64,000 nucleotides of DNA from Struthio camelus. Taxonomy: Eukaryota; Chordata; Aves; Struthioniformes; Struthionidae. A model generated the notes under the pieces. That model saw only the letters and a program-made list of their open reading frames with translations, was not told the origin of the DNA and did no database searches. The position numbers were made by a program, and so were the translations under genes. Positions 1-64,000 of this stretch are shown in pieces (position 1 is the first letter of the stretch; each line of letters begins with the position of its first letter). The stretch is from positions 25,727,068 through 25,791,067 of the forward strand of contig NC_090952.1 in NCBI RefSeq assembly GCF_040807025.1, given 5' to 3'.

Positions 1-192
1 GCCCCAGCAGAACGAGTGTACTTGCTTAAGTTTCAAAGTTTCTCCACGGCAATCTCTTACGACGTTTTGTCAGCAACAAAAGGCCAAGAGGGTTCAAGCT
101 GCCTGCTGTTGCACAGTGTCCTGTGCTAAACTGAAGAAAGGAGATGTGTGCCCATGGATACCTCCCCACCCCAGGCAGCTGACTCCACACAC

Positions 193-3100
193 CTTCTTGT
201 AACTGTTGAGACAGGTGGAATTGCAGAAGCGTTTTTGCTGGCCTTCATGGAAGAGGTATTCCAGGGGCAAGCCCTTGTTGTAGATATAGAGTCCACAGTT
301 GTCGCAGCAGTTGGTTTTCAGCCCCTTGGTGGCCCGGAACTTGGTGAAGCAGGCGTCGCTGCAGATGCGATGCACCACGTTCCCATTGCTGACCTCGTGC
401 TGGATCTGCAGAGGCATCATTGCTGTCACTCCCTCATACCACCACGTGCCTCCCTCCTACACACACGTGCCACTTCCAAGGCCCTTGGGAGGATGAGCTG
501 TTGCGCTAACAAATTCAGGCAAGAGCCATCCCGGAAGCCGCTGTGTACTCAGCCTGGCCTCCCTCGCCAAAAACAGCAGAGCAGTTGGGAGAGCAGAGTG
601 GCAGGAGGCAATTGGCTGCAGGCTAGGGGGAAGGTGAAGTTTTGTTTCTGGGAATGAGGACTGGATCACAGTGGACAAGAAAGAACCCGGAAGAGAGCTC
701 AAACCACCTCAAGGGCTGAGGCCTCAGGCCATAAGAGTACCCGGAAAGTGCCCTGCACTCAGGCAGGTCTCAGGCAGAACCGAGCACCTCAGCCTGGATA
801 CGGAAAAGACAAAGACTTTGTTTACCTCGCCGGGTTTGTGGCAGACACTGCAGCGGCTGGTGTCTGAGGCCTCTGCAGACTGAGGTGCCGGTCTCTGCTG
901 CTGGGCCTCGTAGAGAGAGAGGCAGACGGAGGTGCAGAACTCGTGAAAAGAGCCACCTGAACCGATCTGGGCAACCACCGAGTCCTTGGTGTTCCAGATT
1001 TCCCTGGGGATCAGCAAGGCATGTATTAGTGCAGGGACACACCAGTCCTGCCATGAAGGGACAGGATGAAAGGCTGCAATGCAGGGGACTCCCTTGTCCC
1101 AAGAGGGCAGCAAAAGCTGTCTCATAGCAGCTGCGGTCCAACCCAGAGGAGTGGTGTCCAGAGGGGCAGCATGCATAAGGTTGCTCCGAGAGGAGGCAGG
1201 GACAAGGTGCATTAAGCTTACGGACAGGCAGAGAAGGGCAATAATGCGAAGCGGGAGTAAGGAGGATGGGATCTGCAGAGCACGAAGAAAGACATGGGGC
1301 AGTAGGATAGGAGTGATGTGGCAGACAAAGGAAGCATGAGGGTCACAGGGATGGCGACTGGCAGGTACGGCTGTGGGGCAGCTGAATGGGATCACAAGTG
1401 CGGGAGTCAGGAACACTGAGGGAAGTGGAACAATCACACACTTTTTACAGAAGGTGCATATCTTTTTCCCAGGTGGTTTTTTTGAGAAGGTGGTGAGACA
1501 GGAGCTGGAGCAGAAGAGCTGAGGGAGTCCTTTACGCTGGTAGGCAGTCTGGCCTTTCTGCAGTGGGGTCCGGCAGTTGGCACAAGTCATCTTGGTAACA
1601 GTAGAGCGGGCGGCTCGCTGAGCCATCTGAGTGCGCAGGGACATACGGGTTGAGCGTCGGGTACGAAAAGGAACAAAATCCTCATCATTAGGATCATCCA
1701 CCATTGCATCTGAATCTTCATCAGAGACCGGAACTGCAAAAGAACAGAGAGAACATACACAGAAATTCCCTGTTAGGGACTGAGACAAGACCTCAGCCAT
1801 GAGAGACATGGTGGGGCTTTCTGGGGTCACCTTTCTGGATAACTTCTACATGCTTTGTACCTTCCTGGGTGGGGTGATAAAGGGACCCTGAAAAGATATT
1901 CTGCTGAAATTGGAGATGAGCCAGGAAGTCTTTAAGCAAACTGGGCTTAGGTACAATTTTTCTCTAGGAAGTGAAGGTCGAGCAGAATTCTGAAACGTGA
2001 ACATTTACAGCAGAAATCCCTCCAAGAACCAGTAGAACTTAAAGGGAACAAGCTGGTTCACCAGCCACTTCTCCAGCACAGGCTGCACAGGCAGACAACG
2101 AAGGAGCAACAGACAAATACTAGGAAATGGCAGTGTGACACTCAACATCTCACAGGACAGAGACTTCATGTACTTTGGCAGGGAAGTTCCCAAAATACAA
2201 CCCTCCTTCAGACAGCGTGCTGGGATAGGGACAAAGGAGCAAAGTTCCTGGTTGAGGAGATGGAAGATGGATTTCATGGGGAACGTCCACAGATTCTCAT
2301 CCTATTACTTGGTGCTTGGTACCTACAAACCACTGCAAAAATACTATCAGAGCTCTCTTCATCCTAAGCGCCCTGAGAAAGCCGGACAAACACCCTGATA
2401 TGAAGATCCACAGGGGTGAAGGGACCTGTCCTGCATAACAGAAAAGTCTGCATAAAAGCTCAAGAATTCCTACGTCCATCCTACTCGCATCACAAACTGC
2501 CTGCTCTTGCTGGGCCCGGGCCCTACTTTCTGGCTGAAAACAGACCAGCCTGTTGGCCAGCTCTCGTTACTCACTGCTCTCAGAGGAGTTCACAGTTTCA
2601 GGCCTGGCAGTTTCTGATCTTCTGGCTCGTTCACTTCTTTTCTGCTCCTAGAAGACATTCAGAAAATACTTAAGCTAACCATTTGCTGGGACAACCATAG
2701 GTAAGTATCCCTGATCATGGTGGAGTTCCAACTTCTGGGCCTTGCTTTCACCACAGCTAGGCTGAAAAGGGATACAACTCCATGGATACCTGACCAGGGA
2801 TAGCAAGACGGGCAGAGAGGGGGAAGCAGGCTTATGGGGATGAAGTTCCAGCCTGGGGTGGCAGGGAGAGACATACTGAAGCCACATGTACAGCACAGTG
2901 GCAGTGTACAGGGACCACTGTCACAGGAGACATGCACACTCCTGCCCAAAGGGGCAAAGAGACAGCCAGGGTCCCTCACCGCATTTAGCGACAGACAGAC
3001 AACCTCAATACTCCTGTAGAGTATGTACTCGACTGCGTTCTCCTCACCTTCTCAGTGGGCTGCTCGCTTCCCTTCCCAGACAGGCTTTCTCCTACAACAG

Positions 3101-4702
3101 AAGCGGAGAGGAAAGCTTGACTCCAGCCTCTTGATTTTCTCCAACAGAAGAGAAAAGATGTTGTTCCAATGCAACCACTCTTTGGGCTTGTCTGCATAGG
3201 AAGCCTCAGACCCAGCTAATGAGCACAGCTCTGCTGGCGTCCAAACACAGGAAAGCTTCTAAACCCATCACATGTAGTTAGAGAGCCACACACACAGCTT
3301 GGGAGAAGGTCCTTTAAGGGGGAGACCTCTCTGCAAGGGTGTGAGGGGATGCTGGGCAGCTGCAACGGTGCCTCCAACTGGTTCTGACCATGGAGACTGA
3401 ACCTCTCCCAAGGGTGACCAGCCTGGGCAGGGGTCATTGCCTATTGGAAACGTCTTCTCCTGGTGACCCTCAGTTCCCATAATGACTCCAGCGAACAGGA
3501 GCGTAAACTAAGCTGATCCACAGCACCAGCTTGAGCGGGCAAGCTCCTAGCTGGCACAAACATTAAGCAACATTAAAGCTATGAAAGTGAGAGAGCTATG
3601 AGAGTGAGAGATTGTGTGCATCAAGGGACCAGCTTCCAGAGCACTATTCCTTATAAGCAAGCCCCTTTCCTCACATCTAGCCCATCAGCAGTATTGCCAT
3701 GGAAATCGTCAGAGGAGACGGAAAAACTGTTGCTCAAAACAGCCTCCAACTTCAGAGACGTGCAGCAGCGTGGCCTACTGAGCAAGAAGCAGCTAGGTTC
3801 TGCAGAGATAACTACCCACCTGCTGGTGGCGAAGCTTCCTGTGCCTTCAGTATGCTGCTCTCTTTAAGAGAACTGTTCCCACTATCATCCCCTTCCTCTG
3901 TCTGGTTTTCATCCACATGCTCAGGGAGCAAGGCTGCGGTACTGCTATCCAGGCTCAGCTCCAGCCCCGCTTCCACTGCTAGCCCTTCCCTCTGCACAGG
4001 TGAGCTTTTCCTTGGTGCCTTCAACCTTGTCTTCTTGGTTTGTTTAAGACTGAGCTGTGGGGGGGACACTGGCAGACTCGAGGACTGCGCTGTGATTTCT
4101 TCTGTGGCTGGGGCACTGTTCAGTTCCCCTGAGTCAGGAACAGGCTGTGGGGGCGATTCGGGGGCATTGTCATCAGACAGTGCAGGAATAGCAGCAGCAC
4201 CATCATCCTTTAGGTCCCCAGAATCATTTTTTGGTGCCTCTTCCCCTTCTTTCCATGTTTCTGGAACAAGGGCTTCTCTAGTGAGGGCAGAGGAGTCTCC
4301 TGACCCATCCTCCACATCCTGGGAAGAATGTGCCTTGTATAGCCCATCCAGATCCTCCGCTTTATCTAGCTCCATCAAGTCAGCAGTTTTGTCCAGCTCA
4401 TCTAAGACATCAGGTTTCTCCAGCATGTCCATGACACCAGGTTTAGCCAGATCGAGATCATCTGACTTGTTTAGTTCAGACAGGCTGTCTGCTTTCACTA
4501 GAAGGTCCAAGTCCCCATCTGCAGTCATCTGCTTGGGTTGATCCCAGTCAGGGGGCTGAAGAACCGAAGCGTCCTGGGTAGAAGCTGTTTGGGAGCCGAG
4601 GAGATCTTCCCCAAACTCCATGTCAGCAGGGAGATCACCAATAAGTGGTTTGTCAGGCAAGGACAGCGGGTCCAAAGATCCCGAAAATTCACTGGAATCC
4701 AT
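193..4702 (-). CDS. ZMYM3: Zinc finger MYM-type protein 3, first six coding exons (partial)
   Basis: This is a chromatin-associated MYM zinc-finger protein, known in mammals as a partner of LSD1/CoREST/HDAC complexes and of DNA-damage chromatin. Coding exons on the minus strand are 4702-3820, 3091-3048, 2647-2575, 1733-1442, 1003-826 and 405-193. All have AG/GT borders and the phases join without a break, giving 561 codons of a protein usually near 1,370 aa. The start is chosen because it opens the conserved N-terminus (DPLSLPDKPL, then DMEFGEDLL). An acceptor (TTTCTAG) at 4717 leaves 14 nt of 5' UTR in the same exon. The acidic block VSDEDSDAMVDDPNDEDF begins the fourth exon. MYM fingers with CxxC and FC-x3-C patterns follow: TCANC...LFCSSSC, CTFC...EFCTSVC, CSVC...ICSDAC and CDNC...RFCNSTC. 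The remaining MYM fingers and the C-terminal domain lie beyond the left edge. The N-terminus carries an unusual acidic leucine repeat (see findings). Confidence 0.95.
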
Positions 4703-5296
4703 TTAGAAGATGACAACTAGAAACGAGAGAGACTTGCAAGTTAATGAAAAGCAGTGTTACACAGTGCATGAATACAGCAGTGCCCACTCTTCTGAACACC
4801 GCTGGAGTAAAACAAGGCCCCATAAGGCTGCTAGCAATAACCACGATGTGAAAAAGTCAGTCACCCCTACCCTGGAGATTACAAACCTCCTAAGCCAAAC
4901 AGCAGGCATGGGACGCAGCAGCAAACCTTTGGGCGCTCTCCATATCGTGTGCACGCTTCTCCACAGCACGGCCAACAGACCTGCCATCATAAAGGACGCT
5001 AGGGTATCAGAAGTGACCCAGGAATTAATTCAGAAGACTTCACATAGCTGTTCTGTGGTGTTCTCTTCCCTGCCTTTCACCTGACTGAAATAATCCGGCT
5101 TATCCTGTTCTTCTAAGTTGTTCTCATGCAGCTAACTCATCTTACATTTTTAAAAGCATCTTTTCTCTTAAGCACACAGAGGTTGCAAGGACACCTTGTT
5201 TGCTCTGTAGCTTGCACCTCAAACCAGATACCATCCCAAAGGGACAGCGGATGACAAGATGCAAGAATTTTGTCAGAGGACAGAAATGATCCACGT

Positions 5297-5322
5297 TACA
5301 CTATAACTATGGTTATAGTGTA
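5297..5322. repeat. Perfect 11-bp inverted repeat with 4-nt loop
   Basis: The arms TACACTATAAC and GTTATAGTGTA are exact reverse complements separated by TATG. It sits alone in ZMYM3 intron 1. No flanking target-site duplication or second copy was noticed. Confidence 0.8.
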
Positions 5323-8300
5323 GTCCCAAAACCACGTGGGCTAATATTCAGACACAGAAAAACTGGAAAAACTTAAGGTAGAACTGGAGGGAATTCTAGA
5401 CAGTGGCATGAAGAAAGGTGGGAAAGCCCATGATGTTACAAGCAGTTTTGAGAGGAAGAAAAGGTAGCAAAACAGTCCTAAGTGTGCAATGCAGAGTCAG
5501 GAAAAAAGACCAGTGAGACTTTGCACTGCACAGACAGCGCACTCGCACAGAGAGAGGTGATGCTGACTGCTAACATCAGAGGGACAAAATCACAGCCCAG
5601 CTCCTCATGCCTAAGAAAGGTCAACTTTATCAAACGCCAGAAAGGGCAAGACCATGAGGTGAGGCAAAAAAGCATTCATATCCATATTGGCGAATCGTTA
5701 AGTTATAACCCTGCAGAGAAAGGGTAAAAACCTAAAGAGGGGAACGGAAAGGGAGACAGAGTCCATAAGTGGCCAGGCAGAAAAAGACGTGATGTAGCAT
5801 CAGGTCCCCCAAACAGGTTGTAACTACGATAGCACAGGGAAGGCACTAGAAATGAAAGATGCGGCACCAGCCCACTTGCATGAATTTCACTGGTGACGGC
5901 TGATCAATTCCTTCTCTACACCCTTCTCTCCGAAAGGATAACAAAGTCGCACTTACGAGCAGTTTACTCAGAACTAGACAGGAAATAAGTGGATAGAGAA
6001 TGTAGCCACCTTCTGAAACTCAGTTAAGCAGGAATTCAGGAAATCATACCTACAGCTAGAGGGCAAAGTCATTACCTCTTATTTTTATCTGAAAACATAT
6101 CTGCCACTCTGAAATAGAAAATGCAGCTAAGCACTGTCCCCACAATCACAAACAGAGACTACAGAAGATGTGATCTTCAGAGACGCTCAGCAAGTTTCAC
6201 CAACGAAGACTTGGTTATTCCATTCACTGTCTTTAGTTACAGAGTAGACAAAGCTTCTACAATGAGCTAACTCCAGATCAATGTGAGAGCTAATATGTGT
6301 TTCAGGGTGACCAACAGGAAGAAGAACAAAGTGAAATAAAGACATCTGAAAGAAGTCGTAAAGGTTTGAGGCAGGTGAGAATCCTCCCAAGATGAGAAAC
6401 ATGTTTTTCTGCTTCTCTGAACATTAACAATACCTCCTTCTCAAAGATACACCTCAGCCAAGTTTCCATGCCTGTATGGAAAGACAGCAGACCTTACAAC
6501 AACAAGCAGCAGAAAGGTCAAGCCACCGAGATGAACAATAAAAGTATATTTATAAGTGTACTTAACAGAGGACTAAGATACTCCTCAAATTCACCTTCAG
6601 ACACTTTGCACAAGTCTGCAATGAATCCACAGAGCTCGTACTCCTACAGTCTTTGCCACTTTCAGCTGGCCTAGCCTTCATTTGGCAGAAAGAGACCCTG
6701 GGAACAATTTTGGAGCGTGAGGAATCCATGTTGGCATCTCCCCCTACGGGACAACACAAGCAACAGCCCATGAAAGCGTGGGGAGAGGAACTCGCCATTC
6801 TGCTCACATGTGCTCTACAGACAGACCAAAAGCAGCTGGTTTCAGCAACGTATACCTCCGCACTGCTTTCAAGCTCTGGCCGCAGGAGCGTTACAATGCA
6901 AGACAAGACTACGATAAACCTAACGACAAGGACGCACAGCCTTAAAGAGAACAACTATTCTGCAGATTAAATCAACTCCAAAACACTGCTATGTGGACAA
7001 GAAAGATCTAAAAGTCCACAGTAAGACCACTCACATGCAAGTTCTGGTTGGAAGCACAGCGTGTTCCTGTGAACCCGCATGTTCAGATTCCTATTTGCTT
7101 TCATGAACTTTGCCAGAATCTCCCCGGCAGAACAGCTCACGCGTTCCAGCGAACAGTTTAAAACATCTTCTTAGGTTGCGCAAGGCTAAGAACTGCTGCA
7201 GTCAGTCAAATGAAAGATCCAGCTATTCAAATATCCCATTTTCTATTGACAGCAAGAACGAATACCTGGCGGGAGAATATAAGAAACACCACTGACACAG
7301 GACGAGTCTCCTTCAGCATATCACCCAACCAAACGGCAATCAAGAAGAACCGCTTTGCATGAGTTGCATTGGGACTATCATTGTAAAGACTCTAATAGAC
7401 AAATCTGTCACGAATTTGCCAAATTCCCTTTCAAACCAATTTGTTTTGGGCCTCCACAAATTCCATTGGCAATAAGCTCTGCAACGTAACATTTTGTTCT
7501 AAAAAGATTTCATTTTGTTTACTTTAAGCCTGATGCATCAGAGCTCCATGACAATGAGACACAGAAACAGATGGATGCTAACATTTGACGCATTTATAGC
7601 ATTCTGGAAAAGCTGACAGAGTAGCACTGAGGCCGGACTTAAGCGGGAGATACTGACATGCAAGGAACGTCTCTGCACGTCACTGCAACTCTGCGCCCCT
7701 GACTGAAGTCTTTGCAGTGGCTTTCAACCACCAGAACCAAGAAGGCAGCCCTGTGGGAGGAAAACCACACTCCTTTCGCTCACCTGGGACTTTCAGAATC
7801 GTCTGGGCTTCCTGCTGAACTTCGCAATGAGTTCTGCTGCCAACTGAACGCGCACTTTTCCTCCTGGTCTCTTCTCACTGCCTCTAACAGAGGGGTAATA
7901 GCTTACTGGTTTTGGCAGATGCACCACATTTCGTCATCTTTTTTATTCCAGGGCTATCTAATGCACAGATCACTCACTGAGTTCTGGTCACAGCTCAGTC
8001 TGAAATCTTTCTCTTTTCTAGCCACACACATATCTGGCAGCAAGGAAAGTATGCTGGAACACAACTCAGCCAAACAGAGAGGAGACAGCGTGGTGAAATC
8101 CTGCACGTTTACAGAGGATGTGACTGCTCAATCAGACGTTTGGAAAGTCATTACTTTGGACTGGGCACCATCCTCTCCAGAGTATTCAGTAACTGTTGTT
8201 GCCGGGAAGATCGAGCTCAATGACTGTGAAGTCCTCGGCGCAACAATCAGAAGCAGAGTGCTTCTCAGATAGCACGTGAGAGATTCCAAGTAGCTGACGG

Positions 8301-8642
8301 GTCTGCTGAGGGCCCTCCATGAACGTGTAGGACTGGCACGGATGCAACGCTGGCCACAAATCCAACGTGAGTAGACTACCAGACCCGACTTACCCTTTCT
8401 GCCAAAGGTGGGTGGGGAGGACAAAAATCTTCTCTCAGAGCACACTCGAGTACCACAAGTGACTAGCTGAGACTTTATATGGGTTGTTAAGGACATGTCA
8501 AGGACATCGCTGGTGCTGTAACCGCAGAGATCTTCCATATCATACAAACAAGCGTCCTGACTCAGTTAACCATCAGCGGGGGAATGTGGTCTAGCTGCAA
8601 AAACGAGCAGCTACCAATGAGTATTTAAGTAAATGAGACAGT

Positions 8643-8667
8643 AAAAACAAAACAAAACAAAACAAAA
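8643..8667. repeat. (AAAAC)n microsatellite
   Basis: About five tandem AAAAC units lie in ZMYM3 intron 1. No other feature is attached. Confidence 0.85.
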
Positions 8668-9984
8668 AATCCTGCTGCTACTCCCTCACAACGAAGTGGA
8701 TACTTAGGAAGTCTCCGTTGTCCGCAGAAGAGCGCAGCCACGCAGTGACTGCCTTCCTCAACCAAAGGAATAGCAACTGTTAGGGTACCTATCCTAGACT
8801 TTTGTCAATGGATGTTGATTCCGATTTTCAAAGGCTGAAGGATTTACCTTTTTTCTTTTTTGGATATTAGAAAGCATTTGAAATATGAAAAATATTAAAC
8901 AAAATATATTACAGTTAAAACACTCAGATCGACATACCAGATAATTTTTATCTAAGAGTTCTGTAAGAACTAAACAGAGAGCTCTGAAGAAAGTTCCTAT
9001 TTTTGTGCCAAAATTTCAAATAAACAGTAATGCCTGACTTAGTAACTTTTCCTGACAAAAATAACAGCGGTCGACACATGGTTCTATCAATAAACCATTA
9101 AGGAAGTAACATAATGCCCTACCAGCATGGTTTTAGGCAACAGATCCTCATTAACAATATTATACCTTGAGTGACAAACATACTTCATTGCTATGATGTA
9201 TCTGAGTTTACTAAAGCCTGGGGCAGTTTATAGCTTTCCAGATTGAAACACTGCAAACTTTTATTACAGATTGGCTAACTGCTTTTAAAAGCACATTAAT
9301 TTATGAAGAATCACCAGTAAACAGGTATACTGCTAGGGACCAGGTTTCAGTCTCGTCCAAATTCTCTGGAAGGGAGCAAAAAAAAAAAAAGGTCATTACT
9401 CACTACTGGTTTTGGAGAGGCAGCTCTCCGAGCTCCTACTCATCAGCCTGGCAGCCCAGACGCTGCACTCGGAGAGCACAAAGCCACGTCCATTGGTGTC
9501 TTTCAATACAGCACTGCTTGCACAGAGCACCACGCTAGATCATTACCATCCGACTCTTGGCTAGTGTCTTCACTTGAAGACAGACACTGAAAGAGTTGAG
9601 ATGTTTCAAATAAAAAAAAAAATGCAAGAATCCCACTGCTTTAACAAATCAGTCATGGTTTAGAAAACGCTTTCCAGTGATAAATTTGTTTCGTTCACTG
9701 AAAAGAAGTGGGGAGACATGACATGACCTGTCTCAAAAAATCCATAAGGGAAGAAAATCTGATAGTAAAGGACTCGTCAGACAAACACACAGGAGGTCTC
9801 CGAAGGCTGGGGAGTCAAAGTTGGACAAAGGCAGAAGTGTCTGTTTCCAAATTAAAGCTGTAGGTTATTGACTATTTAACAACTGACTCAGCGATATATA
9901 GACCTCTGCAACTTGGAGATTTTATGATGGCATGGAGTAACTTGATCTTCAAGTCAGCTATAGCCACTACAAACGTCACTGGTC

Positions 9985-10065
9985 TAGTTCCTCAGCCTGC
10001 ATTTTGCAGGTCAAGCTAGATGAACGCAGTGGTCTCTTCTGATCTCGGAAGGTATTATAGTATAT
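9985..10065 (+). mobile_element. Old CR1-type LINE 3' tail fragment
   Basis: The text CCTGCATTTTGCAGGTCAAG, followed by CTAGATGA and GGTCTCTTCTGATC, matches my recollection of the 3' tail of ancient amniote CR1 elements (CCTGC..TGCAGG, then GTCAGACTAGATGA and GGTCCCTTCTG). It is a diverged remnant, oriented plus and so antisense to ZMYM3. The family assignment is from memory. Confidence 0.55.
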
Positions 10066-10270
10066 TATTCTGTAATTCATGGAGTGAAAACAGCAGGACC
10101 CATCACCACGTCCCCTTTGGGCCAGCCTTCACAAGCGGCTGAAATTGTCTACCCTATGGGAACTCGCGGATGGGGAAAAGAAGGGTCTTCCCAGAATACC
10201 ACCAGCAGCCTGAAGACACCAGCAATGGTTTTGTAACAGCCCCAAAGCCAGAAATACCTAGACCAAAGCC

Positions 10271-10288
10271 TTTTTTTTTTTTTTTTTT
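10271..10288. repeat. T18 homopolymer
   Basis: An uninterrupted T run in ZMYM3 intron 1. On the minus strand it is a poly(A) tract, but I see no retroposon body attached to it. Confidence 0.85.
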
Positions 10289-11229
10289 GGTAAACAAACA
10301 TTAGGAGCACTAGCTTAAACCAAAACTAAATTTTCTACATCGGGAGCACCAGCCTAGGGTACAGGCCTCAAACTTAGTACTGCAGTCACACAGATTCAAG
10401 AAAGCTGAAACTCCAACACAGAGCAGATGGCGCTGCAACGTATGAATCCAAATGCATGGGTTTCCTGTTAATTCCTCTAAGGCAGAGCTGACCAAACTAC
10501 ATTTCGAGCTTGCAGCCCAGAAATTTCATCTTTAGCTTCAAGAAAATCAAACAGGAAGGACAAAATTCAGGAATTTTCTTGCAGAGTGGTCTGGCGTGAG
10601 GTTTTTCCAGGGAACTCCCTGCAACACTTTAAAGGTACTTTGAAGCGTTCCTTGGATCTCAGCATTATTTGCTGATAATCCAACACCCCCATGCTAGCGG
10701 TAAACTCCAAGACCACCAACAGGAGCAAGCTCATCCATCAGGGACACCATTCTGGCAGCAGTTTGAAACTGCCCAGGATACGCTCACATCTTTTCCTAAG
10801 ACCAACATCCTCCAAGCAGCAACTGTCAAGGCTCTGCAACAGAGAAGCGAGCAACAGCAAGTCTAGGTACGCTCAAACACAACTTGTCTTGTTTACACAC
10901 ATTAAGACAGAGGTCTTAGCGGTAATGCCTCGTGTCTAGAGACCAATTCAACTTCAAGAGCCAACTCCACTCAAAGATCAAGGCAAAGAGCAAACTCTCC
11001 TGCTGCTTGTACAGCTTTGTGCCTACAGAATGAATAAGCAGCATTTTTTCCGCGACTAAACACTTGCCACAAGACAACGTCTGCCAAATCAGTGCTCCTA
11101 GTGCTGCAAAACAGTACACAAAGTAAAGCGGACAAGAAGCTTTAGGAGCGCTATCTGGAGCCTAACATACAAGTACGGAGGTGCGCAGCATGCTTTGGCA
11201 GCATCTACCGAACTTGCCTTAATGATGTT

Positions 11230-11395
11230 AAGACACTAGTTAGAAGATGCAAATGGACAGTAGACCTGGAAGAGCTCAAAACTCAACTGGGCAAGACCCT
11301 GAGCAACCTGATCTAAAGTAAGCTCTGCGGTGAGCAAGAAACTGGACTAGAGACCTCCAATAGTCCCTTCTAACCTAAATCGTTATACAATTCTC
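11230..11395 (+). mobile_element. CR1 LINE 3' end fragment
   Basis: The stretch reads GAGCAACCTGATCTAA, then GGACTAGAGACCTCC, AGTCCCTTCTAACCTAAAT and a degenerate ATACAATTCT tail. This is the avian CR1 3' end (GAGCAACCTGATCTAG ... GACCTCCAGAGGTCCCTTCC ... ATTCTATGATT). It is truncated at the 5' end, as is usual for CR1, and moderately diverged. It lies antisense in ZMYM3 intron 1. Confidence 0.75.
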
Positions 11396-12614
11396 TGGGA
11401 AAACCTTACCATACAGGGAAGAGAGACAAGACAACGGGGCAGAATCTCAGGGAAGACGTGCTTTTGAGGGCAAAACATACAGTTTTCCACGGGTAGCCTT
11501 ACAGAGCCAAAACACTGGGAGAGGAAGGTGAGCAGTCCACTAGGCCTTGCTGGCACTCGCAGACTCCTCAGCCAGCTTCCTGCTCTTGGGTCCCCAAACG
11601 GGAGTTTTAGCACAGGCATGCTTCACCTCAACGGGCAGAGGTGATCATCTGGGCCATGCTCTCAGCACTGGCTTGGATCCTGGGGTGGGCAGGGTTATTG
11701 GAGAAAACGCAGATTAGAAGCAGGCTTGGGGAACGAAGGGGCAGCGAGAGAGAAAGCGGTGAACGAGAACCGCAAGTGAAGCCCAGCGGGAAGAGGAAGG
11801 AAGGGCATCAGCGAAGCAGCTCCCCTCTTAGGAAGAGAGGCTTCAGAAACCATTCCCCAGGGCTAAGCTGAGCAGCCTGTCCCCCACCGTCGCTCGGCAG
11901 AGACCACGTCCAGCCCTGCCGCTGCCCACGCGCCCGACCGCCGGGGCCCGTTCCCGCGCTAGGCTGGCGCCACAGCCCGCTCCCAGCCTCGCGCCGGGGG
12001 CCAATCCTGCCTCCGCCTCAGCACGCCACGCTCCAGCGGCCCAGCCCAGCCCCGGTCTGGCCCCAGGCTCCAGCAAGCCCGGTTTCTGCCCAGCAGGTCT
12101 CTGTCGCCGCGCAGGCTGAGCGGCGCTCCCTGCTTTCGCAGGCACAGCTGGATTTTAGGGACAGGCCAGGTCCTCCCCGAGCGAGCCAGACGTTTTGGGG
12201 GGGGGGGGGGGAGAGATAACGGGCAGATAAAAGAATCGGCCAGTCCAAAGATCAGCAGCGGCAGGTTTAGCCCGCTCCAGATGCTTCATCACTACGGGTT
12301 GCGAGAGCAGCGTAAAGGGCGGATGGCTCGGCCGGCGCCTGCCCGAGGCGCGTGCGAGCGGGCAGGCGAGCCCAGAAGCGACGGCCGAGCGAGCCCGCCT
12401 CGACGGACGCCGGCGGCCGGGGCAGAGACGGGGCTCAGCCCGCTCGGAGCCGCCGGGGGCCACGCAGACGCCGGGAGGCCGTTTTCTACCGCTCCTCGGC
12501 GCGGCCCCCCCCCACGGCGGGGACAGGGCCCGGGCTGCGGGCAGCCCCGGGTGGGCCTGGTTGGGGGGCTGCCCCACGTCAACCCCTCGGCGGCGACGTG
12601 GGGGGCCGCGGCCT

Positions 12615-12770
12615 GCGCCCGCCACCGGCCTGGGGGTCATCCTGGGGCCTGGCCCCACAGTGGGGGGGGGTCACCCCGGGGCTTGGCCCCACAGTAGGGG
12701 AGGGGGTCCCCTATGGCCTGGCCCCACAGTAGGGGAGGGGGTCCTCCATGGGGCCTGCTCGCCCCCCAAA
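12615..12770. repeat. 34-35 bp GC-rich minisatellite, about 3-4 units
   Basis: The core TGGCCCCACAG recurs at 12650, 12684 and 12719, giving spacings of 34 and 35 bp. It is followed each time by a G-run and then GGTC. A fourth, decayed unit begins near 12754. It lies at the intronic edge of the ZMYM3 CpG island. Confidence 0.75.
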
Positions 12771-13277
12771 CCAGCCCCGGAGAGGGGGCTGCGCCCGGGG
12801 CTGCCCCCCCCCCCCAGCCCTCACTGAGGGTCACTCTGGGGTCTGCCCCCCCCCCCCGCCAAAACCTAGCAGGAGGCCTCACACCGGGGCCTCCCCGCCC
12901 CGCACAGGGGTCACCCGCGGCCTACCCGCCCCCCCCCCAAATCCCAAACCAGCCCCAGGCCCCTGCCCCCCCCCACGACCCCCGCCGAAGGGCGCCCCCA
13001 TGCGGCCGCCACGGGGCGGGGGGGGGGAACGCGCGCGCGGCGGCGGCCCCGCCCCCTGGCGGGGCGGCGGGCCCCGCCCCCTCGCCGCCGGGGCGCGCGC
13101 CCCGCCCCGCCCCCCATCCTGCGGGGGGGCCCCGCCCCCGCCCCCGCCCCCTCCCGGGCCCCGCGCCGCACGCTCGCGCCCCGCCCCCACCCCCACCCGA
13201 GCACCGGCGCCCCGCGGGTGGGCGGGCGGTCACCCCGCGTCGCCCGCAGGGAGGCGCCCGCGGCCGGCGCCGCTCGT

Positions 13278-13450
13278 ACCTGGCTCCCCGGCGCAGTGCC
13301 GCCCGCTCTACCCGGAGCCCGGATTCGGGTCGCGGCCCCTTTAAATGGAGGCGCCGCTCGGAGCCCTCAGCGCGCTGCAGCCCGAGGGGGGGCGGGGGAA
13401 GCTCCCTATTGGCTGTGTCAAGCGAGGGACGGCTCCCCATTGGCTGCGGC
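13278..13450 (-). promoter_or_regulatory. ZMYM3: Likely ZMYM3 core promoter and first-exon donor
   Basis: Read on the minus strand there are two CCAAT boxes, seen on the plus strand as ATTGG at 13439-13443 and 13408-13412. Downstream is a TTTAAA element at 13340-13345, then a consensus donor GCCAG|GTACGAG with the exon end at 13280. This is the order and spacing of a minus-strand promoter. The start site itself (about 13310) and the short first exon are inferred. Confidence 0.5.
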
Positions 13451-13861
13451 GGGGCCTGGGCTCGCGAGACTGGCTTGCAGGCGGCGGCCTCGGAAACGCG
13501 GAGTGGAACCGCGAGCCCGGGATCGGCGCAGCAGCCCGGAATCCAGCGGGCGGCCCCCAAAACCCGGCGCGGAGCCGCGGAGCGGGGCCGCGCGAGCCAA
13601 CAGCGCGGAGCCCCGCGCGGGCAGCGGCCGCACCCCGGCACGGCGCTGGGTGGGGGGGGCGGGGGGGCGTGTGCGGCTCGGCTCGGCGCGGGGCTGGTAA
13701 CGGGGCGCCCGCAATCCCCGCCGGTGCCCGCGCGGCCACCCGCAAAGTGCGGAGCGGATTCCGCGGAGCGGGTTCGCCCCCCCCCGCCCCGGCCTTAACC
13801 CTCTCAGCGCCGCGGCCGCGGCCGCCACCGCGGGGGGCCCGGCCGGGCCGCTCCGCCACGG

Positions 13862-13960
13862 CTCCTACCTGCGCACGGCGGGAACCGCCCGGCCCGGTTC
13901 GGGCGCCGCCGCCACCGCCGCCTCCCTGGAGCTGGAGCGTCTCCCCGGGGCGGTGAGTGA
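13862..13960. other. Two outward-facing splice donors 83 bp apart
   Basis: The minus strand has GCGCAG|GTAGGAG (exon end 13869) and the plus strand has GGGGCG|GTGAGTGAC (exon end 13952). Each matches a donor consensus well and points away from the other. They could be alternative first exons, one for ZMYM3 and one for NONO, sharing the GC-rich block between them. No transcript evidence is available here. Confidence 0.35.
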
Positions 13961-14609
13961 CAGCGCGGCCGGGCGGGGCTTCCGCGGGGGCCCGGGACGC
14001 GGCGCCGCCCCCGGGAGGGGCTGCCCCGGCCCCCGGCCCGCGCCCCGCCCCCTCGCGCTCCCCTCCCCCACCCGCGCCCCGCCCCCCCGGACACCCCCCG
14101 ACCGGGCTCCCTTCCCCCACGCCGACATATTCCCCCTCCCCCGCTCCCCACTCGTGACGTCGCCCCGGGCCACACCCCCCCCACTCGGGCTCCCGCTGCC
14201 CCCTCTCACGGGGCGCGCAAGCCCCTCGTGTCCCCCCCCACCCTCCATCTCGAGGCTCCTCTCCCCTCCCCACCCCCCCCGGATCCGGCAGGGACACGGG
14301 TGGGCGGCCGCCGCCGAGGGAGCAGCGCCCCCCGCGGGTCGGGGCAGCGGCGCAGCCCCCCGGCCCCAGCGGCTGACGGAGGCGTGGGGGGGGGGGGGAA
14401 GGGGGCCGCCAGGCGCCCTCGGGGCGCGCTGCCGCCCCACGGGGGGTTACAGGGCTGCGACACGGCGCCCACCGCAGCACAGGCGGCAGCGGCCGTTACA
14501 GGGCCGCCCGTGGGCCCCCCCGGGCCTCGCGCAGCTCCCGCCGCCCGTGAGGGGAAGGGGCGGGGGGAGGGGGCGTCGCGCCGCGGCACGCGCTCGGCCC
14601 CCGCCGCGG

Positions 14610-15027
14610 TCCCTTTAAAGGCCGCGGCCCCGCGCGCGCCTGCGCGGCGCCTTCCCGCCTCACGGCGCCTGCGCGGCGCTCGCCGCGCACTCGCTCGGCT
14701 CCTTTGTCCCTCGCTCGCCTCTCACCCAAGTGTGATGCCCGCCGCGGTGATTGGCAGCGCGCGCCGACGGCCGCCGCCTCGCCTCAGCCAATCGGCTGCG
14801 AGTCGAGGGCGGCCGGCAACGCTACTCCCGCCCCGCCTCGGCCGGGCGGTGACTGGCGGCGGGCGCGGCCAGTGGCGACGAGGCGCTGGCGGCCGGCGGG
14901 CCAATGGGAGCGCGGGCGGCGGGCGCCCGGTTAGGCTGCGCCAGTTCCGGCCGCGCGCGCGCTCCTCTCCGGGCTGCGCGGGGCGAGGAGGCCGCGATCC
15001 GCCTCGGCGCCGGTGTCCGCCACCAGG
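14610..15027 (+). promoter_or_regulatory. NONO: NONO core promoter and non-coding exon 1
   Basis: There are three CCAAT-type boxes: ATTGG at 14750-14754, CCAAT at 14788-14792 and CCAAT at 14901-14905. NRF1-like GCGCCTGCGCGG motifs lie near 14638 and 14666, and a TTTAAA near 14613. A donor CCACCAG|GTGAGG ends exon 1 at 15027, and the acceptor CTGCCTCCAG at 15289 opens the start-codon exon. Transcription probably starts near 14950 (inferred). Confidence 0.6.
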
Positions 15028-15298
15028 TGAGGCCGAGGCCGAGGCGGCGACCCGCGGGGCGGCGTCTCTCCGCTCCGCTGCGCGCCGGGCCGGCGCGGTC
15101 CCCGCCGCTGAGGCCTTCCCGGGCCCGCCGCGGCCTGCGCGGCCCGCCCCGCCCCGCCGCGGCACGCGGCCGCTTGGGTGCGCGGGGACCGGCGAGGCGG
15201 GGCCGGGGCCGGCGGCGGGGGCGGCTCCCGGCGGCGCGGGGCCGGGGGAGAGCTCCGGGCCTCGGCCGACCGTGCGTGTCTGCCTCCAGGTCGGGAAG

Positions 15299-18200
15299 AT
15301 GCAGGGCAACAAGGGTTTCAACATGGAGAAGCAGAACCACGCGCCGCGGAAGCAGCACCAGCACCAGCAGCACCCGCCGCCGTCCATCCCCGCCAACGGG
15401 CAGCAGGCCAACAGCCAGAGTGAGTCCCGGGCCCGCCGCGCTCGAGCCCCCGCTTCGTGCTGGCGTCGGGCGGTCGCCCGTGCCGCGCAGGGTAACTCGG
15501 GCTCCTGCCGCTGCTCGTGCGTGCAACAGGTCTCGGCGAAACCAACAGGATCGGCTCTGTCCGCGGCGAACAAAAAAAGCTCGAGTCTCCCAGCGAGCCG
15601 CTGTTTGCCTTCGCTGCCCTCCTGCAATTTCCCGTTGTTGGAGACGGTGGTTTGCGCTGCAGCCAGTCTTTCACTCTGTCTAGGCAAAGGTGCTAAGCGC
15701 TTGCAGCTCCTGTAGGTTTTCACGGAGATTTGTTTGCAAGTGCTCGATGTTCTTGAAATTGGGCGTTGATTTTCAAGAAAAACTCGCTTGGAGAGTTTGA
15801 AAGTCTCTGAGTTCTTAATAGCGTTGCTTAAACTACAAACATGAGATGGCTTATTTCAGTTGGCTCTCTTTCCTTTTTTTCCCCAACCGTAACGGAGAAC
15901 TTCTCAGCACAGACTTCTTTAAGTACTAGGGGAGTAGATCTGCTATTTGTAAAGAAGCTGTTTTAAAAAAAAAGGTTGTTAGACGGTTCTGTAGCTACTA
16001 ATTAAGACCAAATTTTTTGCGCAGGAGGGACAGGGAGATACCTAGTTTTATTTTTTTATACTTCGGCATCCAAGGGCCGAAGTAACAGCTGACGCTGGCC
16101 TTAACTCTAATTTCTGAGTTTGTTCTTATTCAGTTTGTGTGGACTAATTCTCTGTTACTTGGGATTCAGTGATAGCGACTGTAAGCTGAGGCAGCATATA
16201 TTAATGAGCTCTAGGGCCTTAACTGATCTAACTTGATAGTTTAGAAATATGACATCAGGACAGTGCCATTAATGTTTTCATGTGCAGGGGGAAAGGAGGT
16301 GCCCTGTTGTGTTCCTTTTAAGAAAAAAAAAAAAAAAAAAACCTTGTATATGTGCCTTGGCTGTCTATTCAAAAGTTTCCCCTCAGCTTAATATACTTTT
16401 TGTTGTTTTGCATACTTCCTCTGTGTATTTTTTTTTCGTGTCCTAGTTGCAGGTTTGACCTGCCCCTCCTGCTCCCCACACATGCACATACTGGGCTAGT
16501 ACAAACTTCCTAGATATGTTTATTGGATGACCCTGTCAAATAGATTCTTTATCTAAAGTTATGATAGGTTATAGAATAAGATGCTGACTAGTTCATTTCG
16601 AGTCAAGTTGGGAACGATACACTACAACAACTGTGTTGTTGTATTCTCGCAGGGATCAACTTATAGTGACTGACTATATCTAAGATTCCTTTGAGTGGAT
16701 CTTATTAAGGCAAACCAGTGGCATTGGTATAACTGGGCCTTAAGTTTCTTTTAGTCTATTTGCAGGCCTTGAAATCGATCCCCAAATACTTCTGAGAATG
16801 GCCTGAAAGTGCACAAGAAAAACACTTCACCTATGTGCTGTCGCTGTGCTGAGTAGATAACTTCATTTTCTGTTCACTAGTCTGTAACAGATGTACTGTC
16901 AGTCTCATTTTGATCTTAGCCTTTGGAGGTGTGCTTACACTTATACAGGGGTTGTCCTTAACCTTTGTCTTTCCATGAATCGCCTTTCCTCGTCATGCTT
17001 TGCAGCCTGAATCAGATCACTCACGTTTGTAGTTTATTTCATCCGTGTGGCCATGAAGTGCATCCCTTGAAAAGCACAATTTGAATACGAATTGATCTGC
17101 AAGCTGCTTGGGTCAAAAGATGAATCAAAGAGAGAAAAAAGGGGTTCAAAAGGAGCAAAAGACAGAATGGAAATGGTGGAATTGCTTTCTGCGGGTGGCT
17201 GTCCTCTGTGGGTAGGTTCTGCATGCGTTTCAGAAAAGGGGACACGGAGGTAAACTGATGGTAAAGTCATGCTTGTGCCTGGCTGTTGAACAGGGCTTCC
17301 AAGGTCAGGCTGTTGAGGTGAAGGTTAAAGGTGAAAGACTCTTGCTGAGAGGAAAGTTAAGGAGTATGTAGGATATACCGTGTGGGGATTTGAGGATGGT
17401 CCTACAGTCAGACCTGTTTATCAGTGTTAGATGTGGCACAACTTACTGAATACAGATTGCATAACAAGCTTCGTCATTTTTCTGAGGTCTTGCCTACGTA
17501 GCTGTTTTTATTGTTTTCTCTATTTTCACCTGTCCAGCCGTCTCTTCAGCTGGGGACCCAAGTCTCTAGAACCCAAATGCCATCCAGTAGGATGCTTGCT
17601 AGTTACAGTATCACCTGTCTGGGCGAAATGTCACATCTTTAGTGTAGTTTTCTAGATTTGTCTCGTTGCAATAAAAATCTGGTTGCTGGCAAAACTGCAG
17701 CTTTCCTAGAGATATTCAGGTCGTAAGAGTAGAATCCTGTATTCCAACCGCTACTGCTTTACTGTGGGCCCGTCGTCTTGACCAGAGCTCTAAAAGTCGA
17801 TTGAAATCTCTCACGTTATTCCAAGCTGCAGTGTTTCTATTTTCTCCTGCTCTAGACTTTCCTTCACTGGTGTTAACGAGCACTGGAGTTCGAGCACGTG
17901 TTTTCTCTAAGGAGAATATCGTCCTGTTCTGAAGTTACGTGCCTTTGTTGCTCTAGAGATGGCTGGAGAGGTTTGAGAACAGAGTGAATGAGTGGCATCA
18001 CCTATATTATCCTGTGTATCTGCATTCACTGTAATGTAACCTAATGGAATTTATCCCCCCAACTGTAGAGCAGCTGTGTACCTTATTCCCCTCAGATGAA
18101 GGCCTGACTATTGACCTGAAGAATTTCCGGAAACCTGGTGAAAAGACCTTCACCCAAAGAAGCCGCCTATTTGTGGGGAATCTGCCCCCAGATATTACGG

Positions 18201-21200
18201 AGGAAGAGATGAGAAAGTTATTTGAGAAGTATGGGAAGGCAGGTGAAGTCTTCATACACAAGGACAAAGGCTTTGGCTTTATCAGGCTGGTGAGTGACTG
18301 TTGCTACCTTTGGAATGTTTCTGCGGCAATGATCCTCACACTGGAGAAGTATTGCTAGTTGGAAGTAGTAGATGTTCAAGTATCTTGCCTGCTGTCAGTT
18401 TTCCAGGAATATGGGATCTGCTTCTACAAGTAGTTTGGTCAGAGCCTTTTATAAGAAGGAATGTGAATGTGAACTCAGGCAGCTTGTGGCATGATTTATG
18501 AGGTATCTGGTAAAAGTCATTCTGAAATCAACTGGTAGAAAACAGAAGGAAGACATGGACGTGATGCTGTTGTAGAGAAGGTAGACTTCCACTTTCTGGA
18601 AGGGTGTGAGGATGAGGTTTCTGTGAGCATAGATTATCATGCAGTACTACTGGAGTGACAGACGCTCTTGAGGCAGGAGATCTCCAGATGATCACACTGA
18701 AGCATGGCCAGGAGGAGCCAACACAGAGCAACAGTTCTCAACTTCATTGACTCATGTACTACCTCTCTGAGAGCTCCAAGGTGTCCAAGGCGAACGGTTG
18801 GAGCATGAGGTTCCCACGCCAAAGTTTGGGGGTGCCTTGCTGTAGCGTAACTGCTTGGCAGTAACTTAAAGGGTAGGAAACTGGGAAGAGGTATGGGGGC
18901 ATCTTTCAGGAGCTCTTCTATAGTGAACGTTTGCTTTTACAGTTACCAGACTTGGCTAATAGTTGAATCTTGGAGAAAAAAAAAGGGCTCGCTTTGAGGC
19001 CCAAATGTAATTATGTTTGATAGATAATGATCGGTTAATTGTTTGCTTAGTTAGTACTGACTGTTGGATTAAGCTTATGTCTGTTACGGTTTTCTTTCCC
19101 CCAAACTCTGTTTATGCCTATTCAGCTAGAGTCATTGATAACAGAGAATAGCTACGTTTTGTCAGGGCATTTTTTACCATGCTGTGGGAGGATTATTTGT
19201 TCCTCTCTGTGAAGTACTTGTTCAGGGGAAATAGGCTTTTGACCCTCTGTTGTGTCTGTGACTGGCTAATTCCATCCTGCATTGAGAGTTTTAATGATAA
19301 CTTTTTTTATCTTTAGGAAACTCGCACTCTGGCAGAGATTGCAAAGGTGGAACTAGACAACATGCCTCTACGTGGGAAACAGCTAAGAGTGCGTTTTGCA
19401 TGCCACAGCGCATCGCTGACAGTCAGGAACCTGCCTCAGTTTGTGTCCAATGAGCTCCTGGAGGAAGCCTTCTCTGTGTTTGGCCAGGTGGAAAGGGCTG
19501 TGGTTATTGTGGATGACAGAGGACGATCCTCTGGGAAAGGCATTGTGGAGTTCTCAGGGAAGCCTGCTGCTAGGAAAGCCCTGGATAGATGTAGTGATGG
19601 GTCTTTCCTGCTAACTACGTAAGTGCGGAGGGTGAGAAGTGCTATTCTGGTATGTGTGCAGGTTGAGGGGTGGCACTGGCTTGTGAGCAACATTTCTTAA
19701 TGCCAGAGTGGGGCGTATGAGACATGGGACAGGACGTGGTAGATGGTTTTGCCCGAGGAGAATTTTGCTTAGCTTCCGTTTGGACAAGTCTGTGCTGAAA
19801 CTCAGGTCTGAAAACTTTATTCTGGGAGGCCGCTAGTGGGGTAAGTGCATAAAACTGTCCAATAAGGTCTTTGTTGAAAAAGCCTTCTTAGGGCAATTAA
19901 AGCAGCCTTCCACAAGCGGGAACTACTTTAGAGACTATCCTTCTTGTTTGAAAGTGAATCTCAAGTGTGTTAACTGTGTGCTCTGGGTAACTTCAGAGCT
20001 GAGTCTAGGAATGGGACTCCCCTCGGCAGAGTGCACCGCTAATTTGGAATGCTTATCCATCGCCGTCACGGGGCACAGGATCTATCTGAGAAGCTATTCA
20101 AATGGGTTGGATTGTTCTGGGTTTTGCCCGTAGTAAACCATCTTCACTGTGCTTGAATATCACAAGACAGCAAAGCAGACTCTTGGAAAAGTATATGAGT
20201 GTGCTTGAATAAATAGCTAATTCTAGAACACGTTCCACAGAGCATGGCTTGTTGCTGTAACAGTTAAGGGAGGGACCTCTTTTGACCTTTGAGGAATATA
20301 AAAATACTGTGTATTTTGTATACGTGCTCATAGCATTTGATAATGGAACGCTTCCTGAAATCAAGGCTATATTGTTAGTTTCTAAAGTAACTTGGAAACT
20401 TTGTGCCTTCTCACTTCCCACCTTTTTCCTAGGGGGCTGCATATGACACAGCAGTACACAAGCACGTTCAGTTTCAAAAAGCAGCGCTCTCTCTCTTTTT
20501 TTTTTTTTTTTTTTTTTCTCCCTCATTCCTCTTTTCTTCCCTGAGACTCTTTGGGCACAGCCATCACAGTGTTTAGTGCTCTGCAGTAACATTGCTGCTG
20601 GGAAACTTTGAGGCTCTCTTAGCTTATTGGAATTATTTAGTCCCAGCGCTCTTGCTGATTCAGAAGTATATATCTTGAAAGAACCATGAAAACAAGTTTT
20701 AAAAAGTCGCCATGCAGTACTAAGCACTGCTAGTGTGTGACTTTGGCTCAGAGGGGAATATTCACTCTTGTTCTAGTTATCAGTGCATTAGTTCCTGATT
20801 ATATCAGGGAGCCAAACCAGGGTGTTGCTTAGTTCTAGTTGAGGTTTGGCTCTGATTAAAGTTGTTCTGATTGGTCTTAGTTCGTGGAAGTAACAGCTAG
20901 GTAACCTTAAACTCATTGAAATTGGTGCACCTTGGAAAATAAGACTGTTATTAATGGAACATGTCACAGTAGAAAAATTACATTATGAAGCTTCATCTGA
21001 GGAAAGATATTATAGCCTCCCATATCCTGTCTTCTTGCCGGAGTCTGGGCACCACTTGCGCTTTTGAAAAGCACGAATGTTTCTTTCCTGTTTACCTAAC
21101 TGTCAAAGGAGGTTGAGGAGCTAAAGAGAAGCTGTTGTGATGAGGGCATGAGCAGTATCAGTGCTGTGGTGGGGGAGTTAATTCAGAGGTAAGGGACTAA

Positions 21201-24200
21201 TCCCACTTTCCTCTGTTAAATGCATTCCTCTACACAGAGAGGCCAGGGGGACAGAAGGACACGTGCAGTGTCTGTACTGTAAAGTGCACCAGTGGATTTC
21301 TGGTGGGGAAATTCAGACAGGGCCCAACAGGCACCTACAGAGCACTGCTATTGGCAGTAACAGCACACGGTTGCCTCACCAAGAGAAAAGGAATGAATGA
21401 TACAGTCACGATCCTCCGGCGAGTAGCAGGGTAGTTAGACCTCACCTTGGGGTCTAGCAGACAAGGGCTTGTGTAGCACGTGGTCATCGGCCATGAATCA
21501 AGGGAGGAACGGGAGAAAAGACAGACTCTGGGGTCCAACAGACCTTGCGCTGAGTAGATCCTACTAAGGGAATGTCAATTTTCAGTTCAGCTGTTATTTT
21601 GAACCAGTAACTGGAGTATTCTTCTTTTGGTGCAGTTTGTTTTGGATCCAACAAGGATTTCAACTAACACTTCAGTTCCTGTTCTAGAAAAAAAAGCGTG
21701 TTCTAAGTGATTTCTGTTTTCTGTTTGGTTCGGACCCCTGGCTACTTTGAATCTCCTTGAGCGCTGCTAAAGCAGTGTTTTATAAAGTCCAGGCAAAACT
21801 GTACATGCTTTCCTGCACAGCAAACTTATTCCCGAGTTGTCCTGAAAGCACCTCGTGTTTTATTCGTAGGTTCCCTCGGCCTGTCACTGTGGAGCCCATG
21901 GATCAGTATGATGATGAAGAGGGACTACCAGAGAAACTGGTCATCAAAAACCAGCAGTATCACAAGTATGTGCTTCCTGTGAGAAAGGAGATGAGACTGT
22001 CTGTGGCCTAGGACATTGACTGGGTGCCTCAGTCTTTAGGGGTGTGGCTCGTCAATGCTACAAAAAGCTCCTCCTCTTTTTTTTTCCTGTAGATGTGATC
22101 TGACTCTGAAAAGAGAATGGCATGCACTGGTCTTTTGCTGTGGTTAGCTGAAAGAAAGCAGAGCTTGTGGATTTATGCTTTCATTTAGCTTTGTTGGATA
22201 AGCCTAGCAGCATCCACATATTTATCATAAGTGTTTGTATGCCTCCGTTGCTGGAGTCAAAATTGGTATCAACGTTTGAGATATCTGTTCAAGGGGCAGG
22301 CACGTGTGAGAAGCTGAGAGAATGAGTTGTGTTACTTGCTCGAAGTCCTGTAGAAAGTCTGTGGAGCAAACAGGCTTGAACCCACAGTGAAAGTAGAAGG
22401 AATTATGTGGATAGCATTAAGAGATTGTAGAGCTATCCAGGTATAAAGCCATGGTCTTTGAAGGCTTCTCGGTTTAAGTAGGTATCATAAGATCAGAGTC
22501 ATGGGAATTAGTAAACCATGTGACCTCGTGAATTTTTCAAGTAGGGAAGATGGGAGCTGCAGGAGCAGGGAAGCTGCCTTAGGAATAGTGGGATGTTCCA
22601 GGTGCAGGGGCTGCAGAGATGAGTGAAATAAGCATGCGTCTTTGGCGGGGCTGTTTCTGGTGTATTTATGGGGTGGGTCTATAGGTGGGATAAGATGTGC
22701 AGCAGGAGCAAAGGCTGTTTCTTGCAGAGTATTCCTAAATGTCTTCTATCCAATAACTTTTGGTGTCTTATGAAAGCATTGTCATTGCTTGGTATGGGGG
22801 AGGACGGGACAGTTTCTGTGCATAATTAATCCTGTAAGAGAAAGGTCTGTGGATTGGTAAGAGGAGAGCGTTTCTAGGATTCTACCTAAATTTCTCCTTT
22901 CAATAATGTGTGGTGTTTTTTTTTTTTTTTTTTTTTTTTCCCCTGAGGAACAGATAAACTGGTATCTCAGGTGCGGCTTTTCATAAGAAACCAGAGGACA
23001 AAGTGGTTTGTTATCTGCTACAAAGAGAAATAGGTTTCTAATTGTTAAAAGGACCTGCCGTCGAATTTACATACGTACTGTATTTTTCCTAGTTCCTCCT
23101 TGCGCTGTTGAAGCATTCACTAGCTTTTCCTTGTCTGACAGGGAGCGAGAGCAACCTCCTCGATTTGCACAGCCTGGCAGCTTTGAGTATGAGTATGCTA
23201 TGCGCTGGAAGGCTCTAATAGAAATGGAGAAGCAACAGCAAGAACAGGTAGACCGCAACATCAAGGAAGCTCGAGAGAAGCTGGAAATGGAGATGGAAGC
23301 AGCTCGCCATGAGCACCAAGTTATGCTCATGCGGCAAGGTACCAGTCAAAGATAAACATGATATCAAAACAAGACCCTGCTAAGTTCAGGGCTGCGTAGC
23401 TTAACAGACTAGAGCTGGCTGAAGATGAACCATGGCAAAGCTACTTGACTTCTAACCAGCCATAGCAGTATCAAATAAATGTGGAGATGTTGCTGTATTG
23501 CTGGCAGCTCTTTTACCTTATTCTCTTCTGCGATACAGTTTTAGTTAGGAATTGATGAGTGGTGGTAGAGGAGACAAGAGTTTGGTTGTTTTTTTTACTG
23601 TCATCTTTGCAGACTTAATGAGACGCCAGGAAGAACTGAGGAGAATGGAGGAATTGCATAACCAAGAAGTACAAAAACGTAAACAATTGGAACTCAGGTA
23701 AGGGGGCAGATTTTGAAATTCTGTGAACCCATGATATTCTGGAACTGAAGCACCTCTTCAGTGCGCTTAATTGCTCAGGGTGACAATTTAATTACTACCT
23801 AAAAAGTGGTTGTTACTTCAGGCTTTTTTTTTTTTTTTTTTTTGCTCATAGGGAGAGTGTACGGTTGGTTTAAGATGCAAGAGGTAGGAGTTTCTTCCAC
23901 TGATGATGAAGGACACAGACTAGCATTTCTTTTTTTACGTTTCGGTGTCTCAGTCTAGCACCGTGACTGAGGCCCGTAAAACAATCAGAACACGTACAAT
24001 GATTCGGTGACTTTAGTGCTGCAGGTTGGGAAACCGCATTCTAGCATCTGTCCTCTCAGTTGAGAGGTAACTTAGCCTCAGACATTACTCTTGCTGTTCC
24101 AGCTCTTCCTTGTCTCAGGGTCATTGTGAGAAGCTCCAGACTACTTGTATGTATAGAAGAGACTTGACAGCTGTCTGTGGCCATTATATTACGTGTAGTC

Positions 24201-27200
24201 AGTATGTACTTGGGAGCGGCTGTGCACATGAGTGTTCTCTGATAGGGTTTTGTAGTGACCCCCTTAACATTGAGAGCAACCCTGTGATGTGGATGATTAG
24301 TCTGTGTTGTGCTGAGTATCTTTGGACTCTTTTTTGCAGGCAAGAGGAGGAACGCAGGCGCCGTGAGGAGGAAATGAGAAGGCAACAAGAAGAGATGATG
24401 AGACGCCAGCAAGAAGGCTTTAAAGGGAATTTTGCTGATGCGGTATGAGTTTTCCTGCTTCCCCGTTGCATCTTGACATTGGAATTTTGCCCTTCCGCAG
24501 CACAGGGCTTTTAACGGATGCTTAAAATGGTTGGGACGCTCTACATCCTCAGAGCGTTCTATCCCAAATCCACAGTTTTGTTAGGAAATATACATGCCCC
24601 AGTTATTGGATTACTGGATAACTTGTTTTCTCACTGCTGTTTGTGCAGGACTCCCAGTAGTCGTCTTGCTGCTCAGAAGACTATATGGTAGCTAATTTTA
24701 TTCTAAGAGCAGTAATGAAGATGATCTTTCCTGAACTACTGCTGCAGAGTCCTGTTATGGGCATATGCTCAGCTCTATCCCTAGCCTGCAGTCTTTCTTC
24801 ATCCTGCTTAGATGAAATGATCCCAACTTGAGGCAGTGCTGCAGACGTATTTTGGTTGCACTTGAAAGTCAGCCTTGGTCAATACTTTCTTGGAATGTAA
24901 ATGTGTGATAATCTGCCTTTTAATAGCAGTAACTCTAGTTGTATTCTGATCTGTCTTATAAATCGTTTCCAATCCCAGCAGCTTTCTAGTGTGACAGCAG
25001 CAGTAGTGCTATAGAGGTGGTACAATAGCATCAGGGCTATCCAATGGCAAGGATTTATGTGTATTCATGTAAAATTGGCCCCTAAGCAAAATAGCTAAAT
25101 CTGTGTAAAACTAAAGGGGCAAAACTGTGCACGTGTGAACGTTACCCTGCCTAGCAGCACTCCTGAGTTCTCTGAATAATAATGCCTTCCTATAATAAAT
25201 AGCGGTACTGAGACTACAGGTGAAGTAAAGTGAAATCTGTTCTTCAATTCCCAACGTGGAAAAAGTATGACCCTCACCGAAGTGAGATGGTACCCCTGAC
25301 TTTGCAGCGAGGGAGTTCTGTGCTGTGTGGCCTGTGCTCAAATGATAAAGAAAAACTGAACTCACTAACTGGAATTTTAATGTAAGCGGCCTAGCGCTAT
25401 GTGTTCATTATATAAGCTTGCATTCTTTTCAACATGAAAAGCTTCTTAACCACACTGAGGGAAGTAGCCAAACTAATTCTTACTAATGCATTACTGCTGC
25501 TCAGCAGGTCTCTCCATCCAGACATCAGATATTTCTTTTATGCTGCTACGGTGGTCAATTCTGCACACGCAGCTTTGCTTTGCTCCTGGATGTTGTACCC
25601 TGCTTGTGAAAAGCAGTCTTGCAGAATGAGACATTTTAAGTAAGACCTGTTTGTTCAGTAGTTAATGGTGGAAGTAGCCCATTTCTTTTGAAGTTTACTC
25701 TAGGAATGACTCCTACCAAGTTTTCAGTAATAAAACCCCCAAACTAATTGAATATATAGAACTGTAATGAAGAATGCCTTCAGTTTTATCATTTGGAATG
25801 ATTTTTTTTTCCCCCCCCAGAGGGAGCCACCAGATATGCGAATGGGGCAGATGGGTATGGGAGGTAAGAGTTTTCTGTGACTGTCTTTTCTATACGTGTG
25901 CATTTTCTTCTGTACAGAATTTGATTTTTTTTGTTGTTGTTGTTTTGAATAGTCTGTTTTATTGGATCATTATGTAGAAACTCACTCCAAGTAATTTTCT
26001 CCCAGTTCAGTGACAGGAAACATTCATATAACAAACATATCAAAAATTGGGCTTGAGGCAATGCTGTACAACATCTGTGAAAGAGTTAGTTCAGTATGTG
26101 GAAGACTTGGTTGAAGTTGCTGTCAGAGCCGTGATGTGATTAAGGTTCCCATAGAAGTTTGTACTGATAGAGAAACTGGTACAACATGTAAAACTAGACC
26201 TTGAGCCCAGGAGGCAATCTCAATTACTGTATTTCCATATTTTGACTACATGACCTAGAGTTTTAGGTCACGTGGACAAGAGCCAGTGGAAAAAGTAGGT
26301 GTTCAGTGGTTAATAATAAAGATGGTGAGCATTAGAGTCTGCTATGCCTTCAGATAATACTGGAATGCAAGATCAGTTTGTCTTGGCCTAATAGTGCAAA
26401 ACTAGGTAATAGATTAGGGCTTTGTCCCTGGGTATAATGCTACAGAGAGGAGGTGGCATGGTGTTTTTGGCTCTGGAGCGATGAGTGGACGCTGGCTTCC
26501 TCCCTGTGTCTGCCAGGAATATTCTCCAGCTTTCTTTTGCAGGTACCATTGGCATGAACAATAGGGGAGCTATGGGTGGTACCAACGTCCCAGCTGCTGC
26601 ACCTCCTGCAGCTGGTCCTGGAGCTATGATACCTGATGGAGCCATGGGAATGGTAAAGTATCTGCATCTGCTCTTTGTGCACACCATCTTAACTGTAGGA
26701 TGTGTTGTTTCCATTGTTAGGAGCTATGCTGCTGAAGTCAAAGGTGTTTACCTGACCTTTAGCTCCCTCTCAAATCTTTAGAAGATGGTCTTGCTTTGAT
26801 ACACGTTGGTAATTTTGAGGAGACTGAGCCAAGCCTAATACTTTACTTCAAAAATAGCTAGTGCCAAAACACTTGTTGGAGAGATTTTAGTGTTAACCTG
26901 TGGCTACTAAAAAGGCATGTTGGGAAGCACCTCTGAATTAGAGCGCCCGGAGACCTAGATTCTTGCAAGCAGAATGCCCAAGCTTTCAGGAATACTTTGC
27001 CCGTCACCAACATTTGAAAATAATGAACGTTTCCCTTCGAAGCTAATAGTCCAAAATGAGTGTGGCAATAGTAAATAAGTAGGCTAAAACAAATTGTGCT
27101 AATTTGCTTGAAGAAGTAAAGAGCAAAGAACCCTTGGAGATTATGCTTGTTTCCTTGTCCCTTTCAATTGTTATATTTAACTGAATTTTAAACAGTATCT

Positions 27201-30004
27201 TTGCAGAGAGTCTTTGACTTTTCTAGTAAGGCAAAGAAAATTTAAATGCTTGGTCAGCAGAAGTCAAGGCTGAATGCTATCTCCAAAGCCTGGGAACGAG
27301 ACAGTTCCCCAGCTTTACACTCCCCCATACCGTCCTCCCCACCTTCACGAGCCTTATACAGTTTAGCAGCTTCTTAGGTGTCCTCCTCCTCACTGAGTAT
27401 ATGTCACCATAGAATTAGGAAGACAGAGTCCTAAGGAAAATTCCAAATGCAAATTTAAACTTTAAAAACAGCTAATGGAAAGCGAGAAAATCCTTTCATT
27501 ATAAATCCTAAGCAAAAAACTCTTAAAAGATTTTTTTTTTTAAGAAGAAAACTTGCAGCCAATCTCTGCTTCAATAACAGGATATGAGAAATGAAATTCT
27601 TAATAAATTTAGTTCTAGTACTGATTGTGAACTGAAGCATGTTGCTCTGACATATACAGTAGCTGTACAAAGTTATTTTCCCCCTGCATGCTGCAACAAC
27701 CTTACAAAAGGTCAGTTTATTAATTCTCCATGAGCATGAAGGAAAAATGCTTTTAAGAACAGTGTTTATCTTAACGGTCATTGAGCTACCAGTGGGATAA
27801 GTTGAAAAAAGTGTAGTTTTAGACAGGAGTTGCAGTAACTTACTGAGTTACTGTGATTTAGTTGGTGAACGGTCATTGACTGCACATATGTTCTTAGCCT
27901 GTCACAAAAGTGCAATAAAATGTTGTTTCAAACTTCCATAGAAGTTGTTTAAGGTGACATGTTTTACATGGAGGGCAGTGAGACTCAGGGCCTACGTGTG
28001 GTCAGTTACTGTTGTGAGTAATGACTTGTTAAGGTGAAATAACTCAGTTGCTTGCAGTCGCCTGTCTGGTTTTGGAGCTGGTGTGCTCATGGAGCAGCAT
28101 TATACACAGGCCAGGCTGTGTAAGCGTGTGAAAAGATTGATGTAGTGAGAAAAACATCGTGCTCACATTCAGACTTGTCTGCAGCTAGTTACAGAAAGAG
28201 TCCTCATGGCCTACTGTGATATTGCACCAGGTTGTGTTTGTGCTGGATAGGTTTTTACAGTATTTGTGCTTGGTCTCCTTAAAAAATGTCTCCCTTTCAA
28301 AATAATGAAAGGAACACAAAATAAATGTTCATGTTGTTGCAGACTGCAACTTGTAACTTTCAGTTTGGGGCATTTCTTTATTTTGCCTGTGAAATTTAAC
28401 CTTGTAAAGCAAATCGTGTGGGAATGGGGATGACCTGGTAGCAGCTGAAATCGGGGGACTTCTAAGGAACTCAAGCCTCAGTGATAAGCACTTACGGCTT
28501 TACTGCAGAGCCTCACAACAGACCATGGCATCTGTGGCATCTGTCATTCCTATCTGTTGCACAGAGGATTGATCCATTCACAGTATCAGCATTTCAAATC
28601 AGCAGTAGACACAGCAGCAAAGTCGAGCTTATCCAGAAAGTTCGTCTTCCTTTTCCAGTTTATATCAATTGGTCTAATAAAAAAAAAAAAAAAAAAATCC
28701 TGCAAACCTTCCCACTTGGACTTCTTGGTTTATCACGGCTGCTACATCATGTAAAATTGTTTGCTCATAAAGAACAGCATTTTATTTCTCTACTGGTTTT
28801 CATACCTGTGGGTAGGGACAGTGGAGTGGCTAAGGCTGAGGGAATACATGCTGCACAAAAAGTGCCGCGTCGTTTCTCTTATGGCCAGACCTATGTATAG
28901 TCATTTTGGAAATGATACTAAGCAGTATGATTCAGTAATCTACAGCAATACAAAAAAAGCAGAGAACTGCTGCATAGCTGAGAACAAAGAATAACTGGAG
29001 CCTGATGTAAAGCAGCTCTGCTCTATATGGTTACTTAGCCCCGGTACGGGGGGAAGGAAGAGGTAGTGGCTGCCTCCGGTTCCCGTACTTCCCATAAGGA
29101 AGTACCGTGACCAGCATGAGGGCAGCCAAGTAGTGGTACAGGCTTCCCAGAGAGGCTTTGCAGTCTTCGTCCTTGGAGGTTTTCAAGACCAGACTGGATA
29201 AGGCTGCTTCTAACATGGCCTGACCTCATAGCTGACTCTCCTTTGAGCAGGAGGTTGGACTAGAGACCTCCTGAGGTCCTTTCCAGCTTGGATTATCCTT
29301 TGATCCTCTTCTCCCTGCTGGAAGAGGCTATGCAATAGCAATACCCCACCTAAGGAAGGGGAGAGCCAGCAGAATGGAAATAATAGGATACAGCTAGAGC
29401 ACAAGACTAGTGTTGCAGACTTATTTTGGAATCGGTGTTGCATATGCTTGGATTGTGATACTGCTGTAGTATCGGTATACTGCTCATCACTGGCATTCAG
29501 TTTGGGTAAAGGAGTGTGGTAGAAATGGGAAATTTTCCTTTCCCAGACTCCATTGCTCAGATATTCCATGCCAGGGCACTAGTTTGTGAGGTGCTATAAG
29601 CTGTATTCCAGTATGCTTGGCTCCAGGTTACGAGGGGAAAGGGACTGCCTGTGACACTTATCTTACTGGAGTCGTATCAGTCCAGTCTTTGGGCTTTGGG
29701 GTTATTTTTTGGTGGGGTGGGAGTTTATAGCAAGGTCAATTGGAACTGTGGAGCCCTGATAAGATTCAAATCAACTGAAATGGCTTTTAACTGTAGGATT
29801 TGTTTTTTGTTGTCCCCCCCCCCCCCCTCCACTTTCTGCCTCTTCTGCACTATTGCTCTTTACAAGACTCCACCTCCGCCTGCGGATCGTTTTGGCCAGG
29901 GCAGCGCAATGGAAGGACTCGGAGCTATGGGAGGGAACCCACCTGCCTTCAACAGAGGAAATCCAGGGGGTGACTTTGGCCCTAATAAGCGTCGCAGATA
30001 CTAA
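15299..30004 (+). CDS. NONO: Non-POU domain-containing octamer-binding protein (p54nrb)
   Basis: This is a DBHS-family nuclear RNA/DNA-binding protein that dimerises with SFPQ or PSPC1 in paraspeckles and acts in splicing, transcription and DNA repair. Coding exons are 15299-15419, 18096-18289, 19317-19618, 21870-21965, 23142-23338, 23613-23697, 24340-24442, 25821-25863, 26543-26652 and 29867-30004. All borders are AG/GT and the phases join, giving 462 aa (human 471). In order: an H/Q/P-rich N-terminus, shorter than in mammals; RRM1 with LFVGNL and [11 protein letters not shown]2 ([10 protein letters not shown]); the NOPS segment ([12 protein letters not shown]); a charged coiled coil rich in RRQEE/RRMEE; a Gly/Met/Pro/Ala tail; and a C-terminal PNKRRRY nuclear signal. 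The start is the first ATG after the acceptor and gives [14 protein letters not shown], the family N-terminus. It is head-to-head with ZMYM3. Confidence 0.97.
15420..18095 (+). other. NONO: NONO intron after the start-codon exon
   Basis: This is ordinary AT-richer intron sequence after the CpG island, with an A-run at 16323-16341. I found no additional exon, repeat family or RNA gene. Confidence 0.6.
19619..21869 (+). other. NONO: NONO intron between RRM2 and NOPS exons
   Basis: It contains a long pyrimidine tract at 20487-20522 (CT repeats running into a T-run, then CTCCCTC), followed by TTTGGGCACAG near 20550. That combination resembles a 3' splice site but has no coding continuation. Nothing else is recognisable. 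Confidence 0.55.
21966..23141 (+). other. NONO: NONO intron with T24 run
   Basis: A T homopolymer lies at 22916-22939. No gene, RNA or repeat family was recognised in the remainder. Confidence 0.55.
24443..25820 (+). other. NONO: NONO intron after the coiled-coil exon
   Basis: No additional exon or identifiable element was seen. It ends in a T9-C8 pyrimidine tract that forms the next acceptor. Confidence 0.55.
26653..29866 (+). other. NONO: Last NONO intron, the largest
   Basis: It is AT-rich and 3.2 kb long. It contains a T-run near 27530, an A-run at 28681-28697 and one CR1 LINE tail. It ends in a T/C-rich tract with C14 before the acceptor CTTTACAAG at 29866. No conserved coding exon was recognised. 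Confidence 0.6.
29085..29305 (+). mobile_element. CR1 LINE 3' end fragment (best preserved in window)
   Basis: It reads GGCAGCCAAGTAGTGG, CTTCCCAGAGAGGCTTTGCA, CTTGGAGGTTTTCAAGACCA, GACTGGATAAGG, GACCTCATAGCTGACTC, GAGCAGGAGGTTGGACTAGA, GACCTCCTGAGGTCCTTTCC and ATTATCCTTTGATCC. This follows the avian CR1 3' region almost word for word. It is truncated at its 5' end and sits sense within the last NONO intron. Confidence 0.9.
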
Positions 30005-30895
30005 CAGGATTAAACTACCCCCTGCACACGCCCCAAAGAGGAAAGGAATCTCAGCAGGCCATACAGGGTTTCTACTCAGGGGGTGATATTCAAAATAGTT
30101 CATTAGGGCCTGCTTTGGTAAAGCCACTCTAGGACAAGGGGAGTGCAGTCTGACTGGTAAAAGGTTTTAGAAAATTTCATGTGGTGCATTCCTATAATTT
30201 CAATGTGAAAAATGGATTCTGAGAGGTTGCCATGGTTGTTCAGTAACGGTAAGATCTGGCAAGGACCTTAATGCCTTGACCATTCCGGGTTTCCTATTTG
30301 CAGTCGGAGTCCTGAGACTAAACTAGATACAAGCGGAGTATGTCTTGGCATTTTTTTTTAGCGTAGTGAACCTTGCTTAAAGCACAGGCAAGTCTCTGAG
30401 GAACTAGGGCAGCATCTGGGTACTTTGCAGTTCCCATGACTCTGTAAATTTATATAGCTCCAAATGATCCATCATGTAGTGAATTGGGGAAATTTTATGT
30501 TCTTTTATTTCTTTTCTTTCCTCTTAACCTGTAGTTATTCTTTTTCTCTGGACCATCTGTTTCTTTAAAGTAGTTGACCGTCATGTGCAGCCTGAATGGC
30601 TAGAAGGCTCTTGTTTGGATGGATTTTTTGATAACGTGTTGTATCGCTGTTTATTTTTACTGGTAGTAAAGTACAATCTATTGGACAAAGATACTGTATC
30701 TCATGCTGAAGATTTAACTGAAACAAATGTTTGTATAATCTTAACCTTGCCTGTCTTTTGTGTAGAAGTACTACAAGATTTTTCATTTAGTGTAAACTGT
30801 TTGAACACAAGCTGTAATTGTCCCACTAACAAGTTTGAGTTTGTCTGAGGAATGTTACAGGAATGCATTATTAAAGTGGATTTTAAGCCTTTTTT
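30005..30895 (+). terminator. NONO: NONO 3' UTR and polyadenylation signal
   Basis: About 0.9 kb of AT-rich untranslated sequence follows the stop. ATTAAA at 30870-30875 is followed by a GT-rich stretch near 30900 (GGTGTGCTGTCTATTCTG), the layout of a cleavage site near 30890. Confidence 0.7.
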
Positions 30896-33800
30896 ATCTG
30901 GTGTGCTGTCTATTCTGTTTCTGGAAAAAAAAAAAAAAAAAGAGTACGTATAGCTTGAAGTAAATTGGGCTTCAGAATGTGGCGCAAAGGTTGTTCTTAC
31001 ACAGCTACGTGAGGAGCCTGTTTAATCCTGGAGAGTTTTCCAACAATTCTCCAAAGGAGTTTTATTTATGTTTTGGAAGGACACCTTCAGCTTGGCATTT
31101 CAGAGGAAATTAAGAGAACTCATGAGGCACCTAGGATATGTCTATGTTGCAGGTGCAGAGAAGCCAGACAAGAGTTGTTCGCATAATTCTCGCAGGGAGC
31201 CTGGAGTTCAGTTAACGACTGATCTGCGTAGCACAAAGTTGTCTCTCTGTCTCTTTGCTGCGTTGCAGACTGTTGCAGACTCTGACTACAATGCAGACCT
31301 TGCCGTAGAGCTCTCCAAGCTCCTCTGCTGGGGCAGGAAGCAGAACACTCGTAACTGCCAGTGAAGACCGAGCAATACTTTCTCTTGCGTAATGTATGCT
31401 GCAATCTGTAGGGACAGGAGTCTTCCATGACTTGTGTTCTCACACTGAGACTCTTGGGTTGAGAGTGGGGTGGGGTAAGCAGAGGAGGGAGGTCAAGAAG
31501 AAATCCAGGTGAGAAAGGGAGGAACACGAGTTATGCCCTGAGATCATAGGGAGCTGCTGTACAGACTTAGAACAGGTAAGATCAGAATATTTTCAGGTGC
31601 CTAGTGTTATCAAGGCAAGAGCTTTAAAAGGTAGGGTTTGGCTTGTAGGTACCCTGTTTAAATAGAGAACGATGAATTAGTCGCTCTGTAGGGTTTTTAT
31701 TGGTTTAGCCTTGTCATTTGATGGCTTATAATTAGCCTCTAATGGGATGATGGGTAGGGAGATGTATCTGGGAGAGACTGAAGCTGCTGCTCTTATTTCT
31801 TTAGCTTATTTCTTTGCCACTTTTGACAGCATCGACACTGTAGTTGTCAGGCAGGGCTGATATGGTATTTATTGTTGACTATCAGAGGGACTGTGACTTA
31901 TCTGTAGGTACAGTATAGGGAGTTTGGTGATGTTTTTCATCTGTCATGTTGGCTCAGATATTCGAGATTTTGCAGTGTTGAGCTAAGTTGGCTAGAGTGC
32001 TAATTAGCTCTTCAGTTGCCCTGTGAAGGGGATGCATCTGTGATTGTTGCTTCCTGCATCCAAAACCTGAGTGGTAGGCATTCCCTAATGCCAGGGGGTT
32101 TGGTAAGTATGTGAAATGTTAGGAGAAGAAACTGTGAAGTCGCACCCAAGTGTCTGAATTGTCTCCCATTCTGCATGTTTCTCAGCTGGCGTGCTAGTTA
32201 GTGAGTAGTCGAAACAGAAGTAACAGCTTTGGGGAAACAGCAGAGCCTAAACAGCCAGTGCTCTAGCAACTGCCTCAGTCCCTTTCAAGCGTAAGATGAG
32301 GATTGGTCTGATTGCTCTCTTTCCCTAGGAGAAAATTGAAGATAATAACAGAGCGTGTAAAGATGATGGGGAAGGAGGGATTTAGCACTGCTCAAAGCTC
32401 ATGTAACGAGAAGGCACGTATGAGATGAAAAGTGAAGGTCCAGTAACAGCAGAGGAAGAGGCTAAAACTGCATTCTCTGGTATGTATGCTAGAGGTGATT
32501 ATTCTCACTTGCTTTAAAGGAGGAGACTAAAAACCTGTGACTGTGTGAGATTTCAATACGGGAATGGTAAGGGAAGCTGTTACTAAGGTTTATAGATGTG
32601 TTCAGCAAGAGGAAATGGCAGCAGGAACTGCTTGTAGTGCAGAAACCTCTAAGGCAGAGCAAGCAAGGCTATCTCATTTCAGAGCACATCCGGATCCTGG
32701 AGCCTGCTGGAGCACTTTGGTTTTGGTTATGGGTGCTCGTACTGCTTGGATAAAGTAGCTATTGCAGCTCCTGTGGTTCTCTAGTTTTTTAGCAGCAATT
32801 CAAAATTACAGCTTTATCGGATACACTATCCAAGAAGTGGGATTCTGTATGAGCAACTTCATGATGTGCTGAAATTCAGCCAGTATGCAGAGGAGAATAC
32901 AGCATGCTTTTTGAGATTATTGGCTGTTAGAGTTGCAGAGTGACAAAGTATTTTGACTATCATAAAGAGACACCATTGCCTTTTGCTATCGTATTTGATC
33001 ACCTTGTTTATTATGAACTGATACTGCATGAGTGCATTGTAGACCAAGGACTGATGATCTGTCTGGTCCTTATCGGTTTGCTCTTAGGTTTAAACCCCAG
33101 TCGTTTGCAGGCTTCAGAAGCTACAAGTTGTGCCTTTATGCAGCTTCCTCTTGAACAGCAGTGACTGCATTTGCAAGAATCAGTAACTCTGCAGAATCTA
33201 TCTAGTACCTAGATAATTCTGTGACATCAAAGGAGTAAATACATTTCCTTTTTTTCTGGCATGCTTGCTAGAAGCCTTTTTTCGTGGCTGGCTTACTAGA
33301 AGCTGCTATCTATCAGAGAAAGCTACAAATGGCAGAGTGTAGTCAACTGCTTTTCCATGGTGCTACCCTCAGGAGCTTGAAGAAGACGTGGTTTTGTGTG
33401 GTCCTGCTGAAGAGAGCCATCATTCCCTCTCTTTTTCCCTCTATCTTGGTCATGGCTTAGGTACCTGCGTGCCTGCCTGGTGAGTCACCTGAGTGCCAGA
33501 GCTAGCCAAACAGGAGAGGAGGAAAGCAGGACGGCTCAGCCAGTCACAAAGCTATGCCTTTGGGGCACGCTTTCCTTTATTACAGTCTAGCCACTGTGCT
33601 CTACCTGATGCTCCTAGCGATTACGCGCTCCAGAAGAAAACCTGTAAAACCCTGCACCCTTTACTAGTTCAGGCTACTTCTGGCAGTAGGTTTCGATGCT
33701 GGATACTACTTCGCAACAAGAAGACTGAGTCTTCGGAGTGGACTGCGCTCTTTTAGACTGGTTCCTACTTAGGACTGCAACTGCACTTGTAACGTTAATC

Positions 33801-34539
33801 CTGCCTCTGAGCTTTGTCTAGCATACACAGAGGTCATAGGCATGTCGGGGATTTTCCTTATGCTAACCAACAGTAGCAATCCATGCCTTTTATAGGGAGG
33901 AACTACTCCATGCTTCAGCAAAGGACCGTTGTTTGTGAAGAGCGGGTGCATCTATTACTGGCAAGCATACGCTGCTTGCCGCAGGCTGTGTTAGGGGTGA
34001 CAGCCTCGGTTCCTTTCATATCCCTGCGGCTGCTGTCAGCAATGGGAAATCTCTTCCATGTTTTAAAAAGATTCCCATGTTTGCTGTGAGTGGTCTGTAC
34101 AAAAGGCTTTCTAATTCCACAAAAATCTGCTGTGCTTCAGCTCTCACCCGTGCCTCTCTCTCCCTGTCTGAAGAGCCCTTTGGTACCCTCTGCGTCTGCC
34201 TGTGGAGGTACCTGCCACCGAGGCTGCCACCTCGTCGCCTTCTCTCTCCTACTCCCTCTGGAGCTGCGCAAGGGCTGGTGCGGAGGCCGGGGTTTGCTCC
34301 CTTGCCTTCCCGGGTTCACAGGGTGGCTTTCCAGCGTCGCTGCCAGCTCCACCTACCCTGTTCCCCCAAATTGCCTTCTTAACTCTCCTCTTTCCACGTC
34401 TGGAGACCTGCATGTCCGTTTTGACACAGCGCTTTCCTGAGAGGTCATGCCTGCTTTCCTGCTCAATACCCTGCCTCGGTCTGGCCTGACAGCCCTGCTT
34501 TCGAGGCTGGTCTCCTATTCTGTAGCTGTGTTGTGTGCT

Positions 34540-34740
34540 CCCTATTCCTAGGTACAAATTTGCATTTTGAAGTATTTATATACATTTTCCTTGGCTGGAT
34601 CTGGCTTACCAAACAACACAAATCACTTTATAGTCTTCTACGTTATCTGCAGTTCCCGCATGTATATCACCTATGGTTTTATCAGCAGTGTTTTTCTATT
34701 TCCTTGAAAATCGCTCTTAGCAATGTTGCAGCGCTGTTCT
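34540..34740 (-). mobile_element. Ancient CR1-like LINE ORF2 remnant, copy A
   Basis: The stretch GGCTTACCAAACAACACAAA, TCACTTTATAGTC, GTTATCTGCAGT and TTTTATCAGCAGTG reads like the antisense of an old amniote CR1/L3-type LINE. The form I recall is CAGCTTACCAAGCAATCCAG, ATCACTCTGTAT, then TTTTATCAGTAATG. It is very diverged. The match is from memory and needs a repeat search. Confidence 0.5.
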
Positions 34741-34830
34741 GTGCACTCATCAGCAGACGCAGCTATACCAGGATCCCCGTCCCGCTTTGCTGCGCTAGGA
34801 AGAGGTCTGATGTGGACAGCATCCTTAACG

Positions 34831-34865
34831 CCCCTCCTTTCCCTCCCTCCCTCCCTCCCCCCCTT
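34831..34865. repeat. (CCCT)n-rich pyrimidine microsatellite
   Basis: Repeated CCCT units run into a C-run between the two LINE remnants. Confidence 0.7.
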
Positions 34866-34889
34866 GTCCTTTAGCCTAACGCGGAGCTT

Positions 34890-35085
34890 CTGACGTTTCT
34901 GCATCTTCTCTGGATAATTAGTTTTGTCATTTGCAAATGCTGTGACTTGACTGCTCCATCTCTTCTCTGACTATAATAAATGTTTTAAGCAGTGACTACA
35001 ACAGGGAGCCTTGAGGATCCCAGTGGCCAACCTTTAGCCATCTCCTATGACCCTGCTCTGCACTCGCTCTGTTTATACGGTTACC
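34890..35085 (-). mobile_element. Ancient CR1-like LINE ORF2 remnant, copy B
   Basis: AATTAGTTTTGTCATTTGCA, then CTATAATAAATGTTTTAAGC and GGAGCCTTGAGGATCCCA, follows the antisense LINE pattern AATTTTGTATCATCTGCAAA, ATAAATATGTTGAA and GATCCTTGGGGGACCCCA. It covers part of the same element region as copy A in the same orientation, so it is a second insertion or a tandem duplicate. Confidence 0.5.
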
Positions 35086-37475
35086 CGTGGGAACGCCTGT
35101 CGCAGGAAACTTCTCCTGTTAGACCAAAGTGCCACTGTTCTCCTGTTTCGAGCCAGCACTTCAGTTCCCAGGCAAACTCTTCTGCTTTTTGGCTTCTGCA
35201 TGAGACTGCTCTGTTCTGCAGCACATCAAGGCTCTCTTCATACTTTGCCCTCTCTTATGCCACTTCCAGAGCTGGCCCTTGCTCTTCCCCCTCCGCCCGG
35301 GGCTGCCCCCTCAGGCGCTGCGACGGGCAGCGGCTGTCTGGCACTCAGCAGGAGGGGAAGGTGTTGGTTGATCGGAGCCAGGGTTGGAGATGGGCACAGC
35401 ATCGCCTCCAAAAGTGCTGCTCCGATGAGCCGGCACGAAGCTGCGTTGCCCTAAGGGGCTGCTTCCTCTTCCCTGCAGCCGTCGAAGCGCCCGAGGCTGC
35501 CGGAGCGGTGCTGCGGCTCTTGCTGAGAAACCGTGGAGGGAGGCAGCGAGTCCGCGCAGGCGTGCGACTGCAAATGCACGTGGCCCCGGGGTGCTGACCC
35601 AGAAGTTGGCGCAGCACCGTCTGAAGCGGCATCTCCCGGGCCAGACGGCTGCGACCCCTTGCCTTAGCCCTCAGGTCACCGGGGCCTCCGCTTGGGCCAG
35701 GAGCTGCGGAAACCACAGTTTACTTCGTGTGACTGCTGCGGCGGTGCAGCAGAGGAATTAGCACACCCGGGGCAATCAGAGTAACGCCGTTGCCCGCTCT
35801 GCAATCGCAACGGTGCTGCTTTGCTCAGGCTCATCAGGTCGGGGAGCTTCCTTCCCTGGCCTCGCTCAGCGCGGCCCCGGTTCCCCCCAGCTACCTGCTG
35901 CCCCTTCTGCGATAAGTCTCGGCGCGCAAGTCAGCCACGGCATTATCTCCGTGTTGCCTTTGAGGCCCGCGAAGAAACACGAGCTCCATATTCTTATTGG
36001 CACAGGGATGGCAACAGCTGCAGCCCTGCTGAAAGGACAAGGAGATCTGAAACCCTATAGCTCCCTGGCCCTGCTCAGCCCCGGGGACAGCAAATTCGCC
36101 AGCCCCCAGCTCTGCCTGACTTCATGTGATCCCCCCAGCCCGAGCACAGGCTCTGGATGCTAGGGGCACTTTTCCATCCGCCCTTTCAGATCATTGGGTC
36201 ATTTATTGCATTTTTGAGGCATTTCCAAGTTGCTTGTGCTTCTGTAAGGGTTCCCCAGCGCGCTCGCATTTGCCTTCTGTCTTTCGTGTTGGCCGTGGGT
36301 TTATACAGGGTATTACGCAGGTATGGGGTAGAGCGTGAACTGAGCTTGTTGCCTGCTCCAACATCGTAGTCCTTGTGCGTGCTCGTGCCTGGGCCAGTAC
36401 GAAGCAGCCGGCACACACGGCAGCATTTAATTGCTGGTCTGAGCAAAGGAGTAAAGAAGCGCCCGGCTCGTCGAGCTCTGCCAGGCGTGCGCTGGGCGAG
36501 GACTGCGGGGTATCTCGGGTGCCGGGGCTGGCAGGGGCCGGACTGCATGTCCCCAGGGTCCTTCCCTGTCCGATTGCCTCTAATCCTCCCTCTAACTCGA
36601 AAGGCCGCGTTGCGGGGAAGTTGCGCTGCAGACGCGATGGGGTTTGGGGCCGTCACCCCTTTCCGTTTCAGCTCAGCAGGGACCCGTCTGCCGCAGAGTG
36701 GCAACAGCAGCGTGCTGCCACGTCCCCTGCTAACCGCTCAGCTAGGCTCTACCTGCCCAAACTGCCGCAGGCCCCGCAGAAAGTACGTTGAAAGCTTTTC
36801 TTTCAGCTGTTTTTAAGCTACGCACCAACTTTCACAACCCGTCCCCCTATTCTTGCTCTTTAATGTTCGAAATATATGGAGCCTTGCGAGGCCAAGAGAG
36901 GGTTTGTGCGGAGGGTGTGGGATGGAGCCCCCCGGTCGCGGCGGACGGGCAGACGTCCGCTGGCATGCCAGGAGGAGCAGCGGACGGACGGGCTCCTCTT
37001 CCCTCGCTGCTGGGCTCAGCCGGGGCTGGCGGCCTCCCCGCAGCACCCAGCGCACATCCGTCCCTGGCAGCAGGACCGCAGAAATGACCCTTTACTTTAG
37101 ATGTTCGTAGACATAAAATCAGGCATCTCAGGAGGGTTTCACGTTTCTTGGATGGGAACACCTGGGCTCCAGAACGGGAGCGGAGAATCAGAGCAAACCT
37201 CTGCGGGGCACGGGGAGCCCGCGGGGCCTCGTGGCATCTCGCTGCCGTCCCCCGCGCCGACGGTGGGAGTCGGGAACGCTGCCCGGGAGCAGCTCCCAGC
37301 CCTCGGCTGCACAAGACCCTGCATCGAGGGACACGTCGTCCGTGTGCGCGGCCTCTGTGCCCTAGCGCCTGAGCCTGGGGGGCTCGGTCGTGCCTCGGCG
37401 GCTGGTGGGGACCAGCACAGGATTTGCCCTGGGATCCTGGCACGTCTCGTCCTCTGCTTTGCAGGAACCTCGCAG

Positions 37476-37838
37476 CTATTGGTATAAACCATGCAGAAAC
37501 CGAGCGCCGTCGCTGCAGCCGGGTCGCCGATGCCCCCCGGGAAAAGGCTCCTGGCAGGATGCAGCGCGCCGCCGGCCGCCCCGTGCCGGCCCCTCGCCCG
37601 GGCACGGCGGCGGAAATGCCTGCGGAGATAACGCCGCGGCGGGGCCCGACAGCTGCTGGGCTGACATGTCCATCTTTGGGCTGCTCTCCGATTACCGGCC
37701 ACCTCCTCGGCAGCCGCCGGAGACGGGGCAGGCGCCCCCGACCCAGCCTCGCGGCGCCCGGGCGGCAGCAGCCCCGGCGGGGCCGACGTCGCCGGGATTT
37801 CGTCGGCGGAGCGGCGGGCGCTGCGGCGGGCCGGGGCC
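37476..37838 (+). promoter_or_regulatory. ITGB1BP2: Candidate ITGB1BP2 promoter
   Basis: ATTGG (inverted CCAAT) at 37478-37482 is followed at once by TATAAA at 37483-37488, about 350 bp upstream of the ATG in GC-rich sequence. A TATA-type start near 37515 would suit a tissue-restricted gene. Muscle-type elements such as MEF2 sites were not obvious. ATGs within this 5' leader are out of frame or soon stopped. Confidence 0.35.
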
Positions 37839-40800
37839 ATGGCGTCGCTGTGCTACAACAAGGGCTGCGGGCAGAGGTTTGATGCCGAGCACAACTCCCC
37901 CGGTAAGCGGGTCGACGGAGGCCCGGCGGCGGCGGAGGGAGGGTGCACCGAGCGCGGAGGCGGCTAACGCAGCCCGGAGCAACATTACCTAATCGTTGCT
38001 CGTTTGCTAGTGTTTTAACCCTGTCCCCGGCTGCCAGGGTGCTTAAGTCGCGGTGCGCGGCATCTCGTGCGCGCCGGGCGGGAGCCGGCTGCCGGAGGCT
38101 CCTGGGCACGCGGGGGCTCTCGGGCAGCGCCGTCCCCTCCCGACCGGCTCCGTCCGATGTTTTTCCCGTTCAGATTCCTGCGTGTATCACCCGGGCGTCC
38201 CCATCTTCCACGATGCCCTGAAGGTGAGCGAGGCCTGCTCGAGTCGGGGGGGGGCCGCCCGCCGCGGGCGGTTCGCGGTACCTGACCCGGTTTGCCGTGT
38301 CCTGCTGCCTAGGGCTGGTCTTGTTGCAAGAAACGCACGACGGACTTCTCCGAGTTCCTGGCGATAAAGGTGAGCGGCCGCGCGCCTCCCCTCCGCCCGC
38401 CCTGCTTGGCCCCTCTCAGGCCACCCCGCGTCCCGGAGATGGGCGCCAGGAGGGGCTGGGACCTCCTCGCCGGGGATCCCACGGGGCTCTGCCGGGTGGG
38501 TGCACAAGCCCAAAGCACCGGCCGGGCTGGGGAGGTCTGCACAGTGCCTTGGAGGGCAGGAGGAGGCAGCAGAGGCTGGGGGAGCTGGTGGAGACTCTTG
38601 CTGCCCTTGGGCTGCTCGAGTGCACCGGAGCGGGGGTCTTTGCACCGCCGCTCAGGCTGCCCCACGCTTCTGCTCCTTGGGCGCCCTGCGGACGCAGCTC
38701 CCTGCCCTGGCGTAGGGCCGGAGAGCGTCCTCGCAGGACGCGGAGCCACCAGGAAGCCCACGGGGCTGGGGAGCAACCTCCACGATGGGCAAAGCGAAGC
38801 GGGCATCGGGCTGTCTCCGCTTCCCAGGGCTGCACGAAGGGGTATCACAGCAAGGAGAAGCCCCCTGAGCCGTTCAGCCAGGAGGAGACCGCAGACAAGC
38901 CGAAGGCCAAGCCGGCGGCGGAGCTCATCATCCAAGGACCAGCATCAGCTGAGAAGATGCAGCGGGAAAGACCGAGGTGAGGCGATGGCAGCGAGCAGCA
39001 TGGCCCTGCCGCGCCGGCTCCCGCGCGCAGCCCCGGCCGGCCGCCTCCTCCAGCGAGGCGGCGACCCTGCCGCAACGCAGCTCGGGCTCCGTTGCTGTTG
39101 GTTTCCAGCTCCGATGAGCCGAGGCAACTCCTGCCCATTAAAGTATCCAGATCCCTGGAGCAGGCGCTGGAGAGACTGAGCGCGGGCGCCGAGGACGAGG
39201 CGCGCGAGGGCAACCGCGCAGGTAGCGAGGAGCTTGCGCCGGGACGGCTTCAAAACTGCCGGCTGGCGTCTCGGCGGAGCTGGGAGATGGGGCAGGGCTG
39301 CGCGCGGGGGCCCGCGCGTGCCGGCTCGCCGCGCGGGGCCGGGGCCGGGCGGCTGCCCTGCGCAACGCCTGCCGTGCGCTGTCCCCGCAGGGGAGGCTGC
39401 TGCCCGGGTGAGAGCTGGCGCCGCCTGCGCGAACGCGGCCTGCAAGGCGGTGAGTCCGCGGCGGGCGCCGGGTTTGCGCGGCGCGGGGAGCGGGGGGGGG
39501 ACAAGCAGGTCTGCCGGAGGCTCCTCTTGCCCCTCGGTGCGGACGGGCCTCTCGGGGCGCCGAGTGCGGACGGGTGGGAGGTGGCAGCGTGGCTTGTGTT
39601 TGGGGGTCGAACGTGCACGGAAGAACCCCGGCAGGCTTTTAATTGAGCGCAGCGCAGCGCACTGTCTGCCTCGCACCACGCGTAGGACTGCCTGCCCGCC
39701 CCGAGGCGCGCGGGACCCGGCGGGCTTGGGAAGAGGAGGGGGAACGGGGAGCAAAAGGCAGCAAGGAGGTGGATGAGGGCATGAGGTTGGCATCGTCTGC
39801 AGAGGACGGCAACGGAGCAGGGCAGCCGGGGGGCTCCTAGCACGCCGAGGGGAGCTTCTGCGGTGTGCAAACCCCGAGAGCCTGCCAGGCACCCGCGGCG
39901 GCGTCCGGCGGCACGGCGAGCCCTGCGCCGAGGCCGGGCCGCTCGGCGAGGCTGCAGCGCGGGGATCGCAGGGGATGGCGGGCACGGCGCCGGCGTCGCA
40001 GCCGTCTGGCGGGGATCACGCCGGCGTCACGCCGAGCCGTCCCTCTGCTCCTCGTCCCGCAGGTCTACCAGGGGCCGGGCAGCAACACCGAGACTTGCAC
40101 TTTCCACCCTGGAGTTCCCGTCTTCCACGAGGGGTGAGAAACGGTCCTTTAGCGGGGAATAAAGCGCTCCGTACCGCTGGGTTTGGTGGCGCTGGGCCCC
40201 GCTGGGGACCACGAGCAGCCCCCCGAGAGCCACCGCTGCCCGCTCTCCCCGCAGGATGAAGTACTGGAGCTGCTGCGCGGTCCGGACGACGGACTTCGGC
40301 GCCTTCCTGGAGCAGCCGGGCTGCAGCACGGGGCGGCACTGCTGGGCGGAGAAGGGGGTAAGGGGCTCTCAGGGGGGCGACGGCAGCCAGCAGGCTCGTG
40401 CGAGGGGTGGTGGAGAAGGAGACAGCAAGAAGGAGTCGGGCTGGGGTGTCATGTTCCCCTGAGTCGGCGCTGCAAGACGCCCTGAGCAGTCGCCACTGAG
40501 CTCGGGATAGTTTTTGTCCGGGAGCAGAAAATACAAAGCTGCTGGAAAGCAGGCTGCTCCGACAGGGCGGCATCTGCGGTCCCCGCCGCGGCGCACGCGT
40601 CACGGTGCAAACGCCTTGGGAGAGCTGTCACCTGAACCGGGGGGTGGGATTTCTCCTGGGGCGTTTGGCTGGCTGCGCGGGGCTGCGTCCGGGGCCGAGG
40701 CGCCGACGCGGACGAGCAGCGGGTTCCTGCGGGACGAAGGCGCAACGTGGCCGTTTGGGGCTGGACCGTCCCACGAACGTAGCACGTCGGCGTGATCTAG

Positions 40801-42378
40801 GTCCAACTGCAGAGCCCCGCGCTGCCCTCGAGACCCGGTTTCCTGACCGCACACAGCGCCCTGCTCCTGGCAGGAGCTTGAGCATAGCAGAACGACGCAG
40901 GAACGACCAAGGGATGTCCCTGGTCTGAACACGTCTTTCTGGAGCCACCCCTAGGGCAGCACGGACCCCCTCGTCCCGCAGGACCTGCCCACCTTCTCCT
41001 GCGCCTCCTGCACCGCTGCCGCGGTGCCGTGACAGGTTCCTCTCCTCCGCAGGACAAGACGGCGGTGTCCTGCCGGCAGGACTGGCACCAAACCAGCAGC
41101 CACGTGGTGGTGACGGTCTACGCCAGGAACCCGCTGCCGGCCCTCAGCACCGTCAAAGCCAACCGCACCGTGGTGAGGGGGCCGGCAGAGCCGGACGTGG
41201 GCGCGCGGCGCGCTGGGACCGCTCGCTTTCGTGACGCCTGATTGCGATGAGATACCAGCCGTGAGCCAGCCGCGTCCCGGGGACGTTTGGGCTGCTGCCG
41301 GGGCCGCGCTCGGCACTCGCGGCCGGCAGGCTGGGAGCCCTGCACCGTCCGGCAGACCAGCTCTGCTGGTACTGTGCTACCCGCTAAGACGATTTTCTTT
41401 GGCTCTCTTTCAGCTTGAGGTTCACCTCGTCTTTGAAGGGAATAAGATTTTCCAGGCAGAACTGGATCTCTGGGGGGTAAGAGCCTGTTTCCTTCGGTTT
41501 CCCGGTTCCGGCCATCCGTGGGGTGACGAGCAGAGATGCTGCCAGGCAGCTGATGCTCTCGGTGAAGCGTTTGCAGCCTCAGACACGGACTCCCCGTCAA
41601 TAACGCTGCTCCAGGCGCAGTGACCAATCTCAGACTTTTGAGAACGCAGCGAGATGGTTGCTGGTACGACTTCCGTGCCGTCCTCCCTGGTCATGCTGCA
41701 CGAGGCAGACTTTAATTATATTAGCACATGGAACCGCTGTGGCCCACGGGGCTCGGTCCCTCCCGGCACACAGCCTGGCGGATTTGTGGAGCGAAGAGCG
41801 GTTTCGTAGTCCCTCCCTCGCCAGCTCCTGAAGCCCCGCGGGCCGCACAGGTCCGTCACTGCTGCTGCAGCAGCTCATCTGCAGAGCTCCGGGTTTCTAT
41901 AGCAGCAGAGGCGATGGGGAAATGATGCTTTTCTCTATGTATGAAAGAAAAATGGCTCATGCAGAGGCACCGGGCTGCCCCAAAGAGCCCCGTATCGTCC
42001 CCATCCTCTGCCCCACGCTCCCGCTGCAGGGCCCCGTGGGAAGACAGCGGTGCCAGGGGTCTGACTTGGTCTCGGCTGCCTGCCGGCCCCCGCACAGCTC
42101 ACGGGGCCCTGCCCTCTCTCTAGGTGATCGAAGTGGAGAAGAGCTTCGTGAGCATGGTCCCCACCAAGGTGGAGATCACGCTCAGCAAAGCCAGCCCTGT
42201 CCCCTGGGGCAGGCTGGAGCTCGCCCAGAGCAGGTCGCGCTCCGGCGGGGAGCAGGCGGAGAAGGACGTTGCCGACACGGAGGAGCCGGCGGGAGCCCAG
42301 GGGGACGACTCGGACGACAGCTTGAGCTGGTCGGAGGAGGAAGACGAGGAGGTGGAGATGGGAACACCAAGCCACTGA
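37839..42378 (+). CDS. ITGB1BP2: Integrin beta-1-binding protein 2 (melusin)
   Basis: This is a CHORD/CS-domain protein. In mammals it is muscle-restricted, binds the integrin beta-1 tail and HSP90, and takes part in cardiac stretch responses. Coding exons are 37839-37902, 38174-38223, 38313-38369, 38828-38976, 39109-39221, 39391-39449, 40063-40133, 40255-40357, 41053-41172, 41414-41476 and 42124-42378. All have AG/GT borders and consistent phases, giving 367 aa (human 347). CHORD1 runs from CYNKGCGQRFD through [20 protein letters not shown] to DFSEFLAIKGC. CHORD2 has CANAACK, FHPGVPVFHEGMKYWSCC and DFGAFLEQPGC...RHCW. A CS domain follows (QDWHQTSSHVVVTVYARN to VPTKVEITLSKA). The C-terminus is acidic (DDSDDSLSWSEEEDEEVE), the Ca-binding tail that separates melusin from CHORDC1. 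Introns are short and GC-rich. Confidence 0.95.
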
Positions 42379-43100
42379 CGTTCAAGTGCTTCAACAGAAG
42401 AGAGGTGCCAGCTTCCGGCAGCACGCGTGTCCCCGAGGCGCCCGGGGGCCGCGGCACCACCTCCGGCGGAGCGCGCCAAGCCGTGCGCGGCTGCTGCGCT
42501 CCCCGTCCCCGGGCGAAAGGGCAAGTAGGTTATAGTCCGATATCCCTCACAGGTGCTTAAGAAACGTCAGCGGGACGAGATCCCCGGTCTGTGTCTCCCT
42601 TCTGCTGCCGCTGACCGGGGCAGGACGACGGAGGAGCCTCCTCACTCCCTGCGCGGGAGGCAGCCTGTACCCACGCTGGGGCTCCTCCGGCCCTGCGCCG
42701 TCGGGGACTGGCTGTAACCCGGCCCCCGAGCGTCAGTGTCCCTGCCTCCCTCCATCCCACAGCGGGGAAGGGAAGATGTTTGGACGGAGGCGGCGTCCGC
42801 GTGCAGGAGGGAAATTCAGTTGACGCCTGTGGGGTTCCCAAGGGTTTTTGACTAAGTCCTTCATAAAGATGCTTGTAGAAATGAAGCTGCCGCAGGGTAA
42901 GGGGTTAATAACTGGTGAAAACCCAGGAAACAGAGGTCAACTCTTAAAACGGAGGGGGAGGAGGCCGGCAGGGGGAGATCCCCGGCGACTCGTGCTGTTT
43001 GCCGTGTTCCAAATAGCGGGGAAGGTGGACGGAAAACGACGTGCACCGTTTGCCGATTGTACTAAAAAGTTCGGGTATTAAAAAATTACGGCAAGAACGA
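42379..43100 (+). terminator. ITGB1BP2: ITGB1BP2 3' UTR and candidate polyA signal
   Basis: GC-rich sequence after the stop turns AT-richer from about 42840. The first plausible signal is ATTAAA at 43077-43082, giving a 3' UTR of about 0.7 kb. The downstream GU-rich element is weak, so the true end is uncertain. Confidence 0.45.
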
Positions 43101-43892
43101 CGGGCGTAGGGAGCGTGGCGTCCGAGCGGGCCGGCGCCGGCGCCGGGCGGCAGCCTGCAGAGGGGCGACGCGGAGCCCGCGCCCGGGAGAGGCGCCCTCG
43201 GCCCGTCCCGGCAAGTCGTGGCGCCGGCTGCATCTTGCTCCTCGAGGCCCGAACAGGCTCTCCTGGGCCAGCCGGAGGGAGAGGGCTGTCTCGCGGCTGG
43301 CCACAAAGGCTGAAGAGCCTTTTCCACGGTTTCTGGTAGCGCAGCGTTGTCCCGGCAGCGCCGCTCGGCCGTGCTGCAGCTCACGCTGCCCGGCAGCGCG
43401 TGCAACGGACCTGGCAGAGCTCAGCCAAAGAGGTGCGCTGAGGGCACAGGCGCGATTTCTTGCCGCCGCCGTGCAGGTCCCCGCGCGGAAGCGGACCCCG
43501 GGCTCCCGCCGGTGCAGCTCCCCCCCGTTTCGGGCGCCGCGCGCGGGCTCTCGCTCGGGGTGCTCCGGCGCTCAGCGCTGCATCAGCAGCGTGCTGGTGG
43601 CCGGGCCCCGCTCCAAGACCGCGCCACGTCCAGATGCGCGGGAAGTTTCCGCTCTAAAACCGAGCCCGGGAACCCTCCCCGCAGCGGCCAGCCCCGGGGC
43701 TTTTCGGAGAGGGGAAGAGAAACCGTTGACGTTGCAAACCCGGAGCGTCCGCGTGAGGGGGTTCAGTCCTCCCGTTGTGCTTGGGCCGTAAAACAGCAGG
43801 TTTAATCAATACTTTCCTCTTCAGGCCGCGCATCCTCCCTCCTACCCACTCAGCCCCCCAAGGCGGGACCCCCGGGGGGGGAAGGGGGGTCC
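43101..43892. other. GC-rich spacer between ITGB1BP2 and the RHOG-like promoter
   Basis: No gene is supported. Open frames on both strands (for example 43347-43805 plus) reflect high GC. CpG density rises towards 43.85 kb. Confidence 0.6.
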
Positions 43893-44101
43893 GGGGGCGG
43901 GGCCAGGGCGGCGGGGGCGGGGTCAGGGAAGCGGGGGCGGGGCCAGGGCGGCGGGGGGCGGGGCCAGGGCGGCGGCGGCGGGGCCGAGCGCGCCTGCGCG
44001 GGGGCGGCTGCGCGTGCGCGCTGCGGCGGCAGGGGAGGGTGCCGGGGTGCGGCCGGGTCGCGGGTCCGCCGCCGCCGCCCCGCCAGCAGCGGCCGCGGGA
44101 G
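43893..44101 (+). promoter_or_regulatory. CpG promoter and non-coding exon 1 of the RHOG-like gene, with tandem GC boxes
   Basis: Four tandem 20-21 bp units (43893-43973), each carrying GGGGGCGGGG plus a CAGGG core, form an array of Sp1/KLF-type GC boxes. NRF1-like motifs follow (GCGCCTGCGCGGG near 43989 and TGCGCGTGCGCGCTGCG near 44009). A donor GCGGGAG|GTGAGCG ends the exon at 44101. The next acceptor in frame with a gene is at 52768, so this is inferred to be the 5'-UTR exon of the RHOG-like gene. The CpG-rich sequence continues to about 44.6 kb. Confidence 0.6.
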
Positions 44102-47100
44102 GTGAGCGCGGGGCGGCGGCGGCGGTGGTGGGGGCCGGGACCGGGACCGGGACCGGCGGCGGGGCGGCGGCGGGCGCTGCCCTCAGGGGCCGCGGCCCGG
44201 CCCGTGGTGTGGTGTCGCGCCGCGGGGAGGCCGCGCACCTCCCGCCGCAGCGGATTTCGCTGCGCGGGCGCTGGCGGAGGCGTTGGGGGCGCGGCCTTGG
44301 CTCGTCGGGGTGCGGTGAGGGCGGCCGCGGCGGCTCGGCCGCAGCGCTGGGCGCCGGCGGTGCGCGGGGAGGAGGTGGGGGGGGGGGCGCCAGGCCGCGG
44401 CCGGCGGGCCCGTTTCCTCTTCCAGCGCCCAGGCAGAAACGGCGCGAAAACGGGTTTTAACGGCGCCGCGGGCCGGGTGGGGCCTGAGGGCCGGCGGCGG
44501 GCGCAGCCGCCTCGCCCCGCATCGGCGCTGAAAGCGGTTTCCCCGTCCCGCGGCTGTCGGGCGGTGTTTGGTGAAGCCGGGGCTTCGCCCGCTCCGAGAT
44601 CCGGTCCCGTGAAAGGTGCCCCGGCCGTTTTGTGGAGAAGGGCGTCAGGGCAGCGCGGGGTCACGGGCATCGCGGCCTGCCTCCTCTTCCCGGCCTCCTT
44701 CGCTGTCCCTGCCCTCCTCTGCTGAGAGGACCGCGGAGTTGGCCGTGTCTGGTTGTCCTCAGTGGCTGCCTCTGCTCTTACTCGCGTTTGCCCGGGGTTA
44801 CGGGAAGCGCCGCGCTTGGCGGTGCGTGTCCCGCGCCGCTCCTTGCCCCCGCTTCGCTCGCTGCGCGCTGCTTGTCCCGAGCTTACTTTTCAGCCTGCAA
44901 AACCTTAAGCCCTCTTCTGCGCCGGATCTAAACTACGTAGCGCGAAGGCTGCGTTGGGCCCGCGTGCCGGTGCTCGGTTTGCACGCGGGGTTCTCTGGAG
45001 AAGGTAAAGTTACGAGACATCTTTGGCGTTTTAGCCTTTGGAGTCTTTCTCTACAATGTTATTTTTAATCATCTTCTTAGACGAGACTTTACGGAGACCT
45101 TGGAAGAACAATGGAATCCACTATTTGCAATGACTTGTTAGGAGGAAATTGAGTATGCTGTTTGGTTTGCTCACGTGATGAGGCTGTGGCGCTTCTGGAG
45201 CCCTAAGTGCTTTCGCATTGTTGCATAGCAAATACTACAGAGGTCCTTACCTTTAAAATGTGTATTGTGTTTTTTCACTTTACTGTCCTGCTTTTGCTTG
45301 TGTGAATTTAATGGACCGCTGAGGGCCTCTGGTCACTGATAACGTCTGCTCAGTTTTTTACAGATGCAGTACTCGGTGCAAATGCAGCTGGCAAATTTTG
45401 CAATATCTCAGAGCTCGCGCTATCATACAGTACACGCCGAGTGCATGCTTGTGTCTTAATCATATCAAAACTATTTAAAGAGACTTTTCAAAATTGTTAT
45501 TGATGGAATGGCCAAGAGTAGGGTTTTTTTTCTTTTTTTCTTTCTTTTATTTTGCCTCCCAAAGAAATTTGAGGGCGGAGAGGGATAAATCAGAGACTCA
45601 AAAGTGTGTGTATGTGTTTGTTTATAAGGAAAAAAATACAGACTTTTGCAGTTTATGCGTTGCCCCTCAAATACAGCAGTGACTTTGTTCCAGCTTCTCT
45701 TGAAAATAATGTTTAGTCGCCTGGCATTTATTGCCGCTCTAAAAGACGAGAGGATAGTAAACTTCTAGACTTCTCCACCTCAAATGGAAATTGGAGAGAC
45801 TTTAACTGGACTTGTCATTCACTCTGTAATTTGTTTAATGCTCTTCTTAACAGAACCTTGTGCCAGAGGTACTGTGGTTTTTTTTGTCTGCTTGTTTTTT
45901 AACCAACAGTAATGAATAAGACCTTGCCAGAATCTTTAGAAAGTAAGGAGGACATTGATTATTCACCTCTTATAAACTGTGGACTGAGGTGTCAGGGAAC
46001 TATTGAAGTTGCCTGTAGCACCTAGGAGGTATCTGGGAAAGGAACGGTGCTGTCCCCGCTTCCAGTCTTATCACCCTCAAAGCATGTTAGGGTCATTCAT
46101 GTGTAAGTAAATTCTGGGAATACCCTTCATGACGAATCCCTGCTTTCACAGGTGATTGCGGAAGGAAAATCAAGTTTAATATTCTGCAGCTTTTGATTAT
46201 GGCAGGATACATTTCACTTTCATGTACTGGGCGTTCATGTTTGAGTGCTTAGTTCCTGTAGGACTGTGTCTGAACAGATGCACCTTGGTGTAGTGTTGTT
46301 TCATAGTTGTGCAGCCATTTCACTAGCTTGTGTCTAACGCCCTTTGGAAATGTTCGTAATCCAAAAAAACCCCTTGGATTCATAGGTCACTTATACTATT
46401 GATATTTGGTCACTAAATTCACCATTCGCCAATAAATTATGGAGTATGAGCGCCTGTAGTTAGTGTTGAAGCATTGAGGTTTGTGTGGTTGAGATGCCCA
46501 AATCGTCTCAAGCGTAATGCACGTTCACTGTGATTCTCGAAGAAATACTGTTTATGTAGTAATGCTGTGTGCATATCACCCCTGCAAATAATTTTTAAAA
46601 CAATTAACCAACTTCAGCTGAACTCGATGGGGTAGAGGTCTTAAAAATGTTGCATTAAAGGTTTTGGATTTTTTAATTTTTGTTTTTGAAACAACTTCTT
46701 GTGCAAAAAGAAGGAAGGCCTTTGTAGTGTCCACCCTGAGGGAAGGACTGGTGAGAATTGTGCTCTTGTTAGGCATCAGAGAAGGTGTGCAGGAGAGCCC
46801 AGCCTCCAGGCAGAGGTCTGTAGACAGCAAGCCCCGCTGGTTCCCCCGTTCGCAGGATGTGGGGCTCGGCGACGTGGACCGTACAGTTCCTGCCGTGGGG
46901 CTGGACTCAGGCTTGTCTTGCTAATTTTTTTTTTTCCCCCTCTGGTGCCGTTGTGGCTGTTGTGTGTTTTGTTTCTCTTGCTATACAGGTAAACGACAGG
47001 ACAGAAATCTGTGTGCAAACGTTGAAAGGCTTTCAGAAGTTCCAGTAGATCATTCATTGCTGAAGGAATAGGGAGAGTGTTATGGATGAGGTCTCCTATT

Positions 47101-50100
47101 TAACTTCAGTGCTCTCTCTTGGCACGCGTGTGTAGATACATTCTGAAAGTTTGGCACTTGTTCATTGGTTTGGCGCTTGAATAAAAAAAAAAGGAGAGTA
47201 AGCTGAGCTATTATGGAATAGTAACACTGTCTTGATTAAACTGCTGAAAGCTCCTTTCTCTTCCCTGTAAGCTCTGGTGGCCAAACTGCACAAATCGAGA
47301 GTCTTTTAAACCCCTTTACATGGGCGAAGTTAGAGTTAGAGCTGCGTTATCGTTTCTACTCTTTGCTGAAAGTTTCCTATGTCAGGTGGACAGCGTGAAT
47401 CATCTCTGATCTTGTTTTTGTTACTGGAAGATGAGCAATTAAGTTGTTTAGATTTCTTAACTTCTGTTTCTCTTTGCTCCTGATAAAGCAGGATCAAACT
47501 TCTGAGCCTGCGAAACTGGGAGGGATTGATCAAAGGTGGTGCCTGAACAGAACAACGCAGGCTTTATGCTCATTAGAGGTGATTTCGGCTCAACCCCTAG
47601 TGCCTTTTCTGCTCGTATTGGGCCAGAATGGGCCTATGCAAACTGGCAGGTGAGATACGGAAGACCTGACAAACTCTTTCAAAATGGTATCATCAAAGAG
47701 CAATATCAAAGCTAAAATCCCCCCAACAGCGAAAAGGCATCTAGCATTAATGTTGCATGGGCAGAAACATATCCTGCTAAGAAGTACTTCCTCTGCCAAG
47801 AATTTTCAAAGTGCAGGAAGTATAACAAGTATAAGGAAAATCTAGAAAGCCCCAGAAGAAATCAGGTTCGTGTTTCCTCCCTGTTTTCCTGTCACTGTTT
47901 TCTCCCTTTCCTCAACAGACAGAGGAACTCTATTTCAGAGGTATTAAAGGAGAAAATCTAGAAATTTTTCCTGCCCCCACCCCAAATATTTTGATGTAAC
48001 GTGAAATGTTTCACTTAGATAGCTTGGGGGGAGGGGGAATCCAAATAGTGAATTTCTCCAGCAAATGTCCCACTGAGCAACAAGAGAGCAAGCTGTCCAT
48101 GTTAATGATACCATAAAATATGTAATTAGGTCAGAAGGGGAGCAGCTCTCCAGACAATGTCTCGACAAGCAGATAGAAATCTTGCGCGTTCCAAGGGAAG
48201 CGCCAGGTGCGTGGATACGGAAAGCAGGCTTTGCAGCATCCCCTGAGCAGCAAACTCGCCCAAACTGGAACGCCCATTTTCTCATTCTAAGGCCCTGATG
48301 GACAAGATAGGAATAACTCTCCTCTACGTATTTTTGCGCAACGCTGCTTTGTGTTTGTTTTTTTTTTTCTTTGATTCTTTGAAAATAATTCCTATTCTGC
48401 TGTGACTGCTAGAGCTCTTGTCCATGTTCTGAGGATCTCCCACCTTAACCGTAATCAGGTCCTTCCTCCTGCATTGCTGGTGGCCTACTGACTGTCAAAA
48501 TCCCGAACGCTGTAGCCGGAGCTACCTCTCTCGCCCCTTTAGACTCTGTGTTGGCCCCTGTCTCTCGCTGGGTAACCTTTAAACTTGTCTTTGAAACTTA
48601 GGGCCAGCTTTCTGTGTCTGAATTCCAAGTCTTGTTTTTGATGTGTTAATGTGTCAATCTGTACTTTTCTGTTTTTCACTTATTAGCTGTTGTACCTGGA
48701 GGTATACGCAGAGCCATCCTACTTTGTTTCTTTGCTCTCTCTAAAATTCTTCCTAAAAATTCTTTTGAAGCCCACCATGGAATAATGTTCCTGCTTTCGG
48801 TCATGTTCACTGAAGTTGATTGATTGGGGAGTATGGGTAGGTTTTTATTTTTTCTTTTAGCATATATTTAAACTCATTTAATATGTAGTGCCAAGCTCAA
48901 GGGTGCTTGAGAAATAAAAAGAGGAATTTTCCACTCAGAAATTTGTATCCCAGCCTCTTGCTATCTTAGAAGAGTTTCATTGTCATGCAAATTGTTTACA
49001 AGAAGAAATAAATAGAGACTTTGTATGTCATGAGCAAAGTGATTTGTGGATTTAATAGCAGAAGGTTAGACAGAGGTAATATTGTTTGCTTAGTTGCGGC
49101 TTAAATTAAGAGATCCTTTGTCTTCCATATGTAAATCTTTAACCAAAATATACCTGCTCGCAGCCTACAGATTTCTGGAGTGTAGGAGCTTCCTTCTATT
49201 CTTTGTTTTGGTTAATGTCTCTACATTTTGCATCCTAGTACTTAATCGTGTGAATCCTGTTTTACTTTATTTATTTATTTATTTTTTCCTTAGGCTGCAT
49301 CTGCCACAAGTGATTCCTTTTAGCTAAGACGCCTGCAGAGGAGCCTACTTCAGAGCCTGCAGGCTCTTTATTTGTATGTGTGTAGTTCATATTTAGTCTG
49401 ATGTTTTGGCAAGTTTAAATGGAATTATTTCCTACTGCAAATGTTACTCTTCTAAAATTGAAGCCTTAGTCAAGTAATTGATGATATTAGTGCTGTAAAA
49501 GAGCAGTCGTGTTCCAGGCTTTTTTGTTACCTTACTACCATGCTCCCCATCAGAAGCTCTAATGACTTCTTAAATAAAGCCCCAACAAGATAAATAACCT
49601 TTGAAAAATATATTTTCGTTAGAAAATTTTGGAACTGATTGAGTCAAGTGATTTTATCTGCCTATGGTACAGGGCACTTGTGACTTTAGAGTGTACCAAA
49701 ATATGAAACTGCCTGTATTGCATTATAATGTTGGTGTGATGACGCTCTGGAACATCGCTGTCTGTTGTGTGCAGGTAGGAGTGCAGTCCTGGGATACCTT
49801 GTGTCCCTGTGAAAAGCTGTGGACGGAAATGAATCGAGATGTGCGCCCCTGGGGGAGCTTGTGGTTTGTGTTTTGAAAACAGATTTTTTTTCCAAGTCTT
49901 TGCAATTTATTTATTTTGGAAACTGTGGACTGGACATGAAAGGCTTTGTGTATCTCATTCTTCATATGACTTCTGTTGCTATACTTGAGCTTATAATGCA
50001 AGTATCCAGTTAACTTAGCTCTGCCGTTTCCATGATGTCACTTTTTATCAACTGATCAAAATAGCTGTCTGTTGTGTGGTTAATTCATTTGGGAAAAAAA

Positions 50101-52768
50101 TCTTGCTCTGGAATTTTTGGTTGCCATTAAGATTTGCAGCACCAAATCATCTAGTATTTAAGCCAGAGATTTGAATTAAATGCAGGAATAAGCTTTAAAA
50201 TCTGCTCTCTCTCTGCTGCAGTTCAGTGATATGGCCTTTGGCAGCAATACCAGCTTATGATGTTCCTCCCCCCTGTGATTCGTTCCCACCATGTGCTACC
50301 GCTGGCTTGGTTGTGCCAACGCGACTGACTGCGGTAGTGCTCCGTAAACGGGATGGAGCGACCGCTGCTTTGTGTGTGCGGTCACAGCTGCGGAGGAACA
50401 TGCTGCCTGGGAGGGAAGGGGAAGCAGGGTTCGGAAACATCTGAAGACAGCGTGTCAGGGTGTCGGGGCAGGTAGTGATCTGCCATACAGGGGAAACAGA
50501 AGCAGGGACTGGAATGGTGAGTTAACGGTCGCCTCTTTAGATGTACAGTGTTACGGCATTAAAATATATCCGCTCTTCTGTCATTGTTTGCAACAGCTAT
50601 ACCTTTTGGGTTCAGAAATACTATGCTGTATTATATGTTGTCAGTAACAGCGTTCAACCCCAATTAATAATACAATGTTAAAAACTTTTAATTTGTAGTG
50701 CCTTTAACTTTATATTAAAGGGGTTTCAGCTGTGGCTTTTGCAAAATGCAACAAATGTTTCTAAGCCTCTAATTTAAGTGACTTTACTTTTTTTTCTTTC
50801 TTTCTTTCTCCCAGCCCTGTTAAATGAAAATCTTCGTGCAACTATTCTGGAATAATACATGCAGTCCTGCTGTCAGTTTTTGCTGGTCAGTGATGTTCTT
50901 CATTTTACTGATTAACTTTACAATTTGCAGTTGCATACATCTCTCTGTGTTTGACTGTAGCCTTGAAGTGGATTGACTGCTATTTTTAATGCATGAAGGA
51001 ATTCACGTATGTGCTTTTCTGCCAAAACTCAAAAGTACCTGCTAGATTTCATTTTAGGTGATTCCTGTTATTATAGATATTTAATTCCTTCTGTTTTCAC
51101 AAAAGATAAACTGTTTCTGGATCTTCTTTCTGCTTGTCTCCTCCAACTTCTTCCCCTCTACCACCCTGCAGGGTGTTTTGGGATCAAGGTTTCCCTGCAC
51201 TGCTTCCCATAACTGACTGGCTTTCAATAGTGAGTGTGTACATATTTTGATACATCCTAAAGCACTGTATGGTATAGTGAGCACAGTCAATATTACTCAT
51301 TCAAGGTTGCCTGTTGCAACTTTGTCCCAAAGCTTAAGGTAGGCTATTTCCACTTGGTAGAAAGAAAGTCTTAGTAGAAGAATTATGTGCGCTTACAGCG
51401 GGAAGATAGCAGTACGTACCTACCGACTATATCAAAAAGGACAGGGTGGAGACTTAAGCGGTGGAAAGTTGTTGGTTTGTTTGGATGGGCTTGAAAGGGA
51501 AGTTGGCGGAAAGGGATTTCATGTCTTTATTAATGAATTACTTCACTAGTGCTCATTTTGATATGTTCCCTTTGCTATTTTGATGGTATCTGAGCTGTGA
51601 TTTTTCTGGAATGTGCAATATAGTCCCTCCCACTACATATATTTTTTTTCTGCTGTTTGAAGCAGGATATTTTCTGCTGGTTGGGAGCTGGGGATTACAG
51701 ATAGTACCTCAAAGGCATTTGGGTGAGAAGGCAGATGCAAGTTCCTTCTTGTTCAGGCAGGCAGTGGAAGTTCCAGCATGGAAACGTGCAACAAATGAGT
51801 CTGCGTGTAGTTGTTTTGTGCTGTTTTCAAAGTTTCTGTTGTTCATGCGATAAAGACTTAGAATGAAATGAGTTTTAGGCTATATCTATTTGGTTATTAC
51901 CCCTACTCCTTAGGTATCAGGGAGGGATAGGGGAGTTATCTCCAGTAACAATCCCACACCCTGCCTAGGAAAGTTATTTGATTGCTGGTCTCTCATAGCG
52001 TGTATTTTTCTAATGCTCAGTATAAGCTCTCTTTATTGTAGCTCAAGCCTATTAAGTTCTGCTTGTTCTGTCACTGATTAGTGAGAATAATCTGTTCTTG
52101 GCTTCTTTAGAAAAATTCTTTATGGATTCTAATCTAGCTATGATGGCTAATTATATTTCAACGAACAGCTTTTCTTATAAGTGCTACTTTCTGAACCTTT
52201 TGTCTGGTGTCCTCTCAGCCCTGCAGTTTCTTGAGGTCTAACTGATGCTGAGTTGAGTGGATTTTTCTAGCAAACAGTATTAGTGCAGCCCAGCAATGGA
52301 TATCTCTGTTTATTATACAATTCTTGGAGGCTTCTTTGTGCTAAGCTGTTTAGACAGTAGAATATGTAGACGAGAGGAAGTGTCAGTTCAGATGGAGTGT
52401 GTGTGTGTGTAACCTGCACATGACAGAGTATCTTGTTGTTGTGCCTGAGGTCACAGTCCCTTTCCACTTGCAGGTGCCTTCTAAAGACTTGTCCCTTTTG
52501 CCTGTGGGAAACTGGCTGATTATGGCAAGAGTGAGAATTTTGGCTAATTTTACTCATATGACTGGAATGCAGCCAGTTGTCATTGAGTTCTCAACTTGTT
52601 CTATCTTCATTCTGCTATTGCCTTTCTAGCCTGTACGCTCTTTATAATGGGTTCTCTGACATCTGGCCGTGATAATAAATTGTTAGCAATATTAAAAACA
52701 CTCGCTAAAGTTTATCTTTAAAATCACTGAGCGTGCTTTTTTCTAACTTTTCTTCTTGCTTTGTGCAG
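44102..52768 (+). other. RHOG-like 5'-UTR intron (inferred)
   Basis: This is 8.7 kb, GC-rich for the first 0.9 kb and then AT-rich. It holds a (TTTA)n at 49266-49286, a (TTTC)n at 50787-50809 and a short (GT)n near 52400. I found no conserved coding exon, RNA gene or clear LINE tail. If the CpG promoter at 43.9 kb serves another transcript, this would be intergenic instead. Confidence 0.5.
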
Positions 52769-52789
52769 GACTTCTTTTCTGGGTAAAGA

Positions 52790-53365
52790 ATGCAGACAAT
52801 AAAGTGCGTAGTTGTCGGAGATGGCGCTGTGGGAAAAACTTGTCTTCTCATCAGCTATACCACCAATGCCTTCCCAGAAGAGTACATCCCTACTGTGTTT
52901 GACAACTACAGTGCCCAAATGACTGTCGATGGCCGGACAGTTAGCCTGAATCTCTGGGACACTGCGGGCCAGGAGGAATACGACCGCCTGCGCACGCTCT
53001 CCTATCCTCAAACCAATGTGTTTGTCATCTGTTTTTCCATTGGTAGCCCCTCTTCCTATGCAAATGTGAGGCACAAATGGCATCCTGAAGTTTCTCACCA
53101 CTGTCCTAATGTTCCCATTCTTTTAGTGGGCACCAAGAGAGACTTGAGAAATGATCTGGAAACAGTTAAAAAATTGAAAGAGCAAAGCTTGGCTCCCACT
53201 ACCCCGCAACAGGGGACTTCACTGGCAAAACAAATTGGAGCAGTCAAATATTTGGAGTGCTCAGCATTGAATCAGGAGGGTGTTCGGGAGGTGTTTGCTG
53301 AAGCTGTGCGTGCTGTTCTGTATCCTGTGACAAAGAAGAACACGAGAAAATGTGTCTTATTGTAG
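52790..53365 (+). CDS. Rho-family small GTPase, RHOG-like
   Basis: This is a 191-aa intact small GTPase in one exon. The acceptor TTTGTGCAG at 52768 leaves 21 nt of 5' UTR before the first ATG. Guanine-nucleotide motifs are complete: P-loop GDGAVGKT (10-17), switch [10 protein letters not shown] with Thr35, [17 protein letters not shown] with Gln61, TKRD (115-118) and [22 protein letters not shown] is the RHOG form, not the RAC form (RPLSYPQTDVFLICFSL). From memory it is about four-fifths identical to human RHOG. The C-terminus has Lys/Arg residues before a CVLL box, predicting geranylgeranylation and membrane attachment. RHOG itself also has a single coding exon, so lack of coding introns does not make this a retrocopy. 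A function in RAC activation through ELMO/DOCK is inferred from family. The exact paralogue is not settled, so no symbol is given. Confidence 0.93.
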
Positions 53366-56300
53366 TTACCTCGGATAATGGGTGTTCAAAGTTGAATATT
53401 GACTAGAATCTTGGAGGGCTCTTTGAGTTAAATTGAAGATTTGCATCTTGCACTAACAGCTCTAAGCAGAAATGGTTTATGCAAAGAATATTCTTGCAGT
53501 CTTATTGCTTCAGGGAAACTGAAACAGAAGATTTTTTTGTTTTGTTTTGTTTTTTCTTCCAACTGAGAGGTCAAACATCTACTTAACTTTGAAAGTTCTA
53601 GTCTCCAGCTTCTCCAGGGATCACTTGGCTTCTGTTTTTATTCAGTGGAGGAGAAAAAAAGAAGGGACTTCTTTGAAGCCAATCTTTTTTTTTTTACTAG
53701 ATAGCCATCAGTTACTGGACTTGCTGAAAAGCACAAATTCTGATAACTTTGCTTTAAGTGTAGCTGCTGCTTTTCCTATCCCCTCTTTACTGATCAAATT
53801 GGTTTTAGAAAACAGAAGTCTGGCTGTCCAGTTGTGTTAATTTGTCAATTTAAAGCTTGAAAACCATTTGTTTACATGCAAAAATGCCTATAATATTACT
53901 GAGCTTCACTTTATAGTGAAGTTGTGATCCTTCATATGAAAAGTTAACATACGGCATATTTAATCCAACGAGCAAGACGCAGGGAACACCTGCAATAATT
54001 TTATTAATAGAAGCAGGAACTGATTTCTCCTAATGTAAGGAATTTAGGATAACGGTGAATCACTCATTTGAGTCATTTTCATGCTGTTGAAATGGAGAGG
54101 TGGAAGAGGAGTTCAGATACAAGTCTTCCATAATCTTCTAAACTGAGTTAAGGTTTTATTTCACTCTCCAAAGAGACTTTACATTCTGAGAATAAAGTAA
54201 CAGTTATCTGCTTGAACTAATTGAGGTAATTGGGATGACGTTTCTCAAAGCAAGCTTTTTGATGTGATCCCACTTTCCCTTGGTAGAAGCCTGTTTGCTC
54301 TCAAGGAATTCATTGCTTCACTTCCTAATGCTCTTGGAGTCACCACATGAGATTTCATGGCAAATTCCTTTGCTGTTTTTCTCGCAGATCATTGACAGAA
54401 ATTTTGGAGGCTCTATTTACAGGAATCAGGAACCCTTGTTTCTTCCTGGCAACTCACTGGTAGTTCCAATTAAACTTTTAATGGTTAGCCAGTCACTGGA
54501 TAAATTTACCTGGGCCGTATTCTCCCGTCTACTAGGCGATCACATATTATAAATGGTTTTAACTGATGTTCCTTTTATGTACTTTTTAGCTTTCTCTAGC
54601 AGCTATAGCGAGTGGCTGTTGGCTTCTGTTTTCAGAACGTGCAAAGTTTTTTATGTGCGATTCTGGGACCAGCTGAGAAATGAGCGCATGAAACCTTCCT
54701 TAGACTTAACCTTACAGCTTGGTGGTATGAAAGGAGCATGCTTCAAAGATATTTTGTGTGAAACCAATGGTGCTGGCCTGGACTTTGTTGTCCACAATTG
54801 ACAGTGCTGTCTTTGTCCAGATGCAGCCTCAACTGCTAATTCAGAACTTGCTTTCTTATGACTCCCAAACATGCGAAACTGCGCTGTGTATACTCTGGAC
54901 AGAAAAAAGCCTTGTTTTAGCAAAACAACGGAAAATACATCAACACAGTTATTAGGGATTTTGTGTTAAATTAACCTTGGTTTATCTGATACAGACAGAA
55001 ATATCAGGTAGAGACAGACGTTCATATTTGTGCCCTCATTTCCCTCTTTGAAGAGGACGTGCCTTTCTTCAGCTAGTGTAACTGATGCTGACACTAATTA
55101 CAATTTCTGTACACCTGATGTATGCGCAAACAGGTATTGCTTTGGGAAACTGCAACCCGTAAATGAAAAACTGCAGTTTATCCAAATATTGGTGTATGTA
55201 GCTAGTGAAGCAACACTTGAGTTCCAAACATTGCCTGATGGCAGATAACACCAAAACATCCATAATGCCTGATGTTTGTAGAAACCTACAGGCTTCTGTG
55301 TATTTTTCTTCACCAAGTGCCATTGTCTGGAGTGTCTCTGCATCTTTTGCACTTGTAGAGGAAGTGCTATTCCAGATGTGGCTCCTACCGCAGCATTCTG
55401 CAAGCTGTAAGGGAATAGGAGTATTTCAGTGATGTAACTTCTACTCACCACTTTCTGCCTTTACTTTAGTAGGTAGGCCTTTAGCGTGGGCTTGACTTGC
55501 AGGCAGCAATAATTCTGTGCCTTGTAATTCAAGATTATTGTTCTGTAGGTAAATTTCAGTAACTGAGTAAATAGTTTATCATTGTTTAAAATATATTTAT
55601 TTAAGCCAGTGCACGTTTTTTAATACAGGTCAGGCTTAAATCAACAGTCTAGTTACCCTGGTGCAAGCCCATAACTTTTGCTTAATTCAAAGATGTACTT
55701 TAAAAAGTTTGTGATATGTTTGAACTGCTCTTCAATAGACCTTTTATTTCAACAACAGGCACCTCTTTTTTTTTTTTTTTTCCCTACGCAAATTTGCAAT
55801 TTTGTACTGAAGCTACTACTGTTTTTTAAAAGTTTTTACTCTTTTAGATATTGAAATCTTGTAGTTCTGCATCTTTTGTGGATACTCCTAACTGGATGAC
55901 AATAACTGTGTGGTCTGTCCCGTGAGCAAACATTGTCGCACACATCCTGTTTCTGTAGGCTCACAGTGCAGCCATCCTGGTGTTAACTGGAAAGAGGGTA
56001 TGGAGAGAGAAAATTCTACTGCTTAATCAATCTGTTTGAATTGATTACGTTCTTGATTGCGTAATGCTAGAACACTTTATCCCCATCTAGATAACTTAAT
56101 AGATTGCACATCAGTACTGAAGAGATTTAATACCATTGTGATGAAAACGAGCAGAAAGCGAACTTTGAACAGAACTATGAAAACTTAACTGTTTTCAGAG
56201 TACCTCGTTAATAGACTCATTTAAATGCCTTGTATTTCTGTGTCTTTCTGTCAAGAGGAGGAAAAATCCTGCTGGTCTGACAGTTCATTTACTCTAGCAT

Positions 56301-56867
56301 CTGATTTTCATGCGAATGAACCCCAGGGGTGCACAGATCCAATGAACTTTTCCATTCAATGGGCATTCTTTCAGTTTATGATCTTTCCTCTTTTTTTTGT
56401 AATTATTAATATGTTTTATTGTAAGTAGTCCAGTGCTTCAGTCTACAATCCATTCCCTTCCTCCCACGTTTTCTTTTTTGTCCCCCCCACCCCGCGGACA
56501 GGTCGCAAATACAGACCTAAAACAATCACGTAGCTGGATTTTGTCCATTTTCTTAAGACCAGAATACCCCAGAGTGAAGTTATGAGGATTTCCAAAACTC
56601 AAGATTTCTCGTTATCGAGTAGAAATGCAACATGTACGTTACCGTTCACGGAAGAGACTCTACGAAGAGACCGATTTTAATCTTTCAGCATGTGAATAAT
56701 TCCTCAAATACGTAAGTTTTTTTTTTTTTTTAAATACATTTGAGGCCATCCACACTGAGTTGAGCAGTTCAGGAATTCTGTGTCCGAAGGACGTTAGGAG
56801 GCGCGTTTAGATGTATAAATGCTTTGTTCAGTTTACAGCCGTAGCTATTTATATGAAATTGGAAGTA

Positions 56868-56959
56868 GGAAAGCCTCGCTGCGCCGAACCTCGCTGTGCA
56901 GAAGTCGGGGCGCCGCTTGGGCTAACCGCGAGGAGCGAGGGGGGCTCGCGAGGCTTTCC
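56868..56959. repeat. GC-rich patch bounded by a perfect 12-bp inverted repeat
   Basis: GGAAAGCCTCGC (56868-56879) and GCGAGGCTTTCC (56948-56959) are exact reverse complements. Inside are further CCTCGCTG and GCGAGG copies that can pair. The patch is an abrupt CpG-rich island in otherwise AT-rich sequence, about 300 bp before the likely 3' end of the RHOG-like gene. Confidence 0.75.
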
Positions 56960-57128
56960 GCCCGGCCGGCTGGAGTGGGGCGGCAGCGGGAGCCCGAGAC
57001 TCTGACTGCGTGTGGTACTGAGACATACACTGGCAACTTGATTTTATACTATAAAAGAACTTGTATTACAGCTAACAATTTTTAAAGTATTTTCTTTTTT
57101 TTTTTTAAATTATGCAAAATTAAATGGT

Positions 57129-57189
57129 AATAAAACTTTCTTCATCTCTCTGGCTCTCTTATTAACTTTTTTGTGTGTGTGTGTGTGGT
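57129..57189 (+). terminator. Candidate distal polyA site with (GT)n downstream element
   Basis: AATAAA at 57129-57134 is followed about 38 bp later by a (GT)8 tract at 57172-57188, which would act as a GU-rich downstream element. A second AATAAA at 57254-57259 is followed by GGTTTTTGGTG. Either would end the RHOG-like transcript only about 270-390 bp before the TAF1 start codon. Confidence 0.5.
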
Positions 57190-57295
57190 AACGCCGCTCT
57201 TCTAAACGCAGTTCTTTCCTGTGGAAAGCCGGACTCGGTTTCTTTGAATGCAATAAACGGTTTTTGGTGAACCTGGAAGCCTGCGCGTGCTTTGG

Positions 57296-57546
57296 TCTCG
57301 TGGGGCCGTGGGGCGGCGGCCGGTGGGGCCGTGGGGCGGCGGCCGTTGGGGCCGCTGGGCGACCGTTAGGCGGCGGCCGTGGGGCGGCGGCCGTTGGGGC
57401 CGCTGGGCGACCGTTAGGCGGCGGCCGTTGGGGCCGCGCGGGGGCGCTCTTTAGCCCGAGGCGGGGGCGCGCGGCGGCCCCGCCCCGGCAGGGAGGGCGG
57501 CCCGGTTCCGGTTCCGGTTGGGGTTCGGTGCGGCGGCGCCGGCGAG
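57296..57546 (+). promoter_or_regulatory. TAF1: TAF1 promoter with a 48-bp tandem repeat
   Basis: The CpG island begins abruptly after the polyA signals. A 48-bp unit (starting GTGGGGCGGCGGCCGTTGGG) occurs at 57331-57378 and 57379-57426, with partial copies on either side. Just before the ATG, GGTTCCGGTTCCGGTTGGGG gives ACCGGAAC cores on the minus strand, resembling ETS sites. No TATA box is visible. The start site is probably within 57440-57530 (inferred). Confidence 0.55.
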
Positions 57547-60500
57547 ATGTCGGACTCGGAGAGCGATGAGGAGGCGGAGGGCGGCCGCCCCGAGCCCTTC
57601 TCGCTGGCCGGGTTCCTCTTCGGTAACATCAATGAGGCGGGGCAGCTGGAGGGGGACAGCGTCCTGGACAAGGTAGCGCCGCCGCCGCCCGCTCCCTGGT
57701 GCCGGCGCCGGGGAGGCGTCGGGTCTGCTGGGCCCGGCCCGGCCTGGCCGTCGGCGCGGGCTGCGGGACGGCGGGTCCCGCGGGAGCGGGCGGCTCCGGG
57801 ACGGGGGGTCTGGGGTGGAGGTCCCGGGGGTGCGGGCTGCGGGACGGGGGGTCCGGGAGGGAGGTCCCGGGAGTGCGGGCTGCGGGACGGGGGGTCCGGG
57901 GAGGAGGTCCCGGGGGTGCGGGCTGCGGGACCGGGGGTCTGGGGAGGAGGTCCCGGGGGTGCGGGCTGCGGGACGGGGAGTGTGGGGGGGAGGTCCCGGG
58001 GGTGCGGGCTGCGGGACGGGGGGTCCGGGAGGGAGGTCCCGGGAGTGCGGGCTGCGGGACGGGGGGTCCGGGAGGGAGGTCCCGGGGGTGCGGGCTGCGG
58101 GACCGGGGGTCTGGGGAGGAGGTCCCGGGGGTGCGGGCTGCGGGACGGGGAGTGTGGGGGGGAGGTCCCGGGGGTGCGGGCTGCGGGACGGGGGGTCCGG
58201 GAGGGAGGTCCCGGGAGTGCGGGCTGCGGGACCGGGCGTCTGGGGGGGAGGTCCCGGGGGTGCGGGCTGTGGGACGGGGGGTCCGGGGGGGAGGTCCCGG
58301 GGGTGCGGGCTGCGGGACGGGGAGTCCGGGGAGGAGGTCCCGGGGGTGCGGGCTGCGGGACGGGGGGTCTGGGGAGGAGGTCCCGGGGGTGCGGGCTGCG
58401 GGACGGGGGGTCTGGGGAGGAGGTCCCGGGGGTGCGGGCTGCGGGACGGGGAGTCTGGGGAGGAGGTCCCGGGGGTGCGGGCTGCGGGACGGGGAGTCTG
58501 GGGAGGAGGTCCCGGGGGTGCGGGCTGCGGGACGGGGAGTCTGGGGAGGAGGTCCCGGGGGTGCGGGCTGCGGGACGGGGGGGTCTGGGGGGGAGGTCTC
58601 GGGGGTGCGGGCTGCGGGACGGGGGGTCCGGGAGGGAGGTCCCGGGGGTGCGGGCTGCGGGACGGGGAGTCCGGGGAGGAGGTCCCGGGGGTGCGGGCTG
58701 CGGGACGGGGGGTCCGGGAGGGAGGTCCCGGGGGTGCGGGCTGCGGGACGGGGAGTCTGGGGAGGAGGTCCCGGGGGTGCGGGCTGCGGGACGGGGAGTC
58801 TGGGGAGGAGGTCCCGGGGGTGCGGGCTGCGGGACGGGGGGTCCGGGAGGGAGGTCCCGGGGGTGCGGGCTGCGGGACGGGGAGTCCGGGGAGGAGGTCC
58901 CGGGAGTGCGGGCTGCGGGACGGGGAGTCTGGGGAGGAGGTCCCGGGGGTGCGGGCTGCGGGACGGGGGGTCCGGGAGGGAGGTCCCGGGGGTGCGGGCT
59001 GCGGGACGGGGGGTCTGGGGAGGAGGTCCCGGGGGTGCGGGCTGCGGGACGGGGGGGTCCGGGGGGGAGGTCTCGGGGGTGCGGGCTGCGGGACGGGGGG
59101 TCCGGGAGGGAGGTCCCAGGAGTGCGGGCTGCGGGACGGGGAGTCTGGGGAGGAGGTCCCGGGGGTGCGGGCTGCGGGACGGGGGGTCCGGGAGGGAGGT
59201 CCCGGGGGTGCGGGCTGCGGGATGGGGAGTCTGGGGAGGAGGTCCCGGGGGTGCGGGCTGCGGGACGGGGGGTCCGGGAGGGAGGTCCCGGGGGTGCGGG
59301 CTGCGGGACGGGGAGTCCGGGGAGGAGGTCCCGGGAGTGCGGGCTGCGGGACGGGGAGTCTGGGGAGGAGGTCCCGGGGGTGCGGGCTGCGGGACGGGGG
59401 GTCTGGGGAGGAGGTCCCGGGGGTGCGGGCTGCGGGATGGGGAGTCTGGGGAGGAGGTCCCGGGGGTGCGGGCTGTGGGACGAGGGGTCCGGGGGGGAGG
59501 TCCCGGGGGTGCGGGCTGCGGGATGGGGAGTCTGGGGAGGAGGTCCCGGGGGTGCGGGCTGCGGGACGGGGAGTCTGGGGAGGAGGTCCCGGGGGTGCGG
59601 GCTGCGGGACGGGGAGTCCGGGGAGGAGGTCCCGGGGGTGCGGGCTGCGGGACGGGGAGTCCGGGGAGGAGGTCCCGGGAGTGCGGGCTGCGGGACGAGG
59701 GGTCCGGGGGGGAGGTCCCGGGGGTGCGGGCTGCGGGACGGGGAGTCTGGGGAGGAGGTCCCGGGGGTGCGGGCTGCGGGACGGGGAGTCTGGGGAGGAG
59801 GTCCCGGGGGGTGCGGGCTGTGGGATGAGGGGTCCGGGGGGTGTGGGCTCTGGGATGGGTTTCCAGGGGGTTCGATCTCTGAGACAGGATGAGCTGGGCC
59901 TGGGGAGGTCCAGGTGGTACAGGCTCTGAGATGGAGGGTCTGGGCATGCGAGCTCTGAGACAGGATGAGCTGGGCCTGGGGAGGTCCAGGTGGTGCAGGC
60001 TCTGAGATGGAGGGTCTGGGCATGCGAGCTCTGAGACAGGATGAGCTGGGCCTGGGGAGGTCCAGGTGGTACAGGCTCTGAGATGGAGGGTCTGGGCATG
60101 CGAGCTCTGAGACAGGATGAGCTGGGCCTGGGGAGGTCCAGGTGGTGCAGGCTCTGAGATGGAGGGTCTGGGCATGCGAGCTCTGAGACAGGATGAGCTG
60201 GGCCTGGGGAGGTCCAGGTGGTGCAGGCTCTGAGATGGAGGGTCTGGGCATGCGAGCTCTGAGACGGGATGAGCTGGGCCTCGGGAGGTCCTGGGGGTGC
60301 AGGCTCTGGGACGGGGGGTCCCGGGAGTGTGGGCTCCGGGATGGGGGTTGCAGGGGTGCAAGCTCTGAGACAGGATGAGCTGGGTCTGGGGAGGTTCCGG
60401 GGGTGGGGGCTCTGGGATGGGGGGTCCCAGGGGTGGGGGCTCTGGGATGCGGGTTGCAGGGGTGCGAGCTCTGAGACGGGATGAGCTGGGCCTCGGGAGG

Positions 60501-63475
60501 TCCTGGTGGTGCAGGCTCTGGAGGGGGCCCCGTGGGTGCGGGAAAGCGACGGGCCAGGGGGTGAAGGGATGCTGGCGGTGCAGGCTCTGTGCCAGGACTG
60601 GACCGGGGGAAGGTCCTAGCGGTCTGGGTTCCAGGACAAGACCAGGCAGCAGGTGCTGGCTCTGGGATGGGACGAGATGGCTGAGGGCTTGGCCTGGCTG
60701 GTGGAGCTGAAGGACTCTCCCAGTTGGGATGTGGCTCTGGTCCCTCTAGGAGTCCAAGAAGCACCTGGCTGGGTTGGGTGCCCTGGGACTGGGCAACCTG
60801 ATCACTGAGATCACAGCCAGCGAGGACGATAATGCGGAGGGTGATGGAGCTCATCTGGATGAGGAAGGTGAGGCCCCAGGTTAGCTCGAGTTAAATGATG
60901 GAGAGTCATCAGTTAAATGTGGGATCAGAGCTCTTCTCAGAGGAGATAAAACACACCCAGGTCTTCTAGAGCTGCAAGGAAATCATGATATTATCTGGTC
61001 ACAGCTCATCTGACAAAGGCCTCACCTCCTTTTTCTTGCCTGAGTTAATGCCACCTTATCTCCTGGTGCTTTTGTACATGCTCTCTTATTCTCTTCAGTT
61101 TTTCACTTCTTGTCTCTTTTTCCTCATAAATAAATTTATTCTATATTTTTCCTTGTCTTAAATTCTTACAGCCCTATTCAGCACCCAGACTATTATTATA
61201 ATTTCTTTTGGTTCTTGAGCTTGTTGAACAGTCTCACTGAGTAAATGAAAGGTCTCTCTTATGCTAAAGCTGGTTACTTCTTACCAGTCTGTATGGGTAA
61301 TTGAAAAGTGTTGGAGCTGTTGGCTGGAATGAAGGGAAAGAAATCTTCTGATGGGAGAAGTTAATCAAATGTTTTTTTTCCCCTAAGAAAAGGAAACATA
61401 GGGAAGGAGTCATATGGGCATAGTGAAGTCAGATGTTAGTAATATATATCAAAATGAAGTGTTGCATGACTAGATTTTTTTTTTCTCTTCTCAGGTTGGG
61501 TTAAGAGCACAGAAGATGCTGTTGATTATTCAGATATTAATGAAGTGGCAGAAGACGAGAGCCGTAGGTATAAGCAAGCAATGGGCAGCCTTCAGCCAGT
61601 TCGAAGACCAGGTAAATGGGATAAGCATTACTTAAAAGAGGCTGAGGCGACTGGCAGCTAGTGGTATGTGTTTGGGGCAATTGTCTTGACACTGGTTCTC
61701 TTAAAAGTATGTTATTGCGCCCTTCTCGCTTGTTACTTCAAGAATCTAAGCTTTTGGGAGACCTTGTTCACCGGATAAAGGCCCTGCTAGATATCTTCTT
61801 TTTTTAAGGGCTGAGTTGCTCTTCAAAGTTAAACTGTACTCAGAAGAGAAACCAGGTTCATTCTTTTGCCATGGGATCCCCTGCAGAGAATACTTGATAC
61901 CTGCTGATCTTTCTTTAACCTGTGTTCATAGGAGCAGAACTATGCAGACAGTCAGCTCCTTCTCAGAGATTAATCAAAGACAGAGTTGAGATCCTGATCC
62001 CTTAATGAGTCGCTTCAACCGTAGTATCTCTCTCCTGTTTTCCCCATACATCCTTTTGGCAAAAATCACTGCTCCCCAGAAGGCACTTTGGTTCTCTTGT
62101 CAGTTCCAGAGCGCTCTGGCAGAAACAAATCTTCAAACATCTGTGGCTTTTCCCTTTCAGTAGTTGCTAGTGCAATTGCTGAATCTTTTGCTTAGCTCTT
62201 AAAGTTGCGTTATACTTAACCTTTCTGTTGTCTTATTGTGACTGATGGAATGTAAAGTTGATTTGAACTTTTTCAACCTTATTTTCTTATTTCTTAAGCA
62301 GCATTATTAGCTCTGCAAAGCTTGAGTAAAGAGGGGTGATGGCAGTATGTTTCTTTTCTTCTTCTTCTTCTTCTTTTTTTTTTTTTAAGTGCTCCAGCCT
62401 GCTTGCTATCAGTTTACCTTTATCCCTCCATTCCACTCTTTCTTAAATTCCAATTTGGAAAGTGGTTTCGTGCGGGGGAAGTTGAAGTTGTGAGAGTTTT
62501 GGGTCTAGTTCAGAAGAGAGAATGGTCATCTTGCTAAGCTAGCATTGACCGTGTCTGCAGGTTGGGACAGAGGAGATGATATAGCTGGGAGGGCTATCTG
62601 GTTCCCTTTTATTATCAGCTTAATATGCAGTCTTGTCTCCGGGCTGGTTAGATGACGATGAGGATGATTACGATGCTGACTGTGAAGATATTGATTCCAA
62701 GTTGATGCCGCCACCGCCTCCACCTCCAGTACCTGGAAAGAAAGAAGATGAAAAGGATGCAGCTGCCACTGGTGAGTGAGGGCTTTCTTCTCTCTGACAA
62801 TATGAAATGTCTGAAGGAAGCAAACGCTGCTGCACAGCAGTTCGTTCTACGGCAAGCACCCACGCGAGATCAAAGTTCTAGCTGGAGACTGCATCTGAAG
62901 GTGGGTCTTTGTCCTGATATGCAATGAAATGGAACTGTCTGAAATGAGCTCTTAGATTAAAAAATAGAGTGAAATATTATATTTCCAGTGATTGATAAAA
63001 TACTGATGTTCACAATGAAACTGCTTTTTTATCTCATCCTCTCAGTTGTGGCTGGGAAATTCACCTGGAACGCTTAGGATAAAATGACAGGTTAAACCAG
63101 AATGGTACTCGTAACAGTTACAGAGGCTTAAGCTTTGTATAATTTGAGCTATGCAGTAGCTGTGGCATTATGGGGTTGTACTAGGGGACAGGGAGGAAAC
63201 TTGTTTGTTTATAAGGTGCTTGTTCTATTGTAGTATCTGAAGATGGAGACGGTATCATTTTGCCCTCCATCATTGCTCCTTCCTCTGCTGCCTCCGACAA
63301 GGTGGATTTCAGCAGCAGCTCTGATTCTGAGTCAGAGATGGGACCTCAAGAAGCCAGGCAGGCAGAATCCAAGGAAGGCAAACTCACACTTCCTCTTGCA
63401 GGAATCATGCAGCGAGATGCTACCAAACAGTTGCCAAGTGTTACAGAGCTCTTCCCGGAATTTCGGCCAGGAAAG
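57547..63475 (+). CDS. TAF1: Transcription initiation factor TFIID subunit 1, 5' exons (partial)
   Basis: This is the largest TFIID subunit, a nuclear scaffold with a TBP-binding N-terminus and, further on, the DUF3591 and tandem bromodomains. Five coding exons are present: 57547-57672, 60750-60867, 61495-61611, 62652-62771 and 63234-63475. All have AG/GT borders and matching phases, giving 241 aa of about 1,880. The first exon gives [13 protein letters not shown], then [12 protein letters not shown] and [11 protein letters not shown] (the TAND region that contacts TBP). Next come [18 protein letters not shown], then [34 protein letters not shown] with a seven-proline run, and LPSIIAPSS...[10 protein letters not shown] up to [12 protein letters not shown]. 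The start matches the internal MSDTDSDED start of human TAF1; the longer human N-terminal leader was not seen. The gene continues past the right edge. Intron 1 is 3.1 kb and mostly tandem repeat. Confidence 0.96.
57757..59832 (+). repeat. 43-bp G-rich minisatellite, 46 countable units, in TAF1 intron 1
   Basis: The unit begins GTGCGGGCTGCGGGACGGGG and continues with AGTCTGGGGAGGAGGTCCCG then GGG. Units run from 57830 to 59810: 1,981 bp, which equals 46 x 43 plus three extra G residues (near 58580, 59050 and 59805). A decayed lead-in at 57757-57829 and one decayed trailing unit flank it. Variants differ at a few positions (AGTCT or GGTCC, GGAGG or GAGGG, CCGGGGG or CCGGGAG). The unit contains no stop codon on either strand. 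Confidence 0.97.
59878..60257 (+). repeat. 76-bp tandem repeat, five units
   Basis: TCTGAGACAGGATGAGCTGG starts units at 59878, 59954, 60030, 60106 and 60182, exactly 76 bp apart, and the next start is at 60258. Units are nearly identical. One A/G site (GTGGTACAGG or GTGGTGCAGG) alternates across the first four, suggesting a 152-bp dimer was duplicated. Confidence 0.95.
60258..60530 (+). repeat. 106-bp tandem repeat, two units plus a partial
   Basis: TCTGAGAC(A/G)GGATGAGCTGGG recurs at 60258, 60364 and 60470, 106 bp apart. Each unit is the 76-bp module with about 30 bp more, including GGGGGTCCC and GGGTTGCAGGGGTGC. These resemble the 43-bp array (GGGACGGGGGGTCC), so the three arrays look like branches of one G-rich seed. 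Confidence 0.85.
60868..63233 (+). other. TAF1: TAF1 introns 2-4
   Basis: The spaces between the TAF1 exons (60868-61494, 61612-62651, 62772-63233) are ordinary AT-rich intron. A (TTC)n/T-run microsatellite lies at 62351-62386. I see no other gene or mobile element. Confidence 0.6.
62351..62386. repeat. (TTC)n microsatellite running into a T-run
   Basis: Six or so TTC units are followed by about 13 T residues in TAF1 intron 3. Confidence 0.85.
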
Positions 63476-64000
63476 GTATTGTAAGAGATATGGGGAAGCG
63501 ACAGAAACTCTGTTATATGAGCCCTCTAAGAATGAATGATAAAGTATTAAGGGTATGTAGCCCGTAATCACTTAGGTGTTCTGGCTTATCTCACCGTTTT
63601 CTGTTTTCGTTTCTGTGGGCTGCTGTTTCCGGGCTACTTTACATGCAGTGCTTTTCCTGCCATTGTAGGAGCCTTTTTAAAAAATGTCATATAAATCAGG
63701 GTGTGAAATCATGTTTTGCTGTTGTTTAGAACCGTGGCACGGATCTCTTGAGATGTTTTTTTCCTCTGGTGGAGTAGAGAATGCTTTTCAGATGGTTCAA
63801 AAATGGAATGATAACTTAATCTGCTTGCTTTCTGGCTTTTCCACCAAATGCTTGCTCCTCTCGTGTTGTTCTGAACTTGGTGTGCTCTTCCTAAAACAAT
63901 TTGCAAGGTCTGTATCCTTTATTTAACTCTCCCTCAAAACCACTGTGATTATGGATCAGAGATCCTATCAGTAACAATTTGGTTGAAAGAATGATGGAAC
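63476..64000 (+). other. TAF1: TAF1 intron 5, open at the window edge
   Basis: The donor GGAAAG|GTATTG at 63476 opens it. No further TAF1 exon (expected to continue VLRFLRLFGPGK) is present before 64000. Confidence 0.7.

Follow-up and report, generated by a model that had tools for sequence, protein, structure and literature searches.

The closest known system to the locus described here is, by analogy, the "sequence stuttering" of Hron et al. (2026), in which introns of avian dot chromosomes are filled by local GC-rich expansions (PMC12954441). Stuttering introns are described there as length-variable among chickens and sometimes exon-derived, and their cause is a matter of speculation: either replication stress at GC-rich/G-quadruplex (G4) DNA or meiotic conversion (PMC12954441). 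The paper also reports an exon-stuttering screen, in which 190 of the 236 introns were located on dot chromosomes and 46 elsewhere (PMC12954441). GC-rich 5' regions were often missing from older assemblies (PMC9516821), and this may be the reason why such introns have been little studied. Our literature search found no paper on GC-rich, G-quadruplex-forming minisatellites of avian introns, and among the titles listed for TAF1, minisatellite and intron, none concerns TAF1 intron 1.

The GGGGCC repeat in intron 1 of C9orf72 is a pathogenic hexanucleotide expansion with shown repeat-associated translation. A more general point is said to have been made by Ohno in J Mol Evol in 1984, namely that repeats of oligomers with a length not divisible by three encode one periodic peptide in all frames. 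At FMR1, R-loops were reported for the CGG repeat near the promoter (PMC3990486).

In the ostrich, a minisatellite of 47 units, G-rich on the plus strand and stop-free in six frames, occupies positions 57792..59815 of the window (the whole 64,000-nucleotide stretch of DNA that was analysed). TRF calls a single array at 57792-59839 (period 43, 47.6 copies, 92% matches), and fixed-anchor cutting of 57792-59815 yields 44 units of 43 bp and three units of 44 bp, the latter located at 58566, 59040 and 59772. The array includes 19 distinct unit sequences, and the 44 units of 43 bp have a mean pairwise identity of 0.934. Both the TRF run and the unit-by-unit cutting confirm the original prediction of a 43-bp minisatellite at this place: the stop-free 43-bp array is real, and its very existence exceeds chance expectation. 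It has the tandem units of 10-100 bp, the many copies and the variant units of a GC-rich minisatellite. The unit structure (43 bp, 47 copies, variant repeats) is like that of other GC-rich VNTRs and minisatellites and is not distinctive; compared to minisatellites in general, what deserves attention is the location immediately behind exon 1, along with a strand asymmetry that is complete. The extra-G units at 58566 and 59040 have a C-to-T change in common and look like copies of one event, so the three extra-G units may derive from only two insertion events. Higher-order copying in the unit order was considered and rejected, the best lag match (7) being equalled in 702 of 2000 shuffles.

GC-rich repeats are error-prone, and the copy number might be an assembly artefact, produced by collapse or inflation. 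We regard this as very unlikely: the 19 unit types occur in mixed order, the flanks are unique and the exons are intact. Searches of the same genome gave at least 21 matches to the 43-bp dimer and at least eight to the downstream unit described below, all of the listed ones lying within this single locus, inside TAF1 intron 1. An exact 28-base pattern of the unit had no matches in viral_contigs or in genome_contigs, viral/prokaryotic collections in which little was expected.

Splice borders and exon matches place the array within TAF1 intron 1, a location absent from the original prediction. The coding part of TAF1 exon 1 (57547..57672, plus strand), identified by PDB alignment and Pfam, has a translation closing with GDSVLDK and ends AAG/GTAGCG. 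This piece matches TFIID subunit 1 in PDB with 41.4 bits and carries the Pfam TBP-binding domain PF09247 (E 6.8e-10), which was taken as real. Exon 2 (60750..60866, plus strand, 39 residues) begins after CTCTAG (CTCTAG/GAG at 60750) and continues in frame. It was read between the matched exons and was not in the PDB query; we take it to be exon 2 from this position and partly from the known TAF1 sequence. Exon 3 (61495..61612, plus strand, approximate 3' border) was placed by PDB alignment of a 35-residue stretch; neither it nor the piece 63215-63481 has a Pfam match of its own. The joined exon translation (197 aa without exon 2) matches TFIID subunit 1 with E 7.6e-86, and more TAF1 exons are located downstream of exon 3. 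As read from the sequence, the GT...AG borders at 57673 and 60750 are in compatible phase and delimit an intron 1 of 3077 bp (57673..60749, plus strand), 88.7% of which is tandem repeat by TRF coverage.

The exon 1 region has a GC content of 0.75-0.79 and a CpG observed/expected ratio (o/e) of about 1, a composition which is that of a CpG island. On the promoter/5'UTR side, upstream of the TAF1 start codon, TRF found a GC-rich direct repeat (57327..57438, plus strand, 2.3 copies of a 48-bp unit), the unit of which includes two stop trinucleotides. Further upstream the window contains minus-strand MYM-finger exons, RRM/NOPS exons and a RhoG-like gene; ZMYM3, NONO and TAF1 are neighbours on the human X. 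None of 4227 RNA families reached its gathering threshold in the window.

Like the avian stuttering introns, TAF1 intron 1 is full of GC-rich tandem blocks with units of tens of bases placed between intact exons, and the units are imperfect and mostly recognised by TRF. Local repeats make up most of the intron and the exons are intact, as in stuttering. There are two differences. Unlike most stuttering introns, the TAF1 array is located not on a dot chromosome but on a contig of 29.8 Mb (29,763,035 bases), and, unlike some of them, TAF1 intron 1 does not have exon-derived copies. An exon origin of the repeat was rejected, since the best blastn scores against the intron were 19.3 bits for exon 1 and 17.5 bits for exon 2, while the exon-copy threshold given in the stuttering paper is 42.1 bits (PMC12954441). 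By this analogy TAF1 intron 1 behaves as stuttering introns do and can be considered a candidate member of their class.

The 43-bp units are flanked by related ones. The 5' edge unit (57759..57791, plus strand), recognised by unit cutting and alignment, has 33 bp and belongs to a 30-bp type which lacks a 13-bp piece. The 3' edge unit (59816..59845, plus strand), found by the stop scan and unit cutting, has 30 bp and contains a TGA at 59826. It is followed by a related array (59846..60521, plus strand; TRF and alignment) of alternating 29/30-bp and 47-bp units with TRF periods of 76 and 106, which is CpG-poor and includes plus-strand stops. When the 30-type units at 57759, 59816 and 60302 are aligned to the 43-mer, each shows a single gap of 13 bp, always in the same position, and the scores of 23-28 compare with shuffle maxima of 12.5-16.5. 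The founder was probably a 30-bp unit, kept at both edges and downstream. Such a founder would have gained 13 bp, and the 43-bp form would then have been amplified to 47 copies adjoining exon 1; this order of events is our reconstruction from the alignments.

The array had been predicted to be open in all six frames. For the 43-bp units this holds (six of six frames), while for the exact interval proposed, 57757-59832, only five of six frames are open. Scanning that interval for TAA, TAG, TGA and their complements (TTA, CTA, TCA) found a single instance, the TGA at 59826, which belongs to the flanking 30-bp unit 59816-59845 and closes one plus frame. The openness itself follows from the composition of the 43-bp consensus (27 G, 8 C, 5 T, 3 A), with its only three A and five T. 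When the consensus was shuffled (20,000 times per kind), 0.51 of the mononucleotide and 0.69 of the dinucleotide shuffles were stop-free on both strands. Likewise, 55% of 4380 overlapping GC-matched 43-mers (33-37 G+C), taken from the window outside the array, would be open in six frames if repeated. Of the 129 possible single substitutions of the consensus 12 create a stop, and no stop arises from any of the 14 distinct substitutions observed; by our arithmetic the chance of this is about 0.26, and the absence of stops among the observed substitutions is unremarkable.

Other arrays give a similar picture. Stop-free units were found at four of 11 other repeat loci of the window, chosen from 28 other TRF rows by taking a single row for each locus; the choice excluded rows that overlap, a row of period 6 and the rows from 59795 and 60251 onward. 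We also sampled 160 kb of the genome in 16 stretches, 15 of them at the 1.0-Mb mark of contigs and one 3.9 kb beyond the window, where 170 TRF rows were reduced to 69 non-overlapping arrays. These arrays are clustered, mostly within a few of the 16 stretches. Their consensus units are stop-free in 13 of 27 cases at a unit GC of at least 0.7, in seven of 25 at 0.6-0.7, and in six of nine arrays with at least ten copies. One sampled stretch on another contig (L011) has an unrelated 43-bp array with a stop-free consensus, yet its variant units bring stops, and its longest open runs cover 190-446 of about 446 codons; the 57-bp array beside it stays open over 449-463 of 463 codons. In another stretch (L020) a 31-bp satellite fills the sequence and has six-frame stop-free runs of 844-1320 codons, and a relative of this satellite in L015 has runs of 337-1053 codons. 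The runs around the TAF1-intron array are 730-1158 codons long. As L011 illustrates, a stop-free consensus need not mean an open array; in the TAF1-intron array there are no stops in 47 units. Overall, six-frame openness is ordinary for such AT-poor DNA and is not above chance.

The arithmetic behind the predicted shared peptide (43 = 3 x 14 + 1) is correct: because 43 is not divisible by three, the three frames of each strand have one 43-residue cycle in common, and the single-G insertions, as had been argued, break no frame and only shift the phase of the cycle. Ohno's argument, as reported, differs in being a general one on the origins of coding sequences rather than an observed locus. The 12-residue plus-strand peptide named earlier does recur, with 9, 9 and 5 copies in the three frames of that strand, and the 17-residue minus-strand peptide has 3, 5 and 6 copies in the frames of the minus strand. 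The warning that the array could easily be taken for a gene was also apt, as mechanical ORFs of 781 (plus) and 1146 (minus) codons cover it. The first of them (P0001; 57547..59892, plus strand) is the TAF1-ATG frame, which continues past the donor site, enters the array and closes after 781 codons at the TGA 59890-59892; it would be used only upon intron 1 retention. Its product on paper has 40% Gly and 13.5% Arg (277 and 94 of 696 residues, counted from residue 86). The second, the longest antisense open frame starting with ATG (57414..60854, minus strand; 1146 codons in the ORF listing), is Pro/Arg/Ser-rich, has no Pfam match and extends across intron 1 as well as exon 1 and a part of exon 2; on paper its product contains 39% Pro and 12% Arg (267 and 81 of 682 residues). 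A match of P0001 to DUF6052 (57.1 bits against a curated cut-off of 25, E 2.4e-15), in which no stretch passes alone, was taken as a low-complexity artefact.

We consider it extremely unlikely that the repeat is translated, be it as a 781-residue Gly/Arg-rich protein from a TAF1 transcript with a retained intron or through repeat-associated initiation on either strand. The open TAF1 ATG frame up to the TGA at 59890 and the openness of the 43-bp units in all frames of both strands would permit it, but this openness is expected by chance, as judged by the shuffles, the GC-matched 43-mers and the sampled arrays. The period of 43 is not the multiple of three that might be expected of a protein-coding repeat, and no frame-dependent constraint was found: variant cells of the 43-bp units are spread evenly over the three codon positions (31/30/32, p 0.97). 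Since this evenness is forced by the 43-bp period, it is weak evidence either way, and all that it shows is that coding constraint is not visible. The array has plausible splice sites on both sides. Besides, in an mRNA that retains the intron a stop would precede later junctions, and nonsense-mediated decay should degrade such mRNA. The array resembles the C9orf72 repeat in being a G-rich first-intron repeat with all frames open and with Gly/Arg- and Pro/Arg-rich products on paper, but it differs in the unit, which is a hexanucleotide there, and in that its products are predicted on paper, whereas translation was shown for C9orf72. Translation of the array is unsupported by the sequence. If it did occur, intron retention from the TAF1 AUG would suffice as the simplest route, with no need for a repeat-associated start. 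It is hardly to be expected that some tissue makes a fusion of the TAF1 N-terminus and the repeat from an intron-1-retained transcript. Such a protein would consist of the TBP-binding N-terminal segment followed by about 700 Gly/Arg-rich residues whatever the unit number, and it would tolerate any variation in repeat length without a frameshift inside the array.

The strand asymmetry of the array is strong. Throughout the array it is the non-template strand of TAF1 that is rich in G, with a GC skew ranging from +0.47 to +0.54 over steps of 250 bp. The interval 57792-59859 includes 51 of the 78 plus-strand G4 motifs of the window and none of its 13 minus-strand ones. The nearest-neighbour energy of sense RNA:DNA relative to DNA:DNA is -0.446 kcal/mol per bp in the array compared to a window mean of -0.071, while for antisense RNA in the array the corresponding figure is 0.169 against 0.446 for sense. 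Of the best 1800 200-bp windows by hybrid energy, 1762 are centred in the array. The energy score alone is not unique to it, because a peak for antisense RNA near 14004 attains -0.466. The length of the G-cluster zones, in contrast to the energy score, is unique: two zones measure 1353 and 745 bp, and other plus-strand zones outside intron 1 reach 119 bp at most. Four units of sense RNA fold at -80.9 kcal/mol, or at -88.4 when G4 is allowed (a gain of 7.5), compared to -41.9 kcal/mol and no G4 gain for the antisense of the same stretch. With its strong positive skew, and with G clusters following the presumed start, the locus has the sequence features of an R-loop-type GC-skewed promoter region.

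Among the literature covered, the FMR1 CGG repeat may be considered the best measured analogue for an R-loop step. Both are promoter-proximal CpG-rich repeats with G-rich nascent RNA able to form a hybrid with the template strand. They differ in that the FMR1 repeat is a microsatellite in the 5'UTR with an R-loop measured there, whereas the TAF1 repeat is intronic, has a 43-bp unit, and its R-loop is predicted.

A neutral origin of the array, as a by-product of DNA breaks and of repair biased towards GC at the CpG island of TAF1 in a bird devoid of PRDM9, would make it a recombination- or replication-driven minisatellite in which transcription, R-loops and G4 have no role. We see this as quite possible, if somewhat doubtful. 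The array adjoins the GC-rich surroundings of exon 1, where the CpG o/e is near 1, and sampling the genome without selection showed GC-rich arrays to be common, though concentrated in a few of the 16 stretches. In zebra finch, recombination is reported to be enriched at CpG islands without PRDM9 (PMC12047795). By itself, this explanation leaves the coincidence of the G-rich with the non-template strand (skew about +0.5) unexplained; for one locus, however, a 50% chance suffices.

The CpG states divide the intron. CpG is kept at 133 of 141 sites, at three corresponding positions of the 43-bp units, while in 16 related downstream units the same three positions are CG in nine of 48 cases, and 37 of the other 39 are TG or CA. 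This comparison omits a fourth site (columns 34-35) and the composite 76-bp piece at 59846, and the 141 sites are not independent, as the 43-bp units are copies of one another. A separate count restricted to the 44 units of 43 bp gives 167 of 176. TG and CA are the products of methyl-cytosine decay. The 43-bp array includes five TG, four of them within the last 15 units. The pattern is consistent with an unmethylated island that ends near 59.8 kb. It could also reflect merely the youth of the 43-bp array, and the difference may have arisen through CpG gain by the 43-bp form.

The end of CpG retention coincides with the end of the 43-bp array, which begins 245 bp after the ATG and has an extreme GC skew. 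These features would suit a selected regulatory element which lengthens the unmethylated island or pauses the polymerase after exon 1, thereby tuning the TAF1 dose. We find such a function unlikely, as tandem repeats make up 0% of the four other inter-exon TAF1 stretches in the window, indicating that TAF1 introns in general need none.

The most probable explanation, in which we place considerable confidence, is that of a non-coding, promoter-proximal GC-skewed minisatellite in TAF1 intron 1, located directly downstream of the CpG-island start region. Its turnover probably proceeds via R-loop/G4 or recombination-linked instability. In the most likely scheme, TAF1 transcription would put the G-rich strand into the nascent RNA and into the displaced non-template DNA, and RNA:DNA hybrids and G-quadruplexes would form at the array, aided by the recombination typical of promoter CpG islands. 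These structures could cause repair and slippage events, which would add, remove and homogenise units, while the same open chromatin would keep the array unmethylated and the array RNA would be removed along with the intron. The R-loop/G4 step itself is tentative, with chances falling just short of even.

A repeat open in six frames requires no coding explanation, and annotators should be warned of the mechanical ORFs of 781 and 1146 codons at this locus. What is gained in this respect is a base rate: at a unit GC of at least 0.7, close to half of the sampled arrays of this genome have stop-free units. The interest of the locus is narrower. Most of the first intron of a general transcription factor gene is taken up by a 2-kb array that lies immediately behind exon 1, is fully G-skewed and preserves its CpGs. 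Nature thereby offers a clean way of asking whether R-loops coupled to transcription leave repeats near promoters unmethylated and unstable.

The RhoG-like GTPase gene of the window has a single coding exon of 191 codons (52790-53362, + strand; PDB 6uka match, E 2.1e-103) and is flanked by NONO-like exons on one side and by TAF1 on the other. The human counterpart of this NONO-TAF1 interval holds ITGB1BP2. The exons with RRM and NOPS domain matches (18035-23352, +) belong to a NONO-like gene, and those matching the MYM-type zinc finger family (PF06467; 97-1845, -) are ZMYM3-like. Of the antisense scores computed along the window for RNA:DNA hybrid formation, the strongest (-0.466 kcal/mol per bp) lies around 14004 (-), within a GC-rich zone at 12-16 kb.

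Stop-free repeat units also occur elsewhere in the genome. A 31-bp GC-rich satellite fills the whole length of two sampled 10-kb stretches, L015 (C24:1000001-1010000) and L020 (C33:1000001-1010000), with about 322 copies in each. The two consensus units are reverse complements of each other and are likewise free of stops in all six frames; in most frames the open runs of L020 are longer than those of the 43-bp array in the TAF1 intron. Minisatellites crowd a third sampled stretch, L011 (C16:1000001-1010000), which includes a 57-bp array (1116-2506, 24 copies) and a 43-bp array (5291-6629, 31 copies), both with stop-free consensus units. The latter is unrelated to the TAF1-intron array.

In the related units downstream of the TAF1-intron array (59816-60496), 37 of 48 positions carry TG or CA, the same positions being mostly CG in the 43-bp units. 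The switch is abrupt, at about 59.8 kb, and its sequence pattern looks as if a germline methylation boundary were situated there.
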